This document shows positions 1 to 64,000 of a stretch of 64,000 nt of DNA, one piece after another. The notes under the pieces are model-generated. The model was not told where the DNA came from. It worked only from the letters and a program-made list of their open reading frames with translations, and made no database searches. The stretch is from contig NZ_JNXI01000006.1 in NCBI RefSeq assembly GCF_000717055.1, positions 62,001-126,000 of the forward strand, in the 5' to 3' direction. How positions within the stretch are numbered: the stretch's first letter is position 1; every line of letters starts with the position of its first letter. A program made the translations under genes and the position numbers. Origin of the DNA: Streptomyces iakyrus. GTDB lineage: Bacteria > Actinomycetota > Actinomycetes > Streptomycetales > Streptomycetaceae.

Positions 1-1150
1 GGCGCACCAGGTCCTCCGAGGGGAAGGCGAGCGACGCGAAGTACTTCCAGATCGCCTCGTCCTCCTTGCCCGGTAGCAGGAGCACCTCGGCATGCTTCAC
101 GCCTCGTCCCGCGCGGCCCACCTGCTGGTAGTAGGCGATGGGGGAGGAGGGCGAACCCAGGTGCACCACGAAGCCCAGATCGGGCTTGTCGAATCCCATG
201 CCGAGTGCTGACGTGGCGACCAGCGCCTTCACCTTGTTGCCGAGCAGATCCTCCTCGGCCTGCTGGCGGTCGGCGTTCTCCGTCTTGCCCGTGTACGACG
301 CGACCGTGTGCCCCCGCTGCCGGAGGAAGGCGGTGACCTCCTCGGCGGCGGCCACGGTGAGGGTGTAGATGATTCCGGACCCCGGCAGTTCGTCGAGGTG
401 CTCGGCCAGCCAGGCCATACGGTGCGCGGCATCCGGCAGCCGCAGGACACTCAGGCTCAGGCTGTCCCGGTCCAGCGGGCCCCGGAGCACGAGGGCGTCC
501 GAGCTGCCGCCGGTGCCGAGTTGTTCCGCGACGTCGGCCGTCACGCGCGCGTTGGCCGTGGCGGTGGTCGCGAGCACCGGAACACCGGGTGGGAGGTCGG
601 CGAGCATGGTGCGCAGCCGGCGGTAGTCGGGCCGGAAGTCGTGGCCCCAGTCGGAGATGCAGTGCGCCTCGTCCACCACCAGGAGCCCGGTGGCTGCCGA
701 GAGCCGGGGGAGGACCTGGTCCCGGAAGTCCGGGTTGTTGAGCCGTTCGGGACTCACCAGCAGGACGTCCACCTCGCCCGCGGCGATCTCGTCCTGAACG
801 GCTTCCCACTCCTCGGTGTTGGAGGAGTTGATGGTCCGGGCGTGAATGCCTGCCCGAGCCGCCGCCTCGACCTGGTTCCGCATGAGCGCGAGCAGCGGGG
901 ACACGATCACGGTCGGGCCACTGCCCCGGGCTCGCAGCAGCGAGGTCGCCACGAAGTAGACCGCGGACTTGCCCCAGCCCGTGCGCTGGACGACCAGGGC
1001 ACGGCGTCTGTCGGCGACCAGTGCCTCGATCGCCCGCCACTGGTCCTCGCGCAGCTGGGCCTCCCCCGAGACGTCCCCGACGAGACGGGCCAGGACCGTG
1101 TCGGCCGCCGCCCGGAGTTCCGCGTTGCTCGTGTGCTCCATGCGTTCCAT
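1..1150 (-). CDS. RecQ-family ATP-dependent DNA helicase (C-terminus beyond window edge)
   Basis: This is an ATP-driven 3'-5' DNA unwinding enzyme of superfamily 2, likely acting in DNA repair. The 383 codons visible give the N-terminal extension and both helicase lobes. Motif I reads [11 protein letters not shown] (the RecQ lysine-serine pair), the Walker B box is DEAH followed by [16 protein letters not shown], motif III is TATAN, and motif VI is QVGRAGR. The RQC or zinc-binding part and the C-terminus lie beyond position 1. The ATG at 1150 is followed in frame by a second ATG at 1141, and neither has a convincing Shine-Dalgarno sequence, so the start is uncertain by three codons. It is transcribed divergently from the DUF4192 gene across about 130 bp. 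It could also be called a DEAD/DEAH-box helicase; the WGHDF signature favours RecQ. Confidence 0.9.
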
Positions 1151-1284
1151 ACAACAGGACCGCACTGACATCCGCGGCGGCGCATCGGGAGGCTGGGGAC
1201 ACGCCGGGCCTGGGCTGACGTGTTCCTGATAGGACTTATCCACAGGCCCAAGCGGAGTTTTGCGTTCCGCGAGATCGTCTTCGC

Positions 1285-2970
1285 ATGACGAACCACAGCG
1301 AAACGACCGGATCCCCCGAGAACGGCGACATCACCGGGCCCGAAGCGCAGAGCGGGCGGAAGAACGGTGAACAGGACAAAAAGGCGAGCGACGCGACCCG
1401 GCTCCACACCTCCACCCCCGCGTACGACAGTCACGGCGGCGAGCACCAGGTCACCTTGCGCACTCCGGCCGAACTGGCCGACGCTCTGCCGTACCTGCTC
1501 GGATACCGCCCCGAGGACAGCATCGTCCTGGTCGCTCTGCACGACAGCGACGGACGCGGGCGGTTCGGAGGCCGGGCCCGTCTCGGTATCCCCGCCAACG
1601 CTGACGACTGGGCTTCCGCGGCCCGGCAATTGTCCCACGGCCTTGTGACGGGCAGCGAGCGCCGAGGCGCACGGCCCGAGTCGATGGTCGCCTTCCTGTG
1701 CCAGGAACCGGAGAAGGGCCAGACCGGCCGGCAGGTGATGGAGCGGCTGAGGCCACTGGCCCAGAGGCTGCGTGTCGAGTGCGGTTCCCTCGACGTGGTG
1801 GTGGTCGAGGCGCTGTGCATCTCGGAGGGCCGGTACTGGTCGTACTGCTGTGACAACGCGACGTGCTGCTCCCCCGAGGGAGCCCCCATGGGCCTGCCCG
1901 GCACCTCCGTGCTGGCCGCCGCGGCCACCTACGCCGGCATCCAGGTCCGCGGCACACTGCGGGAGCTCCGGGCCCGGCTACTGCCCTGGGAGAACGCCGC
2001 GGCCCTTGAACAGGAGGCCGCCCTGGACACCGCCAGCATGGCGCTGGTGCCGAAGATCCTCGACGACGCGGGCCGTGCCGCCGTGGCCGACGAGACGCTG
2101 GAGCTGGCCAGGAGGATCCTGGACCGTTTCGCCCAGGCACCGCCTGCGACCGGCACACTCCTTGCGGATCTCCGCGACGACGAACTGCTCGGGCACGACG
2201 AGGCCGCCCGGCTCATTCTCGGCCTCCAGGACCGAGCGACCCGTGACCGCGCGGCCGAGTGGATGGAGGGCGACGAGGCCGGACACGCCCTTCGCCTCTG
2301 GCGGACCCTGGCTCGGCGCTGCGTCGGACCCTACGGAGAGCATGCCGCCGCACCGCTCACTCTCACCGGCTGGGTTGCCTGGTCCACCGGCGACGAACTG
2401 GAGGCCCGCGAAGCCCTCGCCATGGCCCTGGGCGCCGATCCCGACTACCTCTTCGCCCGGCTTCTGCACCAGGCCTGCAACGAAGGTCTCGACCCGGAGT
2501 CGATCCGCAGCTGCCTGCGAGCGGAGCGGAAAGGCCGTGGATCCGCGGTGGCCGATCTCCTGGAAACACGCGCGGACGGTGACGAGTCCGACGGACGCGA
2601 GACGACCGGGGCGTGCGAAGCCGAGCCACACGACGAGCCGTCACCGGCAATGATGCCGTCGCGCCGTCGCCGCCGCTCTCTCCCCGCCGCTACCACCGCC
2701 TCGGCCTCGGACCGCACCAGCGCGGATGACCGTGGCACGGGAGCCCGGGCTCCCCGGCGGCGTCCATCCTTGGGCACCACACACCCTGCCGGTACCACCA
2801 CCGAAACCGGTCCTCGCCCCGGCCGTGCGACCAGGGCGAGTACCGCGCGATCGGGAAGCGTGCGGACGGGCGGCACGCGTGCACGCACGGCTAGGAAGGC
2901 AGTCCTGCCCGTCCGGGAGACCGGCCAGGAAGGTCCACAGCCCGGCCTCGGCAAGGACGGCGGGGAGTGA
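1285..2970 (+). CDS. DUF4192 domain-containing protein
   Basis: The function is unknown. The protein has 561 residues. The first 55 are hydrophilic and probably disordered. The DUF4192 domain starts at about residue 57 ([20 protein letters not shown] is its usual opening) and runs to about 400, with the usual [17 protein letters not shown] helical end. Residues 420-561 are a basic Ser/Thr/Arg/Pro-rich tail that looks disordered and is not part of the family core. [13 protein letters not shown] patch near residue 190 has four cysteines in a short span and could bind metal. The gene stands alone on the + strand, divergent from the helicase, and ends about 190 bp before the debranching-like gene. 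The family is restricted mainly to Actinobacteria and the call is by family only. Confidence 0.8.
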
Positions 2971-3161
2971 GCCCTCGCCGAGCGCCTTCGAGGTTCTCGG
3001 GGCGGGCTCCAGGGCGTGACTCGAAGGAGGGTCCCACCGTTCACCTGAGTGGCGGAACGGCTGGACGGGCCACGACGCCGCACTGCCCCTGCCCCGTCGG
3101 ACCCCTCCGGCACCGGCGCCGAACCCGATCGAGGCGCACCGAGCGCAGAGGAAGCCATCCG

Positions 3162-5516
3162 ATGCCCCAGCCGACTCCGCCCTCCGCCGCCGACGACCGC
3201 CGCCCTCCGGGCGGCCCGCCACCACCTCTCGGATCGGGTGTCGGCCCGCCGGGGGCAGGAGCGCCGGGGGCGGGGGAGCAGCAGGTCGTCCCTCCGCGGC
3301 CGACGGCACGTCTCGACGGATACGGGCCGCGGTTCCCCGGCGGCACGTCATACCCCCCTGCGCCCACCGGACCCGACTCGCGCCCGCCCACGTCGCCCGG
3401 CCCGGGCCGATCGTCACCCCGGGGGGTCGGACAGAACCGGCGCCCTGGTGCGGGAACAGGACATGGCTCAGTCGCGCCGCCCTTTGCTCAAGGACGGACT
3501 CCTTCACCTGGGGGCCGCCGGTCTGAACCCCCGCCCCGGGGAGCCACGATCCCCGGACTGCGCTGGTCCGCCGACCTACCCCCCGCCCACACCGCGATGA
3601 TCTGTGTCGCCCTTCCCGGCCTCGCCATCTCGACCGAAGGAGGGCAGCTGACCGGCCGCGGGCTGGAGGGGTTCTACCGGGCCGGCCGGCGCGTGCTCTC
3701 CCGGTGCGAGATCCGCGTCGCCGGGCGAGAACCCCTCGCGGTACAGGCCCGGATGGCCTCGGCCGACCGCGCCCGGTTCGTGGGAACTCTCCGCACATCA
3801 CCCCAGGCAGGCCCGGACCCGGACGTGATCGTGGAACGCAACCGCCTCGCGGACGGCACGGAGCGGATCACCCTGCACAGTGCGGCTTCCCGCCCGCTGC
3901 GACTGCCGGTCGAGATCGTCCTGGGCACGGATCTCGCCGACCTCGGGGCGATCGCCTCCGGGAGTGCAGGGCCCGAACTCACCGCCACTGTCCACGGCTC
4001 CGGCCTGCGCTGGTCCTGCGCTACCGGCAACGCGTCCGTCACGGCCGAACCGCCTCCCGCCGACGCCCTAGCCTCGACCGGGCTGCTGCGGTGGGAGCTC
4101 GACCTGCCACCCGGCTCCAGCAGAACCGTCGAACTGCGGGTGCGGCCGGACGGCGCAGGACCCCTCCGAGCCGTGGGACGAGCGGCGACCAGCCCACTGG
4201 CCGCCGCGCACGCGGAGGGGGACGACCTGAGAGTCCCCGCCCTCCTGCGGACGAGCATCGAGGACCTCCAAGCCCTCCTCCTGCGTGACGCGGCGAACCC
4301 CGCCGACACTCACCTCGCAGCCGGGGCGCCCTGGCGCTGCGGTCTGGCCCCCGCCGACGCACTCGTCGCCGCCCGGATGGCACTGCCGCTCGGCACCGGC
4401 CTCGCCGCGGGGACGCTGAGGATCCTCGCCCGGACCCAACTCTCCGGACCCGGAGAACAGTCCGGCATGATCCCAGGCCCTCGACGGGACGCCGGACCGC
4501 ACCTTCTGCCGCAGTGCACCGGAACAGAGGCCACCCTGCTCTTCCCCGCCCTGCTCGCCGAGGCCCGCCGCTGGGGCCTTCCCGACCGGGAGACGGAAGA
4601 ACTGCTGCCCGCCGCCGAGCGCTGCCTGGCCTGGCTGCGGACCACCGTGGGCGACGGCCCCTACCTGCGCGACGCGAACGAGGGCGGGTCAGTCCGCTGC
4701 GAGACACAAGCCCACGCCCACCGTGCCGCGCTGCTCGGCGCCGACCTCCTCGATGCCTGCGGCCGGGGAGGGGGAGCGGCACTCCGGCAGTGGGCGCAAA
4801 CCCTGCGGACCGCGTTCCGAGAGGACTTCTGGGTCGAGGATCGCGGGGGCGGCCGGCCCGCGGCAGCCCGCAGACCGGACGGCAGCCCGGTCCCCCACCT
4901 GGGCGCGGCCGCCGTGCACCTCCTCGACACGGGTCTGCTGGGCGGGGGCGAGCCGGCACCAGGTCTGCTCGACAAGGTCCGGACCGAGCACCTCGCCCGG
5001 CTGCTCGGCAGCCCGGTCATGGACTCGGGGTGGGGCTTGCGCGGACTGGGCGCGAAGGAGCCGGGATTCAATCCGTTCGGCCACCGCGCAGGAGCTGTAC
5101 GGATCCAGGAGACGGCACTCGCCGTGGCGGGACTGGCAGCCGCCGGCTACGAGAAGGAAGCGAGCTCACTCCTGCGCGGCGTACTCGTGGCTGCCGAGAC
5201 GTTCTCCTACCGGCTGCCCGAGATGTACGCGGGGGAGCAGCGTACGGAAGGGGGTGCTCCGCTCCCGCACCCGGCAGCCTGCCGCCCCGCAGCCACAGCG
5301 GCGGCCGCCGGAGTCCTGCTGCTGACCACACTCGTCGGCATCCGCCCCGACGCCCCGGCCGGGACGGTCACCCTGCGCCCCGTGCGCAGTGCGCCCCTCG
5401 GGGAGATCGGCTTCACGGGACTGCGGGTGGCGGGCGCCCCGTTCTCCGTACGGGTCAGCCGACTGGGACTCGCCATGGTCGAGGAGGCGGCCGACGAGCT
5501 GCAACTGGGGGTGTGA
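3162..5516 (+). CDS. Glycogen debranching N-terminal domain protein (amylo-alpha-1,6-glucosidase-like)
   Basis: This is probably a glycoside-hydrolase-like protein related to bacterial glycogen-debranching enzymes; its substrate is unknown. The ATG at 3162 is preceded by GAGGA with suitable spacing, giving 784 residues. Residues 1-145 are Pro/Gly/Arg-rich and probably disordered. From about 150 a beta-sandwich of the GDE_N_bis type begins (STEGGQLTGRGLEGFYRAGR is its typical start). From about 380 to the end come helical repeats of an (alpha/alpha)6 barrel, with SGWGLRGLGAKEPGFNPFGH and RLPEMYAG typical of the trehalase/GDE barrel. The open frame continues upstream to 2967, but that stretch overlaps the previous stop and lacks a ribosome site. 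A Nudix gene follows after 130 bp with its own promoter. Catalytic acids were not assigned. Confidence 0.75.
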   Translation: MPQPTPPSAADDRRPPGGPPPPLGSGVGPPGAGAPGAGEQQVVPPRPTARLDGYGPRFPGGTSYPPAPTGPDSRPPTSPGPGRSSPRGVGQNRRPGAGTGHGSVAPPFAQGRTPSPGGRRSEPPPRGATIPGLRWSADLPPAHTAMICVALPGLAISTEGGQLTGRGLEGFYRAGRRVLSRCEIRVAGREPLAVQARMASADRARFVGTLRTSPQAGPDPDVIVERNRLADGTERITLHSAASRPLRLPVEIVLGTDLADLGAIASGSAGPELTATVHGSGLRWSCATGNASVTAEPPPADALASTGLLRWELDLPPGSSRTVELRVRPDGAGPLRAVGRAATSPLAAAHAEGDDLRVPALLRTSIEDLQALLLRDAANPADTHLAAGAPWRCGLAPADALVAARMALPLGTGLAAGTLRILARTQLSGPGEQSGMIPGPRRDAGPHLLPQCTGTEATLLFPALLAEARRWGLPDRETEELLPAAERCLAWLRTTVGDGPYLRDANEGGSVRCETQAHAHRAALLGADLLDACGRGGGAALRQWAQTLRTAFREDFWVEDRGGGRPAAARRPDGSPVPHLGAAAVHLLDTGLLGGGEPAPGLLDKVRTEHLARLLGSPVMDSGWGLRGLGAKEPGFNPFGHRAGAVRIQETALAVAGLAAAGYEKEASSLLRGVLVAAETFSYRLPEMYAGEQRTEGGAPLPHPAACRPAATAAAAGVLLLTTLVGIRPDAPAGTVTLRPVRSAPLGEIGFTGLRVAGAPFSVRVSRLGLAMVEEAADELQLGV

Positions 5517-5614
5517 CGTGCGACGACGCGCCATTTTCAGCACCGGAGGGCAGGCGGTGCAGTCCCTGCCGGACAGAAGACGATCAGTAAGCGACGGGAC
5601 GGGCGAAGGGAGTG

Positions 5615-5640
5615 TTTATCGTCAGGCAGACGACTATGAT
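5615..5640 (+). promoter_or_regulatory. Putative leaderless promoter with inverted-repeat operator of the Nudix/NrtR-type gene
   Basis: A good -10 hexamer, TATGAT (5635-5640), lies only six bases before the ATG at 5647, so the message is probably leaderless. Directly upstream is an inverted repeat TCGTC-N5-GACGA (5619-5633), where the -10/-35 spacer would be. That position suits an autoregulatory operator. No clear -35 box was found. Confidence 0.45.
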
Positions 5641-5646
5641 CGCCGC

Positions 5647-6405
5647 ATGCCCTACGACCCGTCAGCGTTTCCTCCCTTCGCCGTCACCGTGGACCTGGTC
5701 GTGCTGACCGTGCGCCGCCATGCCCTGTGCGCGCTGGCGGTACGCAGGGGCGAACCGCCGTTCCAGGGGCGTTGGGCGCTGCCCGGCGGTTTCGTACGGG
5801 CCGATGAGGACCTGGCGCAGGCGGCGGGGCGTGAGCTGGCCGAGGAGACCGGACTGGGCGTCCACGACCCGTCCGTCCCGGCGCAGGACAACGGCGCACA
5901 CCTGGAGCAGCTTGCCACCTACGGAGATCCCAAGCGGGACCCCAGGATGCGGGTCGTCAGTGTCGCGCACCTGGCTCTCGCCCCCGACCTGCCCGCACCC
6001 AGAGCAGGCGGGGACGCCAGCAACGCGCGGTGGGCCCCGGTCGAGGAACTGTTGCAGCAAGGCGGCTACGGGCGTGAGGCCGAGCCGGTCGCGCCGCTCG
6101 CCTTCGACCATGCTCAGATCCTCGCGGACGGAGTGGAGCGCGCCCGCTCCAAGATCGAGTACTCGTCGCTGGCCACCGCCTTCTGCCCGCCCGAATTCAC
6201 CGTCGGGGAACTGCGCCGTGTCTACGAGGCGGTGTGGGGCGTGGCGCTCGACCCGCGCAACTTCCACCGCAAGGTCACGGGTACCCCCGGGTTCCTCGTG
6301 CCCACCGGCGGGACGACCACCCGCCAGGGCGGACGCCCGGCTCAGCTCTTCCGTGCCGGTGGTGCGACGCTGCTCAACCCCCCGATGCTGCGCCCCGAGG
6401 TGTGA
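5647..6405 (+). CDS. Nudix hydrolase fused to winged-helix domain (NrtR-type)
   Basis: The protein has 252 residues in two parts. Residues 10-150 form a Nudix domain with an intact Nudix box: GGFVRADEDLAQAAGRELAEE carries the Gx5Ex7REUxEE pattern, so hydrolysis of a nucleoside-diphosphate compound is possible. Residues 165-235 (SKIEYSSLATAFCPPEFT..LRRVYEAVWG..LDPRNFHRKV) match the C-terminal winged helix of NrtR-like proteins, which are transcriptional regulators of NAD metabolism that sense ADP-ribose-type ligands. An active box together with a DNA-binding tail leaves open whether it is an enzyme, a regulator or both. The ATG at 5647 fits the family N-terminus (YDPSAFPPFAVTVDLVVLTV). A -10 element six bases upstream suggests leaderless translation. 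No NAD-biosynthesis gene is adjacent. Confidence 0.85.
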   Translation: MPYDPSAFPPFAVTVDLVVLTVRRHALCALAVRRGEPPFQGRWALPGGFVRADEDLAQAAGRELAEETGLGVHDPSVPAQDNGAHLEQLATYGDPKRDPRMRVVSVAHLALAPDLPAPRAGGDASNARWAPVEELLQQGGYGREAEPVAPLAFDHAQILADGVERARSKIEYSSLATAFCPPEFTVGELRRVYEAVWGVALDPRNFHRKVTGTPGFLVPTGGTTTRQGGRPAQLFRAGGATLLNPPMLRPEV

Positions 6406-6536
6406 GCGGCGGCCGGGCGCGTGCGGCCCCCGGGTCCGGAACTCCACCCGCCCGCAGCCCGGTCACGGTGAGGGCCATGCCTGAGGCAGGCTTGTGGTGC
6501 CCGAAAAACCGGACATAGCGCGCTATCTTGCTACGG

Positions 6537-8876
6537 GTGATCCAGGCCTTCGGACTGACCAGCAATCCCCGCAAGGAGCTTCCGCCCGCAGCCGACGACG
6601 TCTCCTTCGAGGCACGCGCGGGCCGGACCACCGCGCTGCTCGGAGCGCCGGGCGCCGGCAAGACGACGGTTCTCAGACTCATGCTCGAACTGCAACAAGG
6701 TCGCGGCATCACCCACTTCAGGGGCCGCCCCCTGCACCGCATCGCCCATCCCTCGCGCGAGGTGGGCGTGCTGCTGGGGGACGTGCCGGGGCATCCCGCC
6801 CGCACGGTCCGCGGTCATCTGCGCATGTTGTGCGCTGCCGCAGGGGTCCCGGTCCGGCGTGCCGATGAAGTTCTCGAGGCGGTCGGGCTCGTGAGCTTGC
6901 GCGACGAACGCCTCGGCACCCTCTCCCGCGGCATGGACCGCCGCCTGGGCCTGGCCTGCGTCCTCCTGGCGGACCCGCACACCCTCGTCCTCGACGATCC
7001 GGCCGGCGGACTGTCCACTCGCGAGAGCACCTGGATGCACGACATGCTGCGCGCCCACGCCGCCCAGGGCGGCACGGTCCTTTTCACCACGGCCGACCCC
7101 AAGGAGGCCGCGCGCACCGCCGATCACGTCGTCACCCTCGAACAGGGCAGGCTCGTGGCCGACCAGGACGTCGCGGAGTTCTCGCGCACCCGCCTCCGAC
7201 CCCGGGTCGCCGTACGCAGCCCTCACGCGGCCCGTCTGGCCGTTCTCCTGGCCAAGCAGGCCCGCACCTCGCAGCGTTCGGTCGAGGTCGTCCGAGAGGG
7301 GGGCAACCGTCTCTCGGTGTACGGCGGTACCTGCGCGGACATCGGCGAGGTCGCCTTCCGCCACGGCATCGTGGTTCACCAACTCGCCGATGAGACCGGA
7401 GACATGGGGCCCGGTGCGGGCTCCCCTCGGACAAGTGGGCCGCGTGACCGGACCCTCGCCGCATCAGGGCACCTCACCGGAACGCACCGGGCGGACCGTA
7501 TGCCGCGGCCCTCAGAAGCAGCGTCGCCTCTCGACCCGTCGAGACCGTTCGTGACCGATCCCACGGCTCTTACGACCGGGTCACGGTCCCCGCTTGAGCC
7601 GGGACCTTCGTCAGGCTCACCGAGACAGGGCGCGACAGAGCAGGGTGCACCAGAGCAGGGCGCATGTGAGCAAGGCGCACCAGGGCAAGGTGCCCGAGAG
7701 CGACGTGCTCCAGAATGCGGCGCACCAGAGCAAGGTGCCCGAGAACAAGGTGCTCCGAGACCAAGCGCACCAGGGCAAACCGCACCCAGGCAAGCCGCAG
7801 AGCCGTCGGCCTCCTCCGCAGCCCCTGCGGTCGTCTCCACCGAGCCGCGGCCCATGCCGGAGCCGCCATCCGGCACGGGCGCGCCGGAACCGGGCACGGA
7901 CGAGTCGTCGCCTTCCCGCGGGCATCCGCACCCTGCCGCCGAGCCGCCAGAACTCCCGGACGCCCACTCGGCCGGCCGGTCAAGCGACGGACCTGTCGCG
8001 GAGACCGTGTCCTCCGCGCCCCAAACGCTGCTCCCTACCGGCACCCGCCCCGCACGCACGCTCGATGCGCTGCCTCCTCTGCCACCCCCCATCTCCGTCC
8101 GCCCGGCCCCGAGCCCCCTTCGCCCCCTGCGCTACGAGATCCGCCGTGCCGCCGGGATCGGCACGGGGTTCCTGACCGGGGCCGTCGTGCTGGCCGTGTC
8201 TGCGGTGACCGCCGTCGTGCTCGCACGCATCGGCCACACGCCTCAGCCGCGCCTGCTGGCCGCGTGGCCGCGCGAGCTCCCCCTGCCGCCCGCGGCGCTC
8301 GGCGCGGGACTGCTGGGAGCGCTGTCCTTCGGCGACGAGTTCCGCCACCCCGCCCTGGCGGCGGACCGCGGCACCGTACCCCGCCGGCTGGGGCTCCTGG
8401 CCGCCAAACTGCTCGTCTCCTCGGTCACCGCGCTGGTGCTGGCCGTCCTGACCGTCGGCTGCGACGCCGAAGTGCTCTATCTCGTCTACGGACGGGAGCT
8501 CGCCCAGGTTCCCACCGACTGGCTCCCCATGAGTGCGAGTTGGATCGGACTCGTAGTCGGCTGCGCCTGGGCCGGTGTACTCGCCGCCGGCGTTTTCCGG
8601 TCCACCACCGCCGGACTCGCCGCCGTCGCAGCCGTCCCCCTCCTCGTCGTGCCCGTCGTGCACCAGCTCGTGAACGGACCGTCCGTGCGAACCGCGGCCG
8701 GACTGCCCATGCGGCTGCGAGAGGCTCTCCTGCCGCGATGGCCCTTCGGGGGAGAGCGCTACCTGGAGGCCGCGCTCGAGGTGATCTCCCAACCCGTGGG
8801 CGGGGCACTGACGTTGTCGCTGACAGCGCTGCTCTGCGCGTATCTGCTGACGGGCCTGCGCAGCCGCTTCCGGTGA
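6537..8876 (+). CDS. Fused ABC transporter: ATP-binding domain, repeat-rich linker, membrane domain
   Basis: This is a single-chain ABC exporter-like protein. With the GTG start at 6537 it has 779 residues and begins VIQAFGLTSN, which aligns with the usual start of this ATPase family. Residues 1-220 are the nucleotide-binding domain: Walker A is GAPGAGKTT; the signature is the weak LSRGM; Walker B is LVLDDP, with Asp where a catalytic Glu is usual; and the Q-loop region (VGVLLGDVPGHP) lacks the glutamine. This pattern resembles ATPases of Streptomyces antibiotic-type ABC-2 exporters but is more degenerate. Residues about 290-530 are a low-complexity linker with twelve 5-residue repeats. Residues about 540-779 carry about six hydrophobic segments typical of an ABC-2-like permease. 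The substrate is unknown. In Streptomyces this gene sits just upstream of whiH. Confidence 0.75.
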   Translation: MIQAFGLTSNPRKELPPAADDVSFEARAGRTTALLGAPGAGKTTVLRLMLELQQGRGITHFRGRPLHRIAHPSREVGVLLGDVPGHPARTVRGHLRMLCAAAGVPVRRADEVLEAVGLVSLRDERLGTLSRGMDRRLGLACVLLADPHTLVLDDPAGGLSTRESTWMHDMLRAHAAQGGTVLFTTADPKEAARTADHVVTLEQGRLVADQDVAEFSRTRLRPRVAVRSPHAARLAVLLAKQARTSQRSVEVVREGGNRLSVYGGTCADIGEVAFRHGIVVHQLADETGDMGPGAGSPRTSGPRDRTLAASGHLTGTHRADRMPRPSEAASPLDPSRPFVTDPTALTTGSRSPLEPGPSSGSPRQGATEQGAPEQGACEQGAPGQGARERRAPECGAPEQGAREQGAPRPSAPGQTAPRQAAEPSASSAAPAVVSTEPRPMPEPPSGTGAPEPGTDESSPSRGHPHPAAEPPELPDAHSAGRSSDGPVAETVSSAPQTLLPTGTRPARTLDALPPLPPPISVRPAPSPLRPLRYEIRRAAGIGTGFLTGAVVLAVSAVTAVVLARIGHTPQPRLLAAWPRELPLPPAALGAGLLGALSFGDEFRHPALAADRGTVPRRLGLLAAKLLVSSVTALVLAVLTVGCDAEVLYLVYGRELAQVPTDWLPMSASWIGLVVGCAWAGVLAAGVFRSTTAGLAAVAAVPLLVVPVVHQLVNGPSVRTAAGLPMRLREALLPRWPFGGERYLEAALEVISQPVGGALTLSLTALLCAYLLTGLRSRFR
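7623..7802 (+). repeat. Twelve degenerate 15-bp repeats encoding a QGA-type pentapeptide array
   Basis: Inside the linker of the fused ABC protein, twelve consecutive 15-nt units encode pentapeptides of the form (E/G/R)QGA(P/R), for example EQGAP, GQGAR, ECGAP and EQGAR. The units diverge towards the 3' end (RPSAP, GQTAP, RQAAE). The frame is kept throughout, so it is a coding minisatellite. Confidence 0.9.
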
Positions 8877-9037
8877 CGACTGTCCGTAACCCTTGGTCCG
8901 GCCATGCCCACAACTCCCCGCAGAACGCCCATTTCTTTCCGATAAGGCGTCAATTGCGACGCGGTGAGCGATCACCCTTTCGTGTGCTTTTCACCAAAGA
9001 CCTCAAGGGAGTTGGAGACGAGGCCGACAAAGGATGC

Positions 9038-9925
9038 GTGAGTACCCTTGCGCACACCATGATGACCGCCGCCCGCTCCGCCGACTCCGGCCTCGCGAGC
9101 CCGGGCGAACTCGACCGCTACCCGTACGCCGAGGCGCCCGCCGTCGACCGCGTCGGGGCCCCTGCCTGGGACGGCGGGGACCCCGAGCTGGGCCGTGTGG
9201 GCCGACGCGCCGCGGGCAGCCGCGGACGCGGGCTGCACGGCCAACTCGTTCAGCAACTCGGTCAGATGATCGTCTCCGGCGACCTGGGTGCCGACCGCCC
9301 GCTGGTGCCCGAGGAGATCGGCCAGCGCTTCGAGGTCTCCCGCACCGTCGTCCGAGAGTCGCTCCGCGTCCTGGAGGCCAAGGGTCTGGTGAGCGCCCGC
9401 CCGAACGTCGGCACGCGCGTGCGCCCCGTCAGCGACTGGAACCTCCTCGACCCGGACATCATCGAGTGGCGGGCCTTCGGGCCCCAGCGCGACGACCAGC
9501 GCCGCGAGCTGAGCGAGCTGCGGTGGACGATCGAGCCGCTCGCCGCCCGCCTCGCGGCCGGGCACGGGCGCGAGGACGTCCAGCAGCGCCTTGCGGACAT
9601 GGTCGAGATCATGGGGCACGCGATGGCTCAGGGTGATGCGCTCACCTTCTCCCGCGCCGACGCGGAGTTCCACTCGCTGCTCATCCAGGTCGCGGGCAAC
9701 CGCATGCTGGAGCACCTCTCCGGGATCGTGTCCGCGGCCCTTCAGGTCTCGGGCGGGCCGGTCACGGGGTGTGACCGGCCGAATGAGGCGTCCCTGGCGC
9801 ACCACGGCCGTATCTGCGACGCCCTCGCCACTGGAGACGGTGCGGCGGCCGAGGCGGCCATGCGCCAACTCCTCACGATCAATCCCGAGGTGGAACGGGT
9901 CGTGCCCGCCCCGCGCGAGCACTGA
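9038..9925 (+). CDS. whiH: Sporulation transcription factor WhiH (GntR family)
   Basis: This is a GntR/FadR-type regulator needed for sporulation septation in aerial hyphae of Streptomyces. With the GTG at 9038 the protein has 295 residues. The winged helix is at about 70-140 (GLHGQLVQQLGQMIVSGDL, then EEIGQRFEVSRTVVRESLRVLEAKGLV, then NVGTRVRP). The all-helical FadR-C (FCD) ligand domain follows at 165-280, with the metal-site pattern D..FHSLLI and H in SLAHHGRI. The GTG has AAAGGA only three bases upstream, which is tight; ATG codons at 9059 and 9062 are in frame and are the alternatives. The gene lies directly upstream of hrdB with about 425 bp between them, which is the known Streptomyces order and supports the name. 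Targets and ligand cannot be read from the sequence. Confidence 0.92.
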   Translation: MSTLAHTMMTAARSADSGLASPGELDRYPYAEAPAVDRVGAPAWDGGDPELGRVGRRAAGSRGRGLHGQLVQQLGQMIVSGDLGADRPLVPEEIGQRFEVSRTVVRESLRVLEAKGLVSARPNVGTRVRPVSDWNLLDPDIIEWRAFGPQRDDQRRELSELRWTIEPLAARLAAGHGREDVQQRLADMVEIMGHAMAQGDALTFSRADAEFHSLLIQVAGNRMLEHLSGIVSAALQVSGGPVTGCDRPNEASLAHHGRICDALATGDGAAAEAAMRQLLTINPEVERVVPAPREH

Positions 9926-10351
9926 CCGAGTTCCGCGGGCGGCGCGGCCGGGTGTGCCACCCCCCTCCTGTGGCAGTGCCTGACCGGTGATCCGCCTCCC
10001 GTCGGACCTCGTGGGATCCCAGTGATCCTGCGGGGTCCGACGGCGCGAAGGGATCGAGGCATGGCGAGGCGGCCGAGTCGATACCGCATGTGACCTCTTC
10101 TGTCAGCGTCTGACCGTTTTCGTTCGCTTACGGGGTGTGACTCGGGCCACGCGGATTGGGCGTAACGCTCGCGGGAAGAACGCGATGACCTAAGAGGTGA
10201 CAGCCGCGGAGGGAATACGGACGCCGTTCACGGCGCTGTGCATCTTCCCGGCCCCCGCCCGCGCCGTCGGCCCATCCCCAAGCCGGCGGTCGGCTCCTGT
10301 CCTCTGTGGACGGGGCCGGAAGCCGTTTTCCAACGTTCCGAGAGGTTGTTC
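9926..10351 (+). promoter_or_regulatory. hrdB upstream region (multiple promoters expected)
   Basis: These 426 bp hold no gene I can support. In Streptomyces the principal sigma gene is read from several promoters, one dependent on SigR. A GGGAAT at 10211-10216 matches the SigR -35 element, but the -10 match downstream (GCTGTG around 10235-10240) is imperfect, so this is only a candidate. A GAGAGG at 10340-10345 is the hrdB ribosome site. Confidence 0.4.
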
Positions 10352-11893
10352 GTGTCGGCCAGCACATCCCGTACGCTCCCGCCGGAGATCGCCGAGTCCG
10401 TCTCTGTCATGGCGCTCATTGAGCGGGGAAAGGCTGAGGGGCAGATCGCCGGCGATGACGTGCGTCGGGCCTTCGAAGCTGACCAGATTCCGGCCACTCA
10501 GTGGAAGAACGTACTGCGCAGCCTCAACCAGATCCTCGAGGAAGAGGGTGTGACGCTGATGGTCAGTGCCGCAGAGCCCAAGCGCACCCGAAAGAGCGTC
10601 GCAGCGAAGAGTCCCGCCAAGCGCACCGCCACCAAGACGGTCGCGGCCAAGGCGGTGACCACCCGGAAGGCCACCGCCACCGCTACGCCGGCGGCGCCCG
10701 CCGCCGAGCCGGCCGTCGAGGAGGAGGCGCCCGCCAAGAAGGCGGCTGCCAAGAAGGCGACCGCCAAGAAGGCTGCCGCGAAGAAGACCGTCGCCAAGAA
10801 GACGGCCGCCAAGAAGACCAGCGCCAAGAAGGACGACGCCGAGATTCTCGAGGAGGAGGTGCTCGAGGAGGCAGCGCCCGGCAAGGCCGGTGAGGAGCCC
10901 GAGGGCACCACCGAGAACGCGGGCTTCGTGCTCTCCGACGAGGACGAGGACGACGCGCCCGCCCAGCAGGTCGCGGCCGCCGGTGCCACCGCCGACCCGG
11001 TCAAGGACTACCTCAAGCAGATCGGCAAGGTTCCCCTGCTCAACGCCGAGCAGGAGGTCGAGCTCGCCAAGCGCATCGAGGCCGGGCTGTTCGCCGAGGA
11101 CAAGCTGGCGAACGCCGACAAGCTGGCCCCGAAGCTCAAGCGCGAGCTGGAGATCATCGCCGAGGACGGCCGCCGCGCCAAGAACCACCTCCTGGAGGCC
11201 AACCTCCGTCTGGTGGTCTCCCTGGCCAAGCGCTACACCGGCCGCGGCATGCTCTTCCTGGACCTCATCCAGGAGGGCAACCTCGGTCTGATCCGCGCGG
11301 TCGAGAAGTTCGACTACACCAAGGGCTACAAGTTCTCCACGTACGCCACGTGGTGGATCCGTCAGGCGATCACCCGCGCCATGGCCGACCAGGCCCGCAC
11401 CATCCGTATCCCGGTGCACATGGTCGAGGTCATCAACAAGCTGGCACGTGTGCAGCGCCAGATGCTCCAGGACCTGGGCCGGGAGCCCACCCCGGAGGAG
11501 CTGGCCAAGGAGCTCGACATGACCCCCGAGAAGGTCATCGAGGTCCAGAAGTACGGCCGCGAGCCCATCTCGCTGCACACCCCGCTGGGCGAGGACGGCG
11601 ACAGCGAGTTCGGTGACCTCATCGAGGACTCCGAGGCGGTCGTCCCGGCCGACGCGGTCAGCTTCACGCTCCTGCAGGAGCAGCTGCACTCCGTCCTGGA
11701 CACCCTGTCCGAGCGTGAGGCGGGCGTCGTCTCGATGCGCTTCGGCCTCACCGACGGCCAGCCGAAGACCCTCGACGAGATCGGCAAGGTCTACGGCGTC
11801 ACGCGTGAGCGGATCCGTCAGATCGAGTCCAAGACCATGTCGAAGCTGCGCCATCCGTCCCGTTCGCAGGTGCTGCGCGACTACCTCGACTGA
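10352..11893 (+). CDS. hrdB: Principal RNA polymerase sigma factor HrdB (RpoD/SigA type)
   Basis: This is the essential housekeeping sigma factor, which directs RNA polymerase to most vegetative promoters. The GTG at 10352 follows GAGAGG by six bases and gives 513 residues ([19 protein letters not shown]). Residues 1-75 are a region 1.1-like helical part ([20 protein letters not shown]). Residues about 80-200 are an Ala/Lys- then Glu/Asp-rich insertion typical of actinobacterial sigma factors. Region 1.2 begins at [16 protein letters not shown]. Region 2 is seen as [20 protein letters not shown] and [12 protein letters not shown]. Region 3 is [14 protein letters not shown] and region 4.2 is [20 protein letters not shown]. 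The frame is open upstream to 10238, but that part has no family similarity. A strong terminator follows 18 bp after the stop, so it is probably monocistronic. Confidence 0.98.
10736..10825 (+). repeat. Six 15-bp coding repeats giving KKxxA units in HrdB
   Basis: Six consecutive in-frame units encode [25 protein letters not shown] and KKTSA within the variable N-terminal insertion of the sigma factor. The composition resembles histone H1-like tails. The units are well conserved at DNA level (AAGAAG starts each one). Confidence 0.85.
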
Positions 11894-11911
11894 GCGAAGC
11901 CGTACGACACG

Positions 11912-11945
11912 AAAGGCCCGGTTCCCCGAGGGGGGCCGGGCCTTC
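11912..11945 (+). terminator. hrdB terminator
   Basis: A stem of AAGGCCCGG and CCGGGCCTT encloses a short C/G-rich loop, starting 19 bp after the hrdB stop. Confidence 0.85.
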
Positions 11946-12032
11946 GCAGTGCCGTCCCCCTCCGCGGGTGCGGGGTTCCACGAGGTGAATCACTCTGGGT
12001 GTCCCAATGACAACACGGAGTGAGGAGTGTGT

Positions 12033-12881
12033 ATGCGTCGTCGACTGGCTCGAGCTCTGGTCCTGCCGCTGGCACTGGCGGCCGCGGTATCTGCGCTGTC
12101 CATGGGCGTCAGCGCCCCTGTGGCCGCCGACAGCGTGGTCATAGGGGGCTTTCCCGTTGAGGTGTCCCAGAGTCCGTGGACGGTGGCCCTGTCCAGTCGT
12201 GACCGGTTCGGGGGTACGCGCGCGGGGCAGTTCTGCGGGGGTGCGGCGGTCGGCCGCACCACCGTGCTCACCGCCGCCCACTGCCTGGACGAGGACGTCC
12301 TGGGCGTGCCACTCGAGCGCGTACGGGACCTCAAGGTCATAGCCGGCCGCACCGACCTGCTCTCGGGCCGTGAGGGGCGCGAGATCGCCGTGCGCCGTGC
12401 ATGGGTGAACCCGGCCTACGGCAGTCACGGCAACGCCGGGGACTTCGCCGTGCTCACCCTGGCCGAACCGCTCCAGGGCGACTCGGTCATCAGGATGGCG
12501 GCGGACGGTGACCCCGCGTACGCGGCAGGTGAGACCGCGACGGTGTACGGATGGGGTGATACCTCGGGCACGGGCGACTACCCGGACGGTCTGCGGGCGG
12601 CGCGCGTGCGCGTGCTTTCCGATGCCCTGTGCGAGGAGGCGTATCCCGGCGGCATGGACGGCACCTACGACGCCACGAGCATGCTGTGCGCCGGGGAGGC
12701 CGAGGGGGGCCGGGACGCCTGCCAGGGCGACAGCGGAGGGCCGCTGGTGGCCCGGGGGCGGCTGATCGGGCTCGTGTCCTGGGGGATCGGCTGTGGCGAG
12801 GCCGGCAACCCCGGTGTGTACATGCGGGTGTCCTACCTCATGCGGACGCTCGGGTGGGCACGAGCCTCGGAAGGTGTATGA
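12033..12881 (+). CDS. Secreted trypsin-like serine protease (S1 family)
   Basis: This is an exported endopeptidase of 282 residues. A signal peptide covers about residues 1-32 (MRRRLAR, a hydrophobic core LVLPLALAAAVSAL, then an APVAADS cleavage region). VVIGG follows immediately, giving the typical mature or propeptide junction. The catalytic triad is visible: His83 in LTAAHCL, Asp137 in GDFAVLTL and Ser234 in QGDSGGP. Asp228, six residues before the serine, occupies the S1-pocket position and predicts trypsin-like cleavage after Arg or Lys. The ATG at 12033 has GAGGAG five bases upstream. It lies between hrdB and parE, in the usual Streptomyces position, and ends at a very strong bidirectional terminator shared with the convergent DUF7455 gene. 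The physiological substrate is unknown. Confidence 0.93.
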   Translation: MRRRLARALVLPLALAAAVSALSMGVSAPVAADSVVIGGFPVEVSQSPWTVALSSRDRFGGTRAGQFCGGAAVGRTTVLTAAHCLDEDVLGVPLERVRDLKVIAGRTDLLSGREGREIAVRRAWVNPAYGSHGNAGDFAVLTLAEPLQGDSVIRMAADGDPAYAAGETATVYGWGDTSGTGDYPDGLRAARVRVLSDALCEEAYPGGMDGTYDATSMLCAGEAEGGRDACQGDSGGPLVARGRLIGLVSWGIGCGEAGNPGVYMRVSYLMRTLGWARASEGV

Positions 12882-12920
12882 GGCGTCCGGCGGAGTCCGG
12901 ACCGGTCCGGAGGACGAGGA

Positions 12921-12960
12921 CGGGCGGCTGTCTCTGGTGGTGACCAGAGACAGCCGCCCG
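12921..12960. terminator. Perfect 18-bp bidirectional terminator hairpin
   Basis: CGGGCGGCTGTCTCTGGT is followed by GGTG and then its exact complement. It lies between the trypsin gene and the convergent DUF7455 gene and can serve both. Confidence 0.9.
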
Positions 12961-13004
12961 TTCACCGGCCTGTGCCGGGCTGGCTCGTCGTCGGACGCGA
13001 GGTG

Positions 13005-13235
13005 TCAGCGCTCTTCTTCGGAGGCGTTCGCGGGAACGGACGTGAGCCGCTCCGTCTCGTCCTGTATCTCAGCGGCGATCTTCTTGAGTTCCGGCTCGAA
13101 CTTGCGCCCGTGGTGGGCGCAGAAGAGCAGTTCTCCACCGCTGAGCAGGACGACGCGCAGGTACGCCTGGGCGCCGCAGCGGTCGCAGCGATCAGCGGCC
13201 GTCAACTGGCTCGCAGGGGTCAGAACAGTAGTCAC
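13005..13235 (-). CDS. DUF7455 small zinc-ribbon-like protein
   Basis: A 76-residue cytosolic protein of unknown function, conserved beside hrdB and parE in Streptomyces. CDRCGAQ at residues 17-23 and FCAHHG near 40 form a CxxC...CxHH pattern that could bind one zinc ion. The C-terminal half (FEPELKKIAAEIQDETERL) is a charged helix. The ATG at 13235 is the only good start. The gene points towards the trypsin gene and away from parE, so the 440 bp to its right must hold promoters for both it and parE. Confidence 0.85.
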   Translation of the reverse strand: MTTVLTPASQLTAADRCDRCGAQAYLRVVLLSGGELLFCAHHGRKFEPELKKIAAEIQDETERLTSVPANASEEER

Positions 13236-13677
13236 GTCGCCTCTTCTCTAGCTCGACGAGCTGTCGTACCAGGGTCAACATCCAACCAGCCCCAAAACGT
13301 TCCCGCTCGTGGCTTTTCCTCGAAAGAATCTTTGCGAGGCGGCTGTCTGCTGCCGGTTGGCGGCGAATGTGCCGTATTGCGTGTCTATGTGTCTTACGGG
13401 GCTTCGCGTTGTATCGGTGGTCGGTCCTCCCGGCTGGGTTGCCGGTTGTTCATGAGGACGTGCCCGGAGCCTAAATGGTTCATGCCTGGAAGGGAACGTG
13501 ATGTGTACTTCACTCCATCGAGGGATCGAACACGCATGCGAGTGTGGACTAGTCTGAGTTTCCGACGAGGGTGGCGTTACAACGGCTCTACCAGGCCTCG
13601 GTACCCTCTCACCGGTGACCGAAGCCGCGCCCTTACCCATGAGGGCCCCATCTGAAATTCAGCGAGGAGCGAACCGC
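13236..13677. promoter_or_regulatory. Divergent promoter region between DUF7455 and parE
   Basis: No gene is supported in these 442 bp. A TAGTCT near 13549 could be a -10 box for parE, but no good -35 lies at the right distance. The GAGGAG at 13664-13669 is the parE ribosome site. The frame of parE is open up to a GTG at 13615, but the added residues are not conserved-looking. Confidence 0.4.
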
Positions 13678-15801
13678 GTGACCGCCGAGACGTCCGTGCC
13701 GTCCACAGCTCTGCTGGCAGGAGCCGACCGGGACGGTTCCAACTACACCGCGCGGCACCTGCTCGTCCTCGAGGGGCTCGAGGCCGTGCGCAAGCGCCCG
13801 GGTATGTACATCGGGTCGACCGACAGCCGTGGCTTGATGCACTGCGTCTGGGAGATCATCGACAACTCCGTCGACGAGGCCCTGGGCGGGTACTGCGACC
13901 ACATCGAGGTGATCCTCCAGGACGACGGCTCCGTCGAGGTCCGGGACAACGGCCGGGGCATCCCGATCGACGTCGAGCCCAAGACCGGCCTCTCCGGCGT
14001 CGAGGTCGTCATGACCAAGCTGCACGCCGGCGGCAAGTTCGGCGGCGGCTCCTACGCCGCCTCCGGCGGTCTGCACGGCGTCGGCGCCTCCGTGGTGAAC
14101 GCCCTGTCCGCCCGGCTGGACGTCGAGGTGGACCGCGGTGGGCACACCCACGCGATCAGCTTCCGGCGCGGTGTCCCCGGCGCCTTCGCCGGGAACGGCT
14201 CCGAGGCCAAGTTCGAGGCCAAGAGCGGCCTGCGCAAGGCCAGGAAGATCCCGAAGACCCGCACCGGCACCCGCGTGCGGTACTGGGCCGATCGCCAGAT
14301 CTTCCTCAAGGACGCCAAGCTCAACCTGGAGACGCTGCACCAGCGCGCCCGCCAGACCGCCTTCCTGGTGCCCGGCCTGACCATCGTCGTGCGCGACGAG
14401 TACGGGCTTGGCGAGGGCGGCAGCAAGGGCGAGGAGTCCTTCCGCTTCGACGGCGGGATCAGCGAGTTCTGCGAGTACCTGGCGAATGACAAGCCGGTCT
14501 GCGATGTCCTCCGCTTCTCCGGGCAGGGCACCTTCAAGGAGACCGTCCCCGTCCTGGACGACCACGGCCAGATGACGCCCACCGAGGTCACCCGTGAACT
14601 CGGTGTCGACGTCGCGCTGCGCTGGGGGACCGGCTACGACACGACGCTCCGGTCCTTCGTCAACATCATCGCCACACCCAAGGGCGGCACCCACGTCGCG
14701 GGCTTCGAGCAGGCCGTGGCCAAGACGATGAACGAGGTGCTGCGCGCCAAGAAGCTCCTGCGCGTCGCCGAGGACGACATCGTCAAGGACGACGCCCTGG
14801 AGGGCCTGACCGCGGTCGTCACCGTGCGTCTCGCCGAGCCGCAGTTCGAAGGCCAGACCAAGGAGGTCCTCGGGACCTCGGCGGCCCGCCGCATCGTGAA
14901 CAACGTGGTCACGAAGGAACTCAAGGCGTTCCTGACGTCCACCAAGCGGGATGCCGCCCAGCAGGCCCGGGTTGTGCTGGAGAAGGCCGTCGCCGCCGCA
15001 CGCACGCGTATCGCCGCCCGGCAGCACAAGGACGCGCAGCGCCGCAAGACGGCCCTGGAGTCCTCCTCGCTGCCCGCCAAGCTGGCCGACTGCCGCAGTG
15101 ACGACGTCGACCGCAGCGAGCTGTTCATCGTCGAAGGAGACTCCGCGCTCGGCACGGCGAAGCTCGCTCGCAACTCCGAGTTCCAGGCGCTGCTGCCGAT
15201 CCGCGGCAAGATCCTCAACGTCCAGAAGTCGTCCGTGACGGACATGCTGAAGAACGCCGAGTGCGGCGCGATCATCCAGGTCATAGGAGCCGGCTCGGGC
15301 CGGACCTTCGACATCGACACAGCCCGCTACGGCAAGATCATCATGATGACCGACGCCGATGTCGACGGCTCGCACATCCGCACCCTGCTGCTGACGCTGT
15401 TCCACCGCTACATGCGGCCCATGGTCGAGGCCGGCCGGGTCTTCGCGGCGGTGCCGCCACTGCACCGCATCGAGATCGTCCAGCCGAAGAAGGGGCAGGA
15501 CAAGTACGTCTATACGTACTCGGACCGCGAACTGCGTGACACGCTCATGGAGTTCCAGAGCAAGGGCATCCGCTACAAGGACTCGATCCAGCGCTACAAG
15601 GGTCTCGGTGAGATGGACGCCGACCAGCTGGCCGAGACGACGATGGACCCGCGCCACCGCACCCTGCGCCGGATCAACCTCTCCGACCTGGAGGCCGCCG
15701 AGCAGGTCTTCGATCTGCTCATGGGCAACGACGTGGCCCCGCGCAAGGAGTTCATCTCCAACTCGGCGGCGACGCTGGACCGGTCGCGGATCGACGCGTA
15801 G
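13678..15801 (+). CDS. parE: DNA topoisomerase IV subunit B (ParE, GyrB-like)
   Basis: This is the ATPase and TOPRIM subunit of topoisomerase IV, which decatenates daughter chromosomes; its partner is the ParC gene at 25.6-28.1 kb. The GTG at 13678 has GAGGAG eight bases upstream and gives 707 residues. The GHKL ATPase domain shows VRKRPGMYIGST, EIIDNSVDEAL, DNGRGIP and GGLHGVGASVVNA. The transducer domain follows. The TOPRIM domain starts near residue 480 with IVEGDSALG, then RGKILNV and the metal-binding DADVDGSHIRTLLL. The C-terminus has RYKGLGEM and Q/ADQLAETTM. The length matches the Streptomyces ParE (gyrB2) rather than the longer proteobacterial GyrB. It ends at a stem-loop 100 bp downstream. 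Confidence 0.95.
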   Translation: MTAETSVPSTALLAGADRDGSNYTARHLLVLEGLEAVRKRPGMYIGSTDSRGLMHCVWEIIDNSVDEALGGYCDHIEVILQDDGSVEVRDNGRGIPIDVEPKTGLSGVEVVMTKLHAGGKFGGGSYAASGGLHGVGASVVNALSARLDVEVDRGGHTHAISFRRGVPGAFAGNGSEAKFEAKSGLRKARKIPKTRTGTRVRYWADRQIFLKDAKLNLETLHQRARQTAFLVPGLTIVVRDEYGLGEGGSKGEESFRFDGGISEFCEYLANDKPVCDVLRFSGQGTFKETVPVLDDHGQMTPTEVTRELGVDVALRWGTGYDTTLRSFVNIIATPKGGTHVAGFEQAVAKTMNEVLRAKKLLRVAEDDIVKDDALEGLTAVVTVRLAEPQFEGQTKEVLGTSAARRIVNNVVTKELKAFLTSTKRDAAQQARVVLEKAVAAARTRIAARQHKDAQRRKTALESSSLPAKLADCRSDDVDRSELFIVEGDSALGTAKLARNSEFQALLPIRGKILNVQKSSVTDMLKNAECGAIIQVIGAGSGRTFDIDTARYGKIIMMTDADVDGSHIRTLLLTLFHRYMRPMVEAGRVFAAVPPLHRIEIVQPKKGQDKYVYTYSDRELRDTLMEFQSKGIRYKDSIQRYKGLGEMDADQLAETTMDPRHRTLRRINLSDLEAAEQVFDLLMGNDVAPRKEFISNSAATLDRSRIDA

Positions 15802-15902
15802 CCGGAGCGCCTGGCTGTTGCCGCGTACGGCCGGGTCACGCAACCGGTCGGCAGCGGTCCGGGCTGTCTGAGCCACCTGGACCGCTCCGGCCGTACCGAG
15901 AC

Positions 15903-15928
15903 GTCTCTCCACCCTCGGGTGGAGAGAC
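15903..15928 (+). terminator. parE terminator hairpin
   Basis: An 11-bp perfect stem GTCTCTCCACC / GGTGGAGAGAC with loop CTCG lies 101 bp after the parE stop. There is no T-run, as is common in Streptomyces. Confidence 0.75.
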
Positions 15929-15959
15929 ACCCGGTCGGGGATCCACCCGTGATCCACCC

Positions 15960-16076
15960 ACGGCGACCGTGAAGACCCACATCAACAACCTCTTCACCAA
16001 GACCGGGCTCAAGGACCGTGCGCAGGCGGTGCGTTACGCCTACGGAAAGGGACTCGTGCGGCCACCAGCGGGTTAG
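15960..16076 (+). pseudogene. Remnant of a LuxR/NarL-type response regulator C-terminus
   Basis: Reading in frame to the TAG at 16074-16076 gives TATVKTHINNLFTKTGLKD and then RAQAVRYAYGKGLVRPPAG. This is the second half of a LuxR HTH (recognition helix TVKTHxxNLFTK) plus the usual RAQAVxYAYxxGLV tail of NarL-family regulators. No start codon, receiver domain or first HTH helix precedes it: upstream is the parE terminator. I infer a decayed gene whose 5' part was deleted. Confidence 0.8.
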
Positions 16077-16100
16077 TCACCTGATGGGGTGAAGTGTGAA

Positions 16101-16125
16101 GGGAAGAAGAGTCAGACATCTTCCC
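16101..16125. promoter_or_regulatory. Inverted repeat upstream of the DUF485-symporter operon
   Basis: GGGAAGA and TCTTCCC form a perfect 7-bp inverted repeat separated by 11 bases, ending 19 bp before the DUF485 start. It could be a regulator site (the CitB-type regulator nearby is a candidate) or a small hairpin. Confidence 0.45.
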
Positions 16126-16144
16126 GTTCTGTCCATCCTTGGGC

Positions 16145-16702
16145 ATGCAGCCAAGCAAGGGCCGTCCCTGCGGCGGCGGGGCCGGCCAGGAGAGCCGGGT
16201 CGAGCCTCTCGACGGTCATGAACCGGTCCCGGCCGAGGAGGCCGGACAGCTCAGGTACGACGATCCCTGGTACGACGCCCTCGCCTCCGGCTGGGGCGAG
16301 TCGTCCGACGAGGCCCAAGCCCAGCCGGTGGTCCCGTCGGCACGGACGGAGGGCGATGCGGAGGCCGCGGCGGCCGACGTGTACCTGGAAGTGCAGCGCA
16401 GTGCGGCCTTTCAGGAGGTGCGGCAGCGGTACCGGAAGTTCGTGGTGCCGGCGTCCGTGGCGTTCTTCACCTGGTACGTGGGCTACGTCGTGACCGCCAC
16501 GACGGCACCGGAGCTGATGGCGCGGCCCGTGGCGGGAGCGGTGAACGTCGCGATGGTGGCGGGGCTCGGGCAGTTCCTGTCCACCTTCCTTCTCACCTGG
16601 GCCTACGCGCGGCACGCGCGGCTGCGCAGGGACCGAGCCGCCCTCGAACTGCGGTGGGACACACAGGAACTGACCCGTGGCGTGAGCGGCGGTGCGTCGT
16701 GA
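16145..16702 (+). CDS. DUF485 membrane protein, partner of SSS symporter
   Basis: A 185-residue small membrane protein. Residues 1-80 are hydrophilic and contain the YDDPWYDALASGWGE motif seen in Streptomyces members. The DUF485 domain at about 85-170 has FQEVRQRYRKFVVP followed by two hydrophobic segments (SVAFFTWYVGYVVTA and VNVAMVAGLGQFLSTFLL) and a basic end. DUF485 proteins usually precede acetate or carboxylate permeases of the SSS family and probably assist them in the membrane. The stop overlaps the GTG of the symporter by four bases (GTGA), so the two are translationally coupled. The start is not well fixed: ATG 16145 lacks a Shine-Dalgarno sequence, and TTG 16139 and ATG 16219 are alternatives. 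Confidence 0.82.
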   Translation: MQPSKGRPCGGGAGQESRVEPLDGHEPVPAEEAGQLRYDDPWYDALASGWGESSDEAQAQPVVPSARTEGDAEAAAADVYLEVQRSAAFQEVRQRYRKFVVPASVAFFTWYVGYVVTATTAPELMARPVAGAVNVAMVAGLGQFLSTFLLTWAYARHARLRRDRAALELRWDTQELTRGVSGGAS

Positions 16703-18291
16703 CGGAAGAACACCAGACGCTTGCGCTGCTGCTCTTCAGCGCCTTCGTCGCCGTCACGCTGGGGATCACCACCTGGGTCAGCCGCAACCGGCGTGGCTCG
16801 GCGGAGGAGTTCTACGCGGGCGGACGGCTCTTCTCCCCCATGGAGAATGGTTTTGCCATCGCCGGTGACTACATGTCGGCCGCTTCCTTCCTCGGGGTCA
16901 CCGGGCTCATCGCGCTGTTCGGCTATGACGGGCTGCTGTATGTCGTGGGCTTCCTCGTGGCGTGGCTGGTGGTGCTGTTCCTGGTCGCCGAACTGGTCCG
17001 CAACTGCGGCCGGTTCACGCTCGCCGACGTCGTGGCGGCCCGGATGAGGGAACGGCCGGTCCGGATCGCGGCGGGAACCTCCTCGGTCACGGTGTCCGTT
17101 CTCTATCTGGTGGCGCAGATGGTCGGAGCGGGCAGCCTGGTGGCGCTGCTGCTCGGGGGCACGAGCGACGCGGCCCGTGCTTGGACCGTCATCGGTGTGG
17201 GCGCGCTCATGGTGATCTATGTGTCGTTGGGAGGGATGCGCGCGACCACGTGGATCCAGATCGTCAAGGCCGTCCTGCTGCTCGGCGGCACCATCGCGCT
17301 GACGGCGCTCGTCCTGATGCGCTTCCACGGCGACCTGAACCGGCTGCTGCTCACGGCAGCCGAGCGCAGTGGGCACGGCGCGGCGTTCCTGGCGCCCGGG
17401 CTGAAGTACGGCGAGGACTGGACCGCCCGCTTCGACTTCATCAGTCTGGGGCTGGCTCTGGTGCTGGGCACGGCAGGGCTGCCGCACATCCTGTCCCGCT
17501 TCTACACCGTGCCCACCGCGCGGGCCGCGCGCCGCTCGGTCGTCTGGGCCGTCGGGCTCATCGGCGGCTTCTACCTGATGACGATCGTGCTCGGATTCGG
17601 TGCGGCCGCCATCCTGGGGCCGGACACGGTGCGCGCTTCGAACGCGGCCGGGAACACGGCGGTTCCGCTGCTGGCGCTCGATCTGGGCGGTGGTGCGGGA
17701 TCCACCGGCGGGACGGTTCTCTTCGCGATCGTCGCCGCGGTCGCCTTCGCCACGATCCTCGCCGTGGTCGCCGGCATCACGCTCGCCTCCTCGGCGTCCG
17801 TGGCCCACGACCTGTACGCGTCCCTGCGGCGCCGGGGCGGGAAGCCGCGCAGCGAGGTGACGGTGGCCCGTATCGCGGCCGTCGGTGTCGGTGCGGTGGC
17901 GATCGCGCTCGGTCTGCTGGCGCGGGATCTCAACGTGGCGTTCCTGGTGGGCCTGGCATTCGCCGTCGCAGCGTCGGCGAACCTGCCGGTGCTGCTCTAC
18001 TCGCTGTTCTGGCGCGGCTTCACCACCCGGGGTGCCGTGTGGGCGGTCTACGGCGGTCTGGCCCCGGCGGTGGTGCTCGTGGTGCTGTCACCGGTGGTCT
18101 CGGGCAGCCCCGACTCGCTCTTCCCGGGCATCGACCTCCAGCTCTTCCCTCTGCAGAACCCGGGTCTCGTCTCGATCCCCCTCGGCTTCCTCGCGGGCTG
18201 GCTGGGCACGGTCACCTCGGCGGAGGTACCGGACGAGGTCAAGCACGCGGAGACAGAGGTGCGGTCGCTGACGGGTGCGGGAGCGGCGTAG
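16699..18291 (+). CDS. Sodium:solute symporter (SSS), cation/acetate (ActP/MctC) type
   Basis: An integral membrane cotransporter of 530 residues with about 13 hydrophobic segments. SAEEFYAGGRLFSPMENGFA followed by GDYMSAASFLG is characteristic of the acetate/monocarboxylate branch of SSS, and GTAGLPHILSRFYTVP is the conserved central motif. The DUF485 partner directly upstream supports a carboxylate substrate such as acetate, pyruvate or propionate. A CitA/CitB-type two-component system sits tail-to-tail 70 bp downstream, suggesting that external carboxylate controls expression; this link is inferred. The GTG at 16699 overlaps the DUF485 stop. Confidence 0.9.
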   Translation: MTEEHQTLALLLFSAFVAVTLGITTWVSRNRRGSAEEFYAGGRLFSPMENGFAIAGDYMSAASFLGVTGLIALFGYDGLLYVVGFLVAWLVVLFLVAELVRNCGRFTLADVVAARMRERPVRIAAGTSSVTVSVLYLVAQMVGAGSLVALLLGGTSDAARAWTVIGVGALMVIYVSLGGMRATTWIQIVKAVLLLGGTIALTALVLMRFHGDLNRLLLTAAERSGHGAAFLAPGLKYGEDWTARFDFISLGLALVLGTAGLPHILSRFYTVPTARAARRSVVWAVGLIGGFYLMTIVLGFGAAAILGPDTVRASNAAGNTAVPLLALDLGGGAGSTGGTVLFAIVAAVAFATILAVVAGITLASSASVAHDLYASLRRRGGKPRSEVTVARIAAVGVGAVAIALGLLARDLNVAFLVGLAFAVAASANLPVLLYSLFWRGFTTRGAVWAVYGGLAPAVVLVVLSPVVSGSPDSLFPGIDLQLFPLQNPGLVSIPLGFLAGWLGTVTSAEVPDEVKHAETEVRSLTGAGAA

Positions 18292-18362
18292 CGGCGGTGC
18301 CGCCGACGCCACGGTCGAGGGGGAGCCGTCGCCGGTTCGTGGAAACGCCGCGGGATGTCGCC

Positions 18363-19043
18363 TCAGCCGCGGGTCGCCCACACATAGCGGTGCTCCGGGC
18401 GGCCCGCGTCGCCGTACTTGAGGGTCAGCCTGGCCCGTCCCGTGCGTTCCAGGAGCTTCAGATAGCGCTGGGCGGTCTGGCGGCTCACTCCGGTCCGCTC
18501 GGCGATCTCCTGGGCGGACAGGGGCCCGTCCGCGTGCATCAGGGACTGGCGGACCAGCTCCGCGGTGGTGGGGGAGTGGCCTTTGGGCAGGTCGGGCTCC
18601 GAGGACGCCGACAGGGCGCCGAAGATGCGGTCCACCTCGGCTTGTTCCGCCTCTCCGCCGCCGTCCAGGGTGCGGCGCAGTTCCGCGTAGGCCTCCAGCT
18701 TGGCGCGCAGGCCGGCGAAGGCGAACGGCTTGACCAGGTACTGCAGTGCGCCGTGCCGCATCGCCGCCTGCACGGTGGAGACGTCCCGGGCCGCCGTCAC
18801 CATGATCACGTCGGTCTGGTCGCCGCGCCGCCGCATCTCCTGGACGACCGTGAGTCCCGTCGCGTCCGGCAGGTAGTGGTCCAGGAGCACCAGGTCAAGC
18901 CGGGGCAGCGTCTCCAGCCGGTGCAGCGCCTCGGCGGCGCTGTGGGCCTCTCCGGCGACATGGAAGCCCGGTACCTTCTCGACATAGGCGGCGTTGACCC
19001 GCGCGACTCTCACGTCGTCGTCCACGACCAGGACTTCGATCAT
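18363..19043 (-). CDS. CitB/DcuR-type response regulator
   Basis: A 226-residue response regulator. The receiver domain (1-120) has acidic residues DDD at 8-10, the phosphoacceptor Asp55 in VLLDHYLP, Thr in VTAA and Lys in YLVKPF. The effector part (about 165-226) is a winged helix of the CitB class (SAQEIAERTGVSRQTAQRYL), followed by the family ending LKYGDAGRPEHRYVWA. The start ATG at 19043 overlaps the kinase stop by one base (TGATG), so it is coupled to the kinase gene. It probably controls the convergent DUF485/symporter operon in response to an extracellular di- or tricarboxylate; this is inferred from family and position. Confidence 0.92.
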   Translation of the reverse strand: MIEVLVVDDDVRVARVNAAYVEKVPGFHVAGEAHSAAEALHRLETLPRLDLVLLDHYLPDATGLTVVQEMRRRGDQTDVIMVTAARDVSTVQAAMRHGALQYLVKPFAFAGLRAKLEAYAELRRTLDGGGEAEQAEVDRIFGALSASSEPDLPKGHSPTTAELVRQSLMHADGPLSAQEIAERTGVSRQTAQRYLKLLERTGRARLTLKYGDAGRPEHRYVWATRG

Positions 19044-20716
19044 CACGACCCCTCCTCGGCGGTCTGCGGTGCGGACGGCACGGTCGAAACGGCCGGTTCG
19101 GGACCCGGTCCGGCCAGCGCCTCGGGCAGGACGACGGTGAACTCCGCGCCTCCGCCGTGCGCCTCGCCGACCGTAGCGCTGCCACCCTGCCGCTCCGCCA
19201 GCCTGCGCACCAGGGAGAGTCCGATGCCCCGCTCGCGGTGAGCCGGCGGCTCCTTCGTGGACCATCCCGTGGTGAAGATCAACTCCCGGTGCTCCGGCGG
19301 GATTCCCGGACCCGTGTCGCGCACTCTGAGGATCGCCGTACGCCCCTCGGCGCGCAGTTCGACCTCCACGCGCGCGTGCGGCTTGCCGGCGACCGCGTCG
19401 AGGGCGTTGTCCACCAGGTTCCCCACGACGGTGACGAGCCCCTGCGGGTCGACCAGCCGGTCGGGCAGCCGGGTCCGGTCCGACACCCCCAGGGCGACGC
19501 CCCGCTCGGCGGCGACGGTCGCCTTGCCGACCAGCAGGGCGGCGAGCAGCGGGTCCTCGATCCGCTCGGTGACCTGCTCCGCGGTGGCCCGGTGGTCACC
19601 GACGACCTCGCCGACGAACTCGACGGCGTCGTCGTACATCTCCAGTTCGAGCAGCCCCAGCAGCGTGTGCATACGGTTGGCGTGCTCGTGGTCCTGGGCC
19701 CGCAGGGCGTCGATCAGACCGCGGGTGGAGTCCAGTTCGCGGCCCAGCTGCTCCAGCTCGGTGCGGTCGCGCAGGGTGGCCACGGCGCCGCCGTCGTCGG
19801 TGGGCATGCGGTTGGCGACCAGCACCCGCTGGCCGCGCACGGTGAGCAGATCCGTGCCGGTGACGCGCCCGGCCAGCACATCGGCCGTACGGCCCGCGCC
19901 GAGCGCCTCGTCGGGTGAACGGCCCACCACCGCTTCCCCGATGCCCAGCAGGCGCTGCGCCTCGTCGTTCACGAGACGGATGCGGCCGGTGCGGTCCAGG
20001 GCGACGACCCCCTCGCGGATACCGTGCAGCATCGCCTCGCGTTCCGACAGGAGCGCCGCGATGTCCGAGAAGGCCAGGTCCCTGGTCTGCCGGTGGACCC
20101 GCCGGGAGATGAGCCACGCCGCCAGCGCGCCCACGGCCAGGGCACCGCCGGCGTAGGCGAGCAGCCCGGGGATCGCGTGGATCAGCCGGGCCCGGACGCT
20201 GTCGTAGGCGATGCCGACCGAGACCGCGCCGACGACGGTGCCGTCGCTGTCGCGCAGCGGCACCTTCCCCCGGGCGGAGCGGCCCAGGGTGCCGCTGTCG
20301 ATCTCCATGACGTCCTTGCCGGCCAGGGCCTGCCCGGGGTCGGTCGAGACGATGCCGCCGATCTGCTTCGGGTCCGTGTGTGACCAGCGCACGCCCCGCC
20401 AGTCCATCACCACGATGTACTCGGCCTTGGTGGCCTTGCGGATGCGCTCCGCCTCCCGCTGCACCGGGCCGTCCGGCGAGGGCGGCGTGTCCCGCACGTC
20501 CTCAGCCAGGTCCGGCAGCTGTGCGGTCGTCTGCGCGATCGCGAGCGCGCGGCGCATGGCCTGGTCGTCGAGCTGGTTGCTGAGGGGGGCGAGGAACAAT
20601 CCGGTCGCGAGCACCGCGACTCCCGCGGCGATCGCCACCTGCATCAGCAGCACCTGCGAGAACACCCGCCGGGGCAGGCCGAGGCGCAGGCGGCGTGCGG
20701 GGGGAGTGGGGCTCAT
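19043..20716 (-). CDS. CitA/DcuS-type sensor histidine kinase
   Basis: A 557-residue membrane sensor kinase. TM1 is at about 20-42 (VLLMQVAIAAGVAVLATGLFL). A periplasmic-type PDC/CitAP sensor domain follows at about 45-180 (GVRWSHTDPKQIGGIVSTDP and the GSVS-like VGAVSVGIAYD typical of carboxylate sensors). TM2 is at about 185-205. A cytoplasmic PAS domain spans 225-320. The SpoOB-like dimerisation helix carries phosphoacceptor His in QDHEHANRMHTLLGLLEL. The HATPase domain has NLVDNALDAV, DTGPGIP and RGIGLSLVRRL. Genes of this class usually sense citrate, malate, succinate or fumarate. The reader and partner is the regulator overlapping its stop; the neighbouring carboxylate-type symporter is the likely target. 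Confidence 0.92.
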   Translation of the reverse strand: MSPTPPARRLRLGLPRRVFSQVLLMQVAIAAGVAVLATGLFLAPLSNQLDDQAMRRALAIAQTTAQLPDLAEDVRDTPPSPDGPVQREAERIRKATKAEYIVVMDWRGVRWSHTDPKQIGGIVSTDPGQALAGKDVMEIDSGTLGRSARGKVPLRDSDGTVVGAVSVGIAYDSVRARLIHAIPGLLAYAGGALAVGALAAWLISRRVHRQTRDLAFSDIAALLSEREAMLHGIREGVVALDRTGRIRLVNDEAQRLLGIGEAVVGRSPDEALGAGRTADVLAGRVTGTDLLTVRGQRVLVANRMPTDDGGAVATLRDRTELEQLGRELDSTRGLIDALRAQDHEHANRMHTLLGLLELEMYDDAVEFVGEVVGDHRATAEQVTERIEDPLLAALLVGKATVAAERGVALGVSDRTRLPDRLVDPQGLVTVVGNLVDNALDAVAGKPHARVEVELRAEGRTAILRVRDTGPGIPPEHRELIFTTGWSTKEPPAHRERGIGLSLVRRLAERQGGSATVGEAHGGGAEFTVVLPEALAGPGPEPAVSTVPSAPQTAEEGS

Positions 20717-20827
20717 ACCGAAGACCGTACGTGCGCCCGGCCGCCGTCCCTAGACGGGTGTGGCGTGGATCTCCCGGTCAATGTGTACGGAGGCGGCATC
20801 AATGTGTGCCCGAGGCGAGCCGGACGG

Positions 20828-21772
20828 TCAGCTGGCCAGTGAGGTTGTCATCCTCACCTCGCGCACCGCCACCACGTCCATGCGTGCGGGCGTACCGAGG
20901 ACGGACGCCCCGCAGCTCTCGGGGCGGGCCGGCAGGGCCGCGCCCTGGGCCACGTCGACCTGCCAATGGCGTCCGTCGGCGTGGGCGACGGTCACCTCCC
21001 AGCGCGGGGCCGAGCCGGACGTCCGCACGACGCTCAGAGCCTCGGCGTCGTACTCGCCGGCCCTGGTGCGCACGGCGAGCTCGGCTGCTTGGCCGGGCCG
21101 GTCCCAGGCCGAGCTGCCCCGGCATCCCTCCACGACGATCCGCCCCTCTCGGGCGCCGTGCAGGACCTCCTTGAGGGAGTGGGCCTCGGCCCGGCCGTAC
21201 GCGTATCCGTACGGCAGCACGAGCACCGTGGGGGAGAAGCGGTGACCACCCAGATGGGTGACCTCCCAGACGCCCTCGACCCCCGAGGTCGCCAGCTCGG
21301 CCGCGAGCGGCCGGCCCAGAAGGGCGCAGCAGCGGTCGCGCTTGCCGTTGGTGCAGACGAGGGCGAGCGGGTCACCGTCGTGGGGCCGGCCGCCGAGCAG
21401 CGCGCCGAACGAGCGGTGGTCCCCCCGGCCGAGCGCGGCGAAGTCGAGGCCCAGCAGCTCTCCGGGGTCCGGGGTCGAGGCGCTGTGCAGCCATACGTTG
21501 CCCGGCACGACGTGCGCGGCGTACACCCGGCGCGCCGCGGGCATGCGGCGGTCCGCGTGGCGCCCGGGGCGGCGGATGAGCGCGATCCGTACGCCCGTGT
21601 CCTTGGTGGCCGCCTCCAGGGCACGCCCCAGGGCGGGGTCCAGGTGGCTCGAGGTGAGCGCCTTGGCACCCCACGGACCGGGCTGTTCCAGCAACAGCCA
21701 GGTCCTCGCGGTGGCCGCGGTTCCCGAAACGGGCTCGGCGAAGTCCCGGGAGACGCTTGAGCACGTACTCAC
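20828..21772 (-). CDS. Sucrase/ferredoxin-like family protein (iron-regulated)
   Basis: A 314-residue soluble protein of the Suc_Fer-like family, which has a thioredoxin-fold ferredoxin-like domain. CTNGKRDRCCALLGRPLA near residue 165 and THLGGHRFSPTVLVLP near 200 are the family's conserved cysteine and histidine segments and may hold a [2Fe-2S] cluster. The name sucrase is historical, and no sugar chemistry is implied. I start it at the GTG at 21772 (MSTCSSVSRDF). A near-consensus iron box overlapping a -10 element abuts this start, so transcription is probably leaderless and repressed by DmdR-type (DtxR-family) iron regulators. A role in reducing or releasing siderophore iron would fit; this is inferred. 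The frame stays open far upstream through the citrate synthase gene's antisense, which I discount. Confidence 0.82.
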   Translation of the reverse strand: MSTCSSVSRDFAEPVSGTAATARTWLLLEQPGPWGAKALTSSHLDPALGRALEAATKDTGVRIALIRRPGRHADRRMPAARRVYAAHVVPGNVWLHSASTPDPGELLGLDFAALGRGDHRSFGALLGGRPHDGDPLALVCTNGKRDRCCALLGRPLAAELATSGVEGVWEVTHLGGHRFSPTVLVLPYGYAYGRAEAHSLKEVLHGAREGRIVVEGCRGSSAWDRPGQAAELAVRTRAGEYDAEALSVVRTSGSAPRWEVTVAHADGRHWQVDVAQGAALPARPESCGASVLGTPARMDVVAVREVRMTTSLAS

Positions 21773-21791
21773 AGAGGTGAGCCTAACCTGA
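21773..21791 (-). promoter_or_regulatory. Iron box (DmdR/DtxR-type operator) with embedded -10
   Basis: On the minus strand the site reads TCAGGTTAGGCTCACCTCT, matching 16 of 19 positions of the Streptomyces iron box TTAGGTTAGGCTCACCTAA. A TAGGCT hexamer (21785-21780) inside it is a good -10 box, seven bases before the GTG. Repressor binding would therefore block RNA polymerase directly. Confidence 0.75.
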
Positions 21792-21825
21792 CTTCGGCCA
21801 TGGTGACTCACGGGCCCGGCCGGCG

Positions 21826-23085
21826 CTACTCCGGCAGTGGCTGCGGCGGTTTCGGACCTGCGTAGAGACCGCTCGGGCGCATCCGCAGGGGGCGCTCGCC
21901 GTACTCCTCCAGGGCGTGGGCGATCCAGCCCGCCGTCCGGGCCACCGCGAAGATCGTCTCGCCTGCGCTCGGGGCCATGCCGCAGGACACGGTGAGCACG
22001 GCCAGGGCCAGGTCCACGTTGGCGTGCAGGGGAGAGTGCCGGGCGGTCGTCTCGACGATGTCGCGGGCCGCGAGGAGAGCGGGCTCCGCGCGCGGGATCT
22101 GCTCCAGGAGGGCGAACAGGGCACGCGCGCGTGGGTCCTCGCCGGGGTAGAGCCGGTGTCCCAGGCCCGGGATGCGGCGGCCGGCGCGCAGTTCGTCCGC
22201 GATCACGGGTGCCGCGTCGCCCTGGTCGAGCACGTCCATCAGCAGCCGGTGGGCGAGCCCACTGGCGGCGCCGTGCAGCGGGCCCTCGATCACGCCGAGC
22301 CCGGCGGAGACCGCGGCGTAGGCGTGGGCCCGGGCGGACGCGGCGATGCGCACCGCGAGGGTGGAGGCGGCCAGGTCGTGGTCGACGAGGAGGGCGAGGG
22401 CGGTGTCCAGGGCACGCAGGGAGGCCTCGTCGGGGTCCTCGTGCACCGACAGCCTGGACCACAGGCGGTGGACCAGGGGGCCCTCGTCGCGGAGCCGGTG
22501 GCCCGCAGGGGGCAGAGCGGCCACGAGCGTGGGGATGAGGGTGCGCGCGGTGCCGAGTACGGCGCCTTCCGACAGGTCGAACCGCAGGGGATCGGCGGTC
22601 GCGGCGGCGATCGTCGCGACCCTCAACAGGTCGGCGGGAGCGGCGTGTTCGGGCAGGGCGTCGACGGCGCGGCGGGCGACGGCGACGGAAGCGGACGGCG
22701 CGGTGAACGTGCTGCCCGGGAGCATCCGGCCCGTCCACAGCCACTCGGCGACCTCCTCGTAGGTGTGCCGTGTGGCCAGGTCGACCGCGTCGACACCGCG
22801 GAAGAAGTAGCGGTCGCTGTCGATGAGCGTGATGCGGGTGCGGACGGACAGCTCGCCGCCGGAGCCGGAACCGCCGGTGCTCTCCCGCCTGTTGCGCCGG
22901 GCGAGTGCCTCGACCTCCCCGGCGTCGAAGGTGCTGCCCCGGCCGCCGCTCACCCGCCGGCTGCTGAGCTGGCCGCGACTCACGTACGCGTACACGGTCT
23001 CCGGCTTCACGCCGAGCAGCTCGGCGGCCTCCTTGGTGCTCAACCGTCGTTCCGTGCCCTGGGGGGCGGGCTCTTGATCGCGCAT
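21826..23085 (-). CDS. Citrate synthase-like protein with N-terminal helix-turn-helix DNA-binding domain
   Basis: A 419-residue fusion. Residues 13-65 are an excisionase/MerR-type HTH (LSTKEAAELLGVKPETVYAY, then RGQLSSRRVSGGRGSTFDAG with the short wing, then EVEALARRN). Residues about 78-410 are a citrate synthase fold that keeps the three catalytic positions: His271 in GPLHGAA, His310 in GLGHRLY and Asp358 in HANVDLA. Catalysis (acetyl-CoA plus oxaloacetate to citrate) therefore looks possible, but a DNA-binding domain implies a regulatory role. The ATG at 23085 is seven bases after a TACGGT -10 box, suggesting a leaderless message; GTG 23094 is the alternative. It is divergent from a second citrate synthase across an AT-rich palindrome that it probably binds. 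Similar fusions occur in other Streptomyces. Confidence 0.9.
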   Translation of the reverse strand: MRDQEPAPQGTERRLSTKEAAELLGVKPETVYAYVSRGQLSSRRVSGGRGSTFDAGEVEALARRNRRESTGGSGSGGELSVRTRITLIDSDRYFFRGVDAVDLATRHTYEEVAEWLWTGRMLPGSTFTAPSASVAVARRAVDALPEHAAPADLLRVATIAAATADPLRFDLSEGAVLGTARTLIPTLVAALPPAGHRLRDEGPLVHRLWSRLSVHEDPDEASLRALDTALALLVDHDLAASTLAVRIAASARAHAYAAVSAGLGVIEGPLHGAASGLAHRLLMDVLDQGDAAPVIADELRAGRRIPGLGHRLYPGEDPRARALFALLEQIPRAEPALLAARDIVETTARHSPLHANVDLALAVLTVSCGMAPSAGETIFAVARTAGWIAHALEEYGERPLRMRPSGLYAGPKPPQPLPE

Positions 23086-23123
23086 GGGGGCCACCGTATC
23101 CGTCCTGCGGACCATTGATTAAT

Positions 23124-23142
23124 ATATTGATTCAATCAATAT
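23124..23142. promoter_or_regulatory. AT-rich 19-bp perfect palindrome in the divergent citrate synthase promoter
   Basis: ATATTGATTCAATCAATAT is a perfect palindrome about a central C, in a genome with very few A/T runs. An extra ATTGATT half-site lies at 23114-23120 and a TCAATCA at 23157-23163. The cluster lies between the two citrate synthase genes and overlaps where their -35 regions must be. The HTH-citrate synthase protein is the obvious candidate to bind it. Confidence 0.75.
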
Positions 23143-23195
23143 TGACAGAGCTTTAGTCAATCATGGACAGTCGAATCAAGTCCAGGGAGGAAGTC

Positions 23196-24356
23196 ATGTC
23201 CGTGAACAGGTCAGCAGCCACTCTTGTCGAAGCGCCCCGGGGGCTTGCCGGTGTCGTCGTCACCGACACCCGGATCGGTGATGTCCGCGGTCTGGAGGGC
23301 TTCTACCACTACCGCCAGTACTCCGCCGTCGACCTCGCGCGGACCCGCGGCTTCGAGGACGTCTGGCATCTGCTCGTACACGGCGAACTGCCGGACGCCG
23401 AGCGGAGTGCGGCCTTCGCGGCCGAGACGGCGGCGCTGCGGAGCCTGCCCGACGAGGTGCGCGCGGCGCTGCCGGCCATCGCCGCGGCCGGTGGGCGCTC
23501 CGGGCCGCTGGCCGGGATGCGTACCGCGCTGTCGCTGCTGGGTGCGGCCAAGGGATTCCGCCCCGTGTACGACATCGACGCCGACCGGCGCCGGAGGGAC
23601 ACGATCGAGGCGGCCGCGGCCGTACCGACGCTGCTCACCGCGCTGCACCGGCTGGGCAAGGGGCTGGAACCGGTGGAGCCGAGGGAGGACCTGACCTACG
23701 CGGCGAACTACCTGTACATGCTGACCGGTTCGGTGCCGACCGAGCGGCACGCGCGGGCGATCGAGCAATACTTGATCTCAACCATTGATCACGGATTCAA
23801 TGCATCCACCTTCACGGCCCGGGTCATCGCGTCGACGGGCGCGGACGTGGCGGCCTGCCTGGCCGGGGCGGTGGCGGCGCTGTCGGGGCCGTTGCACGGA
23901 GGCGCGCCCAGCCGGGCCCTGGACACCCTGGACGCGATCGGCACCCCGGACCGTATCGATCCCTGGGTGCGTCAGCGGGTGCTCGCCGGCGAGCGCATCA
24001 TGGGGTTCGGACACGCGATCTACCGCACGGAGGACCCGCGCTCCCGGATGCTGCGCGAGGTCGCCCAGGGGTTCGGCGGGCCGCGGGTGGACTTCGCCGT
24101 CGAGGTCGAGCGTCACATCGAGGCGATCCTGGCGGAGCTGAAGCCCGGGCGGGAGCTGCACACCAACGTCGAGTACTACGCGGGCGTGGTCATGGAACTC
24201 TGCGGTCTGCCCCGCGAGATGTTCACCCCGACCTTCGCCGCCGGCCGGTCGGTGGGCTGGAGTGCCAACATCCTGGAACAGGCGGAGGACACGAAGATCA
24301 TCAGGCCCGTGGCGCGGTACGTGGGGCCGGAGGCGCCGGTGCCCGTGCCGGCCTGA
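23196..24356 (+). CDS. Citrate synthase (type II-like second copy)
   Basis: A 386-residue citrate synthase family enzyme that would condense oxaloacetate and acetyl-CoA; a methylcitrate synthase role is also possible. The ATG at 23196 follows AGGGAGGAAG with good spacing. Visible landmarks are the N-terminal DVRGLEGFYHYRQY, the substrate pocket DHGFNAST (residues 198-205), His234 in GPLHGGA and His273 in GFGHAIY. At the position of the catalytic Asp of the usual NVDFYSG motif it has Glu326 (NVEYYAG), which may affect the reaction. It is divergent from the HTH-citrate synthase gene with a shared AT-rich control region. Codons 196-203 form an A/T-rich patch that repeats the operator motif. Confidence 0.92.
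   Translation: MSVNRSAATLVEAPRGLAGVVVTDTRIGDVRGLEGFYHYRQYSAVDLARTRGFEDVWHLLVHGELPDAERSAAFAAETAALRSLPDEVRAALPAIAAAGGRSGPLAGMRTALSLLGAAKGFRPVYDIDADRRRRDTIEAAAAVPTLLTALHRLGKGLEPVEPREDLTYAANYLYMLTGSVPTERHARAIEQYLISTIDHGFNASTFTARVIASTGADVAACLAGAVAALSGPLHGGAPSRALDTLDAIGTPDRIDPWVRQRVLAGERIMGFGHAIYRTEDPRSRMLREVAQGFGGPRVDFAVEVERHIEAILAELKPGRELHTNVEYYAGVVMELCGLPREMFTPTFAAGRSVGWSANILEQAEDTKIIRPVARYVGPEAPVPVPA
23781..23803. promoter_or_regulatory. Intragenic copy of the citrate-synthase operator motif
   Basis: ACCATTGATC followed by ACGGATTCAATGC repeats the sequence seen upstream (ACCATTGATT and GATTCAATC). The arms ATTGA (23784-23788) and TCAAT (23797-23801) form an inverted repeat. The stretch uses disfavoured codons (ATT, GAT, GGA, AAT, GCA) inside a gene that otherwise uses GC-ending codons. 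Confidence 0.5.
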
Positions 24357-24537
24357 GGGGAAGCGCCGCCGGTGGAGGGCGCGGCCCGCGATTCGTGAGG
24401 ACCGTCGGCAGTCCCACCCTGACGGTCGTTCACTTCGGTGTGGATCTCTCGGCTCGTATCCTGGGGCGGCACCCCCATTACCCACGTGTGCCGGGAACGC
24501 GAGCCGGTGCACGCGTCGGCGCGAGAGAGGTCGCACG

Positions 24538-25598
24538 GTGAGCCAGCCGAGCCCCACACCGCAGCAGATCCCGGTCGTCGTCCTGGCCGGATTCCTCGGC
24601 TCGGGAAAGACCACCCTGCTCAACCACCTCCTGCACCGCAGCGGCGGCAGCCGTATCGGCGCCATCGTCAACGACTTCGGGGCGATCGAGATCGACGCGA
24701 TGGCGGTGGCGGGAGCGCTCGGCGACTCGACGGTCTCCCTCGGCAACGGCTGTCTGTGCTGTGCCGTCGACGCGAGCGAACTGGACCAGTACCTGGAGCG
24801 GCTCGCGGAGCCCTCCCTCGGCATCGACGTCATCGTCATCGAGGCCAGCGGTCTCGCCGAGCCGCAGGAACTCGTGCGGATGCTGCTGGCCAGCGAGCAT
24901 CCCGGGGTCGTGTACGGCGGGCTCGTGGAGGTCGTCGACGCCGTCGAGTTCCACGACACCCGTGCCCGGCATCCCGAGATCGACCGGCATCTCGCGCTGG
25001 CCGACCTCGTCGTCGTCAACAAGCTCGACCGGGCGGCGGACGGCGAACGCGTCCTCGGGCTGGTCCGGTCCCTCGTCGACCGCGCCGCCGTCGTCCCTGC
25101 CACCTACGGCCGGATCGACCCCGAATTCCTCTTCGACTGCCGCCCGGGTGAGGAGCGCATCGGGCAGCTCTCCTTCGACGACCTGCACGAGCACGGCGGG
25201 GACGAAGACGGCCACGCCGGCCACCTGCACGCCGCGTACGACAGCCTGTCGTTCGTCTCCCGGGAGCCCTTCGACCCGCGCCGGCTGATGACGTTCCTCG
25301 ACAGCAGGCCCGAGGGGCTGTACCGGATCAAGGGGTACATCGACTTCGGGCCGCACGACGTCCGCAACCGTTACGCCGTCCACGCCGTCGGGCGGTTTCT
25401 GCGCTTCTACCCGGAACCCTGGCCGGGCGGCGGCGAACGCCTCACCCAGCTGGTCCTCATCGGCTCCGGGATCGACGCCCCCGCTCTCGGCAAGGAGCTG
25501 GAGGCGTGCAGGAGCGAGGCCCCACACGCCGACGAGCACGGCATGTGGGGCGTCCTGCGGTACGTGCGCGATCCCGAGGCGGATCTCGCGGACCCGGC

Positions 25599-25602
<4 letters not shown>
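24538..25602 (+). CDS. CobW/P47K family GTP-binding metallochaperone (G3E, COG0523)
   Basis: A 354-residue GTPase of the CobW/YjiA/ZNG family, which loads metals (zinc, cobalt or iron) onto client proteins. The Walker A motif is GFLGSGKTT (residues 18-26). The family's metal-binding CxCC motif is present as GNGCLCC (C71, C73, C74). The guanine-specificity NKLD is at about 163. A histidine-rich stretch HEHGGDEDGHAGHLH near residue 225 adds metal ligands. The CobW_C domain at about 240-345 starts PFDPRRLMTFL. The GTG at 24538 follows GAGAGG by seven bases. It converges on parC, and the two stop codons overlap in a CTAG. No Zur box was recognised upstream, so the metal is not assigned. Confidence 0.92.
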
Positions 25603-28052
<2,450 letters not shown>

Positions 28053-28427
28053 CGCTGCCGGCTCCTCCTGTTACTGGTCGCTCGCCTACGGGGCGTTCCT
28101 GCCGGTGAGGAGACGTCGATCGTGCCCGGCCCTTCCGGTCCTGCGCGCGCTCGCCCACTCGTCACCGGCCGCCCCTGCGGCTCGCTCATGCTGCTGCGAT
28201 CCGGATCTGACGCCGACCATTGTGGACCGCCGCACTGACAAGCGGGACCAGGACCCTGTCTCCGACGCCTGCCGGGCCGTCCGGAGCCCGGCGGGAACGG
28301 CCGCCCGTGCTCGCTCTCGGCGTACGCCGCCCGGGAACTTCACCAGGGCTTCGCACGCTTGCATACAGTGGCAGGACCGGCAGGAATCCGCGGTCGGGAA
28401 GACCGCTCCGCGATCGAAGGGACGTAC
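28053..28427. promoter_or_regulatory. Divergent promoter region between parC and the M16 peptidase operon
   Basis: No gene is supported in these 375 bp. TACAGT at 28364-28369 is a possible -10 for the peptidase operon, with a TTCACC 19 bp upstream as a weak -35. The parC side shows only its ribosome site. Confidence 0.35.
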
Positions 28428-29777
28428 ATGCCCATGGGTCACACGGCCACAGCCCAGGCAGGCTCCGGGGGCCTGACAGCGACCGAGCACCGCCTGGCCA
28501 ACGGCCTGCGCGTGGTGCTCTCCGAGGACCACCTGACCCCGGTCGCGGCGGTGTGCCTCTGGTACGACGTCGGCTCGCGCCACGAAGTCAAGGGACGCAC
28601 CGGCCTGGCTCACCTTTTCGAGCACCTGATGTTCCAGGGGTCCGCCCAGGTCAAGGGCAACGGTCACTTCGAGCTCGTCCAGGGCGCGGGCGGCTCGCTC
28701 AACGGCACGACCAGCTTCGAGCGGACCAACTACTTCGAGACCATGCCCGCCCACGAGCTGGAGCTGGCCCTCTGGCTGGAGGCCGACCGCATGGGCTCGC
28801 TGCTGACCGCCCTCGACGACGAGTCGATGGAGAACCAGCGGGACGTCGTCAAGAACGAGCGCCGCCAGCGCTACGACAATGTCCCCTACGGCACCGCGTT
28901 CGAGAAGCTGACCGCGCTCGCCTACCCGGAGGGCCACCCCTACCACCACACCCCGATCGGCTCCATGGCCGACCTGGACGCGGCGACCCTGGAGGACGCG
29001 CGCGCGTTCTTCCGCACCTACTACGCGCCGAACAACGCCGTGCTCTCCGTGGTCGGCGACATCGACCCGGAGCAGACCCTCGCCTGGGTCGAGAAGTACT
29101 TCGGCTCCATCCCCGGTCACGACGGCAAGCCCGTCCCGCGCGACGGCTCACTGCCGGAGACCATCGGCGAGCAGCTGCGCGAGGTCGTCGAGGAGGAGGT
29201 CCCGGCGCGCGCCCTGATGGCCGCCTACCGGCTGCCGCACGACGGCACGCGCGCGTGCGACGCGGCCGACCTGGCCCTCACCGTCCTCGGCGGCGGCGAG
29301 TCCTCCCGCCTCTACAACCGGCTGGTGCGCCGCGACCGTACGGCCGTGGCGGCCGGCTTCGGCCTGCTGCGGCTCGCCGGGGCGCCCTCCCTGGGGTGGC
29401 TGGACGTGAAGACGTCCGGTGACGTGGAGGTTCCGGTCATCGAGACCGCCATCGACGAGGAGCTCGCCCGGTTCGCCGAGGAGGGCCCCACGGCCGAGGA
29501 GATGGAGCGCGCCCAGGCCCAGCTGGAGCGCGAGTGGCTGGACCGGCTCGGCACGGTCGCCGGCCGCGCCGACGAACTGTGCCGGTACGCCGTGCTGTTC
29601 GGCGACCCGCAGCTCGCCCTGACCGCCGTCCAGCGGGTGCTGGAGATCACGGCGCAGGAGGTCCAGGAGGTCGCCAAGGCCCGCCTGCGGCCCGACAACC
29701 GCGCGGTGCTCGTCTACGAGCCGACCGCCCCCGAAGCCCCCGCCGACCAGGACGAGAACGAGGAGGCGGCCCGGTGA
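28428..29777 (+). CDS. M16-family zinc peptidase, catalytic subunit
   Basis: A 449-residue metallopeptidase of the insulinase/processing-peptidase family. The inverted zinc motif HxxEH is present as HLFEH (His62, Glu65, His66), and the downstream zinc ligand Glu lies in ENQRDVVKNERRQR. The C-terminal M16 domain runs from about 195 to 430 (GGGESSRLYNRLVR). Each chain of this type makes half of a clam-shell, and the second half is supplied by the next gene, whose GTG overlaps this stop (GTGA). The ATG at 28428 is preceded by GAAGG seven bases away; ATG 28434 is an alternative. No signal peptide is seen, so a cytosolic role in peptide turnover is most likely. Confidence 0.93.
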   Translation: MPMGHTATAQAGSGGLTATEHRLANGLRVVLSEDHLTPVAAVCLWYDVGSRHEVKGRTGLAHLFEHLMFQGSAQVKGNGHFELVQGAGGSLNGTTSFERTNYFETMPAHELELALWLEADRMGSLLTALDDESMENQRDVVKNERRQRYDNVPYGTAFEKLTALAYPEGHPYHHTPIGSMADLDAATLEDARAFFRTYYAPNNAVLSVVGDIDPEQTLAWVEKYFGSIPGHDGKPVPRDGSLPETIGEQLREVVEEEVPARALMAAYRLPHDGTRACDAADLALTVLGGGESSRLYNRLVRRDRTAVAAGFGLLRLAGAPSLGWLDVKTSGDVEVPVIETAIDEELARFAEEGPTAEEMERAQAQLEREWLDRLGTVAGRADELCRYAVLFGDPQLALTAVQRVLEITAQEVQEVAKARLRPDNRAVLVYEPTAPEAPADQDENEEAAR

Positions 29778-31162
29778 CCGAGCTCGCCACGATGGACTTC
29801 CACCCCCGGCCCCAGTCCGGCGACGCCAAGCCCTGGGCCTTCCCCGCCCCCGAGCGCGGCACGCTCGACAACGGCCTGACGGTGCTGCGCTGCCACCGCC
29901 CCGGCCAGCAGGTCGTCGCCGTGGAGGTGCTGCTGGACGCCCCCTTGGACGCCGAGCCGGCCGGTCTCGACGGTGTGGCCACGATCATGGCCCGGGCCTT
30001 CTCCGAGGGCACCGACAAGCACTCCGCCGAGGAGTTCGCCGCCGAGCTGGAGCGCGCGGGCGCCACCCTCGACGCGCACGCCGACCACCCCGGCGTCCGG
30101 CTCAGCCTGGAGGTGCCCGCTTCCCGGCTCGCCAAGGGGCTGAACCTGATCGCCGACGCGCTGAGGGCGCCCGCGTTCGCCGACAGCGAGGTCGAGCGGC
30201 TGGTCACCAACCGCCTCGACGAGATCCCGCACGAACTGGCCAACCCCTCCCGCCGCGCCGCCAAGGAGCTCTCCAAGGAGCTGTTCCCGCCGGACGCGCG
30301 CATGTCGCGGCCCCGGCAGGGCACCGAGGAGACGGTCGCCGCGATCGACTCCGCGGCCGTCCGCGGCTTCTACGAGAAGCACGTCCGCCCGGCGACGGCC
30401 ACCGCCGTGGTCGTCGGCGACCTCACCGGCATCGACCTCGACGCCCTGCTCGGGGACACTCTGGGCGCATGGACGGGCTCCTCGGCCGAGCCGCGCCCGG
30501 TGCCGCCGGTGACCGCCGACGACACCGGCCGGGTCGTCATCGTGGACCGCCCCGGCGCCGTCCAGACGCAGCTGCTGATCGGCCGGGTCGGCCCGGACCG
30601 GCACGACCGCGTGTGGCCCGCGCAGGTGCTCGGCACGTACTGCCTCGGCGGCACCCTCACCTCCCGCCTGGACCGCGTCCTGCGTGAGGAGAAGGGCTAC
30701 ACCTACGGCGTACGGGCGTTCGGCCAGGTCCTCAGGTCCGCCCCGGACGGCACGGGTGCCGCGATGCTCGCCATCAGCGGTTCCGTGGACACGCCCAACA
30801 CCGGCCCCGCTCTGGAGGACCTCTGGACGGTGCTGCGCACCCTCGCCGCCGGAGGACTGACCGACGCCGAGCGGGACGTCGCCGTGCAGAACCTGGTCGG
30901 GGTGGCTCCGCTGAAGTACGAGACGGCCGCGGCGGTCGCGAGCACGCTGGCCGACCAGGTCGAGCAGCACCTGCCCGACGACTACCAGGCCACGCTGTAC
31001 CGTCAGCTCGCCGCGACGGGCACCGTGGAGGCCACCGCGGCGGCCGTGAGCGCCTTCCCGGTGGACCGTCTGGTGACCGTCCTCGTGGGCGACGCGGCAC
31101 AGATCAAGGCGCCTGTCGAGGCCCTGGGCATCGGCGAAGTCACCGTCGTCGCGGCCGAGTAG
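29774..31162 (+). CDS. M16-family peptidase, non-catalytic partner subunit
   Basis: A 462-residue M16 fold protein without the zinc motif: where HxxEH should be it reads GVATIMARAFSEGTD. It keeps the R/Y pair of the partner subunit in LREEKGYTYGVRAF (about residue 302), which holds the substrate at the active site of the other chain. This is the alpha-beta arrangement of mitochondrial processing peptidase and of bacterial M16B heterodimers such as SPH2681/SPH2682. The GTG at 29774 overlaps the stop of the catalytic subunit by four bases, implying co-translation and equal dosage. A strong terminator follows the stop. Confidence 0.92.
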   Translation: MTELATMDFHPRPQSGDAKPWAFPAPERGTLDNGLTVLRCHRPGQQVVAVEVLLDAPLDAEPAGLDGVATIMARAFSEGTDKHSAEEFAAELERAGATLDAHADHPGVRLSLEVPASRLAKGLNLIADALRAPAFADSEVERLVTNRLDEIPHELANPSRRAAKELSKELFPPDARMSRPRQGTEETVAAIDSAAVRGFYEKHVRPATATAVVVGDLTGIDLDALLGDTLGAWTGSSAEPRPVPPVTADDTGRVVIVDRPGAVQTQLLIGRVGPDRHDRVWPAQVLGTYCLGGTLTSRLDRVLREEKGYTYGVRAFGQVLRSAPDGTGAAMLAISGSVDTPNTGPALEDLWTVLRTLAAGGLTDAERDVAVQNLVGVAPLKYETAAAVASTLADQVEQHLPDDYQATLYRQLAATGTVEATAAAVSAFPVDRLVTVLVGDAAQIKAPVEALGIGEVTVVAAE

Positions 31163-31174
31163 CGGCACGCGCGC

Positions 31175-31213
31175 AGGGGCCCTGGTTGTCTTCAAAGGCA
31201 CCAGGGCCCCTTT
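31175..31213 (+). terminator. Terminator of the M16 operon
   Basis: A 12-bp stem AGGGGCCCTGGT / ACCAGGGCCCCT with a 13-base loop is followed by TTT. Confidence 0.88.
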
Positions 31214-31354
31214 ATGCCCGAATTGATACGGGAGTTGCCTGTCTGCCCTGTGGGATGCGCTACAAACACCGGGATTCGTTTGGGAATTGAAAGTGGCGCC
31301 GCTTAGCGTCGTCCGGGCTGTTCGTCAGGCAGTGCGCCGCACCCGCGGCACCGG

Positions 31355-31510
31355 ACAGTCATCGCCGAGTCCCCGTACGGCGCGAGCCAGGGGAGCCGGG
31401 GACCCACCGCAGTCCCTGGGGTGAATCGGGCGCCCGCGCGAGTCGCGAGGGAGTCCGTAGGAGACCTTCCTGCTCCGAACCCGTCAGCTAACCCGGTAGG
31501 CGAGAGGGAA
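31355..31510 (+). ncRNA. c-di-AMP riboswitch (ydaO-yuaA type)
   Basis: The 5' leader of the M23 peptidase gene carries the conserved blocks of the ydaO-yuaA family in order: CGCCGAGTCC, GCCGGGGACCCA, GGGGTGAATCGGGCG, a variable stem, then GCTCCGAACCCGTCAGCTA and ACCCGGTAGGCG. In known examples c-di-AMP binding turns expression off. The element ends about 20 bp before the ATG, so control could act on termination or on the ribosome site. The outer boundaries are estimated by eye. Confidence 0.88.
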
Positions 31511-31529
31511 GGAAAGGACCAGCCACTAC

Positions 31530-32318
31530 ATGGCGTTCACTCGCGCCACCGGGAAGCACCGTCGTCCCAGCAGGATCCAGCGCGGCACCGCCCGCGCGGC
31601 GGGCGTCGCGGCCCTCGCCACCACCGGCGTGATCGGCACCGTGGCGGCCCCCGCGGCCTTCGCCGCCGAACCCAGCCCCGAGCAGACCGGCCTCACCCCG
31701 GTCGTCACCATGGGCGACACCGTGGCCCAGCAGATCGACGCCCAGGCGATCGCGCAGCAGCAGGCCGCCGACGAGGCCGCCGCCAAGCGGAAGGCCGAGG
31801 AGGCCGCGCGCAAGCGGGCCGCCGAGCTGGCCGAGAGGGCCAAGGAAGCGGCCGAGAAGGCCCGCGAGGCCAAGGAGCGCGCCGCCCGCGAGGCCGAGCG
31901 CAAGCGCCTCAACGCCTACGTGGCGCCGATCTCCGGCTCGTACGTCTCCACCGGCTACAAGGCGAGCAGCGGCCTGTGGTCCTCCGGCAGCCACACTGGT
32001 GTCGACTTCCACGCCGCCACCGGCACCTCCGTCCACGCGGTCGGCGCGGGCACCGTCGTCGAGGCCGGCTGGGGCGGCTCGTACGGCAACCAGGTCGTGA
32101 TCAAGATGAACGACGGGACGTACACGCAGTACGGCCACCTGTCTTCCACCGGCGTCTCGGTGGGCCAGCAGGTCACCCCCGGCCAGCAGATCGGCCTGTC
32201 CGGCGCTACCGGCAACGTCACCGGCCCGCACCTGCACTTCGAGGCCCGTACGAGCCCCGAGTACGGCTCGGACATCGACCCGGTCGCCTACCTCCGCTCC
32301 CACGGCGTGAACGTCTGA
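31530..32318 (+). CDS. Secreted M23-family cell-wall peptidase (LytM/lysostaphin type)
   Basis: A 262-residue exported zinc endopeptidase that would cut peptide cross-bridges in peptidoglycan. The signal peptide is long and twin-arginine-like in its basic start (HRRPSRIQRG), with the hydrophobic stretch AAGVAALATTGVIGTV and an AFAAE cleavage site near residue 46. Residues about 75-130 are an Ala/Glu/Lys-rich coiled coil. The M23 domain (about 135-250) shows the zinc ligands in SHTGVDFHA (HxxxD) and in HLHFEA. The gene has its own c-di-AMP riboswitch, tying wall hydrolysis to the second messenger used in germination and osmotic control. GGAAAGGA precedes the ATG. A terminator follows. Confidence 0.94.
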   Translation: MAFTRATGKHRRPSRIQRGTARAAGVAALATTGVIGTVAAPAAFAAEPSPEQTGLTPVVTMGDTVAQQIDAQAIAQQQAADEAAAKRKAEEAARKRAAELAERAKEAAEKAREAKERAAREAERKRLNAYVAPISGSYVSTGYKASSGLWSSGSHTGVDFHAATGTSVHAVGAGTVVEAGWGGSYGNQVVIKMNDGTYTQYGHLSSTGVSVGQQVTPGQQIGLSGATGNVTGPHLHFEARTSPEYGSDIDPVAYLRSHGVNV

Positions 32319-32340
32319 CCGGAACCCCGCGCTGTTCCCG

Positions 32341-32370
32341 AAGCCCCGGCTCCCCGAGCCGGGGCTTTCG
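32341..32370 (+). terminator. Terminator of the M23 peptidase gene
   Basis: An 11-bp perfect stem AAGCCCCGGCT / AGCCGGGGCTT has loop CCCCG and a following T. Confidence 0.88.
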
Positions 32371-32506
32371 GCGTTTACGGCGGCGGCCTGTCCAAAAAAA
32401 TATCCCTGAATTCCCGATGGCCGTCGGAAATTCCGGCTCATTGCAATAGAGTCACGGAACGGACGCCGCCCGTCGGCGTTTCACGGGGATTAAGGGGAGG
32501 TCGGTC

Positions 32507-33202
32507 ATGCGTATTCCCGCGCACTCGGTGTGCACGGCCATCCGGGACGACATCGTCGCGGGCGTCCACGCACGCGGCAGCCGGCTCACCGAGGAACTCC
32601 TCGCGCGCCGCTACGGCGTCTCGCGGGTGCCCGTCCGGGAGGCGCTGCGCACCCTGGAGGCCGAGGGCTTCGTGGTGACCCGCCGGCACGCGGGCGCGTG
32701 CGTGGCCGAACCCACCGAGCAGGAGGCGGGCGACCTGCTGGAGATGCGCATGCTCCTGGAGCCGCTCGGAGCGGCCCGCGCCGCCCAGCGCCGCACCGAG
32801 GCGCATCTGAAGGTCCTGCGCGGCCTGGTCCGGCTGGGCCAGGAGCGGGCCCGCCGCGGCAGCAGCGACGACCTGCGCTCCCTCGGCGGCTGGTTCCACG
32901 AAACGCTCGCCCAGGCCTCCGGCAGCCCCGCACTGACCTCGATGCTGACCCAGCTCCGCCACAAGATCGCGTGGATGTACGCCGTGGACGCGCCGGCCAG
33001 CCCCGTGGAGTCCTGGACGGAGCACGGCGCGATCGTGGACGCGGTGGCGCGCGGGGACGGCGAGCGCGCGCGGGCGGTCACGGCGCTGCACGCCGAGCGC
33101 GCGACGAGCGCGCACCGCCTGCGCTTCGGCTCCGGCCGGGAGCCCGCCGACCGTGTGAGGAACCCGCAACATCCCGTAAACACGGCGAGCCCGCGGAATT
33201 AA
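32507..33202 (+). CDS. GntR-family transcriptional regulator (FadR/FCD type)
   Basis: A 231-residue regulator. The N-terminal winged helix (residues 5-70) reads GSRLTEELLARRYGVSRVPV then REALRTLEAEGFV and RRHAGACVA. The FCD ligand-binding domain covers about 80-205 (LLEMRMLLEPLGAA, WFHETLAQASGSPAL, WTEHGAIVDAVARGD), with histidines placed for metal binding as in other FCD proteins. AAGGGGAGG lies seven bases before the ATG. It stands alone and converges with ptsH. The A/T-rich 70 bp upstream (around 32395-32450) probably hold its promoter. No target operon is adjacent and the ligand is unknown. Confidence 0.92.
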   Translation: MRIPAHSVCTAIRDDIVAGVHARGSRLTEELLARRYGVSRVPVREALRTLEAEGFVVTRRHAGACVAEPTEQEAGDLLEMRMLLEPLGAARAAQRRTEAHLKVLRGLVRLGQERARRGSSDDLRSLGGWFHETLAQASGSPALTSMLTQLRHKIAWMYAVDAPASPVESWTEHGAIVDAVARGDGERARAVTALHAERATSAHRLRFGSGREPADRVRNPQHPVNTASPRN

Positions 33203-33307
33203 CACGGCGGCCGTATACAAAGAGCAGCCAATTCGTGAGGGCCTCATTCTCCTGCCCGGAAACAGAGAATTCCACAATTCCCCGCTCCATGTCGGCCGGG
33301 AATGGCG

Positions 33308-33339
33308 AAGGGCCCGCCCGGTGAATCGGGCGAGCCCTT
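33308..33339. terminator. Bidirectional terminator between gntR-type gene and ptsH
   Basis: A 13-bp stem from AAGGGC to GCCCTT with one mismatch and a GTGAAT loop lies between two convergent genes. Confidence 0.75.
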
Positions 33340-33368
33340 CCACGCGCGCCGAATCGGCGCGCGGGACA

Positions 33369-33650
33369 TCAGACGGTCTCGGGCAGTTCCTCGAGACCCT
33401 CGGAAACCAGCTTGGCCAGCCGGTCCAGGGCGGCGTCCGCGCCCTCGGCGTCGGAGGCGAGGACGATCTCCTCGCCCCCCTGGGCGCCGAGGCCCAGGAC
33501 GGCCAGCATCGAGGCCGCGTTGACGGGCTTGCCGTCAGCCTTGGCGATCGTCACCGGGACGCCTGCGGCCGTGGCGGCTCGGACGAAGATGGAAGCGGGG
33601 CGGGCGTGGAGGCCCTCGGCCCAGCCGACGTTGACGCGGCGCTCAGCCAT
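33369..33650 (-). CDS. ptsH: Phosphocarrier protein HPr of the PTS
   Basis: A 93-residue cytosolic phosphocarrier that passes phosphate from enzyme I to sugar-specific EIIA proteins. The active-site His15 is in GLHARPAS, and the regulatory Ser47 is in NAASMLAVLGLGAQ. The full length and N-terminus (MAERRVNVGWAE) match Streptomyces HPr. It is a single gene: no enzyme I or EII gene is next to it, as expected for Streptomyces. AAGGGCAG lies upstream of the ATG at 33650. It converges with the gntR-type gene and is divergent from the acetyltransferase gene. Confidence 0.96.
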   Translation of the reverse strand: MAERRVNVGWAEGLHARPASIFVRAATAAGVPVTIAKADGKPVNAASMLAVLGLGAQGGEEIVLASDAEGADAALDRLAKLVSEGLEELPETV

Positions 33651-33830
33651 GTGTTGCTGCCCTTCGGTGTTCAGGGTTGTCTAGACCAGTTTCCCATATC
33701 GTGAAGCCACCGGGAGCGGTCCTCGCGTTCCACTCCCGGGGGGTGCCGTCGGATCGCGGCCTCGACCCGACTGACGCCCTCCACAGACTGCCTGGCGCCA
33801 CTGTCGGACGCTAGCCGTACTCTGGGGCCC

Positions 33831-36701
33831 ATGCAGACCTCGCCGGACCGGCACGAGTATCCCGCCCACTGGGAAGCCGACGTGGTGCTGCGCGACGGGG
33901 GCACCGCGCGCATCCGGCCCATCACCGTTGATGACGCCGATCGCCTGGTCAGCTTCTACGAGCAGGTCTCCGACGAGTCGAAGTACTACCGCTTCTTCGC
34001 GCCGTACCCGCGCCTGTCCGCCAAGGACGTCCACCGCTTCACGCACCACGACTTTGTGGACCGGGTGGGACTCGCGGCCACGGTCGGCGGCGAGTTCATC
34101 GCCACCGTACGCTACGACCGGATCGGCGCGGACGGAACGCCCGCGTCCGCACCCGCCGACGAGGCCGAGGTCGCCTTCCTCGTACAGGACGCCCACCAGG
34201 GCCGCGGGGTCGCCTCCGCCCTGCTCGAACACATCGGCGCCGTCGCCCGCGAGCGCGGCATCCGCCGCTTCGCCGCCGAGGTGCTGCCCGCCAACACCAA
34301 GATGATCAAGGTGTTCACGGACGCCGGCTACACCCAGAAGCGCAGCTTCGAGGACGGCGTCGTCCGTCTGGAATTCGGCCTCGAACCCACCGACCGCTCC
34401 CTCGCCGTGCAGTACGCCCGCGAACACCGCGCCGAGGCACGCTCCGTGCAGCGGCTCCTCGCCCCCGGCTCGGTCGCCGTCATCGGCACCGGCCGGACAC
34501 CCGGTGGCGTGGGCCGCAGCGTCCTCGGCAACATCCGCGACGCCGGGTTCACCGGCCGCCTCTACGCCGTGAACAAGGCCCTCCCCGACGGGCAGAAGGA
34601 GCTCGACGGCGTGCCCGCGCACCGCTCGGTGCGGGACATCGACGACCCGGTCGACCTCGCCGTCGTCGCCGTACCGGCCGAGCAGGTCACCGAGGTCGTC
34701 ACCGAGTGCGGCGAGCACGGCGTGCAGGGGCTGGTCGTGGTCTCCGCCGGGTACGCCGAGAGCGGCCACGAGGGGCGCGAACGCCAGCGCGCCCTCGTCC
34801 GGCACGCGCGCACGTACGGGATGCGCATCATCGGCCCCAACGCCTTCGGCATCATCAACACCTCCCCGCAGGTGCGGCTGAACGCCTCCCTCGCCCCCGA
34901 GGTACCGCGCCCCGGCCGGATCGGCCTGTTCGCCCAGTCCGGTGCCATCGGCATCGCCCTGCTGTCCCGGCTGCACCGGCGCGGCGGCGGCGTCACGGGC
35001 GTGACCGGCGTCTCCACCTTCGTCTCCTCCGGCAACCGCGCCGACGTCTCCGGCAACGATGTCCTGCAGTACTGGTACGAGGACCCCGACACCGACGTCG
35101 TCCTCATGTACCTGGAGTCCATCGGCAATCCCCGCAAGTTCACCCGCCTCGCCCGCCGGACGGCCGCGGCCAAGCCGCTGGTCGTGGTCCAGGGCGCGCG
35201 GCACGCGGCCGCTCCCCAGGGGCACGCCGTCCGCGCGACCCGGCTGCCGCACGAGACCGTCTCGGCCCTGCTGCGCCAGGCCGGCGTCATCCGCGTCGAC
35301 ACCATCACCGAGCTGGTGGACGCGGGCCTGCTGCTCGCCCGCCAGCCCCTGCCCCCCGGCCCCAGGGTGGCCATCCTGGGCAATTCGGAGTCGCTCGGCC
35401 TGCTCACGTACGACGCGTGCCTCGCCGAGGGCCTGCGGCCGCACCCCCCGCAGGACCTGACCACCGCGGCCTCCGCGGCGGACTTCCACGCCGCCCTGTC
35501 CCGTGCACTCGCCGACGACCGGTGCGACGCCGTCGTCGTCACCGCCATCCCGGCGGTGGGGGAGGGCTCGGTCGGTGACGCGGCCCTCGCGCAGGCCCTG
35601 CGCTCCGCCTCTGCCGCGGCCCCGGGCAAGCCGGTCCTGGTGGTTCACGTGGAGCTGGGCGGCCTGGCGGAGGCCCTGTCGGCGGCGGCGAGCACGGCAC
35701 CGCAGACCGGTTCGGGTGAAACACCGCAATCGATCTCCGACCGGGCATCACGCGCGGAGGGGGGCGAACCACCTCGAAGCGCGCCCGATGCGACACCCGC
35801 CGAGGGCCACCTCCCCGCCGCCGACGCCGCCGAAGGCGCCCACCTCATCCCCGCCTACCCCGCCGCCGAGCGTGCCGTCCGCGCCCTCGGCCAGGCCGTC
35901 GCCTACGCGCAGTGGCGGCGCGACGCCGCCGACCCCGGCAAGGTGCCCGAGTACGAGGACATCGACGAGAAGGGCGCCGCCGCGCTCATCGACGGCCTGC
36001 TCGCGCGCGGGCAGGGACTCACCCTCGGCACCGAGGAGACCTGCGACCTCCTCGGCCACTACGGCGTCCAGGTCCACCGTGCCCTGCCCGCCCCGACCCC
36101 CGACGCCGCCGCCGAAGCCGCCCGCACCCTCGGCTACCCCGTGGCGCTCAAGGCCACCGCCCCGCACCTCAGGCACCGCGCCGACCTGGGCGGCGTCCGC
36201 CTCGACCTCGCCGACGAGGACCAACTGCGCCGCTCATACGCGGAGTTGACCGAGCTGTTCGGTGCGCCGGAGGAGCTGCGGCCGGTGGTGCAGCGGATGG
36301 CGCCGCGCGGCGTGGACGTCGTCGTACGGGCCGTCATCGACCCCGCGGCCGGAGCGGTGCTCTCCTTCGGGCTCGCCGGGGCCGCCTCGCAGCTGCTCGG
36401 GGACACCGCGCACCGGCTGATCCCGGTCACCGACCGGGAGGCGAGCTCGCTGGTGCGCTCGATCCGCACCGCCCCCCTGCTGTTCGGCTGGCGCGGCTCC
36501 GCCCCTGCGGACACCCGGGCCCTGGAGGAGCTGCTGCTGCGGCTGTCCCGGCTGGTCGACGACCACCCCGAGGTCGTCGCGGTCACCCTGGAGCCGGTCG
36601 TCGTCGCCTCGCACGGTCTGAGCGTCCTCGGTGCCTCCGTCCGCCTCGCGCCCCCGCCCGCCCGCGACGACCTCGGCCCGCGGACCCTTCCCGCCTACTG
36701 A
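33831..36701 (+). CDS. GNAT acetyltransferase fused to ADP-forming acyl-CoA synthetase-like domains (Pat-type)
   Basis: A 956-residue fusion. Residues about 15-180 are a GNAT domain with the acetyl-CoA loop QGRGVASAL. From about 205 comes a CoA-binding Rossmann domain (GSVAVIGTGRTPGGVGRSVL), then succinyl-CoA-ligase-like domains (LFAQSGAIGIALL, SSGNRADVSGNDVLQYW). After an acidic/Pro/Ala-rich insertion (about 625-690) an ATP-grasp domain ends the chain (GAAALIDGLLARGQG, GYPVALKATAPHLRH). This is the layout of protein lysine acetyltransferases that modify acetyl-CoA synthetase, with the GNAT at the N-terminus as in actinobacterial types. The NDP-forming part usually senses rather than makes acyl-CoA. 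It is divergent from ptsH across 180 bp. Confidence 0.9.
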   Translation: MQTSPDRHEYPAHWEADVVLRDGGTARIRPITVDDADRLVSFYEQVSDESKYYRFFAPYPRLSAKDVHRFTHHDFVDRVGLAATVGGEFIATVRYDRIGADGTPASAPADEAEVAFLVQDAHQGRGVASALLEHIGAVARERGIRRFAAEVLPANTKMIKVFTDAGYTQKRSFEDGVVRLEFGLEPTDRSLAVQYAREHRAEARSVQRLLAPGSVAVIGTGRTPGGVGRSVLGNIRDAGFTGRLYAVNKALPDGQKELDGVPAHRSVRDIDDPVDLAVVAVPAEQVTEVVTECGEHGVQGLVVVSAGYAESGHEGRERQRALVRHARTYGMRIIGPNAFGIINTSPQVRLNASLAPEVPRPGRIGLFAQSGAIGIALLSRLHRRGGGVTGVTGVSTFVSSGNRADVSGNDVLQYWYEDPDTDVVLMYLESIGNPRKFTRLARRTAAAKPLVVVQGARHAAAPQGHAVRATRLPHETVSALLRQAGVIRVDTITELVDAGLLLARQPLPPGPRVAILGNSESLGLLTYDACLAEGLRPHPPQDLTTAASAADFHAALSRALADDRCDAVVVTAIPAVGEGSVGDAALAQALRSASAAAPGKPVLVVHVELGGLAEALSAAASTAPQTGSGETPQSISDRASRAEGGEPPRSAPDATPAEGHLPAADAAEGAHLIPAYPAAERAVRALGQAVAYAQWRRDAADPGKVPEYEDIDEKGAAALIDGLLARGQGLTLGTEETCDLLGHYGVQVHRALPAPTPDAAAEAARTLGYPVALKATAPHLRHRADLGGVRLDLADEDQLRRSYAELTELFGAPEELRPVVQRMAPRGVDVVVRAVIDPAAGAVLSFGLAGAASQLLGDTAHRLIPVTDREASSLVRSIRTAPLLFGWRGSAPADTRALEELLLRLSRLVDDHPEVVAVTLEPVVVASHGLSVLGASVRLAPPPARDDLGPRTLPAY

Positions 36702-36752
36702 CAGGGGGCGACCTGTCCCTCGCAGTCAGTGGTCCCCCGTAGGATGGGCGTC

Positions 36753-37340
36753 ATGGCCAAGACCAGTACGACGACCCAGGGGCTGCGGGCGGCGATCGAG
36801 CGCAGCGGCTACTACCCGGCCCTCGTGGCCGAGGCGGTGGAGGCCGCCGTGGGCGGTGAGCCCATGCGGTCGTACCTGGTCCACCAGGAGACGACGTTCG
36901 ACCAGAACGAGGTGCGGCGGCACGTGACCGTGCTCGTCCTCACGGACAACCGCTTCATCGTCAGCCACACCGATGAACAGGCCGCCGACAGCACCTCCCC
37001 GACGCCCTACGCCACGACGTCGACGGAGTCCGTGAAGATCGGCCGCATCTCGTCGATCGTGGTCAGCCGCGTGGTCGCCAACCCCGAGTCGTACAAGCCG
37101 GGCACCCTGCCCCGCGAGGTCGTCCTCACCATCGGCTGGGGCGCCGTCTCCCGCATCGACCTGGAGCCTGCCGCGTGCGGCGACCCCAACTGCGAGGCGG
37201 ACCACGGCTACACCGGCAACTCGACCGCGGACGACCTCAGCCTGCGCGTCAGCGAGGCCGGGGACGGACCGGAGACCGTGCGTGAGGCCCTCGCGTTCGC
37301 GCAGGCCCTCTCCGAGGCGACCGCGGACACGACCCGCTGA
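36753..37340 (+). CDS. DUF5998 family protein
   Basis: A 195-residue soluble protein of unknown function found in Actinobacteria. It begins MAKTSTTTQGLRAAIERSGYY and has a beta-rich centre (HVTVLVLTDNRFIVSHTDEQ), a conserved CGDPNCEADHGYTG segment with two cysteines and one histidine that could bind metal, and a C-terminal helix. The ATG at 36753 is chosen over an upstream GTG at 36729 because the family starts here and AGGATG lies just upstream. Its stop overlaps the ATG of the next gene (TGATG), so the two are coupled. Confidence 0.85.
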   Translation: MAKTSTTTQGLRAAIERSGYYPALVAEAVEAAVGGEPMRSYLVHQETTFDQNEVRRHVTVLVLTDNRFIVSHTDEQAADSTSPTPYATTSTESVKIGRISSIVVSRVVANPESYKPGTLPREVVLTIGWGAVSRIDLEPAACGDPNCEADHGYTGNSTADDLSLRVSEAGDGPETVREALAFAQALSEATADTTR

Positions 37341-38536
37341 TGGCACAGCCCGAAACGGCCTGGGGCCCCCACCCCGAACCGCTGACCGTCTCCTCCGCAC
37401 CCACCCCCGAGTACGGCAGCGGATCGCTCGCCGACCTCCTGCCCACCCTGGCCGCCGGCCTCGGCGTCCCGGACATGAACGCCGCGATCACCGAGCTGAC
37501 CCCCGCCGACCGGAACTGCGTGTTCCTGATCGACGGTCTCGGCTGGGAGCAGCTGAAGGCGCACCCCGAGGACGCGCCCTTCATGACGTCCCTCCTCGCC
37601 ACCTCCCGCGGCGGCACCGGGCGTCCGCTCACCGCCGGCTACCCGGCGACCACGGCGACCTCCCTCGCCTCCGTCGGCACCGGCCTGCCGCCCGGCGCGC
37701 ACGGCCTGCCCGGTTACACCGTCCGCAACCCGGACACCGGCGAGCTGATGAACCAGCTGCGCTGGCAGCCGTGGACGCAGCCCGGCGTCTGGCAGCCGTA
37801 CCCCACGGTCTTCCAGCTGGCGCACGCGGCCGGGGTGCACGCCGCGCAGGTGTCGTCCCCGACCTTCCAGAACACCCCCCTGACCAGGGTCGCGCTCAGT
37901 GGCGGAACGTTCCTGGGACGACTGACCGGCGAGGACCGCATGGACCTGGCGGCCGAGCAACTGGCCGCGGGTGACCGCTCCCTGGTGTACACCTACTTCG
38001 CCGAGGTGGACGGCGCCGGTCACCGCTTCGGCGTCGACTCCGACACCTGGCGCGGCCAGCTCATGTACGCAGACCGCCTGGTCCAGCGCCTGGCCGAGCA
38101 ACTGCCCCCGCGCAGCGCCCTCTACGTCACCGCCGACCACGGCATGATCGACGTGCCGTTCGACGAGCAGCACCGCATCGACTTCGACGAGGACTGGGAG
38201 CTGAGCGCCGGGGTCGCCCTGCTCGGCGGCGAAGGCCGCGCCCGCCACGTCTACGCGGTGCCCGGCGCGGCGAACGACGTCCTGACCTGCTGGCGCGAGG
38301 TGCTCGGCGAGCAGTTCTGGGTGGCCTCACGCGACGAGGCCATCGCGGCGGGCTGGTTCGGCCCGCACATCGACGAACGGGTGTACGGCAGGATCGGTGA
38401 CGTGGTCGCAGCCGCCCGGGACGACGTCCTGCTCATCGCCTCCGAGCGGGAGCCCAAGGAGTCGGCCATGGTCGGCAACCACGGTTCGATGACCCCCGCC
38501 GAGCAGCTGGTCCCCCTGCTCGAAGTACGCTCCTAG
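37340..38536 (+). CDS. Alkaline phosphatase superfamily protein (nucleotide pyrophosphatase/phosphodiesterase type)
   Basis: A 398-residue putative phosphodiesterase or nucleotide pyrophosphatase. CVFLIDGLGWEQL (Asp near residue 59) is the first metal site. TAGYPATTATSLASVGTG carries the nucleophile threonine (PATTAT). YFAEVDGAGHRFGVDS and VTADHGMIDVP supply the remaining metal ligands, and NHGSMTPAE is the last histidine. No signal peptide is evident, so it is likely cytosolic. It is co-transcribed with the DUF5998 gene (one-base overlap) and is followed after 46 bp by thymidine kinase, suggesting a nucleotide-related role, though the substrate is not known. Confidence 0.9.
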   Translation: MAQPETAWGPHPEPLTVSSAPTPEYGSGSLADLLPTLAAGLGVPDMNAAITELTPADRNCVFLIDGLGWEQLKAHPEDAPFMTSLLATSRGGTGRPLTAGYPATTATSLASVGTGLPPGAHGLPGYTVRNPDTGELMNQLRWQPWTQPGVWQPYPTVFQLAHAAGVHAAQVSSPTFQNTPLTRVALSGGTFLGRLTGEDRMDLAAEQLAAGDRSLVYTYFAEVDGAGHRFGVDSDTWRGQLMYADRLVQRLAEQLPPRSALYVTADHGMIDVPFDEQHRIDFDEDWELSAGVALLGGEGRARHVYAVPGAANDVLTCWREVLGEQFWVASRDEAIAAGWFGPHIDERVYGRIGDVVAAARDDVLLIASEREPKESAMVGNHGSMTPAEQLVPLLEVRS

Positions 38537-38582
38537 CACTGCCCCACGCCGACCTCTCACGCCGAAAGGTGCTCAACTCCAC

Positions 38583-39233
38583 ATGCCCGAGCTGGTGTTC
38601 TTCTGCGGAACCATGGACTGCGGGAAGTCGACGCTGGCTCTCCAGATCGAGCACAACCGCTCGGCGCGCGGCCTGCAGGGCATGATCTTCTCGCGCGACG
38701 ACCGGGCCGGCGAGGGCAAGCTGTCCTCGCGCCTCGGCCTGGTCACGGACGCGGTGGAGGTCGGCGACGGGCAGGACCTCTACGCCTACCTCGTCGACCA
38801 TCTCTCGCAGGGCGGCCGCGCGGACTACGTGATCGCCGACGAGGCACAGTTCCTCGCGCCGGAGCAGATCGACCAACTCGCGCGCGTGGTCGACGACCTG
38901 AGCCTGGACGTCTACGCCTTCGGCATCACGACCGACTTCCGCTCCAAGCTGTTCCCCGGCTCGCAGCGGCTGGTGGAACTGGCCGACCGGGTCGAGGTGC
39001 TCCAGGTGGAGGCCCTGTGCTGGTGCGGAGCCCGCGCCACGCACAACGCCCGCACGATAGGCGGGGTGATGGTCGTCGAGGGCGCCCAAGTGGTCGTCGG
39101 CGACGTCACCCACTCCGCCGACGAGGTCGGGTACGAGGTGCTGTGCCGTCGTCACCACCGCCGCCGGATGACCGCGGCGACCTCCCATGCGGCGGCCCTG
39201 TCCCCGGACGTGCTGCCGGTGACGTCCGCCTGA
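38583..39233 (+). CDS. tdk: Thymidine kinase (type II)
   Basis: A 216-residue salvage enzyme that phosphorylates thymidine with ATP. The P-loop is GTMDCGKST (about residues 9-17). DEAQF in VIADEAQFL is the Walker B/catalytic segment. The lid-domain zinc ligands are in CWCGARATHN and the late CRRHH. The lasso with VGDVTHSADEVGYEVLCRRH matches type II kinases. The C-terminal 25 residues are an unconserved tail. It follows the phosphodiesterase gene in the same direction. The closest ribosome site is GAAAGG at 38561-38566, about 16 bases before the ATG, which is rather distant. Confidence 0.94.
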   Translation: MPELVFFCGTMDCGKSTLALQIEHNRSARGLQGMIFSRDDRAGEGKLSSRLGLVTDAVEVGDGQDLYAYLVDHLSQGGRADYVIADEAQFLAPEQIDQLARVVDDLSLDVYAFGITTDFRSKLFPGSQRLVELADRVEVLQVEALCWCGARATHNARTIGGVMVVEGAQVVVGDVTHSADEVGYEVLCRRHHRRRMTAATSHAAALSPDVLPVTSA

Positions 39234-39255
39234 CCCGCGTCCCGCGCTCCCGCCG

Positions 39256-40059
39256 TCAGTCCGGTCGCTGCACGATCGCGAACCGGGCGCCTTCCGGATC
39301 CGCCACCCCCGCCACCCGCCCGTGGGCGGTGTCGTGTACCGGCTTGAGGACCTGCCCGCCCAGATGGACGAGCTGGTCCACGGCGTCGTCGACATCAGCG
39401 ACCTGGAAGTACGTGACCCAGTGCGGCCCGCGGTCGCGGGGCAGGGCGTGGCCCACACCGTGGATGCCGGCGACGGGCGCTCCGCCCAAGTGCAGCTCCA
39501 CGTAGTCGAAGTCGGCGGAGACCACCGGCTCCTCCTCGTAACCGAACACCGTCCGGTAGAACTTGGCGGCACTCGCCGACTCGAAGGTCAGCAGCTCGTT
39601 CCAGGCGGGGGCGCCGGGCACGCCCGAGACGGCGGTGCCCAGATGCGTGGCGGCCTGCCAGATGCCGAAGACAGCGCCCGCGGGGTCGGAGCAGATCGCC
39701 AGACGGCCGGCGTCGGCGGCGTCCAGCGGACCCACGCCGATCGTTCCGCCGCGGCTGCGCACCGTTTCGGCCGTCAGATCCGCGTTCCGTGAGGCGAAGT
39801 AGGGCGTCCACGCGATGGGCAGATGGCGGTCCGGTGGCAGCCGGCCGAGGCCGGCCACCTCGCGTCCGTCGAGCAGCGCGCGCACATAGGGGCCGAGTTG
39901 CTGGGGGCCCGGCTGGAACTCCCAGCCGAACAGCGCTCCGTAGAAGTCCTCGGTCGCGTCCAGTCCGTGCACCATCAGGCTCACCCAGCAGGGCGCGCCG
40001 GGCGCGTGCCCGGCGGGTGGGTCACCGTACGGCCCGGCGGACCCCCGTGCGTCGGTCAT
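39256..40059 (-). CDS. VOC-superfamily (glyoxalase-like) two-domain protein
   Basis: A 267-residue protein with two vicinal-oxygen-chelate repeats: residues about 20-135 (CWVSLMVHGLDATEDFYGAL..FGIWQ) and 145-265 (AWNELLTFESASAAKFYRTV..FAIVQRPD). Each repeat opens with the W-x-x-L pattern and ends F-x-I-x-Q typical of the CFP-30/27-kDa antigen group, which usually lacks known chemistry. AGAGAG lies ahead of the ATG at 40059. It converges with tdk (22 bp) and is divergent from the sulfurtransferase gene. Function unknown. Confidence 0.88.
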   Translation of the reverse strand: MTDARGSAGPYGDPPAGHAPGAPCWVSLMVHGLDATEDFYGALFGWEFQPGPQQLGPYVRALLDGREVAGLGRLPPDRHLPIAWTPYFASRNADLTAETVRSRGGTIGVGPLDAADAGRLAICSDPAGAVFGIWQAATHLGTAVSGVPGAPAWNELLTFESASAAKFYRTVFGYEEEPVVSADFDYVELHLGGAPVAGIHGVGHALPRDRGPHWVTYFQVADVDDAVDQLVHLGGQVLKPVHDTAHGRVAGVADPEGARFAIVQRPD

Positions 40060-40309
40060 CGTCACTCTCTTCTCGGCCTCGCGGTGGCCGTGCTCTCCGC
40101 AGCCTGGTGGGTCAGCCCTGTGGGGCGTCCCATGCCCGGGAGAATGCCCGATGTGCGGGCCTCGTCCCTCGCGGCGCGCTTGTCGGCAGGTGTCGTTCAG
40201 CTGTACAGCATGTGCTTGTTCCCGTACACCGTGTGATCGTTCCGCTCCGGCCGAGCAGAGTAGCCGGACACGGACGGCTCGGCCACCCCCGTGCGCGAGG
40301 ATGGGAACC

Positions 40310-41161
40310 ATGAACGTCATCATCTCCGCCTCCGACCTCGCGAAGGACCTCGACAGCGCCCGCCCGCCGGTCCTGCTCGATGTCCGCTGGCAGCTCACCG
40401 CGGCCAAGGCGGCCGGCGAGCCGCCGTTCGACGGCCGGGCCGCGTATGAGGCAGGGCACCTGCCGGGGGCCGTCTACGTCGACCTGGACCGGGAGTTGGC
40501 CTCCGCGCCGGGCGAGGGCGGCCGGCATCCGCTGCCCGACCTCGCACGCTTCGGCACCGCGATGCGCCGGGCGGGCGTGTCGGCCGGTACACCGGTGGTC
40601 GTCTACGACGGCGGCCAGGGCTGGGCGGCGGCCCGGGCGTGGTGGCTGCTGCGCTGGACGGGTCACCCGGACGTGCGGGTCCTCGACGGCGGGTTGCCGT
40701 CCTGGGAGGGGCCGTTGGAGACATCCGTACCGGCTCCGGCCGAGGGGGACTTCGTGCCCGAGCCGGGGGTGACGGGGCTGCTCGACGCGGATGCCGCCGC
40801 GGCTCTGGCACGGTCCGGTGTGCTGCTGGACGCGCGGGCGGGGGAGCGGTACCGGGGCGAGGTGGAACCGATCGACCCGGTGGCCGGGCACATCCCGGGC
40901 GCGGTGTCGGCACCCACCACCGAGAACGTGGGGGCCGACGGGCGCTTCCTGCCCGCCGGGGAACTGCGGGCGCGCTTCGAGGGATTCGGCGTGCGGGAGG
41001 GTTCGCAGGTCGGCGTGTACTGCGGGTCGGGGGTCTCCGCCGCCCACCAGGTACTGGCGCTGGCGGCCGCGGGCATTCCGGCCGAGCTGTACGTGGGTTC
41101 GTGGTCGGAGTGGTCCTCGGACCCGGGCCGGCCGGTCGCCGTCGGGCCGGATCCGCAGTGA
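40310..41161 (+). CDS. Two-domain rhodanese-type sulfurtransferase
   Basis: A 283-residue tandem-rhodanese enzyme that moves sulfane sulfur from thiosulfate or 3-mercaptopyruvate to a thiol or cyanide acceptor. The inactive N-terminal rhodanese domain spans 5-130 (LLDVRW, YEAGHLPGAVYVDLD, VVVYDGG). The active C-terminal domain spans 150-275, with the catalytic cysteine in VGVYCGSGVSA; the CGSGVSA loop is nearer to mercaptopyruvate-type than classical thiosulfate enzymes. ATG 40310 is used; an in-frame ATG nine bases upstream is an alternative. A terminator shared with the convergent sepH lies just after the stop. Confidence 0.92.
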   Translation: MNVIISASDLAKDLDSARPPVLLDVRWQLTAAKAAGEPPFDGRAAYEAGHLPGAVYVDLDRELASAPGEGGRHPLPDLARFGTAMRRAGVSAGTPVVVYDGGQGWAAARAWWLLRWTGHPDVRVLDGGLPSWEGPLETSVPAPAEGDFVPEPGVTGLLDADAAAALARSGVLLDARAGERYRGEVEPIDPVAGHIPGAVSAPTTENVGADGRFLPAGELRARFEGFGVREGSQVGVYCGSGVSAAHQVLALAAAGIPAELYVGSWSEWSSDPGRPVAVGPDPQ

Positions 41162-41173
41162 CCTGACACGAGG

Positions 41174-41206
41174 AGAGGGCCGCGCCCGGAAGGCACGGCC
41201 CTCTTC
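41174..41206. terminator. Bidirectional terminator between sulfurtransferase gene and sepH
   Basis: A 9-bp stem AGAGGGCCG / CGGCCCTCT with a 13-base loop is followed by T on the + strand. Confidence 0.8.
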
Positions 41207-41224
41207 GTCCTGTGGCGGACCCGG

Positions 41225-42253
41225 CTACTCCTGCTTCTTGCGCCGCGTCCCGAACACGATCTCGTCCCAGCTCGGGACGGCCGCTCTGCGGCCCGGACGG
41301 ACGCCGTCCGCCTCGGCCTGGCGATCGGTGGCACCGATGAGCCGGTCGCGGTGACTGCCCACCGATCGCGGCATGAGGACGTCCGCGTAGGCGGACCCGG
41401 CCGAGGCGGCGGGAGCCGGGGGCTCCTCCTCCTCGATCTCGGCGACGACGGGCTCTTCCTCGGACTCCGCCGGGGGCAGTTCCGGGACGACGAGGTCGCC
41501 GCGGAAGCTCGGCACCGCCTCCAGCAGGCTTGTCAGCGAATCCCGCTCGCCGGTGATCTCCTCGTCCGGTTCGGACGCCTGCGCGGGCAGGCTGGGCCGC
41601 TCGGGACGGTCCAGCGGTCTGTCGCGCGGCAGACGGGCGATCCGGGGGACGAACGGGAAGCTGGGTTCCGGCGCGGCCAGGTCGTCGGACTCGCCGATCA
41701 GGGAGCGCGCCTCGTCGTCGACGGCCTGGACGAGCCGCCGGGGCGGGTCGTACGTCCAGCTCGCCGAGTGCGGCTCGCCCGCGACGCGGTAGACCAGCAG
41801 GACTTCCCACGTGCCGTCGTCGCGACGCCATGAGTCCCACTGGACGGTGTCCTTGTCGGCCCCGCGCAGCAGCAGTCGTTCCTGCACGGCCTCGCCCAGC
41901 GGCGGACCGGAGTTCTCGCCGGGGCGGCGGACCGGGGTCTTGCGGGCGCGCTCGGCCATGAAGGCGCGCTCGGCGAGCACGGGACCCTCGAAGCGGCGCA
42001 CCCGGTCGACGGGGATGCCGGCCATCTGCGCGACCTCTTCCGCGGTCGCGCCCGCACGTATACGCGCCTGGATGTCGCGGGGGCGGAGGTGGCTCTCGAC
42101 CTCGATCTCGATCTGGCCGAGACGGGGACGGTCGCCACGCACGGCGGCGCGCAGCCGTTCGTCGATCGGAAGCGTGTACTCCGTAGAGTCGGCAGCCTTC
42201 AGCACCAGCCGTGTGCCGTCATTCGAGACGGCCACGACACGCAGTTCGGGCAT
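41225..42253 (-). CDS. sepH: Septation protein SepH (DUF3071)
   Basis: A 342-residue cell-division protein that, in Streptomyces and Mycobacterium, binds FtsZ and stimulates its assembly. The conserved N-terminal DUF3071 domain (residues 1-170) starts MPELRVVAVSNDGTRLVLKA and contains a helix-turn-helix-like segment RIRAGATAEEVAQMAGIPVD. Residues 200-290 are acidic and Pro-rich, probably disordered. The C-terminus ends with the conserved short motif VPSWDEIVFGTRRKK, important in the family. GGGAGG precedes the ATG at 42253. It is transcribed away from a 520-bp gene-free region and towards the sulfurtransferase gene. Confidence 0.94.
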   Translation of the reverse strand: MPELRVVAVSNDGTRLVLKAADSTEYTLPIDERLRAAVRGDRPRLGQIEIEVESHLRPRDIQARIRAGATAEEVAQMAGIPVDRVRRFEGPVLAERAFMAERARKTPVRRPGENSGPPLGEAVQERLLLRGADKDTVQWDSWRRDDGTWEVLLVYRVAGEPHSASWTYDPPRRLVQAVDDEARSLIGESDDLAAPEPSFPFVPRIARLPRDRPLDRPERPSLPAQASEPDEEITGERDSLTSLLEAVPSFRGDLVVPELPPAESEEEPVVAEIEEEEPPAPAASAGSAYADVLMPRSVGSHRDRLIGATDRQAEADGVRPGRRAAVPSWDEIVFGTRRKKQE

Positions 42254-42566
42254 GGGGACCTCCCGGGTGGTGCCTGCCGACGTCACGTGCGTCGCTGCTT
42301 CCGCTAGTCGAGTGTGGCCTGCCCGGGTGCAGCCTGCCACAACCTTGCCGAGTTGCCCGGCGTGTCGGGCGCGGGCCCTGGATCGCCGTTATGGCACGGT
42401 TACCTATTCGCAACGCTAAGTGACGAACTCCATCACCCTGTGCAACTAGCCCCCTCCCGGCGGTCCTTAAGGCCCTGTACACCCACAGGGGAGACCGGAC
42501 CCAGGGCTCGCAACAGTACTCCATTCGGGCCACGTGCGTGGATTGGCGCGCCGCCCAACTTCTCGC

Positions 42567-42591
42567 AAGGGGTGGGACTTGGACACCCCTT
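42567..42591. repeat. Inverted repeat / hairpin
   Basis: AAGGGGTG and CACCCCTT form a perfect 8-bp stem with loop GGACTTGGA. It could be a small RNA element, a terminator for a transcript crossing this interval, or an operator. Confidence 0.55.
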
Positions 42592-42642
42592 CCCCGGTTC
42601 TGTGATCTTGAACGTGGGGAACTTCACGTAATCACCAGAATC

Positions 42643-42670
42643 GGAACTAAGGGTTCGGAACCAAGGGTTA
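42643..42670. repeat. Tandem 14-bp direct repeat
   Basis: GGAACTAAGGGTTC is followed immediately by GGAACCAAGGGTTA (12 of 14 identical). The arrangement suits a regulator binding two adjacent half-sites on one face of the helix. Confidence 0.55.
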
Positions 42671-42772
42671 CGGAGAAGCCACGGCGGACCGACGTGCTCA
42701 GGCGAGAGCGACGATCCCACCCCGAGCGCCGACCGGCGTGAAGACGCCGGGCGCACCACCCCCGTGCGTCGC

Positions 42773-44092
42773 CTACGCCCCCAGAACCCTCCGCACATAG
42801 TCGTTCTGGAACAGCCGGTCAGGATCGAGCCGGTCCCGCAGCGCCGTGAACTCGCCGAAGCGCGGATACACCCGGGAGAAGTACTCGGCGTCCCGCGTGT
42901 GGACCTTGCCCCAGTGCGGACGGCCCTCGTGGGCGGTGAAGATGCGCTCGGCCGCGGTGAAGTACCGCTGGTAGGGGGTGCCCTGGAACATGTGGACGGC
43001 GATGTACGCGCTGTCCCGGCCGGAGGCGGTGGACAGGGCGATGTCGTCGGCGGGGGCCGTGCGCACCTCGACCGGGAAGCTGACCCGGAGGCCGGAGCGG
43101 TCGACCATCGCCTTCAGCTCGCGCAGCGTCTCGACGACGGCCGCGCGCGGAACGGCGTACTCCATCTCCACGAAGCGCACCCGGCGCGGGGACGTGAAGA
43201 CCTTGTAAGGGATGTCCGTGTAGGTCCGTGCGGACAGGGCCTTGCTGGAGATCTGGGCGATCGCGGGGATCGTGGCGGGCACCGTGCGGCCGACCCAGTT
43301 GGCCACCTGGAAGACGCCGTTGGAGAGGAACTCGTCCTCGAACCAGCTTTTGAGCTGCGGCACGGGTTTCTCCGGACCCGCGCTGCGGTTGTTGCGCTTG
43401 GTGTTGGTGCTGCCGGTGTGCGGGAACCAGTAGAACTCGAAATGCTCGTTCTCGGCCCAGAGTTCCTCGAAATCGGAGAGGACCTTGTCGAACGGCATCG
43501 GCTCCTCGCGGGCCGTGAGCAGGAAGACCGGCTCGACGGCGAAGGTGATCGCGGTGACGATGCCCAGGGCGCCGAGGCCGATGCGGGCCGCGGCGAAGAC
43601 CTCCGGGCTCTCCTTCTCGGAGCAGGTGAGGACGGAACCGTCGGCGGTGACCAGCTCCAGGCCCTTGATCTGGGCGGCGATCGAGCCGGAGTCACGGCCC
43701 GTGCCGTGCGTGCCGGTGCTGGTGGCGCCGGAGACCGTCTGCTCCATGATGTCGCCCATGTTCGTGAGCGACAGACCCTCGCGGGCGAGGGCCACGTTGA
43801 GCCTCTTGAGCGGGGTGCCGGCCTCCACCGTGACCGTCATGTTCTCGCGGTCGACCTTGCGTATGCCGGTCAGCAGCTGAGGGCGGATCAACATGCCGTC
43901 CGTCGCGGCTATGGAGGTGAAGGAGTGCCCGGCGCCGACAGCCTTCACCTTCAGACCGTCCTCGGCGGCTCGCCGCACCGCGGCGGCCAGCTCGTCGACG
44001 GAAGCAGGGGTGACCTCCCGCGCGGGACGGGCCGAGACGTTGCCGCCCCAGTTACGCCACGTGCCGTTCTTTCCGTTCGCTGTGCTGCTCAA
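42773..44092 (-). CDS. FAD-linked oxidase, D-arabinono-1,4-lactone oxidase (aldonolactone oxidase) family
   Basis: A 439-residue flavoenzyme that would oxidise an aldonolactone or sugar alcohol (arabinonolactone, gulonolactone or xylitol type). The FAD-binding PCMH domain has KAVGAGHSFTSIAATDGML, with the histidine used for covalent flavin in this family, and GATSTGTHGTG. The ALO domain covers about 180-437 and includes the C-terminal HWGKVHTRDAEYF (HWGK motif). I start it at TTG 44092, five bases after GGGGAGG. This start lies 41 bases inside the end of the upstream MFS gene, implying translational coupling. The frame remains open to GTG 44197, but those residues are antisense-like and unrelated to the family. 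Confidence 0.88.
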   Translation of the reverse strand: MSSTANGKNGTWRNWGGNVSARPAREVTPASVDELAAAVRRAAEDGLKVKAVGAGHSFTSIAATDGMLIRPQLLTGIRKVDRENMTVTVEAGTPLKRLNVALAREGLSLTNMGDIMEQTVSGATSTGTHGTGRDSGSIAAQIKGLELVTADGSVLTCSEKESPEVFAAARIGLGALGIVTAITFAVEPVFLLTAREEPMPFDKVLSDFEELWAENEHFEFYWFPHTGSTNTKRNNRSAGPEKPVPQLKSWFEDEFLSNGVFQVANWVGRTVPATIPAIAQISSKALSARTYTDIPYKVFTSPRRVRFVEMEYAVPRAAVVETLRELKAMVDRSGLRVSFPVEVRTAPADDIALSTASGRDSAYIAVHMFQGTPYQRYFTAAERIFTAHEGRPHWGKVHTRDAEYFSRVYPRFGEFTALRDRLDPDRLFQNDYVRRVLGA

Positions 44093-45290
44093 CGGAGCCT
44101 CCCCGACCCGGTGCCGGTCGCTTGAGCCGGCGGAACCCGAGGAAACCCACCGCGACCGCGACGGCCCCGGCCACCGCCGGAACCCCGTACCCGGCACGCG
44201 CCCCGGCCGCGTCGATCACCCAGCCGGCCACGGAGGAGCCGAGCGCGACACCCGCCGCGAGCCCGGTGCTCACCCAGGTCATGCCCTCGGTGAGCTGCGC
44301 GCGTGGTACGTGCTCTTCGATGAGGGACATGGTCGTGATCATCGTCGGAGCGATGGACAGACCCGCAACGAACAGCGCCACGGCCAGAGACGGCAAGTTT
44401 CCGACCAGTAGGAGGGGGATCATACTCACGGCCATGGCACACACGCCCAGCAGCCACCGGCGTTCCGGCGCCCCGGCGAAGTGCAGCAGCCCGTAGACCA
44501 TGCCCGCCACACAGGAACCCGCTGCGTACACCGCCAGGACGACGCTGGCGGCGGCCTTGTGCCCCTCCTCGTCGGCGAAGGCCACGGTGACCACGTCGAC
44601 CGCCCCGAAGATCGCCCCGGTCGCCACGAAGGTGGCCACCAGGACCTGAAGGCCCCGCGAGCGCATCGCCGTGCCGCCGCCCCGCCGCTCGCGCGGGTGA
44701 GGTGCAGGCTCGGTGGCGCGCTGCGCGGTCAGCCAGAAGACGCCGACCGCCAGGAAGCAGGCGGCGATCAGCGGACCGGCCTCCGGGAACCAGGCCGTGG
44801 ACAGACCGATGGAGATGATCGGCCCGAAGATGAAGCACACCTCGTCCACCACGGACTCGAAGGAGTACGCGGTGTGCAGCTGCGGCGTCCCGCGGTACAG
44901 GGCCGCCCAGCGGGCCCGGATCATCGCGCCGACGCTCGGGACGCATCCGATGCCCACGCACGCCGCGAACAGCACCCAGTCCGGCCACCGGTAGTGCGCC
45001 GCGCACAGCAGGAGGGCCGCCGCGGCCAGCGAGACCAGCGTCGCCGGGCGCAGCACCCGCCGCTGCCCGTACTGGTCGACCAGCCGCGAGACCTGCGGTC
45101 CGGCCACCGCGGCGGACAGCGCGATGGTGGCCGACAGGGCACCGGCCAGGCCGTACCTCCCGGTGAGCTGGGAGGTCATCGTGACCACGCCGATGCCCAT
45201 CATCGACAGCGGGATGCGGCCGAGGAAGCCCGCGACGGAGAAACCCTTGGAGCCTGGGGCTGCGAACAAGGCGCGGTACGGGCTGGGCAC
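44052..45290 (-). CDS. MFS transporter
   Basis: A 412-residue membrane transporter with about 12 hydrophobic segments, of the drug-efflux-like MFS type. [17 protein letters not shown] at the start and [15 protein letters not shown] (the cytoplasmic loop 2-3 motif) are typical. I use the GTG at 45290, preceded by GGAG six bases away. The open frame continues to 45449, but that start would abut the ferrochelatase start and leave no room for promoters. The protein is read together with the flavoenzyme gene, whose start is inside its last codons, so the two may serve one pathway. Substrate unknown. Confidence 0.85.
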
Positions 45291-45447
45291 GAGGTCTCCG
45301 AAGGCTTCAGTAAGCTGCGAACGCAGTCGAGGCAGCTTACGCCTGGAATGCCCGGCGGCACCCGTTCGGCCCCGTCCCGGATCCGGCCGCCGCGCGCGGG
45401 CCACCCGCCGTTTCCCGGCTGTCACTGCAGGGTGGCAGGATCGACTC

Positions 45448-46575
45448 ATGCCAGACGCGCGCGATGCCAGCCCCTACGATGCCCTGCTCCTGCTCTCGTT
45501 CGGCGGCCCGGAAGGCCCGGACGACGTGGTCCCGTTCCTGGAGAATGTGACGCGCGGGCGCGGCATCCCCAAGGAACGCCTCAAGGAAGTCGGGCAGCAC
45601 TACTTCCTGTTCGGCGGGGTCAGCCCGATCAACGACCAGAACCGCGCCCTGCTGGACGCCCTGCGCAAGGACTTCGCCGGCCACGGCCTGGACCTCCCGG
45701 TCTACTGGGGCAACCGCAACTGGGCGCCGTACCTCACGGACACGCTGCGCGACATGGTCCGCGACGGCCGGCGCCGCGTCCTGGTCCTCGCCACCAGCGC
45801 CTACGCCTCGTACTCGGGCTGCCGCCAGTACCGCGAGAACCTCGCCGACGCACTCGCGGCCCTGGAGGCCGAGGGCCTGGAGCTGCCGAAGGTCGACAAG
45901 CTGCGGCACTACTTCAACCACCCCGGCTTCCTGGAACCCATGATCGACGGGGTCCTCCGGTCCCTCGCCGAGCTTCCCGAGGACGTCCGGGACGGGGCGC
46001 ACCTCGCCTTCTCGACGCACTCGATCCCGACGGCCTCCGCCGACACCTCCGGCCCGGTCGAGGAGCACGGCGACGGCGGCGCCTACGTGAAGCAGCACCT
46101 GGACGTGGCGCAGCAGATCGCCGACGCCGTCCGGGAGCGCACCGGCGTCGACCACCCCTGGCAGCTCGTCTACCAGTCCCGCTCCGGCGCCCCGCACATC
46201 CCGTGGCTGGAGCCCGACATCTGCGACCATCTCGACGAGCGGCACGCGGCCGGCGTCCCGGCCGTCGTCATCGCCCCCATCGGCTTCGTCTCCGACCACA
46301 TGGAGGTCCTGTACGACCTCGACACGGAGGCCACGGCCAGGGCCGAGGAGCTCGGGCTGCCGATGCGGCGCTCGGCCACCGTCGGCGCCGATCCGAGGTT
46401 CGCCGCCGCGATCCGCGAGCTGGTGGTGGAGCGCGCCGCCGCGGAGCGCGGGCAGGACGTCACACCGTGCGCCCTGGGCGCCCTCGGGGCGAGCCACAAC
46501 CTCTGCCCGGTCGGCTGCTGCCCGGCCCGCGCCCCCCGGCCCGCCGCCGCGGGCGCCGACAGCACCTACGCGTGA
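45448..46575 (+). CDS. hemH: Ferrochelatase (coproporphyrin type in Actinobacteria)
   Basis: A 375-residue enzyme that inserts Fe2+ into a porphyrin; in Actinobacteria the substrate is coproporphyrin III, and the gene is now also called cpfC. It starts [20 protein letters not shown]. The catalytic His is in LAFSTHSIP and the catalytic Glu region is [19 protein letters not shown]. Cys125 in [10 protein letters not shown] and the C-terminal cluster NLCPVGCC match the cysteines that hold the [2Fe-2S] centre of mycobacterial-type enzymes. The GTG of the next gene lies nine bases after the stop, forming an operon. The gene is divergent from the MFS gene across 157 bp. Confidence 0.94.
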
Positions 46576-46583
46576 GGAGCCCC

Positions 46584-47399
46584 GTGACCGACCCCCTGCA
46601 CACGGACCTGCTCGAACTGGCCCGGGAGGCCGCCCGCCGCGCCGGGGCGCTGCTGCGGGACGGACGCCCTGCCGACCTCGCGGTCGCCGCGACCAAGTCC
46701 AGCCCCATCGACGTCGTCACCGAGATGGACATCGCGGCGGAGAAGCTGATCACGGGCCTGATCGCCGAGCGCCGCCCGGACGACGGGATCCTCGGAGAGG
46801 AGGGCGCCGCCACGGAGGGCACGAGCGGCGTCCGCTGGGTGATCGACCCGCTCGACGGCACCGTGAACTACCTGTACGGGCTGCCCACCTGGGCCGTCTC
46901 CATCGCCGCCGAGCAGGAGGGCGAGACCGTCGTGGGCGTCGTCGCGGCTCCGATGCGCGGCGAGACGTTCCACGCCGTGCGCGGCCGGGGTGCCTGGGCC
47001 ACCGGCGCCTGGGACGGCGAGCGCAAGCTGGCCTGCCGCACCGCGCCGCCCCTGGACCAGGCGCTGGTCTCCACGGGCTTCAACTACGTCGCCGACGTCC
47101 GCGCCCACCAGGCCGATGTCGCCCAGCGGCTGATCCCGCTGCTGCGTGACATCCGGCGCGGGGGCTCGGCCGCGGTCGACCTGTGCGACGTGGCCGCCGG
47201 ACGCCTCGACGGCTATTACGAGCGCGGTCTGCACCCCTGGGACCTCGCGGCGGGGGACCTGATCGCCCGGGAGGCGGGCGCGCTGACCGGTGGACGCCCC
47301 GGAGAGCGCCCGTCGGGCGATCTGGCAGTGGCGGGGGCCCCCGGCGTCTTCGAGCCCCTCCAGCGCCTCCTGGAGGACTTCGGAGCCTGGCACGACTGA
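46584..47399 (+). CDS. Inositol monophosphatase-family phosphatase
   Basis: A 271-residue Mg2+-dependent phosphatase of the IMPase/SuhB family. Metal ligands are visible in GILGEEG (Glu), WVIDPLDGTVNYLYG (DPLDGT) and HPWDLAAGDLI (the last Asp). Candidate substrates are inositol phosphates, histidinol phosphate or PAP-type nucleotides, and the sequence does not decide between them. The GTG at 46584 follows GAGGAG that overlaps the ferrochelatase stop, so the two are co-transcribed, and a strong terminator follows. Confidence 0.93.
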   Translation: MTDPLHTDLLELAREAARRAGALLRDGRPADLAVAATKSSPIDVVTEMDIAAEKLITGLIAERRPDDGILGEEGAATEGTSGVRWVIDPLDGTVNYLYGLPTWAVSIAAEQEGETVVGVVAAPMRGETFHAVRGRGAWATGAWDGERKLACRTAPPLDQALVSTGFNYVADVRAHQADVAQRLIPLLRDIRRGGSAAVDLCDVAAGRLDGYYERGLHPWDLAAGDLIAREAGALTGGRPGERPSGDLAVAGAPGVFEPLQRLLEDFGAWHD

Positions 47400-47456
47400 A
47401 GGCGCCCGGGCCCGCGCGAGGTGCGCCGAGCACCGGGCGCGCCCCCGAGACAACGA

Positions 47457-47493
47457 AAGCGGGCCCCGGCGCTGGATTCGCCGGGGCCCGCTT
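47457..47493. terminator. Bidirectional terminator, 15-bp perfect stem
   Basis: AAGCGGGCCCCGGCG pairs with CGCCGGGGCCCGCTT around a 7-base loop, between the phosphatase gene and the convergent 57-codon gene. Confidence 0.9.
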
Positions 47494-47505
47494 CCTGCGG
47501 CCTGA

Positions 47506-47679
47506 TCAGACGCTCGTCGCGCCGACCTCCACACCGTGCTCGGCGGCGAGGCGGCGCAGGTCGTCGAGCTCGCCCTGCTCCACATCGACGAGGAAGTCGT
47601 CGCCCTCGTCGCGAGCCCGGGACAGATCGGACTCGGTCGCCCTTATGCGCTGCAGAAGTCCTGCGGTGAATGCGTCCAT
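47506..47679 (-). CDS. Small conserved hypothetical protein (57 aa)
   Basis: A 57-residue acidic, helical protein beginning MDAFTAGLLQRIRATESDLS and ending in LAAEHGVEVGATSV. A helix with heptad-like spacing (LLQRIRATESDLSRA, VEQGELDDLRRLAAEHG) suggests a coiled coil. No domain is recognised. The frame extends upstream to 47895, but only the ATG at 47679 has a G-rich ribosome site (GAGGGGG). It stands between the IMPase terminator and the cutRS promoter region. Confidence 0.75.
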   Translation of the reverse strand: MDAFTAGLLQRIRATESDLSRARDEGDDFLVDVEQGELDDLRRLAAEHGVEVGATSV

Positions 47680-48093
47680 GCTGCGCCCCCTCGTCCTGGG
47701 TCGTGGGTCGATGGCACGGGGGTGTGCCGGTCGGAAGGGACGATCACGCCGCATGTGGATGCCCAGCGCCGCTCGGCCGGGCGGCGACGGTGCCGGACAC
47801 CCACGCCCGCCCTGCGGAAAGCGGATTGATGCGCACCGCATGGTGGTGCGGCGCCAGCAGAGCGTGATCGTGGGATGTAAAGCCGTCCTCCCCAAGCTCC
47901 CTTCCGGGGAAACCTAACGGGAGGAGAAAATCTCGTATTCCCCCTCGGGTCACCGCCCTCTCACTCGCCTTACCTCCGACTTATGGCCGAAAAGGGCAGG
48001 ATGGAGGGCAACACACCAAGGCACCGTCGAAGACCCCTGCCCGCGTGCGCCCGGTGAGGGCTGCGCGGGTGGACATGAGGAAGGACCAGGAAC
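47680..48093. promoter_or_regulatory. Divergent region upstream of cutRS
   Basis: No gene is supported in these 414 bp. The interval drops in GC around 47910-47940 (GAGGAGAAAATCTCGTATTCC), where promoter elements are most likely. AAGGACCAGG just before 48094 is the cutR ribosome site. Confidence 0.4.
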
Positions 48094-48747
48094 GTGCGCG
48101 TACTCGTCGTCGAGGACGAGCAGCTGCTCGCCGATGCGGTGGCCACCGGACTGCGCCGGGAGGCCATGGCCGTCGACGTCGTGTACGACGGCGCGGCCGC
48201 CCTGGAGCGCATCGGGGTCAACGACTACGACGTGGTCGTCCTCGACCGCGACCTGCCCCTCGTGCACGGCGACGACGTCTGCCGCAAGATCGTCGAACTG
48301 GGCATGCCCACGCGCGTGCTGATGCTGACCGCCTCCGGCGACGTCAGCGACCGGGTCGAAGGCCTGGAGATCGGCGCCGACGACTACCTGCCCAAGCCGT
48401 TCGCGTTCAGTGAGCTCATCGCGCGCGTGCGCGCCCTCGGCCGGCGCACCAGCGTGCCCCTGCCGCCCGTCCTGGAGCGCGCCGGGATCAAGCTCGACCC
48501 CAACCGCCGCGAGGTCTTCCGCGACGGCAAGGAGGTCCAGCTCGCGCCCAAGGAGTTCGCCGTCCTGGAGGTGCTGATGCGCAGCGAGGGCGCCGTCGTC
48601 TCCGCGGAGCAGCTCCTGGAGAAGGCCTGGGACGAGAACACCGACCCGTTCACCAACGTCGTGCGGGTGACGGTCATGACCCTGCGCCGCAAGCTGGGTG
48701 AGCCGCCCGTCATCGTCACCGTCCCCGGCTCCGGCTACCGGATCTGA
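48094..48747 (+). CDS. cutR: Response regulator CutR (OmpR family)
   Basis: A 217-residue DNA-binding response regulator. The receiver has acidic Glu7/Asp8/Glu9 (VVEDEQ), phospho-Asp51 in VVLDRDLP, Thr in LTASG and Lys in YLPKPF. The OmpR-type winged helix covers about 125-217 (QLAPKEFAVLEVLM, TDPFTNVVRVTVMTLRRKL, VPGSGYRI). The sequence matches the Streptomyces CutR, first described in S. lividans as affecting antibiotic production. The GTG start is followed by the kinase gene six bases after the stop. Confidence 0.95.
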   Translation: MRVLVVEDEQLLADAVATGLRREAMAVDVVYDGAAALERIGVNDYDVVVLDRDLPLVHGDDVCRKIVELGMPTRVLMLTASGDVSDRVEGLEIGADDYLPKPFAFSELIARVRALGRRTSVPLPPVLERAGIKLDPNRREVFRDGKEVQLAPKEFAVLEVLMRSEGAVVSAEQLLEKAWDENTDPFTNVVRVTVMTLRRKLGEPPVIVTVPGSGYRI

Positions 48748-48753
48748 TAACCC

Positions 48754-49986
48754 GTGGCAACGACTCCAGCGCCCCCGCAGGCGCCCCCCAAGCCCACCTG
48801 GGATCCCAGAAGGCCCGTACCGCCCTTCCCCTGGCTGCGCCCGACCATCCGCATAAGGCTCACCCTGCTCTACGGCGGCATGTTCCTGATCGCGGGCATC
48901 CTGCTTCTGTCGATCATCTACCTGCTGGCTGCCCAGGCCCTGAACGTGGGCAGTGAGCTGCCGTTCAAGATCGTCGAGGGCAAGGTCACCAGCGAGATCT
49001 GCAACCTGCCCGACCAGGCCTCGCCCGCCGAGTTCAACAACGCCATGAACCACTGCGTCAACGAGCAGCGCCAGAACGCCCTGGACAACCTGCTCAGCCG
49101 CTCGCTGCTGGCCCTGCTGGGCCTTGCGGTCATCGCGTTCGCCTTCGGCTACGCCATGGCCGGCCGCGTCCTGTCGCCGCTGGGCCGGATCACCCGTACC
49201 GCCCGCGCGGTGGCCGGCTCCGACCTCTCCCGGCGGATCGAGCTGGACGGCCCGGACGACGAGCTGAAGGAGCTGGCGGACACCTTCGACGACATGCTGG
49301 AGCGCCTCCAGCGCGCCTTCACCGCCCAGCAGCGCTTCGTCGGCAACGCCTCGCACGAACTGAGAACGCCGCTGGCGATCAACCGCACACTCCTCGAGGT
49401 GCACCTGTCCGACCCGCAGGCACCGCCGGAGCTCCAGCAGCTGGGCAAGACGCTGCTGGCGACCAACGAGCGCAGTGAGCAGCTCGTCGAGGGCCTGCTG
49501 CTGCTCGCCCGCAGCGACAACCAGATCGTCGAGCGGGGGCCGGTGGATCTCGCCGAGGTCGCCGAGCAGGCCATCGACCAGGTCCGCGGGGAGGCCGCCG
49601 GCAAGGGCGTGAGCATCCGCGGCGAGCAGAAGCCCGCGGTCGTCCAGGGCAACGGCGTGCTGCTGGAGCGGATCGCGCTCAACCTCGTGCAGAACGCCGT
49701 GCGCTACAACGTGCCGGAGGACGGCTGGGTCGAGGTCACCACCGACGTCCAGCACGGCCAGGCGGTCCTGGTCGTCGCCAACACGGGCCCGGTCGTGCCG
49801 GCGTACGAGATCGACAACCTCTTCGAGCCGTTCCGGCGGCTGCGCACGGAGCGGACGGGCAGCGACAAGGGCGTGGGGCTCGGACTGTCCATCGTCCGGT
49901 CCGTGGCCCGGGCACACGGCGGGCACATCTACGCCCAGCCGCGTGAGGGGGGTGGACTCGTCATGCGCGTCACGCTGCCGATCTGA
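48754..49986 (+). CDS. cutS: Sensor histidine kinase CutS
   Basis: A 410-residue membrane kinase. After a Pro-rich N-terminus, TM1 lies at about 34-60 (YGGMFLIAGILLLSIIYLL), a short extracellular sensor follows (about 61-112), then TM2 (SLLALLGLAVIAFAFGYAM), HAMP (GRVLSPLGRITRTARAVAG), HisKA with phospho-His in NASHELRTPLAI, and HATPase (NLVQNAVRY, GVGLGLSIVRSVARAHGG). The sensor contains two cysteines, in SEICNLP and MNHCVNEQR, suited to a redox-switched disulfide. It partners with CutR, read from the same operon. Confidence 0.95.
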   Translation: MATTPAPPQAPPKPTWDPRRPVPPFPWLRPTIRIRLTLLYGGMFLIAGILLLSIIYLLAAQALNVGSELPFKIVEGKVTSEICNLPDQASPAEFNNAMNHCVNEQRQNALDNLLSRSLLALLGLAVIAFAFGYAMAGRVLSPLGRITRTARAVAGSDLSRRIELDGPDDELKELADTFDDMLERLQRAFTAQQRFVGNASHELRTPLAINRTLLEVHLSDPQAPPELQQLGKTLLATNERSEQLVEGLLLLARSDNQIVERGPVDLAEVAEQAIDQVRGEAAGKGVSIRGEQKPAVVQGNGVLLERIALNLVQNAVRYNVPEDGWVEVTTDVQHGQAVLVVANTGPVVPAYEIDNLFEPFRRLRTERTGSDKGVGLGLSIVRSVARAHGGHIYAQPREGGGLVMRVTLPI

Positions 49987-50131
49987 GATCATGTCGCCGA
50001 TCCACTCGGCGGCACACGGGGATGTTCGCTTTGCGCGGAATTTTTTATGCTTCGCCGCGCGTGCACCGTGTGTGATCGATCACAGGGACGCCTTTCCGGC
50101 CATCTACTCTCCGTGATCATGCCCGTTGTCG

Positions 50132-50156
50132 GAAAGCCGGGATAATCCCGGTTTTC
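50132..50156. repeat. Near-perfect 25-bp palindrome downstream of cutS
   Basis: GAAAGCCGGGAT and ATCCCGGTTTTC form arms with one G-T wobble around a central A. It may end the cutRS transcript or act as a regulator site for the gene beyond. Confidence 0.6.
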
Positions 50157-50285
50157 GGGGGTCTTGATCACGGGAAGTACACGGTGAGACGCCTTTGGCG
50201 TGCAGCATTCGGACCGTGTACGGTCCCCATCGCCATCCAAGCCGATCACTCATGAGGAGTCCGGTTGGGTGTCGATTGAGTAACA

Positions 50286-50320
50286 GACCTTGATGTGAGG
50301 CAAAATCTCCGCCTCAGGTC
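50286..50320 (+). promoter_or_regulatory. Leader stem-loop upstream of the DUF4193 gene
   Basis: GACCT...AGGTC forms an outer stem and TGAGGC...GCCTCA an inner stem in the 110 bp before the DUF4193 start. The rest of the 406-bp interval (49987-50392) has nothing else I can name. Confidence 0.45.
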
Positions 50321-50392
50321 GGGCACAAGTCCGGCCTCTCACGCGTTACGTGCGCTGGAGACACCGCAGACACCCAGAGGGGGAGAGCGACC

Positions 50393-50689
50393 ATGGCAAC
50401 CGATTACGACACTCCACGCAAGACCGACGACGACGTCGACTCGGACAGCCTCGAAGAGCTGAAGGCTCGGAGGAACGACAAGTCGGCCTCCGCCGTGGAC
50501 GTCGACGAGTTCGAGGCGGCAGAAGGCCTCGAACTGCCCGGAGCCGACCTCTCGAACGAGGAACTGGCCGTCCGGGTGCTCCCGAAGCAGCAGGACGAGT
50601 TCACGTGCATGAGCTGCTTCCTGGTGCACCACCGCAGCCAGCTGGCCCGGGAGAAGAACGGTCAGCCGATCTGCCGCGACTGCGACTGA
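50393..50689 (+). CDS. DUF4193 family protein
   Basis: A 98-residue protein of unknown function, highly conserved in Actinobacteria. The N-terminal 60 residues are acidic and hydrophilic (TDDDVDSDSLEELKARRND). The C-terminus carries a two-CxxC zinc ribbon: CMSCFLVHHRSQL and CRDCD. A role as a transcription- or ribosome-associated zinc protein would fit, but is not shown. The ATG at 50393 follows GGGGGAGAG. The next gene starts 13 bases after the stop. Confidence 0.9.
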   Translation: MATDYDTPRKTDDDVDSDSLEELKARRNDKSASAVDVDEFEAAEGLELPGADLSNEELAVRVLPKQQDEFTCMSCFLVHHRSQLAREKNGQPICRDCD

Positions 50690-50702
50690 GGGCGGGTCGG
50701 CC

Positions 50703-51665
50703 GTGACCGGCTCGACCCCTCCCTGGAAGCGCCGCTTCTCCCAGCGGAAAGCGGACGAAGGGCCGACGGACGGCCCGCGGTACGGCGTGCGTGAAGACGA
50801 GCGAGGCTCATCCGGCACGGGGGCGGCCTCGCTCGAACCGGCAGCGGACCGGGGTGACCTCCCGGCGTCCGTGGACGTCCCCGCACCCGTCGCGAGACGG
50901 CGGGCGGGGGCGTTCCGGCAGCGGGCCAGGGAAGGCGCCCGCAAGGGCGGCGACCGGGCCCGGGCCGGCCTGGCCCACCTGGCCGACCGCATCATCGAAC
51001 TGGCCCCGCGCGTGCCCGTGCGGGACCTGGCGACGCTGCGCCGGCAGTTTCCGGGCCTCGGGCCCGAGGAGATCGCCGACAAGCTCGTGGCGGGCGCCGC
51101 GAAAGCGACGGCGACGGTCGGAGCGGGTGTCGGCGCGGCCGCGATGCTCCCCGTGCCCCCGGCGATGCCGACGGAACTGGCCGCCGAGATCACCGGCGTC
51201 GCGGTGATCGAGCTGAAGCTGATCGCCGAACTCCACGAGGTCTACGGCGTGCGGCCGCCCGGCAACCTCAAGCAGCGCAGCACCGCGTACCTCGACTCGT
51301 GGTCGGGGGAGCGCGGCATCGACGCGTCCAGGCCGTCGACCCTCAGCGCGGCGCTGAACAGCCGCATGAAGCGGGAACTGCGGCAGCGGATCATGAAGCG
51401 CATGGTCCGCAGCATGCCGAACCTGATGCCGTTCCTGGTGGGCGCCGCCGTGGGCGCGGCGATGAACCGCGGCGAGACGAGAAAGCTCGCCGGCCGGATC
51501 CGCCAGGACCTGCGCAAGATCCAGGTGCCCTGGGAGGCCCTGGAGGCGCTCCCCGGCCTGGAACGTCCGGCGGACGCCCTGGAGATGGGCGAGATCACCC
51601 ATGACCCCCTGGGCCGTCATGAGGGCCACCGCGGCGACGACCGGACCGGCGGCGACGGGCCCTGA
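50703..51665 (+). CDS. Conserved hypothetical protein with hydrophobic helical core
   Basis: A 320-residue protein I do not recognise with confidence. Residues 1-80 are basic and hydrophilic. Residues 95-260 form a helical, partly hydrophobic region (IADKLVAGAAKATATVGAGV, then ELAAEITGVAVIELKLIAEL and NLMPFLVGAAVGAAMNRGET), which resembles EcsC-like proteins. The end is hydrophilic and acidic. It follows the DUF4193 gene by 13 bp and is probably read with it. GTG 50703 is the start; the ribosome site is weak. Confidence 0.75.
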   Translation: MTGSTPPWKRRFSQRKADEGPTDGPRYGVREDERGSSGTGAASLEPAADRGDLPASVDVPAPVARRRAGAFRQRAREGARKGGDRARAGLAHLADRIIELAPRVPVRDLATLRRQFPGLGPEEIADKLVAGAAKATATVGAGVGAAAMLPVPPAMPTELAAEITGVAVIELKLIAELHEVYGVRPPGNLKQRSTAYLDSWSGERGIDASRPSTLSAALNSRMKRELRQRIMKRMVRSMPNLMPFLVGAAVGAAMNRGETRKLAGRIRQDLRKIQVPWEALEALPGLERPADALEMGEITHDPLGRHEGHRGDDRTGGDGP

Positions 51666-51707
51666 GAACGGCCGGTCGGCGGCCGGGTGACGTCCCGCTC
51701 AGGTGTG

Positions 51708-52166
51708 CTACGCCGGCTTCGCCGTCCGCAGCGCCTCCGCCAGGCGCTCCGGCTCGCGCGTCGACAGGTACAGGTACGGAGTCGGGTCCTGCGGGTCCGT
51801 GACCTCCACCCGCAGGGCCGTGGGGATGTACGCCCGCAGCAGGAGGAAGGCGCGCGGATCGGCCTTGTAGGTGCGCCAGGCGCGGGCTTCCTCCGCGTCC
51901 AGCACCTCCGCCTCGCCCAGGGCCGTCAGCGGGATCTTCGCCTCTCCCGCGATCAGGGAGTCGCCTACCACGCGGATGCGGACCGAGCCGTACGAGCTCG
52001 CGGCGACGGCCGCGACCGCGGTGCCCCCGGCCAGGCCGCCGAGCATCGGCAGCGTGCCGAACGGGAGCAGGATCAGAGCCAGGGAGACGCCCACGAGGAA
52101 CGAGATCAGCCACCAGGTCCGCGGGGCGGTGAGGCGTTCTTCGTACGGGGCGGCGGAGAGCTGCAT
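51708..52166 (-). CDS. DUF3093 membrane protein
   Basis: A 152-residue protein with two N-terminal hydrophobic segments (TWWLISFLVGVSLALILLPF and LGGLAGGTAVAAVAA) and a C-terminal soluble domain resembling a bacterial PH-type fold (RIRVVGDSLIAG...YLYLSTREPERLAEALR). The family is actinobacterial and without known function. It converges with the hypothetical gene and is divergent from the thioesterase gene, with only 58 bp between the starts. Confidence 0.88.
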   Translation of the reverse strand: MQLSAAPYEERLTAPRTWWLISFLVGVSLALILLPFGTLPMLGGLAGGTAVAAVAASSYGSVRIRVVGDSLIAGEAKIPLTALGEAEVLDAEEARAWRTYKADPRAFLLLRAYIPTALRVEVTDPQDPTPYLYLSTREPERLAEALRTAKPA

Positions 52167-52224
52167 GGGGCCTAGCTTGACACGGTGTCCGGAAGGGGCC
52201 GACGCGCGGGTAAGGTCTCCGGCT

Positions 52225-52809
52225 GTGAGTCGTACTTCCGCAGCTCTTCAGCCTCCGGCCGACGCCGTGCAGCCGGTGCGGCACCCGGACGCGCCCGCGC
52301 CCGGTGAGCTCCTCGGCGCGCACTACGGCGCGTGTTTCGGCTGTGGCGACGACCAGCCGCACGGGCTGCACCTCCAGGCGCGGGCCGGCGAGGGCGTGTC
52401 GCTCACCGCCGAGTTCACCGTCCAGCCCGCCCACCAGGGCGCTCCGGGCCTCGCGCACGGTGGCGTGCTCACCTCCGCCCTGGACGAGACCCTCGGCTCG
52501 CTGAACTGGCTGCTGCGCACGATCGCGGTGACCGGGCGGCTGGAGACCGACTTCGTGCGGCCCGTGCCCGTCGGCACCACGCTGTACCTGGAGGCGCAGG
52601 TGACGGCGGTCGCCGGGCGGAAGATCTACTCCACCGCGACCGGCCGTGTCGGCGGCCCCGAAGGGCCCGTCGCCGTGTGCGCGGACGCGCTCTTCGTCGA
52701 GGTGAAGGTCGACCACTTCGTCGACCACGGCCGCCGGGAGGAGATCCAGGCCGCCATGAACGACCCGGACCAGGTCCGGCGCGCCCGCGCCTTCGAGGTG
52801 AACCCGTGA
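52225..52809 (+). CDS. Hotdog-fold thioesterase (PaaI type)
   Basis: A 194-residue acyl-CoA thioesterase-like protein. CFGCGDDQPHGLHL near residue 35 and the hotdog helix PGLAHGGVLTSALDETLGSL (HGG plus the catalytic-region Asp/Glu) identify the PaaI/4HBT group. The GTG at 52225 lies eight bases after a TAAGGT -10 box, so the message may be leaderless. Its stop overlaps an in-frame GTG for dut by four bases. It is divergent from the DUF3093 gene. Substrate unknown. Confidence 0.9.
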   Translation: MSRTSAALQPPADAVQPVRHPDAPAPGELLGAHYGACFGCGDDQPHGLHLQARAGEGVSLTAEFTVQPAHQGAPGLAHGGVLTSALDETLGSLNWLLRTIAVTGRLETDFVRPVPVGTTLYLEAQVTAVAGRKIYSTATGRVGGPEGPVAVCADALFVEVKVDHFVDHGRREEIQAAMNDPDQVRRARAFEVNP

Positions 52810-52886
52810 GCACGGAACACCCCTTGCGACCCGCGAGCCCCACCAGTCCCGTCAGCCCGGAAAGCCCCATGACCCCCACGAGCTCC

Positions 52887-53438
52887 ATGAGCCGGCAGCC
52901 GCTGGACGTGCTGATCCGGCGCGTCGACCCCGACGTGCCGCTTCCGTCGTACGCGCAGCCCGGTGACGCCGGGGCCGATCTGCGCACCACCGAGGCGTGC
53001 CAACTGGAGCCGGGTGAGCGGGCCGTGCTGCCCACCGGGGTGTCTGTGGCGCTGCCGGAGGGGTACGCGGCCTTCGTGCACCCGCGATCCGGCCTGGCCG
53101 CCCGCTGCGGCGTCGCCCTGGTGAATGCCCCGGGGACGGTTGATGCCGGGTACCGTGGGGAGATCAAGGTGATCGTGGTGAATCTCGACCCGCGCGAGGC
53201 CGTGCGGTTCGAGCGCTTCGACCGGATTGCCCAACTGGTGGTGCAGCAGGTCGAGAGGGTCCGCTTCCAGGAGGTGGCGGAGCTTCCCGGCTCCGCGCGA
53301 GCCGAGGGGGGCTTCGGGTCCACCGGAGGCCATGCGGCGGTGGACGGGACGAGCGGCACAAGCGGTCAGGCCGCCGTCGGCGGTCAGGCGGGTGGGAATC
53401 GATACGCTTCGGTCGTATCCGACCGGGAAGGACAGTGA
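52887..53438 (+). CDS. dut: dUTP diphosphatase (dUTPase)
   Basis: A 183-residue trimeric enzyme that hydrolyses dUTP to dUMP and PPi, keeping uracil out of DNA and feeding thymidylate synthesis. Motif 1 is PGDAGADLRT, motif 2 is HPRSGLAAR, motif 3 is NAPGTVDAGYRGEIKV, motif 4 is RFDRIAQLV and motif 5 is GGFGSTGGH. A Gly/Ser-rich tail of about 40 residues follows motif 5. I use ATG 52887 (MSRQPLDVLIRR). Upstream in-frame starts at ATG 52869 and GTG 52806 would add a Ser/Pro-rich leader; the latter overlaps the thioesterase stop (GTGA) and is a real alternative. The DUF3710 gene starts two bases after the stop. Confidence 0.93.
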   Translation: MSRQPLDVLIRRVDPDVPLPSYAQPGDAGADLRTTEACQLEPGERAVLPTGVSVALPEGYAAFVHPRSGLAARCGVALVNAPGTVDAGYRGEIKVIVVNLDPREAVRFERFDRIAQLVVQQVERVRFQEVAELPGSARAEGGFGSTGGHAAVDGTSGTSGQAAVGGQAGGNRYASVVSDREGQ

Positions 53439-53439
53439 C

Positions 53440-54192
53440 GTGTTCGGACGTCGCAAGAAGAGGGATGCCGCCGAGGACGCGGCCGGCGAGGCCGAGCAGG
53501 TCGTCGACGGTGTCGACACCGATGCGGACGCAGAGCGCGAGCGCCTGAGGCTCGAACCGGCGCCGCGCCCCGACGGGCCCTGGGACAGCTCCGAGGTGCG
53601 TGACCCGAGCGAAGGCCGGGTCGACCTGGGCGGCTTGTTCGTGCCCGGCGTCGACGGCATGGAGCTCAGGGTCGAGGTCGCGGGCGACGCGATCGTGGCG
53701 GCGACGGTCGTGCTGCAAGACAGCGCCATCCAGCTCCAGGGCTTCGCAGCGCCCAAGCGCGAGGGCATCTGGGGCGAGGTGCGCGAGGAGATCGGCACCG
53801 GCATCACCCAGCAGGGCGGCATCGTCGACGAGGTCGAGGGGCCGCTGGGCTGGGAGCTGCGCGCCCAGGTGCCCGTACAGCTGCCGGACGGCACCGGCGG
53901 CTTCCAGGTCGTGCGGTTCGTCGGTGTGGACGGCCCCCGCTGGTTCCTGCGCGGGGTCATCTCGGGCCAGGGCGCGGTGCAGCCGCAGGCCGCCGGGCTG
54001 CTGGAGCAGATCTTCCGGGACACGGTCGTGGTCCGCGGCGAGGGCCCGATGGCGCCCCGCGACCCGATCGTCCTGAAGCTGCCGAACGACGCCCAGATGG
54101 TCCCCGAGGGCGTCCAGCAGGAAGAGGGCTCCCGTTTCGCCGGCGGAATGGGCCAGCTCCAGCGCGGACCGGAGATCACCGAGGTCCGCTGA
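53440..54192 (+). CDS. DUF3710 family protein
   Basis: A 250-residue soluble actinobacterial protein of unknown function, usually next to dut. It starts VFGRRKKRD, a basic patch, then an acidic stretch, and from about residue 45 the family domain (PWDSSEVRDPSEGRVDLGGL, then REGIWGEVREEI, then GPRWFLRGVISGQGA). The GTG at 53440 follows GGGAAGGAC and overlaps the region immediately after the dut stop, so the thioesterase, dut and DUF3710 genes form an operon. A terminator follows. Confidence 0.9.
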   Translation: MFGRRKKRDAAEDAAGEAEQVVDGVDTDADAERERLRLEPAPRPDGPWDSSEVRDPSEGRVDLGGLFVPGVDGMELRVEVAGDAIVAATVVLQDSAIQLQGFAAPKREGIWGEVREEIGTGITQQGGIVDEVEGPLGWELRAQVPVQLPDGTGGFQVVRFVGVDGPRWFLRGVISGQGAVQPQAAGLLEQIFRDTVVVRGEGPMAPRDPIVLKLPNDAQMVPEGVQQEEGSRFAGGMGQLQRGPEITEVR

Positions 54193-54207
54193 CCCGGCAG
54201 AGACACC

Positions 54208-54239
54208 AGAGCCGTACCCCACCGGGGGTGCGGCTCTTT
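54208..54239 (+). terminator. Terminator of the dut operon
   Basis: A 13-bp stem AGAGCCGTACCCC / GGGGTGCGGCTCT (one G-T pair) with loop ACCG is followed by TTT. Confidence 0.85.
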
Positions 54240-54254
54240 CTCGTGCGCGGAACC

Positions 54255-54283
54255 TTGACGACACATTGGTCTGTACCTACCGT
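54255..54283 (+). promoter_or_regulatory. Promoter of the alginate-lyase-like gene with a DasR/chitin-type operator in its spacer
   Basis: -35 TTGACG (54255-54260) and -10 TACCGT (54278-54283) are 17 bp apart, a good housekeeping promoter. Between them lies TGGTCTGTACCT (54267-54278), which matches 9 of 12 bases of the DasR element TGGTCTAGACCA. This would place repression on sugar signals such as glucosamine-6-phosphate; it is inferred from the match alone. Confidence 0.55.
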
Positions 54284-54351
54284 CTCCGTCCAACGCGTCT
54301 GTTCATAAAGGCGCTTCACGTTCACATACGAGAACGGAAGGCCCCCCACGT

Positions 54352-55527
54352 ATGCGCAGAACCGCTCTCCTCGCGGCTTCGGCCGCCCTCGTCGCCGGTG
54401 TCCTCGCCCGGCCCGCCGACGCCGCTCCCAGCGCCCCCGCCGCCTTCGTCCACCCCGGAGTCACCGTTTCGAAGGGGCAGTTGGACTTCACCCGGTCCAA
54501 GGTCAACGCCGGCGCCCAGCCCTGGAAGAGCGCCCTCGACCGGATGACGGCGAGCAAGTACGCCGACCTGAACCGCACGCCCAAGCCCCGCGCGGTCGTC
54601 GAATGCGGTTCGTACTCCAACCCCAACCTCGGCTGCACCGACGAGCGCGAGGACGCCATCGCCGCGTACACCCACGCGCTCGCCTGGTACATCACCCGCG
54701 ACGAACGGCACGCCCGCAAGGCGATCGAGCTGATGGACGCCTGGTCCGCCGTGATCCGGGACCACACCAACAGCAACGCGCCCCTGCAGGCCGGCTGGGC
54801 CGGCTCCTCCTGGCCCCGGGCCGCCGAGATCATCAAGCACACCTACACCGGCACCTGGGCGAACTCCGGCCGCTTCGCCACGATGCTCCGCACCGTCTAC
54901 CTGCCCGAGATCATCAGCGGCTCCCACTCCAACGGGAACTGGGAGCTGTCGATGATGGAGGCCGCCGTCGGCATCTCCGTCTTCCTGGAGGACAAGGCCT
55001 CCTACGACAAGGCCATGGCCAAGTTCCGGACCCGGACGGCCGCCTACGTCTACCTGGAGTCCGACGGAGCGCTCCCGAAGACCGTGCCGAGCCAGAACCT
55101 CGACACCCGGGAGAAGATCGTCAAGTACTGGCAGGGGCAGACGACCTTCGTCAACGGACTCAGCCAGGAAACCTGCCGCGACTTCACACACACCGGCTAC
55201 GGCCTCTCGGCCATCTCGCACGTCGCCGAGACCAGCCGCATCCAGGGTCAGGACCTCTACGGCACGGACGTGGGCGAGAGGCTGCGGCACGGGCTCGGCT
55301 TCCACGCCAGGTACCAGCTGGGCGCCGGTGCCGAGGGCTGGCTGTGCGGCGGCTCGCTGAAACTCGGCCTCGGGCCGGTCTCCGAGGTCGGGCACAACGC
55401 CCTGGCCAACCGGCTCGGACACGCCATGACCAACACCGGGACCCTGACCCTGCGGGGCCGCCCCGCCGGGAGCAACAACCTCTTCGTCGCCTGGGAGACC
55501 CTCACCCACGGCGACAACCCCGCCTGA
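54352..55527 (+). CDS. Secreted alginate lyase-family polysaccharide lyase (PL5-like)
   Basis: A 391-residue exported protein. The signal peptide (residues 1-25) is MRRTALLAASAALVAGVLAR then ADAAPS. The rest is a helical (alpha/alpha) barrel of the alginate_lyase family: WKSALDRMTAS, ITRDERHARKAIELMDAW, LQAGWAGSSWPRAAEIIKHT, NGNWELSMMEAAVGISVF and GQTTFVNGLSQETCRDFTHT. HSNGNW and the histidines in HTGYG are probable active-site residues. Substrate may be alginate or another uronic-acid polymer, and which one is not certain. It has its own strong promoter with a possible DasR-type operator and stands alone between two terminators. Confidence 0.85.
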   Translation: MRRTALLAASAALVAGVLARPADAAPSAPAAFVHPGVTVSKGQLDFTRSKVNAGAQPWKSALDRMTASKYADLNRTPKPRAVVECGSYSNPNLGCTDEREDAIAAYTHALAWYITRDERHARKAIELMDAWSAVIRDHTNSNAPLQAGWAGSSWPRAAEIIKHTYTGTWANSGRFATMLRTVYLPEIISGSHSNGNWELSMMEAAVGISVFLEDKASYDKAMAKFRTRTAAYVYLESDGALPKTVPSQNLDTREKIVKYWQGQTTFVNGLSQETCRDFTHTGYGLSAISHVAETSRIQGQDLYGTDVGERLRHGLGFHARYQLGAGAEGWLCGGSLKLGLGPVSEVGHNALANRLGHAMTNTGTLTLRGRPAGSNNLFVAWETLTHGDNPA

Positions 55528-55537
55528 CCTCCTGACG

Positions 55538-55571
55538 GCCGGGCGTCGGGCGGGGACCCCGGTGCCCGGCC
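55538..55571 (+). terminator. Possible terminator after the lyase gene
   Basis: GGCCGGGC and GCCCGGCC form an 8-bp stem around a long G/C-rich loop, ten bases after the stop. Confidence 0.5.
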
Positions 55572-55703
55572 CCTCCGGCTGGCCGGCCCGCGTCAGAGTT
55601 CCGTCAAAGTGCGCCCCTGAGGGTGCCCGGCGCCCGGATGCAGCGCTTTGCGGCCGTAGGGTCGACGCTGCGCACTCGCAGACCACCGGAAGACAATGGG
55701 GCC

Positions 55704-58247
55704 ATGGCACGCGGCAAGCTTCGGATCCACCTCGGTGCAGCACCGGGCGTCGGCAAGACGTACGCGATGCTGGCCGAGGCGCACCGCCGCGTCGAGCGGG
55801 GCACCGACTGCGTGGTGGCCTTCGTCGAGCACCACGGACGGCCCCGGACCGAAGTGCTGCTGCACGGCCTGGAGCAGGTGCCGCGCAGGGAACTGGAGTA
55901 CCGCGGCGGGGTTTTCCCCGAGATGGACCTCGACGCCGTCCTCGCCCGGCGCCCCCAGGTCGCCCTGGTGGACGAACTCGCCCACACCAACATCCCCGGC
56001 TCCCGCAACGCCAAGCGCTGGCAGGACGTGGAGGAACTGCTCGCCGCCGGGATCGACGTGGTCTCGACCGTCAACATCCAGCACCTGGAGTCCCTCGGCG
56101 ACGTCGTCGAGTCGATCACCGGGGTGCGGCAGCAGGAGACCGTGCCGGACGAGGTGGTGCGCCGGGCCGACCAGGTCGAGCTGGTCGACATGACGCCCCA
56201 GGCGCTGCGGCGGCGGATGGCGCACGGCAACGTCTACCAGCCCGACAAGGTCGACGCCGCCCTGTCGAACTACTTCCGTCCCGGCAACCTGACCGCCCTG
56301 CGCGAGCTGGCGTTGCTCTGGGTGGCCGACCGGGTCGACGCCTACCTCACCCAATACCGCAGCGAGCACCGGGTGTCGGCGATCTGGGGCTCGCGCGAGC
56401 GGATCGTGGTCGGTCTGACCGGCGGTCCCGAGGGCCGCACGCTCATCCGCCGGGGCGCCCGGCTGGCCGAGAAGGGCGCAGGCGGCGAGGTGCTGGCCGT
56501 CTACATAGCCCGCAGCGACGGGCTGACCTCGGCCTCGCCCAAGGAACTGGCGCTGCAGCGGACCCTGGTCGAAGACCTGGGCGGAACGTTCCACCATGTC
56601 GTCGGCGACGACATACCGGCCGCGCTGCTCGCCTTCGCCCGCGGCGTCAACGCCACCCAGATCGTGCTCGGCTCCTCGCGCCGCAAGACCTGGCAGTACG
56701 TATTCGGGCCCGGCGTCGGAGCGACGGTCGCCCGGGAGTCCGGACCCGACCTCGACGTGCACATCGTCACCCACGACGAGGTCGCCAGGGGCCGGGGGCT
56801 GCCGGTCGCCCGGGGCGCGCGGCTCGGACGCTCCCGGCGGGTGTGGGGCTGGATCACCGGCGTCGCCGGACCACCGCTGCTCGCCGCGCTGCTCAACGCC
56901 GTCGACCTCGGCCTCGCCAACGACATGCTGCTGTTCCTGGCGCTGACGGTGGCGGCGGCCCTGCTCGGCGGACTGCTGCCCGCCCTGGCCTCGGCGGCGG
57001 TGGGCTCCCTGCTGCTGAACTACTTCTACACACCGCCCCTGCACCGCTGGACCATCGCGGACCCGAAGAACATCGTCGCCATCGTGATCTTCGTCGCGGT
57101 CGGTGTGGCGGTGGCCTCCGTGGTCGACCTCGCCGCCCGCCGCACGCATCAGGCGGCCCGGCTGCGGGCCGAGTCCGAGATTCTGTCCTTCCTCGCCGGC
57201 AACGTGCTGCGCGGCGAGACGGGCCTGGAGGACCTGCTGGAACGGGTCCGGGAGACCTTCGGCATGGAGTCGGCGGCCCTGCTGGAACGGGCGAGCGACG
57301 TCGAGCCCTGGACCTGCGCCGGCCGCGTCGGCCGGGGACGCCCCGTCGACCGGCCCGATCAGGCGGACGTGGACATGCCCGTCGGCGACCACATGGCCCT
57401 GGCCCTCACCGGCCGCGTGCTGCCAGCCGAGGACCGCCGGGTGCTGGCCGCCTTCGCCGCCCAGGCCGCCGTCGTCCTGGACCGCCGCCGGCTCCGGGAG
57501 GAGGCCGACCGGGCCCGCACGCTCGCCGAGGGCAACCGCATCCGTACGGCCCTGCTGGCCGCCGTCAGCCACGATCTGCGCACCCCCCTCGCCGGGATCA
57601 AGGCGGCGGTGAGCTCCCTGCGCTCCGAGGACGTCGAATGGTCCGAGGAGGACCGGGCCGAGCTGCTGGCGGGCATCGAGGAGGGCGCCGACCGGCTCGA
57701 CCACCTCGTCGGCAACCTGCTCGACATGTCGCGGCTCCAGACGGGCACCGTCACCCCGCTGATCCGCGAGATCGACCTCGACGAGGTGGTGCCGATGGCG
57801 CTCGGCGGTGTGCCCGAGGGCAGTGCCTGCCTGGACGTGCCCGAGACGCTGCCCATGGTCGCCGTCGACCCCGGGCTGCTGGAGCGGGCGATGGCCAACC
57901 TCGTGGAGAACGCCGTCAAGTACAGTCCGCCCGGCGCACCCGTGCTGGTCGCCGGCAGCGCGCTCGCCGACCGGGTGGAGGTGCGGGTCGTCGACCGGGG
58001 GCCGGGCGTGCCCGACGAGGCCAAGGAGCGCATCTTCGAGCCCTTCCAGCGCCACGGCGACGCCCCGCGCGGCGCGGGCGTGGGCCTGGGCCTCGCGGTG
58101 GCACGCGGCTTCGCCGAGGCCATGGGCGGCACCCTGGCCGCCGAGGACACCCCCGGCGGCGGGCTCACCATGGTCCTCACCCTCCGCGCGGCGGGAACCC
58201 GCCCGGAGCACCGTCCCGCGGCAGAACCGGAAAGGCAGGCCTCATGA
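55704..58247 (+). CDS. kdpD: Osmosensitive K+ sensor histidine kinase KdpD
   Basis: An 847-residue sensor kinase for potassium limitation. The KdpD domain (1-200) has Walker A GAAPGVGKT and the DELAHTNIPGSRN segment. A universal-stress-like domain follows (235-360: RIVVGLTGGPEG, GSSRRKTWQYVFGPGVG), which binds c-di-AMP in some relatives. Four transmembrane segments (about 390-480) make the DUF4118 region. HisKA has phospho-His in AVSHDLRTPLAGIKAA. HATPase shows NLVENAVKYSP and GVGLGLAVARGF. The ATG at 55704 starts ARGKLRIHLGAAP. kdpE overlaps its stop by four bases (ATGA). No kdpFABC genes are within the window, and K+ channel-type genes lie downstream instead. Confidence 0.94.
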   Translation: MARGKLRIHLGAAPGVGKTYAMLAEAHRRVERGTDCVVAFVEHHGRPRTEVLLHGLEQVPRRELEYRGGVFPEMDLDAVLARRPQVALVDELAHTNIPGSRNAKRWQDVEELLAAGIDVVSTVNIQHLESLGDVVESITGVRQQETVPDEVVRRADQVELVDMTPQALRRRMAHGNVYQPDKVDAALSNYFRPGNLTALRELALLWVADRVDAYLTQYRSEHRVSAIWGSRERIVVGLTGGPEGRTLIRRGARLAEKGAGGEVLAVYIARSDGLTSASPKELALQRTLVEDLGGTFHHVVGDDIPAALLAFARGVNATQIVLGSSRRKTWQYVFGPGVGATVARESGPDLDVHIVTHDEVARGRGLPVARGARLGRSRRVWGWITGVAGPPLLAALLNAVDLGLANDMLLFLALTVAAALLGGLLPALASAAVGSLLLNYFYTPPLHRWTIADPKNIVAIVIFVAVGVAVASVVDLAARRTHQAARLRAESEILSFLAGNVLRGETGLEDLLERVRETFGMESAALLERASDVEPWTCAGRVGRGRPVDRPDQADVDMPVGDHMALALTGRVLPAEDRRVLAAFAAQAAVVLDRRRLREEADRARTLAEGNRIRTALLAAVSHDLRTPLAGIKAAVSSLRSEDVEWSEEDRAELLAGIEEGADRLDHLVGNLLDMSRLQTGTVTPLIREIDLDEVVPMALGGVPEGSACLDVPETLPMVAVDPGLLERAMANLVENAVKYSPPGAPVLVAGSALADRVEVRVVDRGPGVPDEAKERIFEPFQRHGDAPRGAGVGLGLAVARGFAEAMGGTLAAEDTPGGGLTMVLTLRAAGTRPEHRPAAEPERQAS

Positions 58248-58927
58248 CCCGCGTCCTCGTGGTCGACGACGAGCCGCAGATCGTGCGCGCCCTCGTGATC
58301 AACCTGAAGGCACGCGCGTACGAGGTCGACGCGGCCCACGACGGTGCCACCGCCCTGCGGCTCGCCGCCGCCCGCCACCCCCACGTGGTCGTACTGGATC
58401 TCGGGCTGCCCGACATGGACGGCGTCGAGGTGATCAGGGGACTGCGCGGCTGGACCCGGGTGCCGATCCTGGTGCTGTCCGCCCGGCACACCTCCGACGA
58501 GAAGGTCGAGGCACTGGACGCGGGCGCCGACGACTACGTCACCAAGCCGTTCGGCATGGACGAGCTGCTGGCCCGGCTGCGGGCCGCCGTACGCCGGGCC
58601 GAACCGGCCGGCGACGCCCCGGGCGACGTGATCGTCGACACCGGCGAGTTCACCGTCGACCTGGCAGCGAAGAAGGTCAACCGGGCCGGCAAAGACGTAC
58701 GGCTCACCCCCACGGAGTGGCACCTGCTGGAGGTCCTCGTGCGCAACAGCGGTCGCCTGGTCGGGCAGAAGCAGCTGCTCCAGGAGGTGTGGGGGCCGTC
58801 GTACGGGACGGAGACGAACTATCTGCGCGTGTACATGGCGCAGTTGCGCCGGAAACTGGAAGCGGACCCCTCGCACCCGAAGCACTTCGTCACCGAGCCG
58901 GGGATGGGCTACCGCTTCGAGAAGTGA
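58244..58927 (+). CDS. kdpE: KdpE response regulator (OmpR family)
   Basis: A 227-residue response regulator. The receiver has Asp8-Asp9, phospho-Asp52 in VVLDLGLPD, Ser in LSARH and Lys in YVTKPF. The OmpR-type C-terminal winged helix shows RLTPTEWHLLEVLVRN, GTETNYLRVYMAQLRRKLE and TEPGMGYRF, the KdpE signature. Coupled to kdpD by an ATGA overlap. It would activate K+-uptake genes; the TrkA/KimA-type genes 1-5 kb downstream are possible targets. Confidence 0.94.
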   Translation: MTRVLVVDDEPQIVRALVINLKARAYEVDAAHDGATALRLAAARHPHVVVLDLGLPDMDGVEVIRGLRGWTRVPILVLSARHTSDEKVEALDAGADDYVTKPFGMDELLARLRAAVRRAEPAGDAPGDVIVDTGEFTVDLAAKKVNRAGKDVRLTPTEWHLLEVLVRNSGRLVGQKQLLQEVWGPSYGTETNYLRVYMAQLRRKLEADPSHPKHFVTEPGMGYRFEK

Positions 58928-58989
58928 GGGGTGTCGCGCCGGGAACAGGCTCCTCGCCCTTCGTCAGCGGGCCCCGGTACGCTTCAGAT

Positions 58990-59388
58990 ATGAGTGCTGT
59001 CCCTCGTTCCGAAAAGCCGGCGGGCCGTTTCCGGCGCATGCTCGACCGGCTCTCCTCGTCGCAGGAGGACCTGGAGTCCGAGGAACTGCGCGAAGACAGC
59101 GAGACGGCCGGCTGTACCCGGATCGGAGACTGCCAGGACCGCCAGATAGTGACGGTTACTGGTACCTTGCGCACGGTCACCCTTCGGCCGCGTGCGGGAG
59201 TCCCGGCCCTGGAGGCCGAGCTGTTCGACGGCTCCGCCGCGCTGGACGTGGTCTGGCTCGGCAGGCGCTCCATCGTGGGGATAGAGCCGGGGCGCAGACT
59301 GATCGCGTCGGGCCGGATCTCGATGAGCCGGGGCCGCCGGGTGCTGTTCAATCCCAAGTACGAACTGAGACCCCTCGGACGGGAGTAG
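58990..59388 (+). CDS. OB-fold nucleic-acid-binding protein
   Basis: A 132-residue small protein. After a basic/acidic start (RRMLDRLSSSQEDLESEEL), residues about 48-130 form an OB fold (RQIVTVTGTLRTVTLRPRAG, ALEAELFDGSAALDVVWLGR, ISMSRGRRVLFNPKYELRP). The group is conserved in Actinobacteria, usually beside DUF3159. A TACGCT -10-like box lies six bases before the ATG, which suggests a leaderless transcript independent of kdpE. The DUF3159 gene starts three bases after its stop. Confidence 0.85.
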   Translation: MSAVPRSEKPAGRFRRMLDRLSSSQEDLESEELREDSETAGCTRIGDCQDRQIVTVTGTLRTVTLRPRAGVPALEAELFDGSAALDVVWLGRRSIVGIEPGRRLIASGRISMSRGRRVLFNPKYELRPLGRE

Positions 59389-59391
59389 CCG

Positions 59392-60123
59392 GTGACGTCG
59401 CTCGACAAGCCGACCGAAGAGACATCTGCGGACGACGCCCGGGCGGTGACCGAGGCCGCCCTGTTCGAGGCGTTCGGCGGCGTGCGGGGCATGGTGGAGA
59501 CGGTGCTTCCCGGCCTCCTCTTCGTCACCATCTACACGATCAACAAGGACCTGCACCTCTCGGCGATCGCGGCGCTGGCCGTGTCGCTGAGCCTGGTCGT
59601 GGTCCGGCTGGTGATGAAGGACACCGTCAAGCACGCCTTCAGCGGTGTCTTCGGCGTGGCCTTCGGTGTCGTCTTCGCGATGATGACCGGCAACGCCAAG
59701 GACTTCTACCTGCCCGGCATGCTCTACACGCTGGGCCTGGGTCTCGCCTACATCATCACCACGCTGTGCGGGGTGCCGCTGATCGGGCTGATCCTCGGCC
59801 CGGTCTTCAAGGAGAACCTCTCCTGGCGCACGCGCAACCCCGGCCGCAAGAAGGCCTACGCGAAGGCCAGCTACGCGTGGGGAGCGATCCTGCTCGCCAA
59901 GTGCGCGATCCTCTTTCCGCTGTACTGGTGGGCCGACACCACCCAGCTGGGCTGGGTCCTGGTCGCCCTGAAGATCCCGCCGTTCCTGCTCGCGGTGTAC
60001 CTGACGTGGGTGTTCCTCGCGAAGGCGCCCGCGCCGATCGACGTGTTCGCCGAGATGGAGGCCGAGGAGAAGGCGGCCGAGGAACGCGAGCGGCAGGCTG
60101 CCGCCCGGTCCGCGGAGCAGTAG
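59392..60123 (+). CDS. DUF3159 membrane protein
   Basis: A 243-residue integral membrane protein with about six hydrophobic segments (VLPGLLFVTIYTI, LAVSLSLVVVRLVM, VAFGVVFAMM, GLGLAYIITTLCGVPLIGLI, ILLAKCAILFPLYWW, VALKIPPFLLAVYLTWVFL) and a charged C-terminal helix. It begins EAALFEAFGGVRGMVETVLPG, the family start. Function unknown. The GTG follows GGGAG near the end of the OB-fold gene, and the two are probably co-translated. A very strong terminator follows. Confidence 0.88.
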   Translation: MTSLDKPTEETSADDARAVTEAALFEAFGGVRGMVETVLPGLLFVTIYTINKDLHLSAIAALAVSLSLVVVRLVMKDTVKHAFSGVFGVAFGVVFAMMTGNAKDFYLPGMLYTLGLGLAYIITTLCGVPLIGLILGPVFKENLSWRTRNPGRKKAYAKASYAWGAILLAKCAILFPLYWWADTTQLGWVLVALKIPPFLLAVYLTWVFLAKAPAPIDVFAEMEAEEKAAEERERQAAARSAEQ

Positions 60124-60142
60124 CCTCCGGCGCTGACGTAAA

Positions 60143-60180
60143 CGGAAGGGGCGTCCCGAGTGCTCGGGACGCCCCTTCCG
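60143..60180. terminator. Bidirectional terminator between DUF3159 and trkA-type genes
   Basis: An 18-bp perfect inverted repeat runs from CGGAAGGGGCGTCCCGAG to its exact complement around a TG centre. It ends 17 bp before the stop of the convergent trkA-type gene and can serve both. Confidence 0.92.
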
Positions 60181-60197
60181 CTCGTCCGGAAGACGGC

Positions 60198-60872
60198 TCA
60201 GCTCGCCGTGGTCCGCCGCACCGACAGCAGGTCCTCCAGCTGCTCCTCACGGGCCTGGGCCGCCACGAACAGGAGTTCGTCGCCGGCCTCCAGCGAGTCC
60301 TCCCGCGAGGGCGTCAGCACGCGGTTGCCGCGGATGATCGTCACCAGGGACGTGTCCTGCGGCCACTCGACGTCGCCGACCTGCGTGCCGGCCAGGGCCG
60401 ACTCCTCCGGCAGGGTCAGTTCGACGAGGTTGGCGTCGCCGTGGCTGAAGCGCAGCAGGCGGACCAGGTCGCCCACGCTCACCGCCTCCTCGACCAGGGC
60501 CGACATCAGACGCGGGGTGGAGACGGCCACGTCCACGCCCCAGGACTCGTTGAACAACCACTCGTTCTTGGGGTTGTTCACGCGGGCGACGACGCGCGGG
60601 ACGCCGTACTCCGTCTTGGCGAGGAGCGAGACGACCAGGTTCACCTTGTCGTCGCCGGTCGCGGCGATCACGACGTTGCAGCGCTGGAGCGCCGCTTCGT
60701 CCAGGGACGTGATCTCACAGGCGTCGGCGAGCAGCCACTCGGCCTGCGGGACGCGCTCGACCGAGATGGCGGTCGGCGCCTTGTCGATCAGCAGGACCTC
60801 ATGGCCGTTCTCCAGCAGTTCGCCCGCGATCGAGCGGCCGACGGCGCCGGCTCCGGCAATGGCGACCCTCAT
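60198..60872 (-). CDS. TrkA-type K+ transport regulatory protein (RCK), second gene
   Basis: A 224-residue cytosolic RCK protein that gates a K+ transporter. The RCK_N Rossmann domain binds nucleotide through GAGAVGRSIAGEL, with the acidic residue at the end of strand 2 (LLID). The RCK_C domain covers about 135-215 (LVELTLPEESALAGTQVGDV, GDELLFVAAQ). Its start overlaps the stop of the upstream TrkA-type gene by one base (TGATG), and the pair probably acts as a heteromeric ring on the KimA-like permease or another Trk channel elsewhere. Confidence 0.93.
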   Translation of the reverse strand: MRVAIAGAGAVGRSIAGELLENGHEVLLIDKAPTAISVERVPQAEWLLADACEITSLDEAALQRCNVVIAATGDDKVNLVVSLLAKTEYGVPRVVARVNNPKNEWLFNESWGVDVAVSTPRLMSALVEEAVSVGDLVRLLRFSHGDANLVELTLPEESALAGTQVGDVEWPQDTSLVTIIRGNRVLTPSREDSLEAGDELLFVAAQAREEQLEDLLSVRRTTAS

Positions 60873-61543
60873 CAGTGACCGCCCTCCTCTTCGGGACCCT
60901 TGGCGAACGCCGCCTCGACCTTGTCGACCTCGTCGGTGCGCATCATCACGTGCACCAGGTCACCCTCCTGCAGCACCGTCTGCGAGGTGGGCAGGACCGC
61001 CTCGCCGAGCCGCGTCAGGAACGCCACGCGCACGCCCGTCTCCTCCTGGATGCGGCTGATCTTGTGGCCGACCCAGGCGGTGGAGGTGTGCACCTCGGCG
61101 AGCTGGACCCCGCCGGTGGGGTCCCGCCACAGCGGCTCCGCGCCGGAGGGGAGCAGACGGCGCAGCATCTGGTCGGCCGTCCAGCGGACGGTCGCGACGG
61201 TGGGGATGCCCAGGCGCTGGTAGACCTCCGCGCGGCGGGGGTCGTAGATGCGGGCGGCGACGTTCTCGATGCCGAACATCTCGCGGGCCACGCGCGCGGC
61301 GATGATGTTGGAATTGTCACCGCTGGAGACGGCGGCGAAGGCACCCGCCTCCTCGATGCCCGCCTCGCGCAGGGTGTCCTGGTCGAAGCCGACGCCCGTG
61401 ACGCGGCGGCCGCCGAACCCTGAGCCCAGCCGGCGGAAGGCGGTGGGGTCCTGGTCGACCACGGCGACCGTGTGCCCCTGTTGCTCCAGGTTCTGGGCCA
61501 GCGCGGAACCCACCCTTCCGCAACCCATGATGACGATGTGCAT
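60872..61543 (-). CDS. TrkA-type K+ transport regulatory protein (RCK), first gene
   Basis: A 223-residue RCK protein with the Rossmann motif GCGRVGSALAQNL, strand-2 acidic residue VVDQD and an RCK_C domain (about 135-215: VQLAEVHTSTAWVGHKISRI, VLQEGDLVHVMMRT). It is the promoter-proximal member of the pair, starting at ATG 61543. The 276 bp upstream contain its promoter before the deletion scar. In relatives the pair is divergent from the KimA-like permease gene. Confidence 0.93.
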   Translation of the reverse strand: MHIVIMGCGRVGSALAQNLEQQGHTVAVVDQDPTAFRRLGSGFGGRRVTGVGFDQDTLREAGIEEAGAFAAVSSGDNSNIIAARVAREMFGIENVAARIYDPRRAEVYQRLGIPTVATVRWTADQMLRRLLPSGAEPLWRDPTGGVQLAEVHTSTAWVGHKISRIQEETGVRVAFLTRLGEAVLPTSQTVLQEGDLVHVMMRTDEVDKVEAAFAKGPEEEGGH

Positions 61544-61819
61544 GGCCTCACACCACGCTTCCCGCAGACCTTCCGGCCTGCGTCAGTGTTCTGCTCATGT
61601 CTCTCTCTCGGCTCGCCGGGCAGCACTTCGCGGCCTTCTGTGCGGGCCGCCAGGCACCATCATGCCGGGGAACGCCGGGTGTGATCCCCTTCGGAGTCCG
61701 CCCGCCCGGCCGATCGCCCGTGTCCAACGTATCTGCAAAGCCGGAGGAGCCCGCCAGGACCCTCGGGTGCGGCGCGGGGCGAGGTCCGGTGGGCCTCGGG
61801 GTTGGCGGATGGGCCGGAC
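61544..61819. promoter_or_regulatory. Upstream region of the trkA-type operon
   Basis: 276 bp with no gene. It should hold the promoter of the trkA-type pair. No clear -10/-35 pair or c-di-AMP riboswitch was found. Confidence 0.35.
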
Positions 61820-62290
61820 TCAGCCGGTCGTCTCGGCCACCGCGTCCGGAGGTGGGGTTCGCTGTCCGCCTCGTGAGAGCAGGCCGACCAGGAGCGCGCC
61901 GCCCACGAGAAGGCCGAAGGCCACCCAGAGCGCCACGGTGTAGCCCTGCACCGTCCCGGTGTTGACGGCGTCCGTGCCGCTGCCGTGGTCCTTGAGATAC
62001 GACGTGGTGACACGTGTCGCGATGGAGTTGAGCAGCGCGGTACCGAACGCGGCCCCCACCTGCTGCACGGTGTTGTACGCCGCCGACGCGACACCCGCCT
62101 CGGCGGGGTCGAGCCGGACCGTCGCCCTGTTCGTCGCCGTCGCGAGCAGGCAGCCGAGTCCGATACCGGTGAGGATCATGGACGGCGTGAGGTACACCGG
62201 GAACACGTGGGAGCTGTCCACTTCCAACCGCGTGAGGATCAGCATCCCGGCGGCCGACGACAGCAGGCTGCCCGAGCTCACCCACGTACC
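61820..62290 (-). pseudogene. Truncated MFS (DHA2/EmrB-QacA-type) exporter, C-terminal part only
   Basis: The frame gives the last four hydrophobic segments of a 14-TM exporter: LLSSAAGMLILTRL, VYLTPSMILTGIGLGCLLAT, then the family motif DPAEAGVASAAYNTVQQVG and AAFGTALLNSIA, ending YTVALWVAFGLLVGGALLVGLL. The normal N-terminal 350 or so residues are absent. The homology stops near 62290, where it abuts a kinase fragment on the opposite strand. Confidence 0.82.
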
Positions 62291-62294
62291 CGCT

Positions 62295-62528
62295 GCCCCG
62301 CCCCCGGAACCGGTCGTCGACTCCAACGGCGCGGGCGACGCCTTCGCCGCCGCGTTCCTCCACGCCTGGCTCGACGGCACCCCGCCCCACCGCAGCGCCC
62401 TGCACGGCGCGGTGGCCGGCGCCTACGCCTGCACGGTCCCGTCGACCCGGGCCGCCGCCATCGGACGGGAGGAACTGAAGGCGGGGGTGGCGCGGCTGGA
62501 GCGGCCCAGGCGGCCGGACACGGCTTAG
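62295..62528 (+). pseudogene. Truncated PfkB-family sugar kinase, C-terminal part only
   Basis: The frame encodes PVVDSNGAGDAFAAAFLHAW, with the PfkB anion-hole motif (here DSNGAGD, usually DTxGAGD), followed by the C-terminal helix and YACTVPSTRAA, ending at a TAG at 62526. The N-terminal 200 or so residues are missing. No ribosome site or start fits. Confidence 0.8.
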
Positions 62529-62647
62529 GGCCGAGCCCCGGGTGACACGTCCTTGCGGCGGCTGATGCTGCGGACGCTCGCCACCGTCAGGATCCCGAGG
62601 GCGACGAGGGTGGCCGCGGCGCCGATCAGCTGGGCGGGGGTGTGCAT
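62525..62647 (-). CDS. Small single-span membrane protein (40 aa)
   Basis: A 40-codon frame from ATG 62647 to TAA 62525 encodes MHTPAQLIGAAATLVALGI, continuing LTVASVRSISRRKDV and SPGARP: one hydrophobic helix followed by a positively charged tail, as in type-I-inside small membrane proteins. GGAGG lies four bases upstream. Its last codons overlap the end of the kinase fragment. It is too short for family assignment. Confidence 0.6.
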   Translation of the reverse strand: MHTPAQLIGAAATLVALGILTVASVRSISRRKDVSPGARP

Positions 62648-62830
62648 GGGACCTCCAGGGGCGGCAGCGGCCGGGAAGCGGACGGGGTTTAGTCATATAG
62701 GCATGGGAAGCGGGTGACCTGCGCAATCCCCAGCCGCACAGGCCTCTGAATTCACTCGGAGAGCAGAGGGAACGCCGATGGGGGGTGGCGGGTGGGCGCC
62801 CCCGCAATCGAACGCCTACGATCCTCTGTT

Positions 62831-64000
62831 GTGTCCAAACTGACCGACGTGCCCAAACGGATCCTGATCGGGCGCGCACTGCGCAGCGACCGGCTGGGCG
62901 AAACGCTCCTGCCGAAGCGCATCGCACTCCCCGTCTTCGCCTCCGACCCGCTCTCCTCCGTGGCGTACGCGCCCGGCGAGGTCCTGCTGGTCCTGTCGAT
63001 CGCGGGCGTGACGGCGTACCACTTCAGCCCCTGGATCGCCGTCGCGGTCGTCGTGCTGATGTTCACCGTGGTGGCGTCGTACCGGCAGAACGTGCACGCC
63101 TACCCCAGCGGCGGCGGCGACTACGAGGTGGCGACCACCAACCTCGGCCCCAAGGCCGGCCTGACGGTCGCGAGCGCGCTGCTCGTCGACTACGTCCTCA
63201 CCGTGGCCGTGTCGATCTCCTCCGGCATCGAGAACCTCGGCTCCGCGATCCCGTTCGTCGTCGAGCACAAGGTGCTCTGCGCGATCGGCGTGATCGTGCT
63301 GCTGACCTTGATGAACCTGCGCGGGGTCAAGGAGTCCGGCTCGCTGTTCGCGATCCCGACGTACGTCTTCGTCTTCGGCGTCTTCACCATGATCGCGTGG
63401 GGCGCCTTCCGCGGACTGGTCCTGGACGACACCATGCGGGCGCCGACCGCGGACTACGTCATCAAGCCCGAGCACCAGGGACTGGCCGGATTCGCCCTGG
63501 TCTTCCTGCTGCTGCGCGCCTTCTCCTCCGGCTGCGCCGCCCTCACCGGCGTCGAGGCGATCTCCAACGGCGTCCCGGCCTTCCGCAAGCCCAAGTCGAA
63601 GAACGCCGCGACCACCCTCGCCATGATGGGCCTGCTGGCCGTCACCATGTTCTGCGGCATCATCGCGCTGGCCGCCGCGACCGACGTCCGCATGGCCGAG
63701 AACCCGGCCAAGGACCTGATTCACAACGGCGTCCCCCTCGGCCCGGACTACGTGCAGAACCCGGTGATCTCCCAGGTGGCCGAGGCGGTCTTCGGCAAGG
63801 GCAGCTTCCTGTTCATCATCCTGGCCGCCGCCACCGCGCTGGTGCTGTTCCTCGCCGCCAACACCGCCTACAACGGCTTCCCGCTGCTCGGCTCGATCCT
63901 CGCCCAGGACCGGTACCTGCCGCGCCAGCTGCACACCCGCGGCGACCGGCTGGCCTTCTCCAACGGCATCGTGCTCCTCGCGGGCGCCGCCGCACTGCTG
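62831..64000 (+). CDS. KimA-like (APC-superfamily) potassium transporter, 5' part
   Basis: The first 390 codons of a permease. FASDPLSSVAYAPGEVLLVL and YPSGGGDYEVATTNLG are the hallmark motifs of the KimA/YdaO high-affinity K+/H+ symporter branch, which is regulated by c-di-AMP. About ten hydrophobic segments are visible (for example LLVDYVLTVAVSISSG and LLLRAFSSGCAALTGVEAIS). The GTG at 62831 is eight bases after a TACGAT -10 box, so the message may be leaderless. With KdpDE and the TrkA pair it forms a K+ homeostasis block. The C-terminal part lies beyond the window; annotation as a generic amino-acid permease is the alternative. Confidence 0.85.
   Translation, partial: MSKLTDVPKRILIGRALRSDRLGETLLPKRIALPVFASDPLSSVAYAPGEVLLVLSIAGVTAYHFSPWIAVAVVVLMFTVVASYRQNVHAYPSGGGDYEVATTNLGPKAGLTVASALLVDYVLTVAVSISSGIENLGSAIPFVVEHKVLCAIGVIVLLTLMNLRGVKESGSLFAIPTYVFVFGVFTMIAWGAFRGLVLDDTMRAPTADYVIKPEHQGLAGFALVFLLLRAFSSGCAALTGVEAISNGVPAFRKPKSKNAATTLAMMGLLAVTMFCGIIALAAATDVRMAENPAKDLIHNGVPLGPDYVQNPVISQVAEAVFGKGSFLFIILAAATALVLFLAANTAYNGFPLLGSILAQDRYLPRQLHTRGDRLAFSNGIVLLAGAAALL

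Follow-up and report, generated by a model that had tools for sequence, protein, structure and literature searches.

The closest described counterparts of the locus analysed here are SCO5831 and SCO5832 of S. coelicolor, which have been described as the putative citrate synthases citA3/citA4 (PMC12323332). The passages of that paper on the pair report that MtrA binds a probe from the intergenic region and that in an mtrA mutant the levels of both transcripts are raised at late times, so this region has at least one regulator other than the one proposed below. SCO5831 is also reported to be more abundant in phosphate proficiency (PMC9739823, PMC8981147) and stands at -1.238 in a transcriptome table (PMC7324645). 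In Saccharopolyspora, citA and citA4, the latter a possible orthologue of the S. coelicolor gene of that name, are described as repressed by GlnR (PMC10704036). The passages on SCO5831/SCO5832 in PMC12323332, PMC9739823, PMC8981147 and PMC7324645 mention no helix-turn-helix (HTH) domain or regulator role for SCO5831. A paper on a fusion of HTH and citrate synthase (CS) was not found among titles, abstracts and passages that included few subscription papers; the fusion itself is visible in databases.

The window, by which we mean the whole stretch of 64,000 nucleotides analysed from Streptomyces iakyrus, contains a gene that the preliminary description had read as an HTH fused to a full CS domain. 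This reading holds, since the open reading frame is present and both domains exceed their Pfam cut-offs. We refer to the protein as HTH-CS and to the second CS homologue, which does lie divergently from it as claimed, as CS2. The coding features are the following.

21826..23085, minus strand: HTH-CS coding sequence, 419 aa from the conserved ATG (open reading frame, Pfam and start comparison)
22891..23043, minus strand: winged HTH, residues 25-75 of 429, of HTH_17 / MerR / excisionase type (Pfam, NCBIfam, models)
22855..22881, minus strand: linker, residues 79-87, pLDDT below 50 in the AlphaFold model
21874..22854, minus strand: citrate synthase domain, residues 88-414 (Pfam, alignments, model)
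23196..24356, plus strand: CS2, stand-alone citrate synthase homologue, 386 aa from the ATG behind AGGGAGGAAG, with Glu at the catalytic Asp position

The longest ATG start of HTH-CS, at 23115, would give 429 aa, and residue numbers are given in this 429-aa numbering. We regard the ATG at 23085, also the start in the preliminary description, as the conserved one because a conserved -10-like TACGGT occupies the codons that precede it and because the lengths of relatives, commonly 418-421 aa among the database matches listed, fit. By gene order HTH-CS is the orthologue of SCO5831: the reported order of SCO5831, a sucrase/ferredoxin-like gene and a two-component system (PMC9739823) is the same in the window. 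There, genes for the sucrase/ferredoxin-like protein, a histidine kinase resembling DcuS and a response regulator resembling DcuR lie downstream of HTH-CS on the same strand (16654-21757), and a gene for an MctC-type monocarboxylate transporter faces them.

The CS domain of HTH-CS scores 207.1 bits with Citrate_synt (PF00285, residues 88-414) and the N-terminus 34.9 bits with HTH_17 (residues 25-75), each against a curated cut-off of 27. The N-terminus also passes MerR (PF00376, 28.7 against 28.2), MerR_1 (PF13411, 22.5 against 21.6) and the NCBIfam excisionase HTH domain (31.0 against 28.8), which places it among the MerR-type winged HTHs. In the AlphaFold model a winged HTH is joined by the low-confidence linker to a CS fold. 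That the N-terminus might not be an HTH had been named beforehand as a ground for abandoning the idea; with the Pfam and NCBIfam cut-offs passed and the HTH present in both structure models, we reject a prediction artefact. A DNA-binding domain and a ligand-binding enzyme domain thus share one chain, as in trigger enzymes and one-component regulators. Membership of the BldC family is ruled out, as its model NF033787 gives 20.9 of the 77 bits needed. Members of the MerR family have a long dimerisation helix behind the HTH. The HTH-CS model lacks such a helix, showing helix 65-79 only, followed by the disordered linker and the CS domain. The NCBIfam citrate synthase models stay below cut-off for HTH-CS (PRK12350.1 157.9 of 332, TIGR01800 145.7 of 421.3). 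The HTH residues are strongly conserved among HTH-CS proteins, and the HTH is kept even in distant families.

The active site is also well kept. His246, His281, His320, Arg329, Asp368, Arg393 and Arg413, which we take to be the counterparts by role of the classical CS residues (catalytic His/His/Asp; oxaloacetate-binding His and Arg), are all present in 101/101 Streptomyces HTH-CS loci. They include the three catalytic residues of the preliminary description, whose 271, 310 and 358 correspond to His281, His320 and Asp368. An 87-member alignment that includes Actinomadura and Nonomuraea has five of the seven invariant, with His281 in 87/87, His320 in 85/87 and Asp368 in 86/87. Among 40 more distant loci the counts are 39 for His246, 38 for His281, 35 for His320, 39 for Arg329, 38 for Asp368, 39 for Arg393 and 37 for Arg413, the residual cases being either changed residues or uncovered positions.

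These counts bear on whether the CS domain could be a sensor only, binding ligands and no longer making citrate. The Asn of the DHxxNAST-type motif has become Ala in 101/101 Streptomyces HTH-CS, a change in the active-site shell that speaks against ordinary CS catalysis. Position 324, at which other CS contact CoA, is variable among Streptomyces HTH-CS, and the missed NCBIfam equivalog cut-offs point the same way. So does a second HTH-CS paralogue in one Streptomyces (L120:6222-7481, minus strand), whose active site is short of two His and one Arg although its HTH is retained (HTH_17, 41.9 bits). Close to this paralogue are a complete CS gene and another gene whose match to PrpD (2-methylcitrate dehydratase) is weak. 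Against a sensor without catalysis stands the retention of the catalytic Asp and His in every Streptomyces locus and in most members of the two wider sets, and we place this reading a little short of probable. As the catalytic residues are kept, a regulating enzyme is as likely as a pure sensor, and we lean slightly towards an enzyme that is still active. The phrase "turned transcription factor" in the preliminary description may therefore overstate the case: the HTH is there, but so are the catalytic residues.

CS2 scores 366.2 bits with Citrate_synt and is by position the orthologue of SCO5832. It retains the Asn of the DHxxNAST-type motif and has Glu at the catalytic Asp position in 94/94 covered Streptomyces sequences (4 more are uncovered) and in 31/31 from other families (1 more is uncovered). 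The B. subtilis enzyme 2c6x also aligns a Glu here. The source genome has four CS genes, and of the two outside the locus one carries Asp and the other Glu. With Glu in CS2 and Asp in HTH-CS, the unusual catalytic residue sits in the presumed target and not in the regulator, and the activity or substrate of CS2 may be unusual. The earlier label of a "parallel enzyme" has to be read with this Glu in mind.

The AT-rich palindrome that had been noticed between the two genes is ATTGATTCAATCAAT at 23126-23140. Comparison across Streptomyces gives the operator as TCAAYRTTGAYYNRRTCAA with the core ATTGAYTNARTCAAT, and towards CS2 the consensus reads aTTGATtcAATCAAtaTTGACAg-N6-agTCAANcaTgGACAGT. The palindrome abuts the putative -35 TTGACA of CS2, in which TTGA forms a third half-site. 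The elements of the intergenic region (23086-23195) are these.

23093..23098, minus strand: TACGGT, putative HTH-CS -10, 7 nt before the ATG, from which a leaderless transcript would follow
23114..23120, no strand assigned: extra ATTGATT half-site between the operator and the HTH-CS -10
23127..23145, minus strand: operator 19-mer TCAATATTGATTGAATCAA, defined by comparison; its 15-bp core is the palindrome given above
23142..23147, plus strand: TTGACA, putative CS2 -35, whose TTGA part is an operator half-site
23156..23160, plus strand: conserved GTCAA half-site in the CS2 spacer
23166..23171, plus strand: GACAGT, putative CS2 -10 after an 18-bp spacer, overlapping a stretch that resembles the S. 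coelicolor MtrA site

A chance palindrome can be rejected, since TCAAYRTTGAN{2,8}TCAAYR has one match in the 9.13-Mb source genome and the backward pattern zero.

Among the 101 Streptomyces loci CS2 is divergent in 96 (in one of them, L076, 4 kb away), has another orientation in 2 and is not found nearby in 3. The set includes the window itself (L005) and three pairs that look like the same contigs from two collections (L010/L070, L011/L107, L015/L105), so at most 98 loci are independent. All 95 directly divergent loci carry TCAAYRTTGAYYNRRTCAA at up to 2 mismatches. The strict operator lies upstream of HTH-CS in 96/101 loci and occurs 3 times in the remaining 937 kb, and these three sites match those before displaced CS2 genes. 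In S. aurantiacus (L011/L107), where CS2 has the other orientation, each gene has its own site, the HTH-CS copy with 1 mismatch; in S. fuscichromogenes (L076) a separate site likewise precedes each of the two genes. One locus (L050) has two operator sites.

We considered whether the site is simply part of the CS2 promoter and rejected this, because it is kept before HTH-CS where CS2 is absent, as in L058 and L069, which have no CS2 nearby, and in the type B loci described below. A genome in three contigs (G027) has CS2 and no HTH-CS at E <=1e-90, and no site at up to 2 mismatches occurs in the fetched 8 kb around its CS2, which argues likewise. In G012 and G151, where a rearrangement has split CS2, the operator stays with HTH-CS, and the stretch fetched around the larger CS2 part, which lies elsewhere, contains no site at up to 2 mismatches. 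In L206 (G022), a locus in decay, HTH-CS and CS2 survive only as adjacent remnants.

The association extends to whole genomes. In a set of 61, the exact 19-mer is found in 19/21 genomes with HTH-CS and in 0/40 without it, with a few off-locus matches at 1 mismatch. A search of 150 Streptomyces genomes finds HTH-CS (E up to 1e-90) in 96 of them, CS2 (E up to 1e-120) in 94 and both in 92. The strict operator occurs in 84 of the 150, namely in 82/96 with HTH-CS and 2/54 without, and the backward operator gives zero matches in 150/150. Of the two exceptions, G513 has a partial HTH-CS at a contig end and was tallied as negative, and G458 has an odd-spaced match; the HTH-CS of G504 is also a fragment at a contig end. 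For three of the 82 (G465, G507, G518) the sole strict match lies off the HTH-CS locus. A strict match is absent in 14/96 HTH-CS genomes, and G013, G162 and G511 have HTH-CS with neither CS2 nor a local operator. Across the loci, the 150 genomes and the CoA-transferase sets treated below, the conserved operator travels with HTH-CS.

It is against this co-inheritance that a role for MtrA has to be weighed. The palindrome might be read by MtrA or another regulator, with the HTH of HTH-CS used otherwise or not at all, and the S. coelicolor binding and transcript data cited above speak for it. Yet MtrA occurs widely among Actinobacteria, and the distribution of the palindrome is that of HTH-CS. 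Moreover, the MtrA site reported for S. coelicolor resembles the stretch at the CS2 -10 (13/16 letters against the window) and not the palindrome, and the strong conservation of the HTH residues also counts against this explanation, which we judge very unlikely.

Beyond Streptomyces, matches that include the HTH region come under 11 family labels (394 genomes of the class). Relatives with a name belong to Actinomadura, Spirillospora, Nonomuraea and Actinoallomurus, among others. In the set of 46 loci fetched, a divergent CS2 homologue lies upstream in 32 (type A; partial in one), 4 have a divergent homocitrate-synthase-like gene in its place (type B; L121, L122, L156, L162), three have neither gene opposite HTH-CS (L186, L188, L189), and three have no N-terminal match (L123, L124, L185). 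The type B neighbour in L026/L122 carries Pfam HMGL-like and HCS_D2 domains, and its best NCBIfam model, nifV_homocitr, reaches 248 bits, below the cut-off of 463. The strict site is found in 15/28 scored type A loci, 4/4 of type B and 1/3 with a solitary HTH-CS; the remaining 306 kb of the loci contain none. A variant, RTTGATTNNNRTCAA, read by eye, lies upstream in 12/13 type A loci that miss the strict site. As the strict site also precedes type B and solitary HTH-CS genes, it goes with HTH-CS whichever gene is opposite.

A further target is suggested by extra operator sites in G546 and G518, which precede one common gene encoding a family III CoA-transferase. CoA-transferase genes with their operator context were recorded in L195:3644-5026 (minus strand), L196:3340-4737 (minus strand) and L207-L264. 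In a first set, for which the best 30 of 40 matches were fetched, the core ATTGAYTNARTCAAT at up to 2 mismatches lies upstream of this gene in 10/18 genomes with HTH-CS against 0/14 without (Fisher 0.0013, kinship ignored). This set includes L195 and L196, from which the idea came, so the held-out set is the fair test: 8/13 with HTH-CS against 1/14 without (Fisher 0.0044, kinship ignored). Genomes without the CoA-transferase were left out of these counts (21/61 in the first search, 5/32 in the second). Random 175-bp windows of the CoA-transferase loci, true sites included, contain the core at up to 2 mismatches in 58/3000 cases. The sole HTH-CS-negative genome with a site is G107, at 2 mismatches; conversely, the site is absent in 8/18 and 5/13 of the HTH-CS genomes in the two sets. 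This particular CoA-transferase gene is missing from the source genome at E 1e-80.

These sites also bear on a further alternative, in which HTH-CS is an ordinary citrate synthase whose HTH is vestigial and regulates nothing. The persistence of HTH-CS in G013, G162 and G511 would fit it, but precisely these three genomes have a perfect core before the CoA-transferase gene. Together with the conservation of the HTH out to distant families, this makes a vestigial HTH extremely improbable. We consider that HTH-CS very probably acts on the conserved operator.

The direction of control is less certain. In the MerR family the operator lies inside a promoter spacer of 19-20 bp. This arrangement is not seen at CS2, where the 18-bp spacer, read by eye, holds only one half-site and the main palindrome lies upstream of, and overlapping, the putative -35. 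HTH-CS might nevertheless activate its own promoter, that of CS2 or both when ligand-bound, in a MerR-like or class II manner. Over 99 loci the distance from the operator to the putative HTH-CS -10 is 15-18 in 29, 27-31 in 51, 36-43 in 14 and elsewhere in 5, in steps of about 11-12 bp and often with an added TCAA or TCCA half-site; the figures comprise 49 non-redundant spacers with -10 boxes read from the consensus, and the comparison with uniform spacing ignores kinship, which lessens their weight for activation. Distances phased in this way would fit a contact to RNA polymerase or a cooperative mode of binding, and no TTGACA-like -35 for HTH-CS is seen among the spacers listed. On the other side, the operator overlaps the -35 hexamer at CS2 and ends 4 nt before the putative -10 at the CoA-transferase gene, both positions usual for repressors. 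These two positions favour repression, and we regard activation as rather unlikely and repression of CS2 by HTH-CS as moderately likely.

The explanation we prefer, and hold to be likely as a whole, is that HTH-CS is a one-component regulator that senses through its CS domain, represses CS2 and regulates itself. CS enzymes are dimers, and an HTH-CS dimer would therefore offer two HTHs to inverted half-sites. The CS dimer would set the two winged HTHs on the inverted TTGA/TCAA half-sites of the core, a position that would overlap the CS2 -35 and lie at or upstream of the -35 region of the HTH-CS promoter. In some other species HTH-CS would most likely also repress the family III CoA-transferase gene. 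With an oxoacid, an acyl-CoA or both bound in the CS active site, the dimer would move between its open and closed forms, and the two HTHs would then fit the DNA differently. Candidate ligands are the compounds that this site would be expected to bind: oxaloacetate or some other oxoacid, together with acetyl- or propionyl-CoA. The preliminary description had proposed acetyl-CoA, oxaloacetate or citrate, and the Asn-to-Ala change has to be weighed here too. That sensing runs through this site is, in our view, narrowly favoured. Since the protein retains its catalytic residues, the switch may include turnover itself. More tentatively, and as no more than a fair possibility, a catalytically competent citrate synthase could do both the sensing and the repressing for a small acyl-CoA regulon found across Actinomycetes, with the open/closed cycle of its dimer setting the HTH spacing and its turnover reading the acetyl-CoA/oxaloacetate balance. 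That regulon would comprise its own gene and CS2, in other clades the homocitrate-synthase-like gene, and in some Streptomyces the family III CoA-transferase gene.

Comparison lends support to the proposal that HTH-CS binds the palindrome and controls the two genes, through the conserved operator, its duplicated copies in rearranged loci, the co-occurrence and the further site elsewhere in some genomes. The circuit of HTH-CS, operator and CS2 is in this sense a well-supported hypothesis, with more behind it than the preliminary description could draw on. Domain architecture, active-site conservation and the operator with its co-inheritance with HTH-CS are read directly from sequence, and from them we infer DNA binding, repression, a ligand and enzyme activity. 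Our results suggest that an enzyme of central metabolism also acts as a genetic switch, perhaps as a trigger enzyme with its own gene, CS2 and further acyl-CoA enzymes under its control. If this is true, the citrate synthase fold, through which carbon enters the TCA cycle, would join the few metabolic enzymes known to carry a fused DNA-binding domain. Streptomyces and relatives would gain a direct link from acetyl-CoA/oxaloacetate status to gene expression, with a bearing on how precursors are split between the TCA cycle and antibiotics, and there would be a reason why extra citrate synthase genes are kept in these genomes. Work on HTH-CS can start directly from an operator that is already delimited, from the natural pair of presumed targets and from the additional candidate target of other species.

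Among described proteins, the citrate synthase CitA of Caulobacter is reported to control the cell cycle in a way that does not require its catalytic activity (PMC7083601); it shares with the proposed HTH-CS the regulatory role of a citrate synthase. It differs in acting on CtrA, an effect suspected to be indirect, and the passages on it mention no fused DNA-binding domain (PMC7083601). Compared with type II citrate and 2-methylcitrate synthases, HTH-CS adds the N-terminal HTH, has the Asn-to-Ala change and scores below the NCBIfam equivalog cut-offs. BldC, Xis, RacA, CarH and SoxR share the MerR-superfamily winged HTH, and unlike HTH-CS none of them has a CS domain. PutA, BirA and NadR are trigger enzymes with a fused DNA-binding domain, and we know of no trigger enzyme built on a citrate synthase. 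HTH-CS, known from sequence, resembles these three in joining enzyme and DNA-binding domain in one chain and in adjoining genes of related metabolism.
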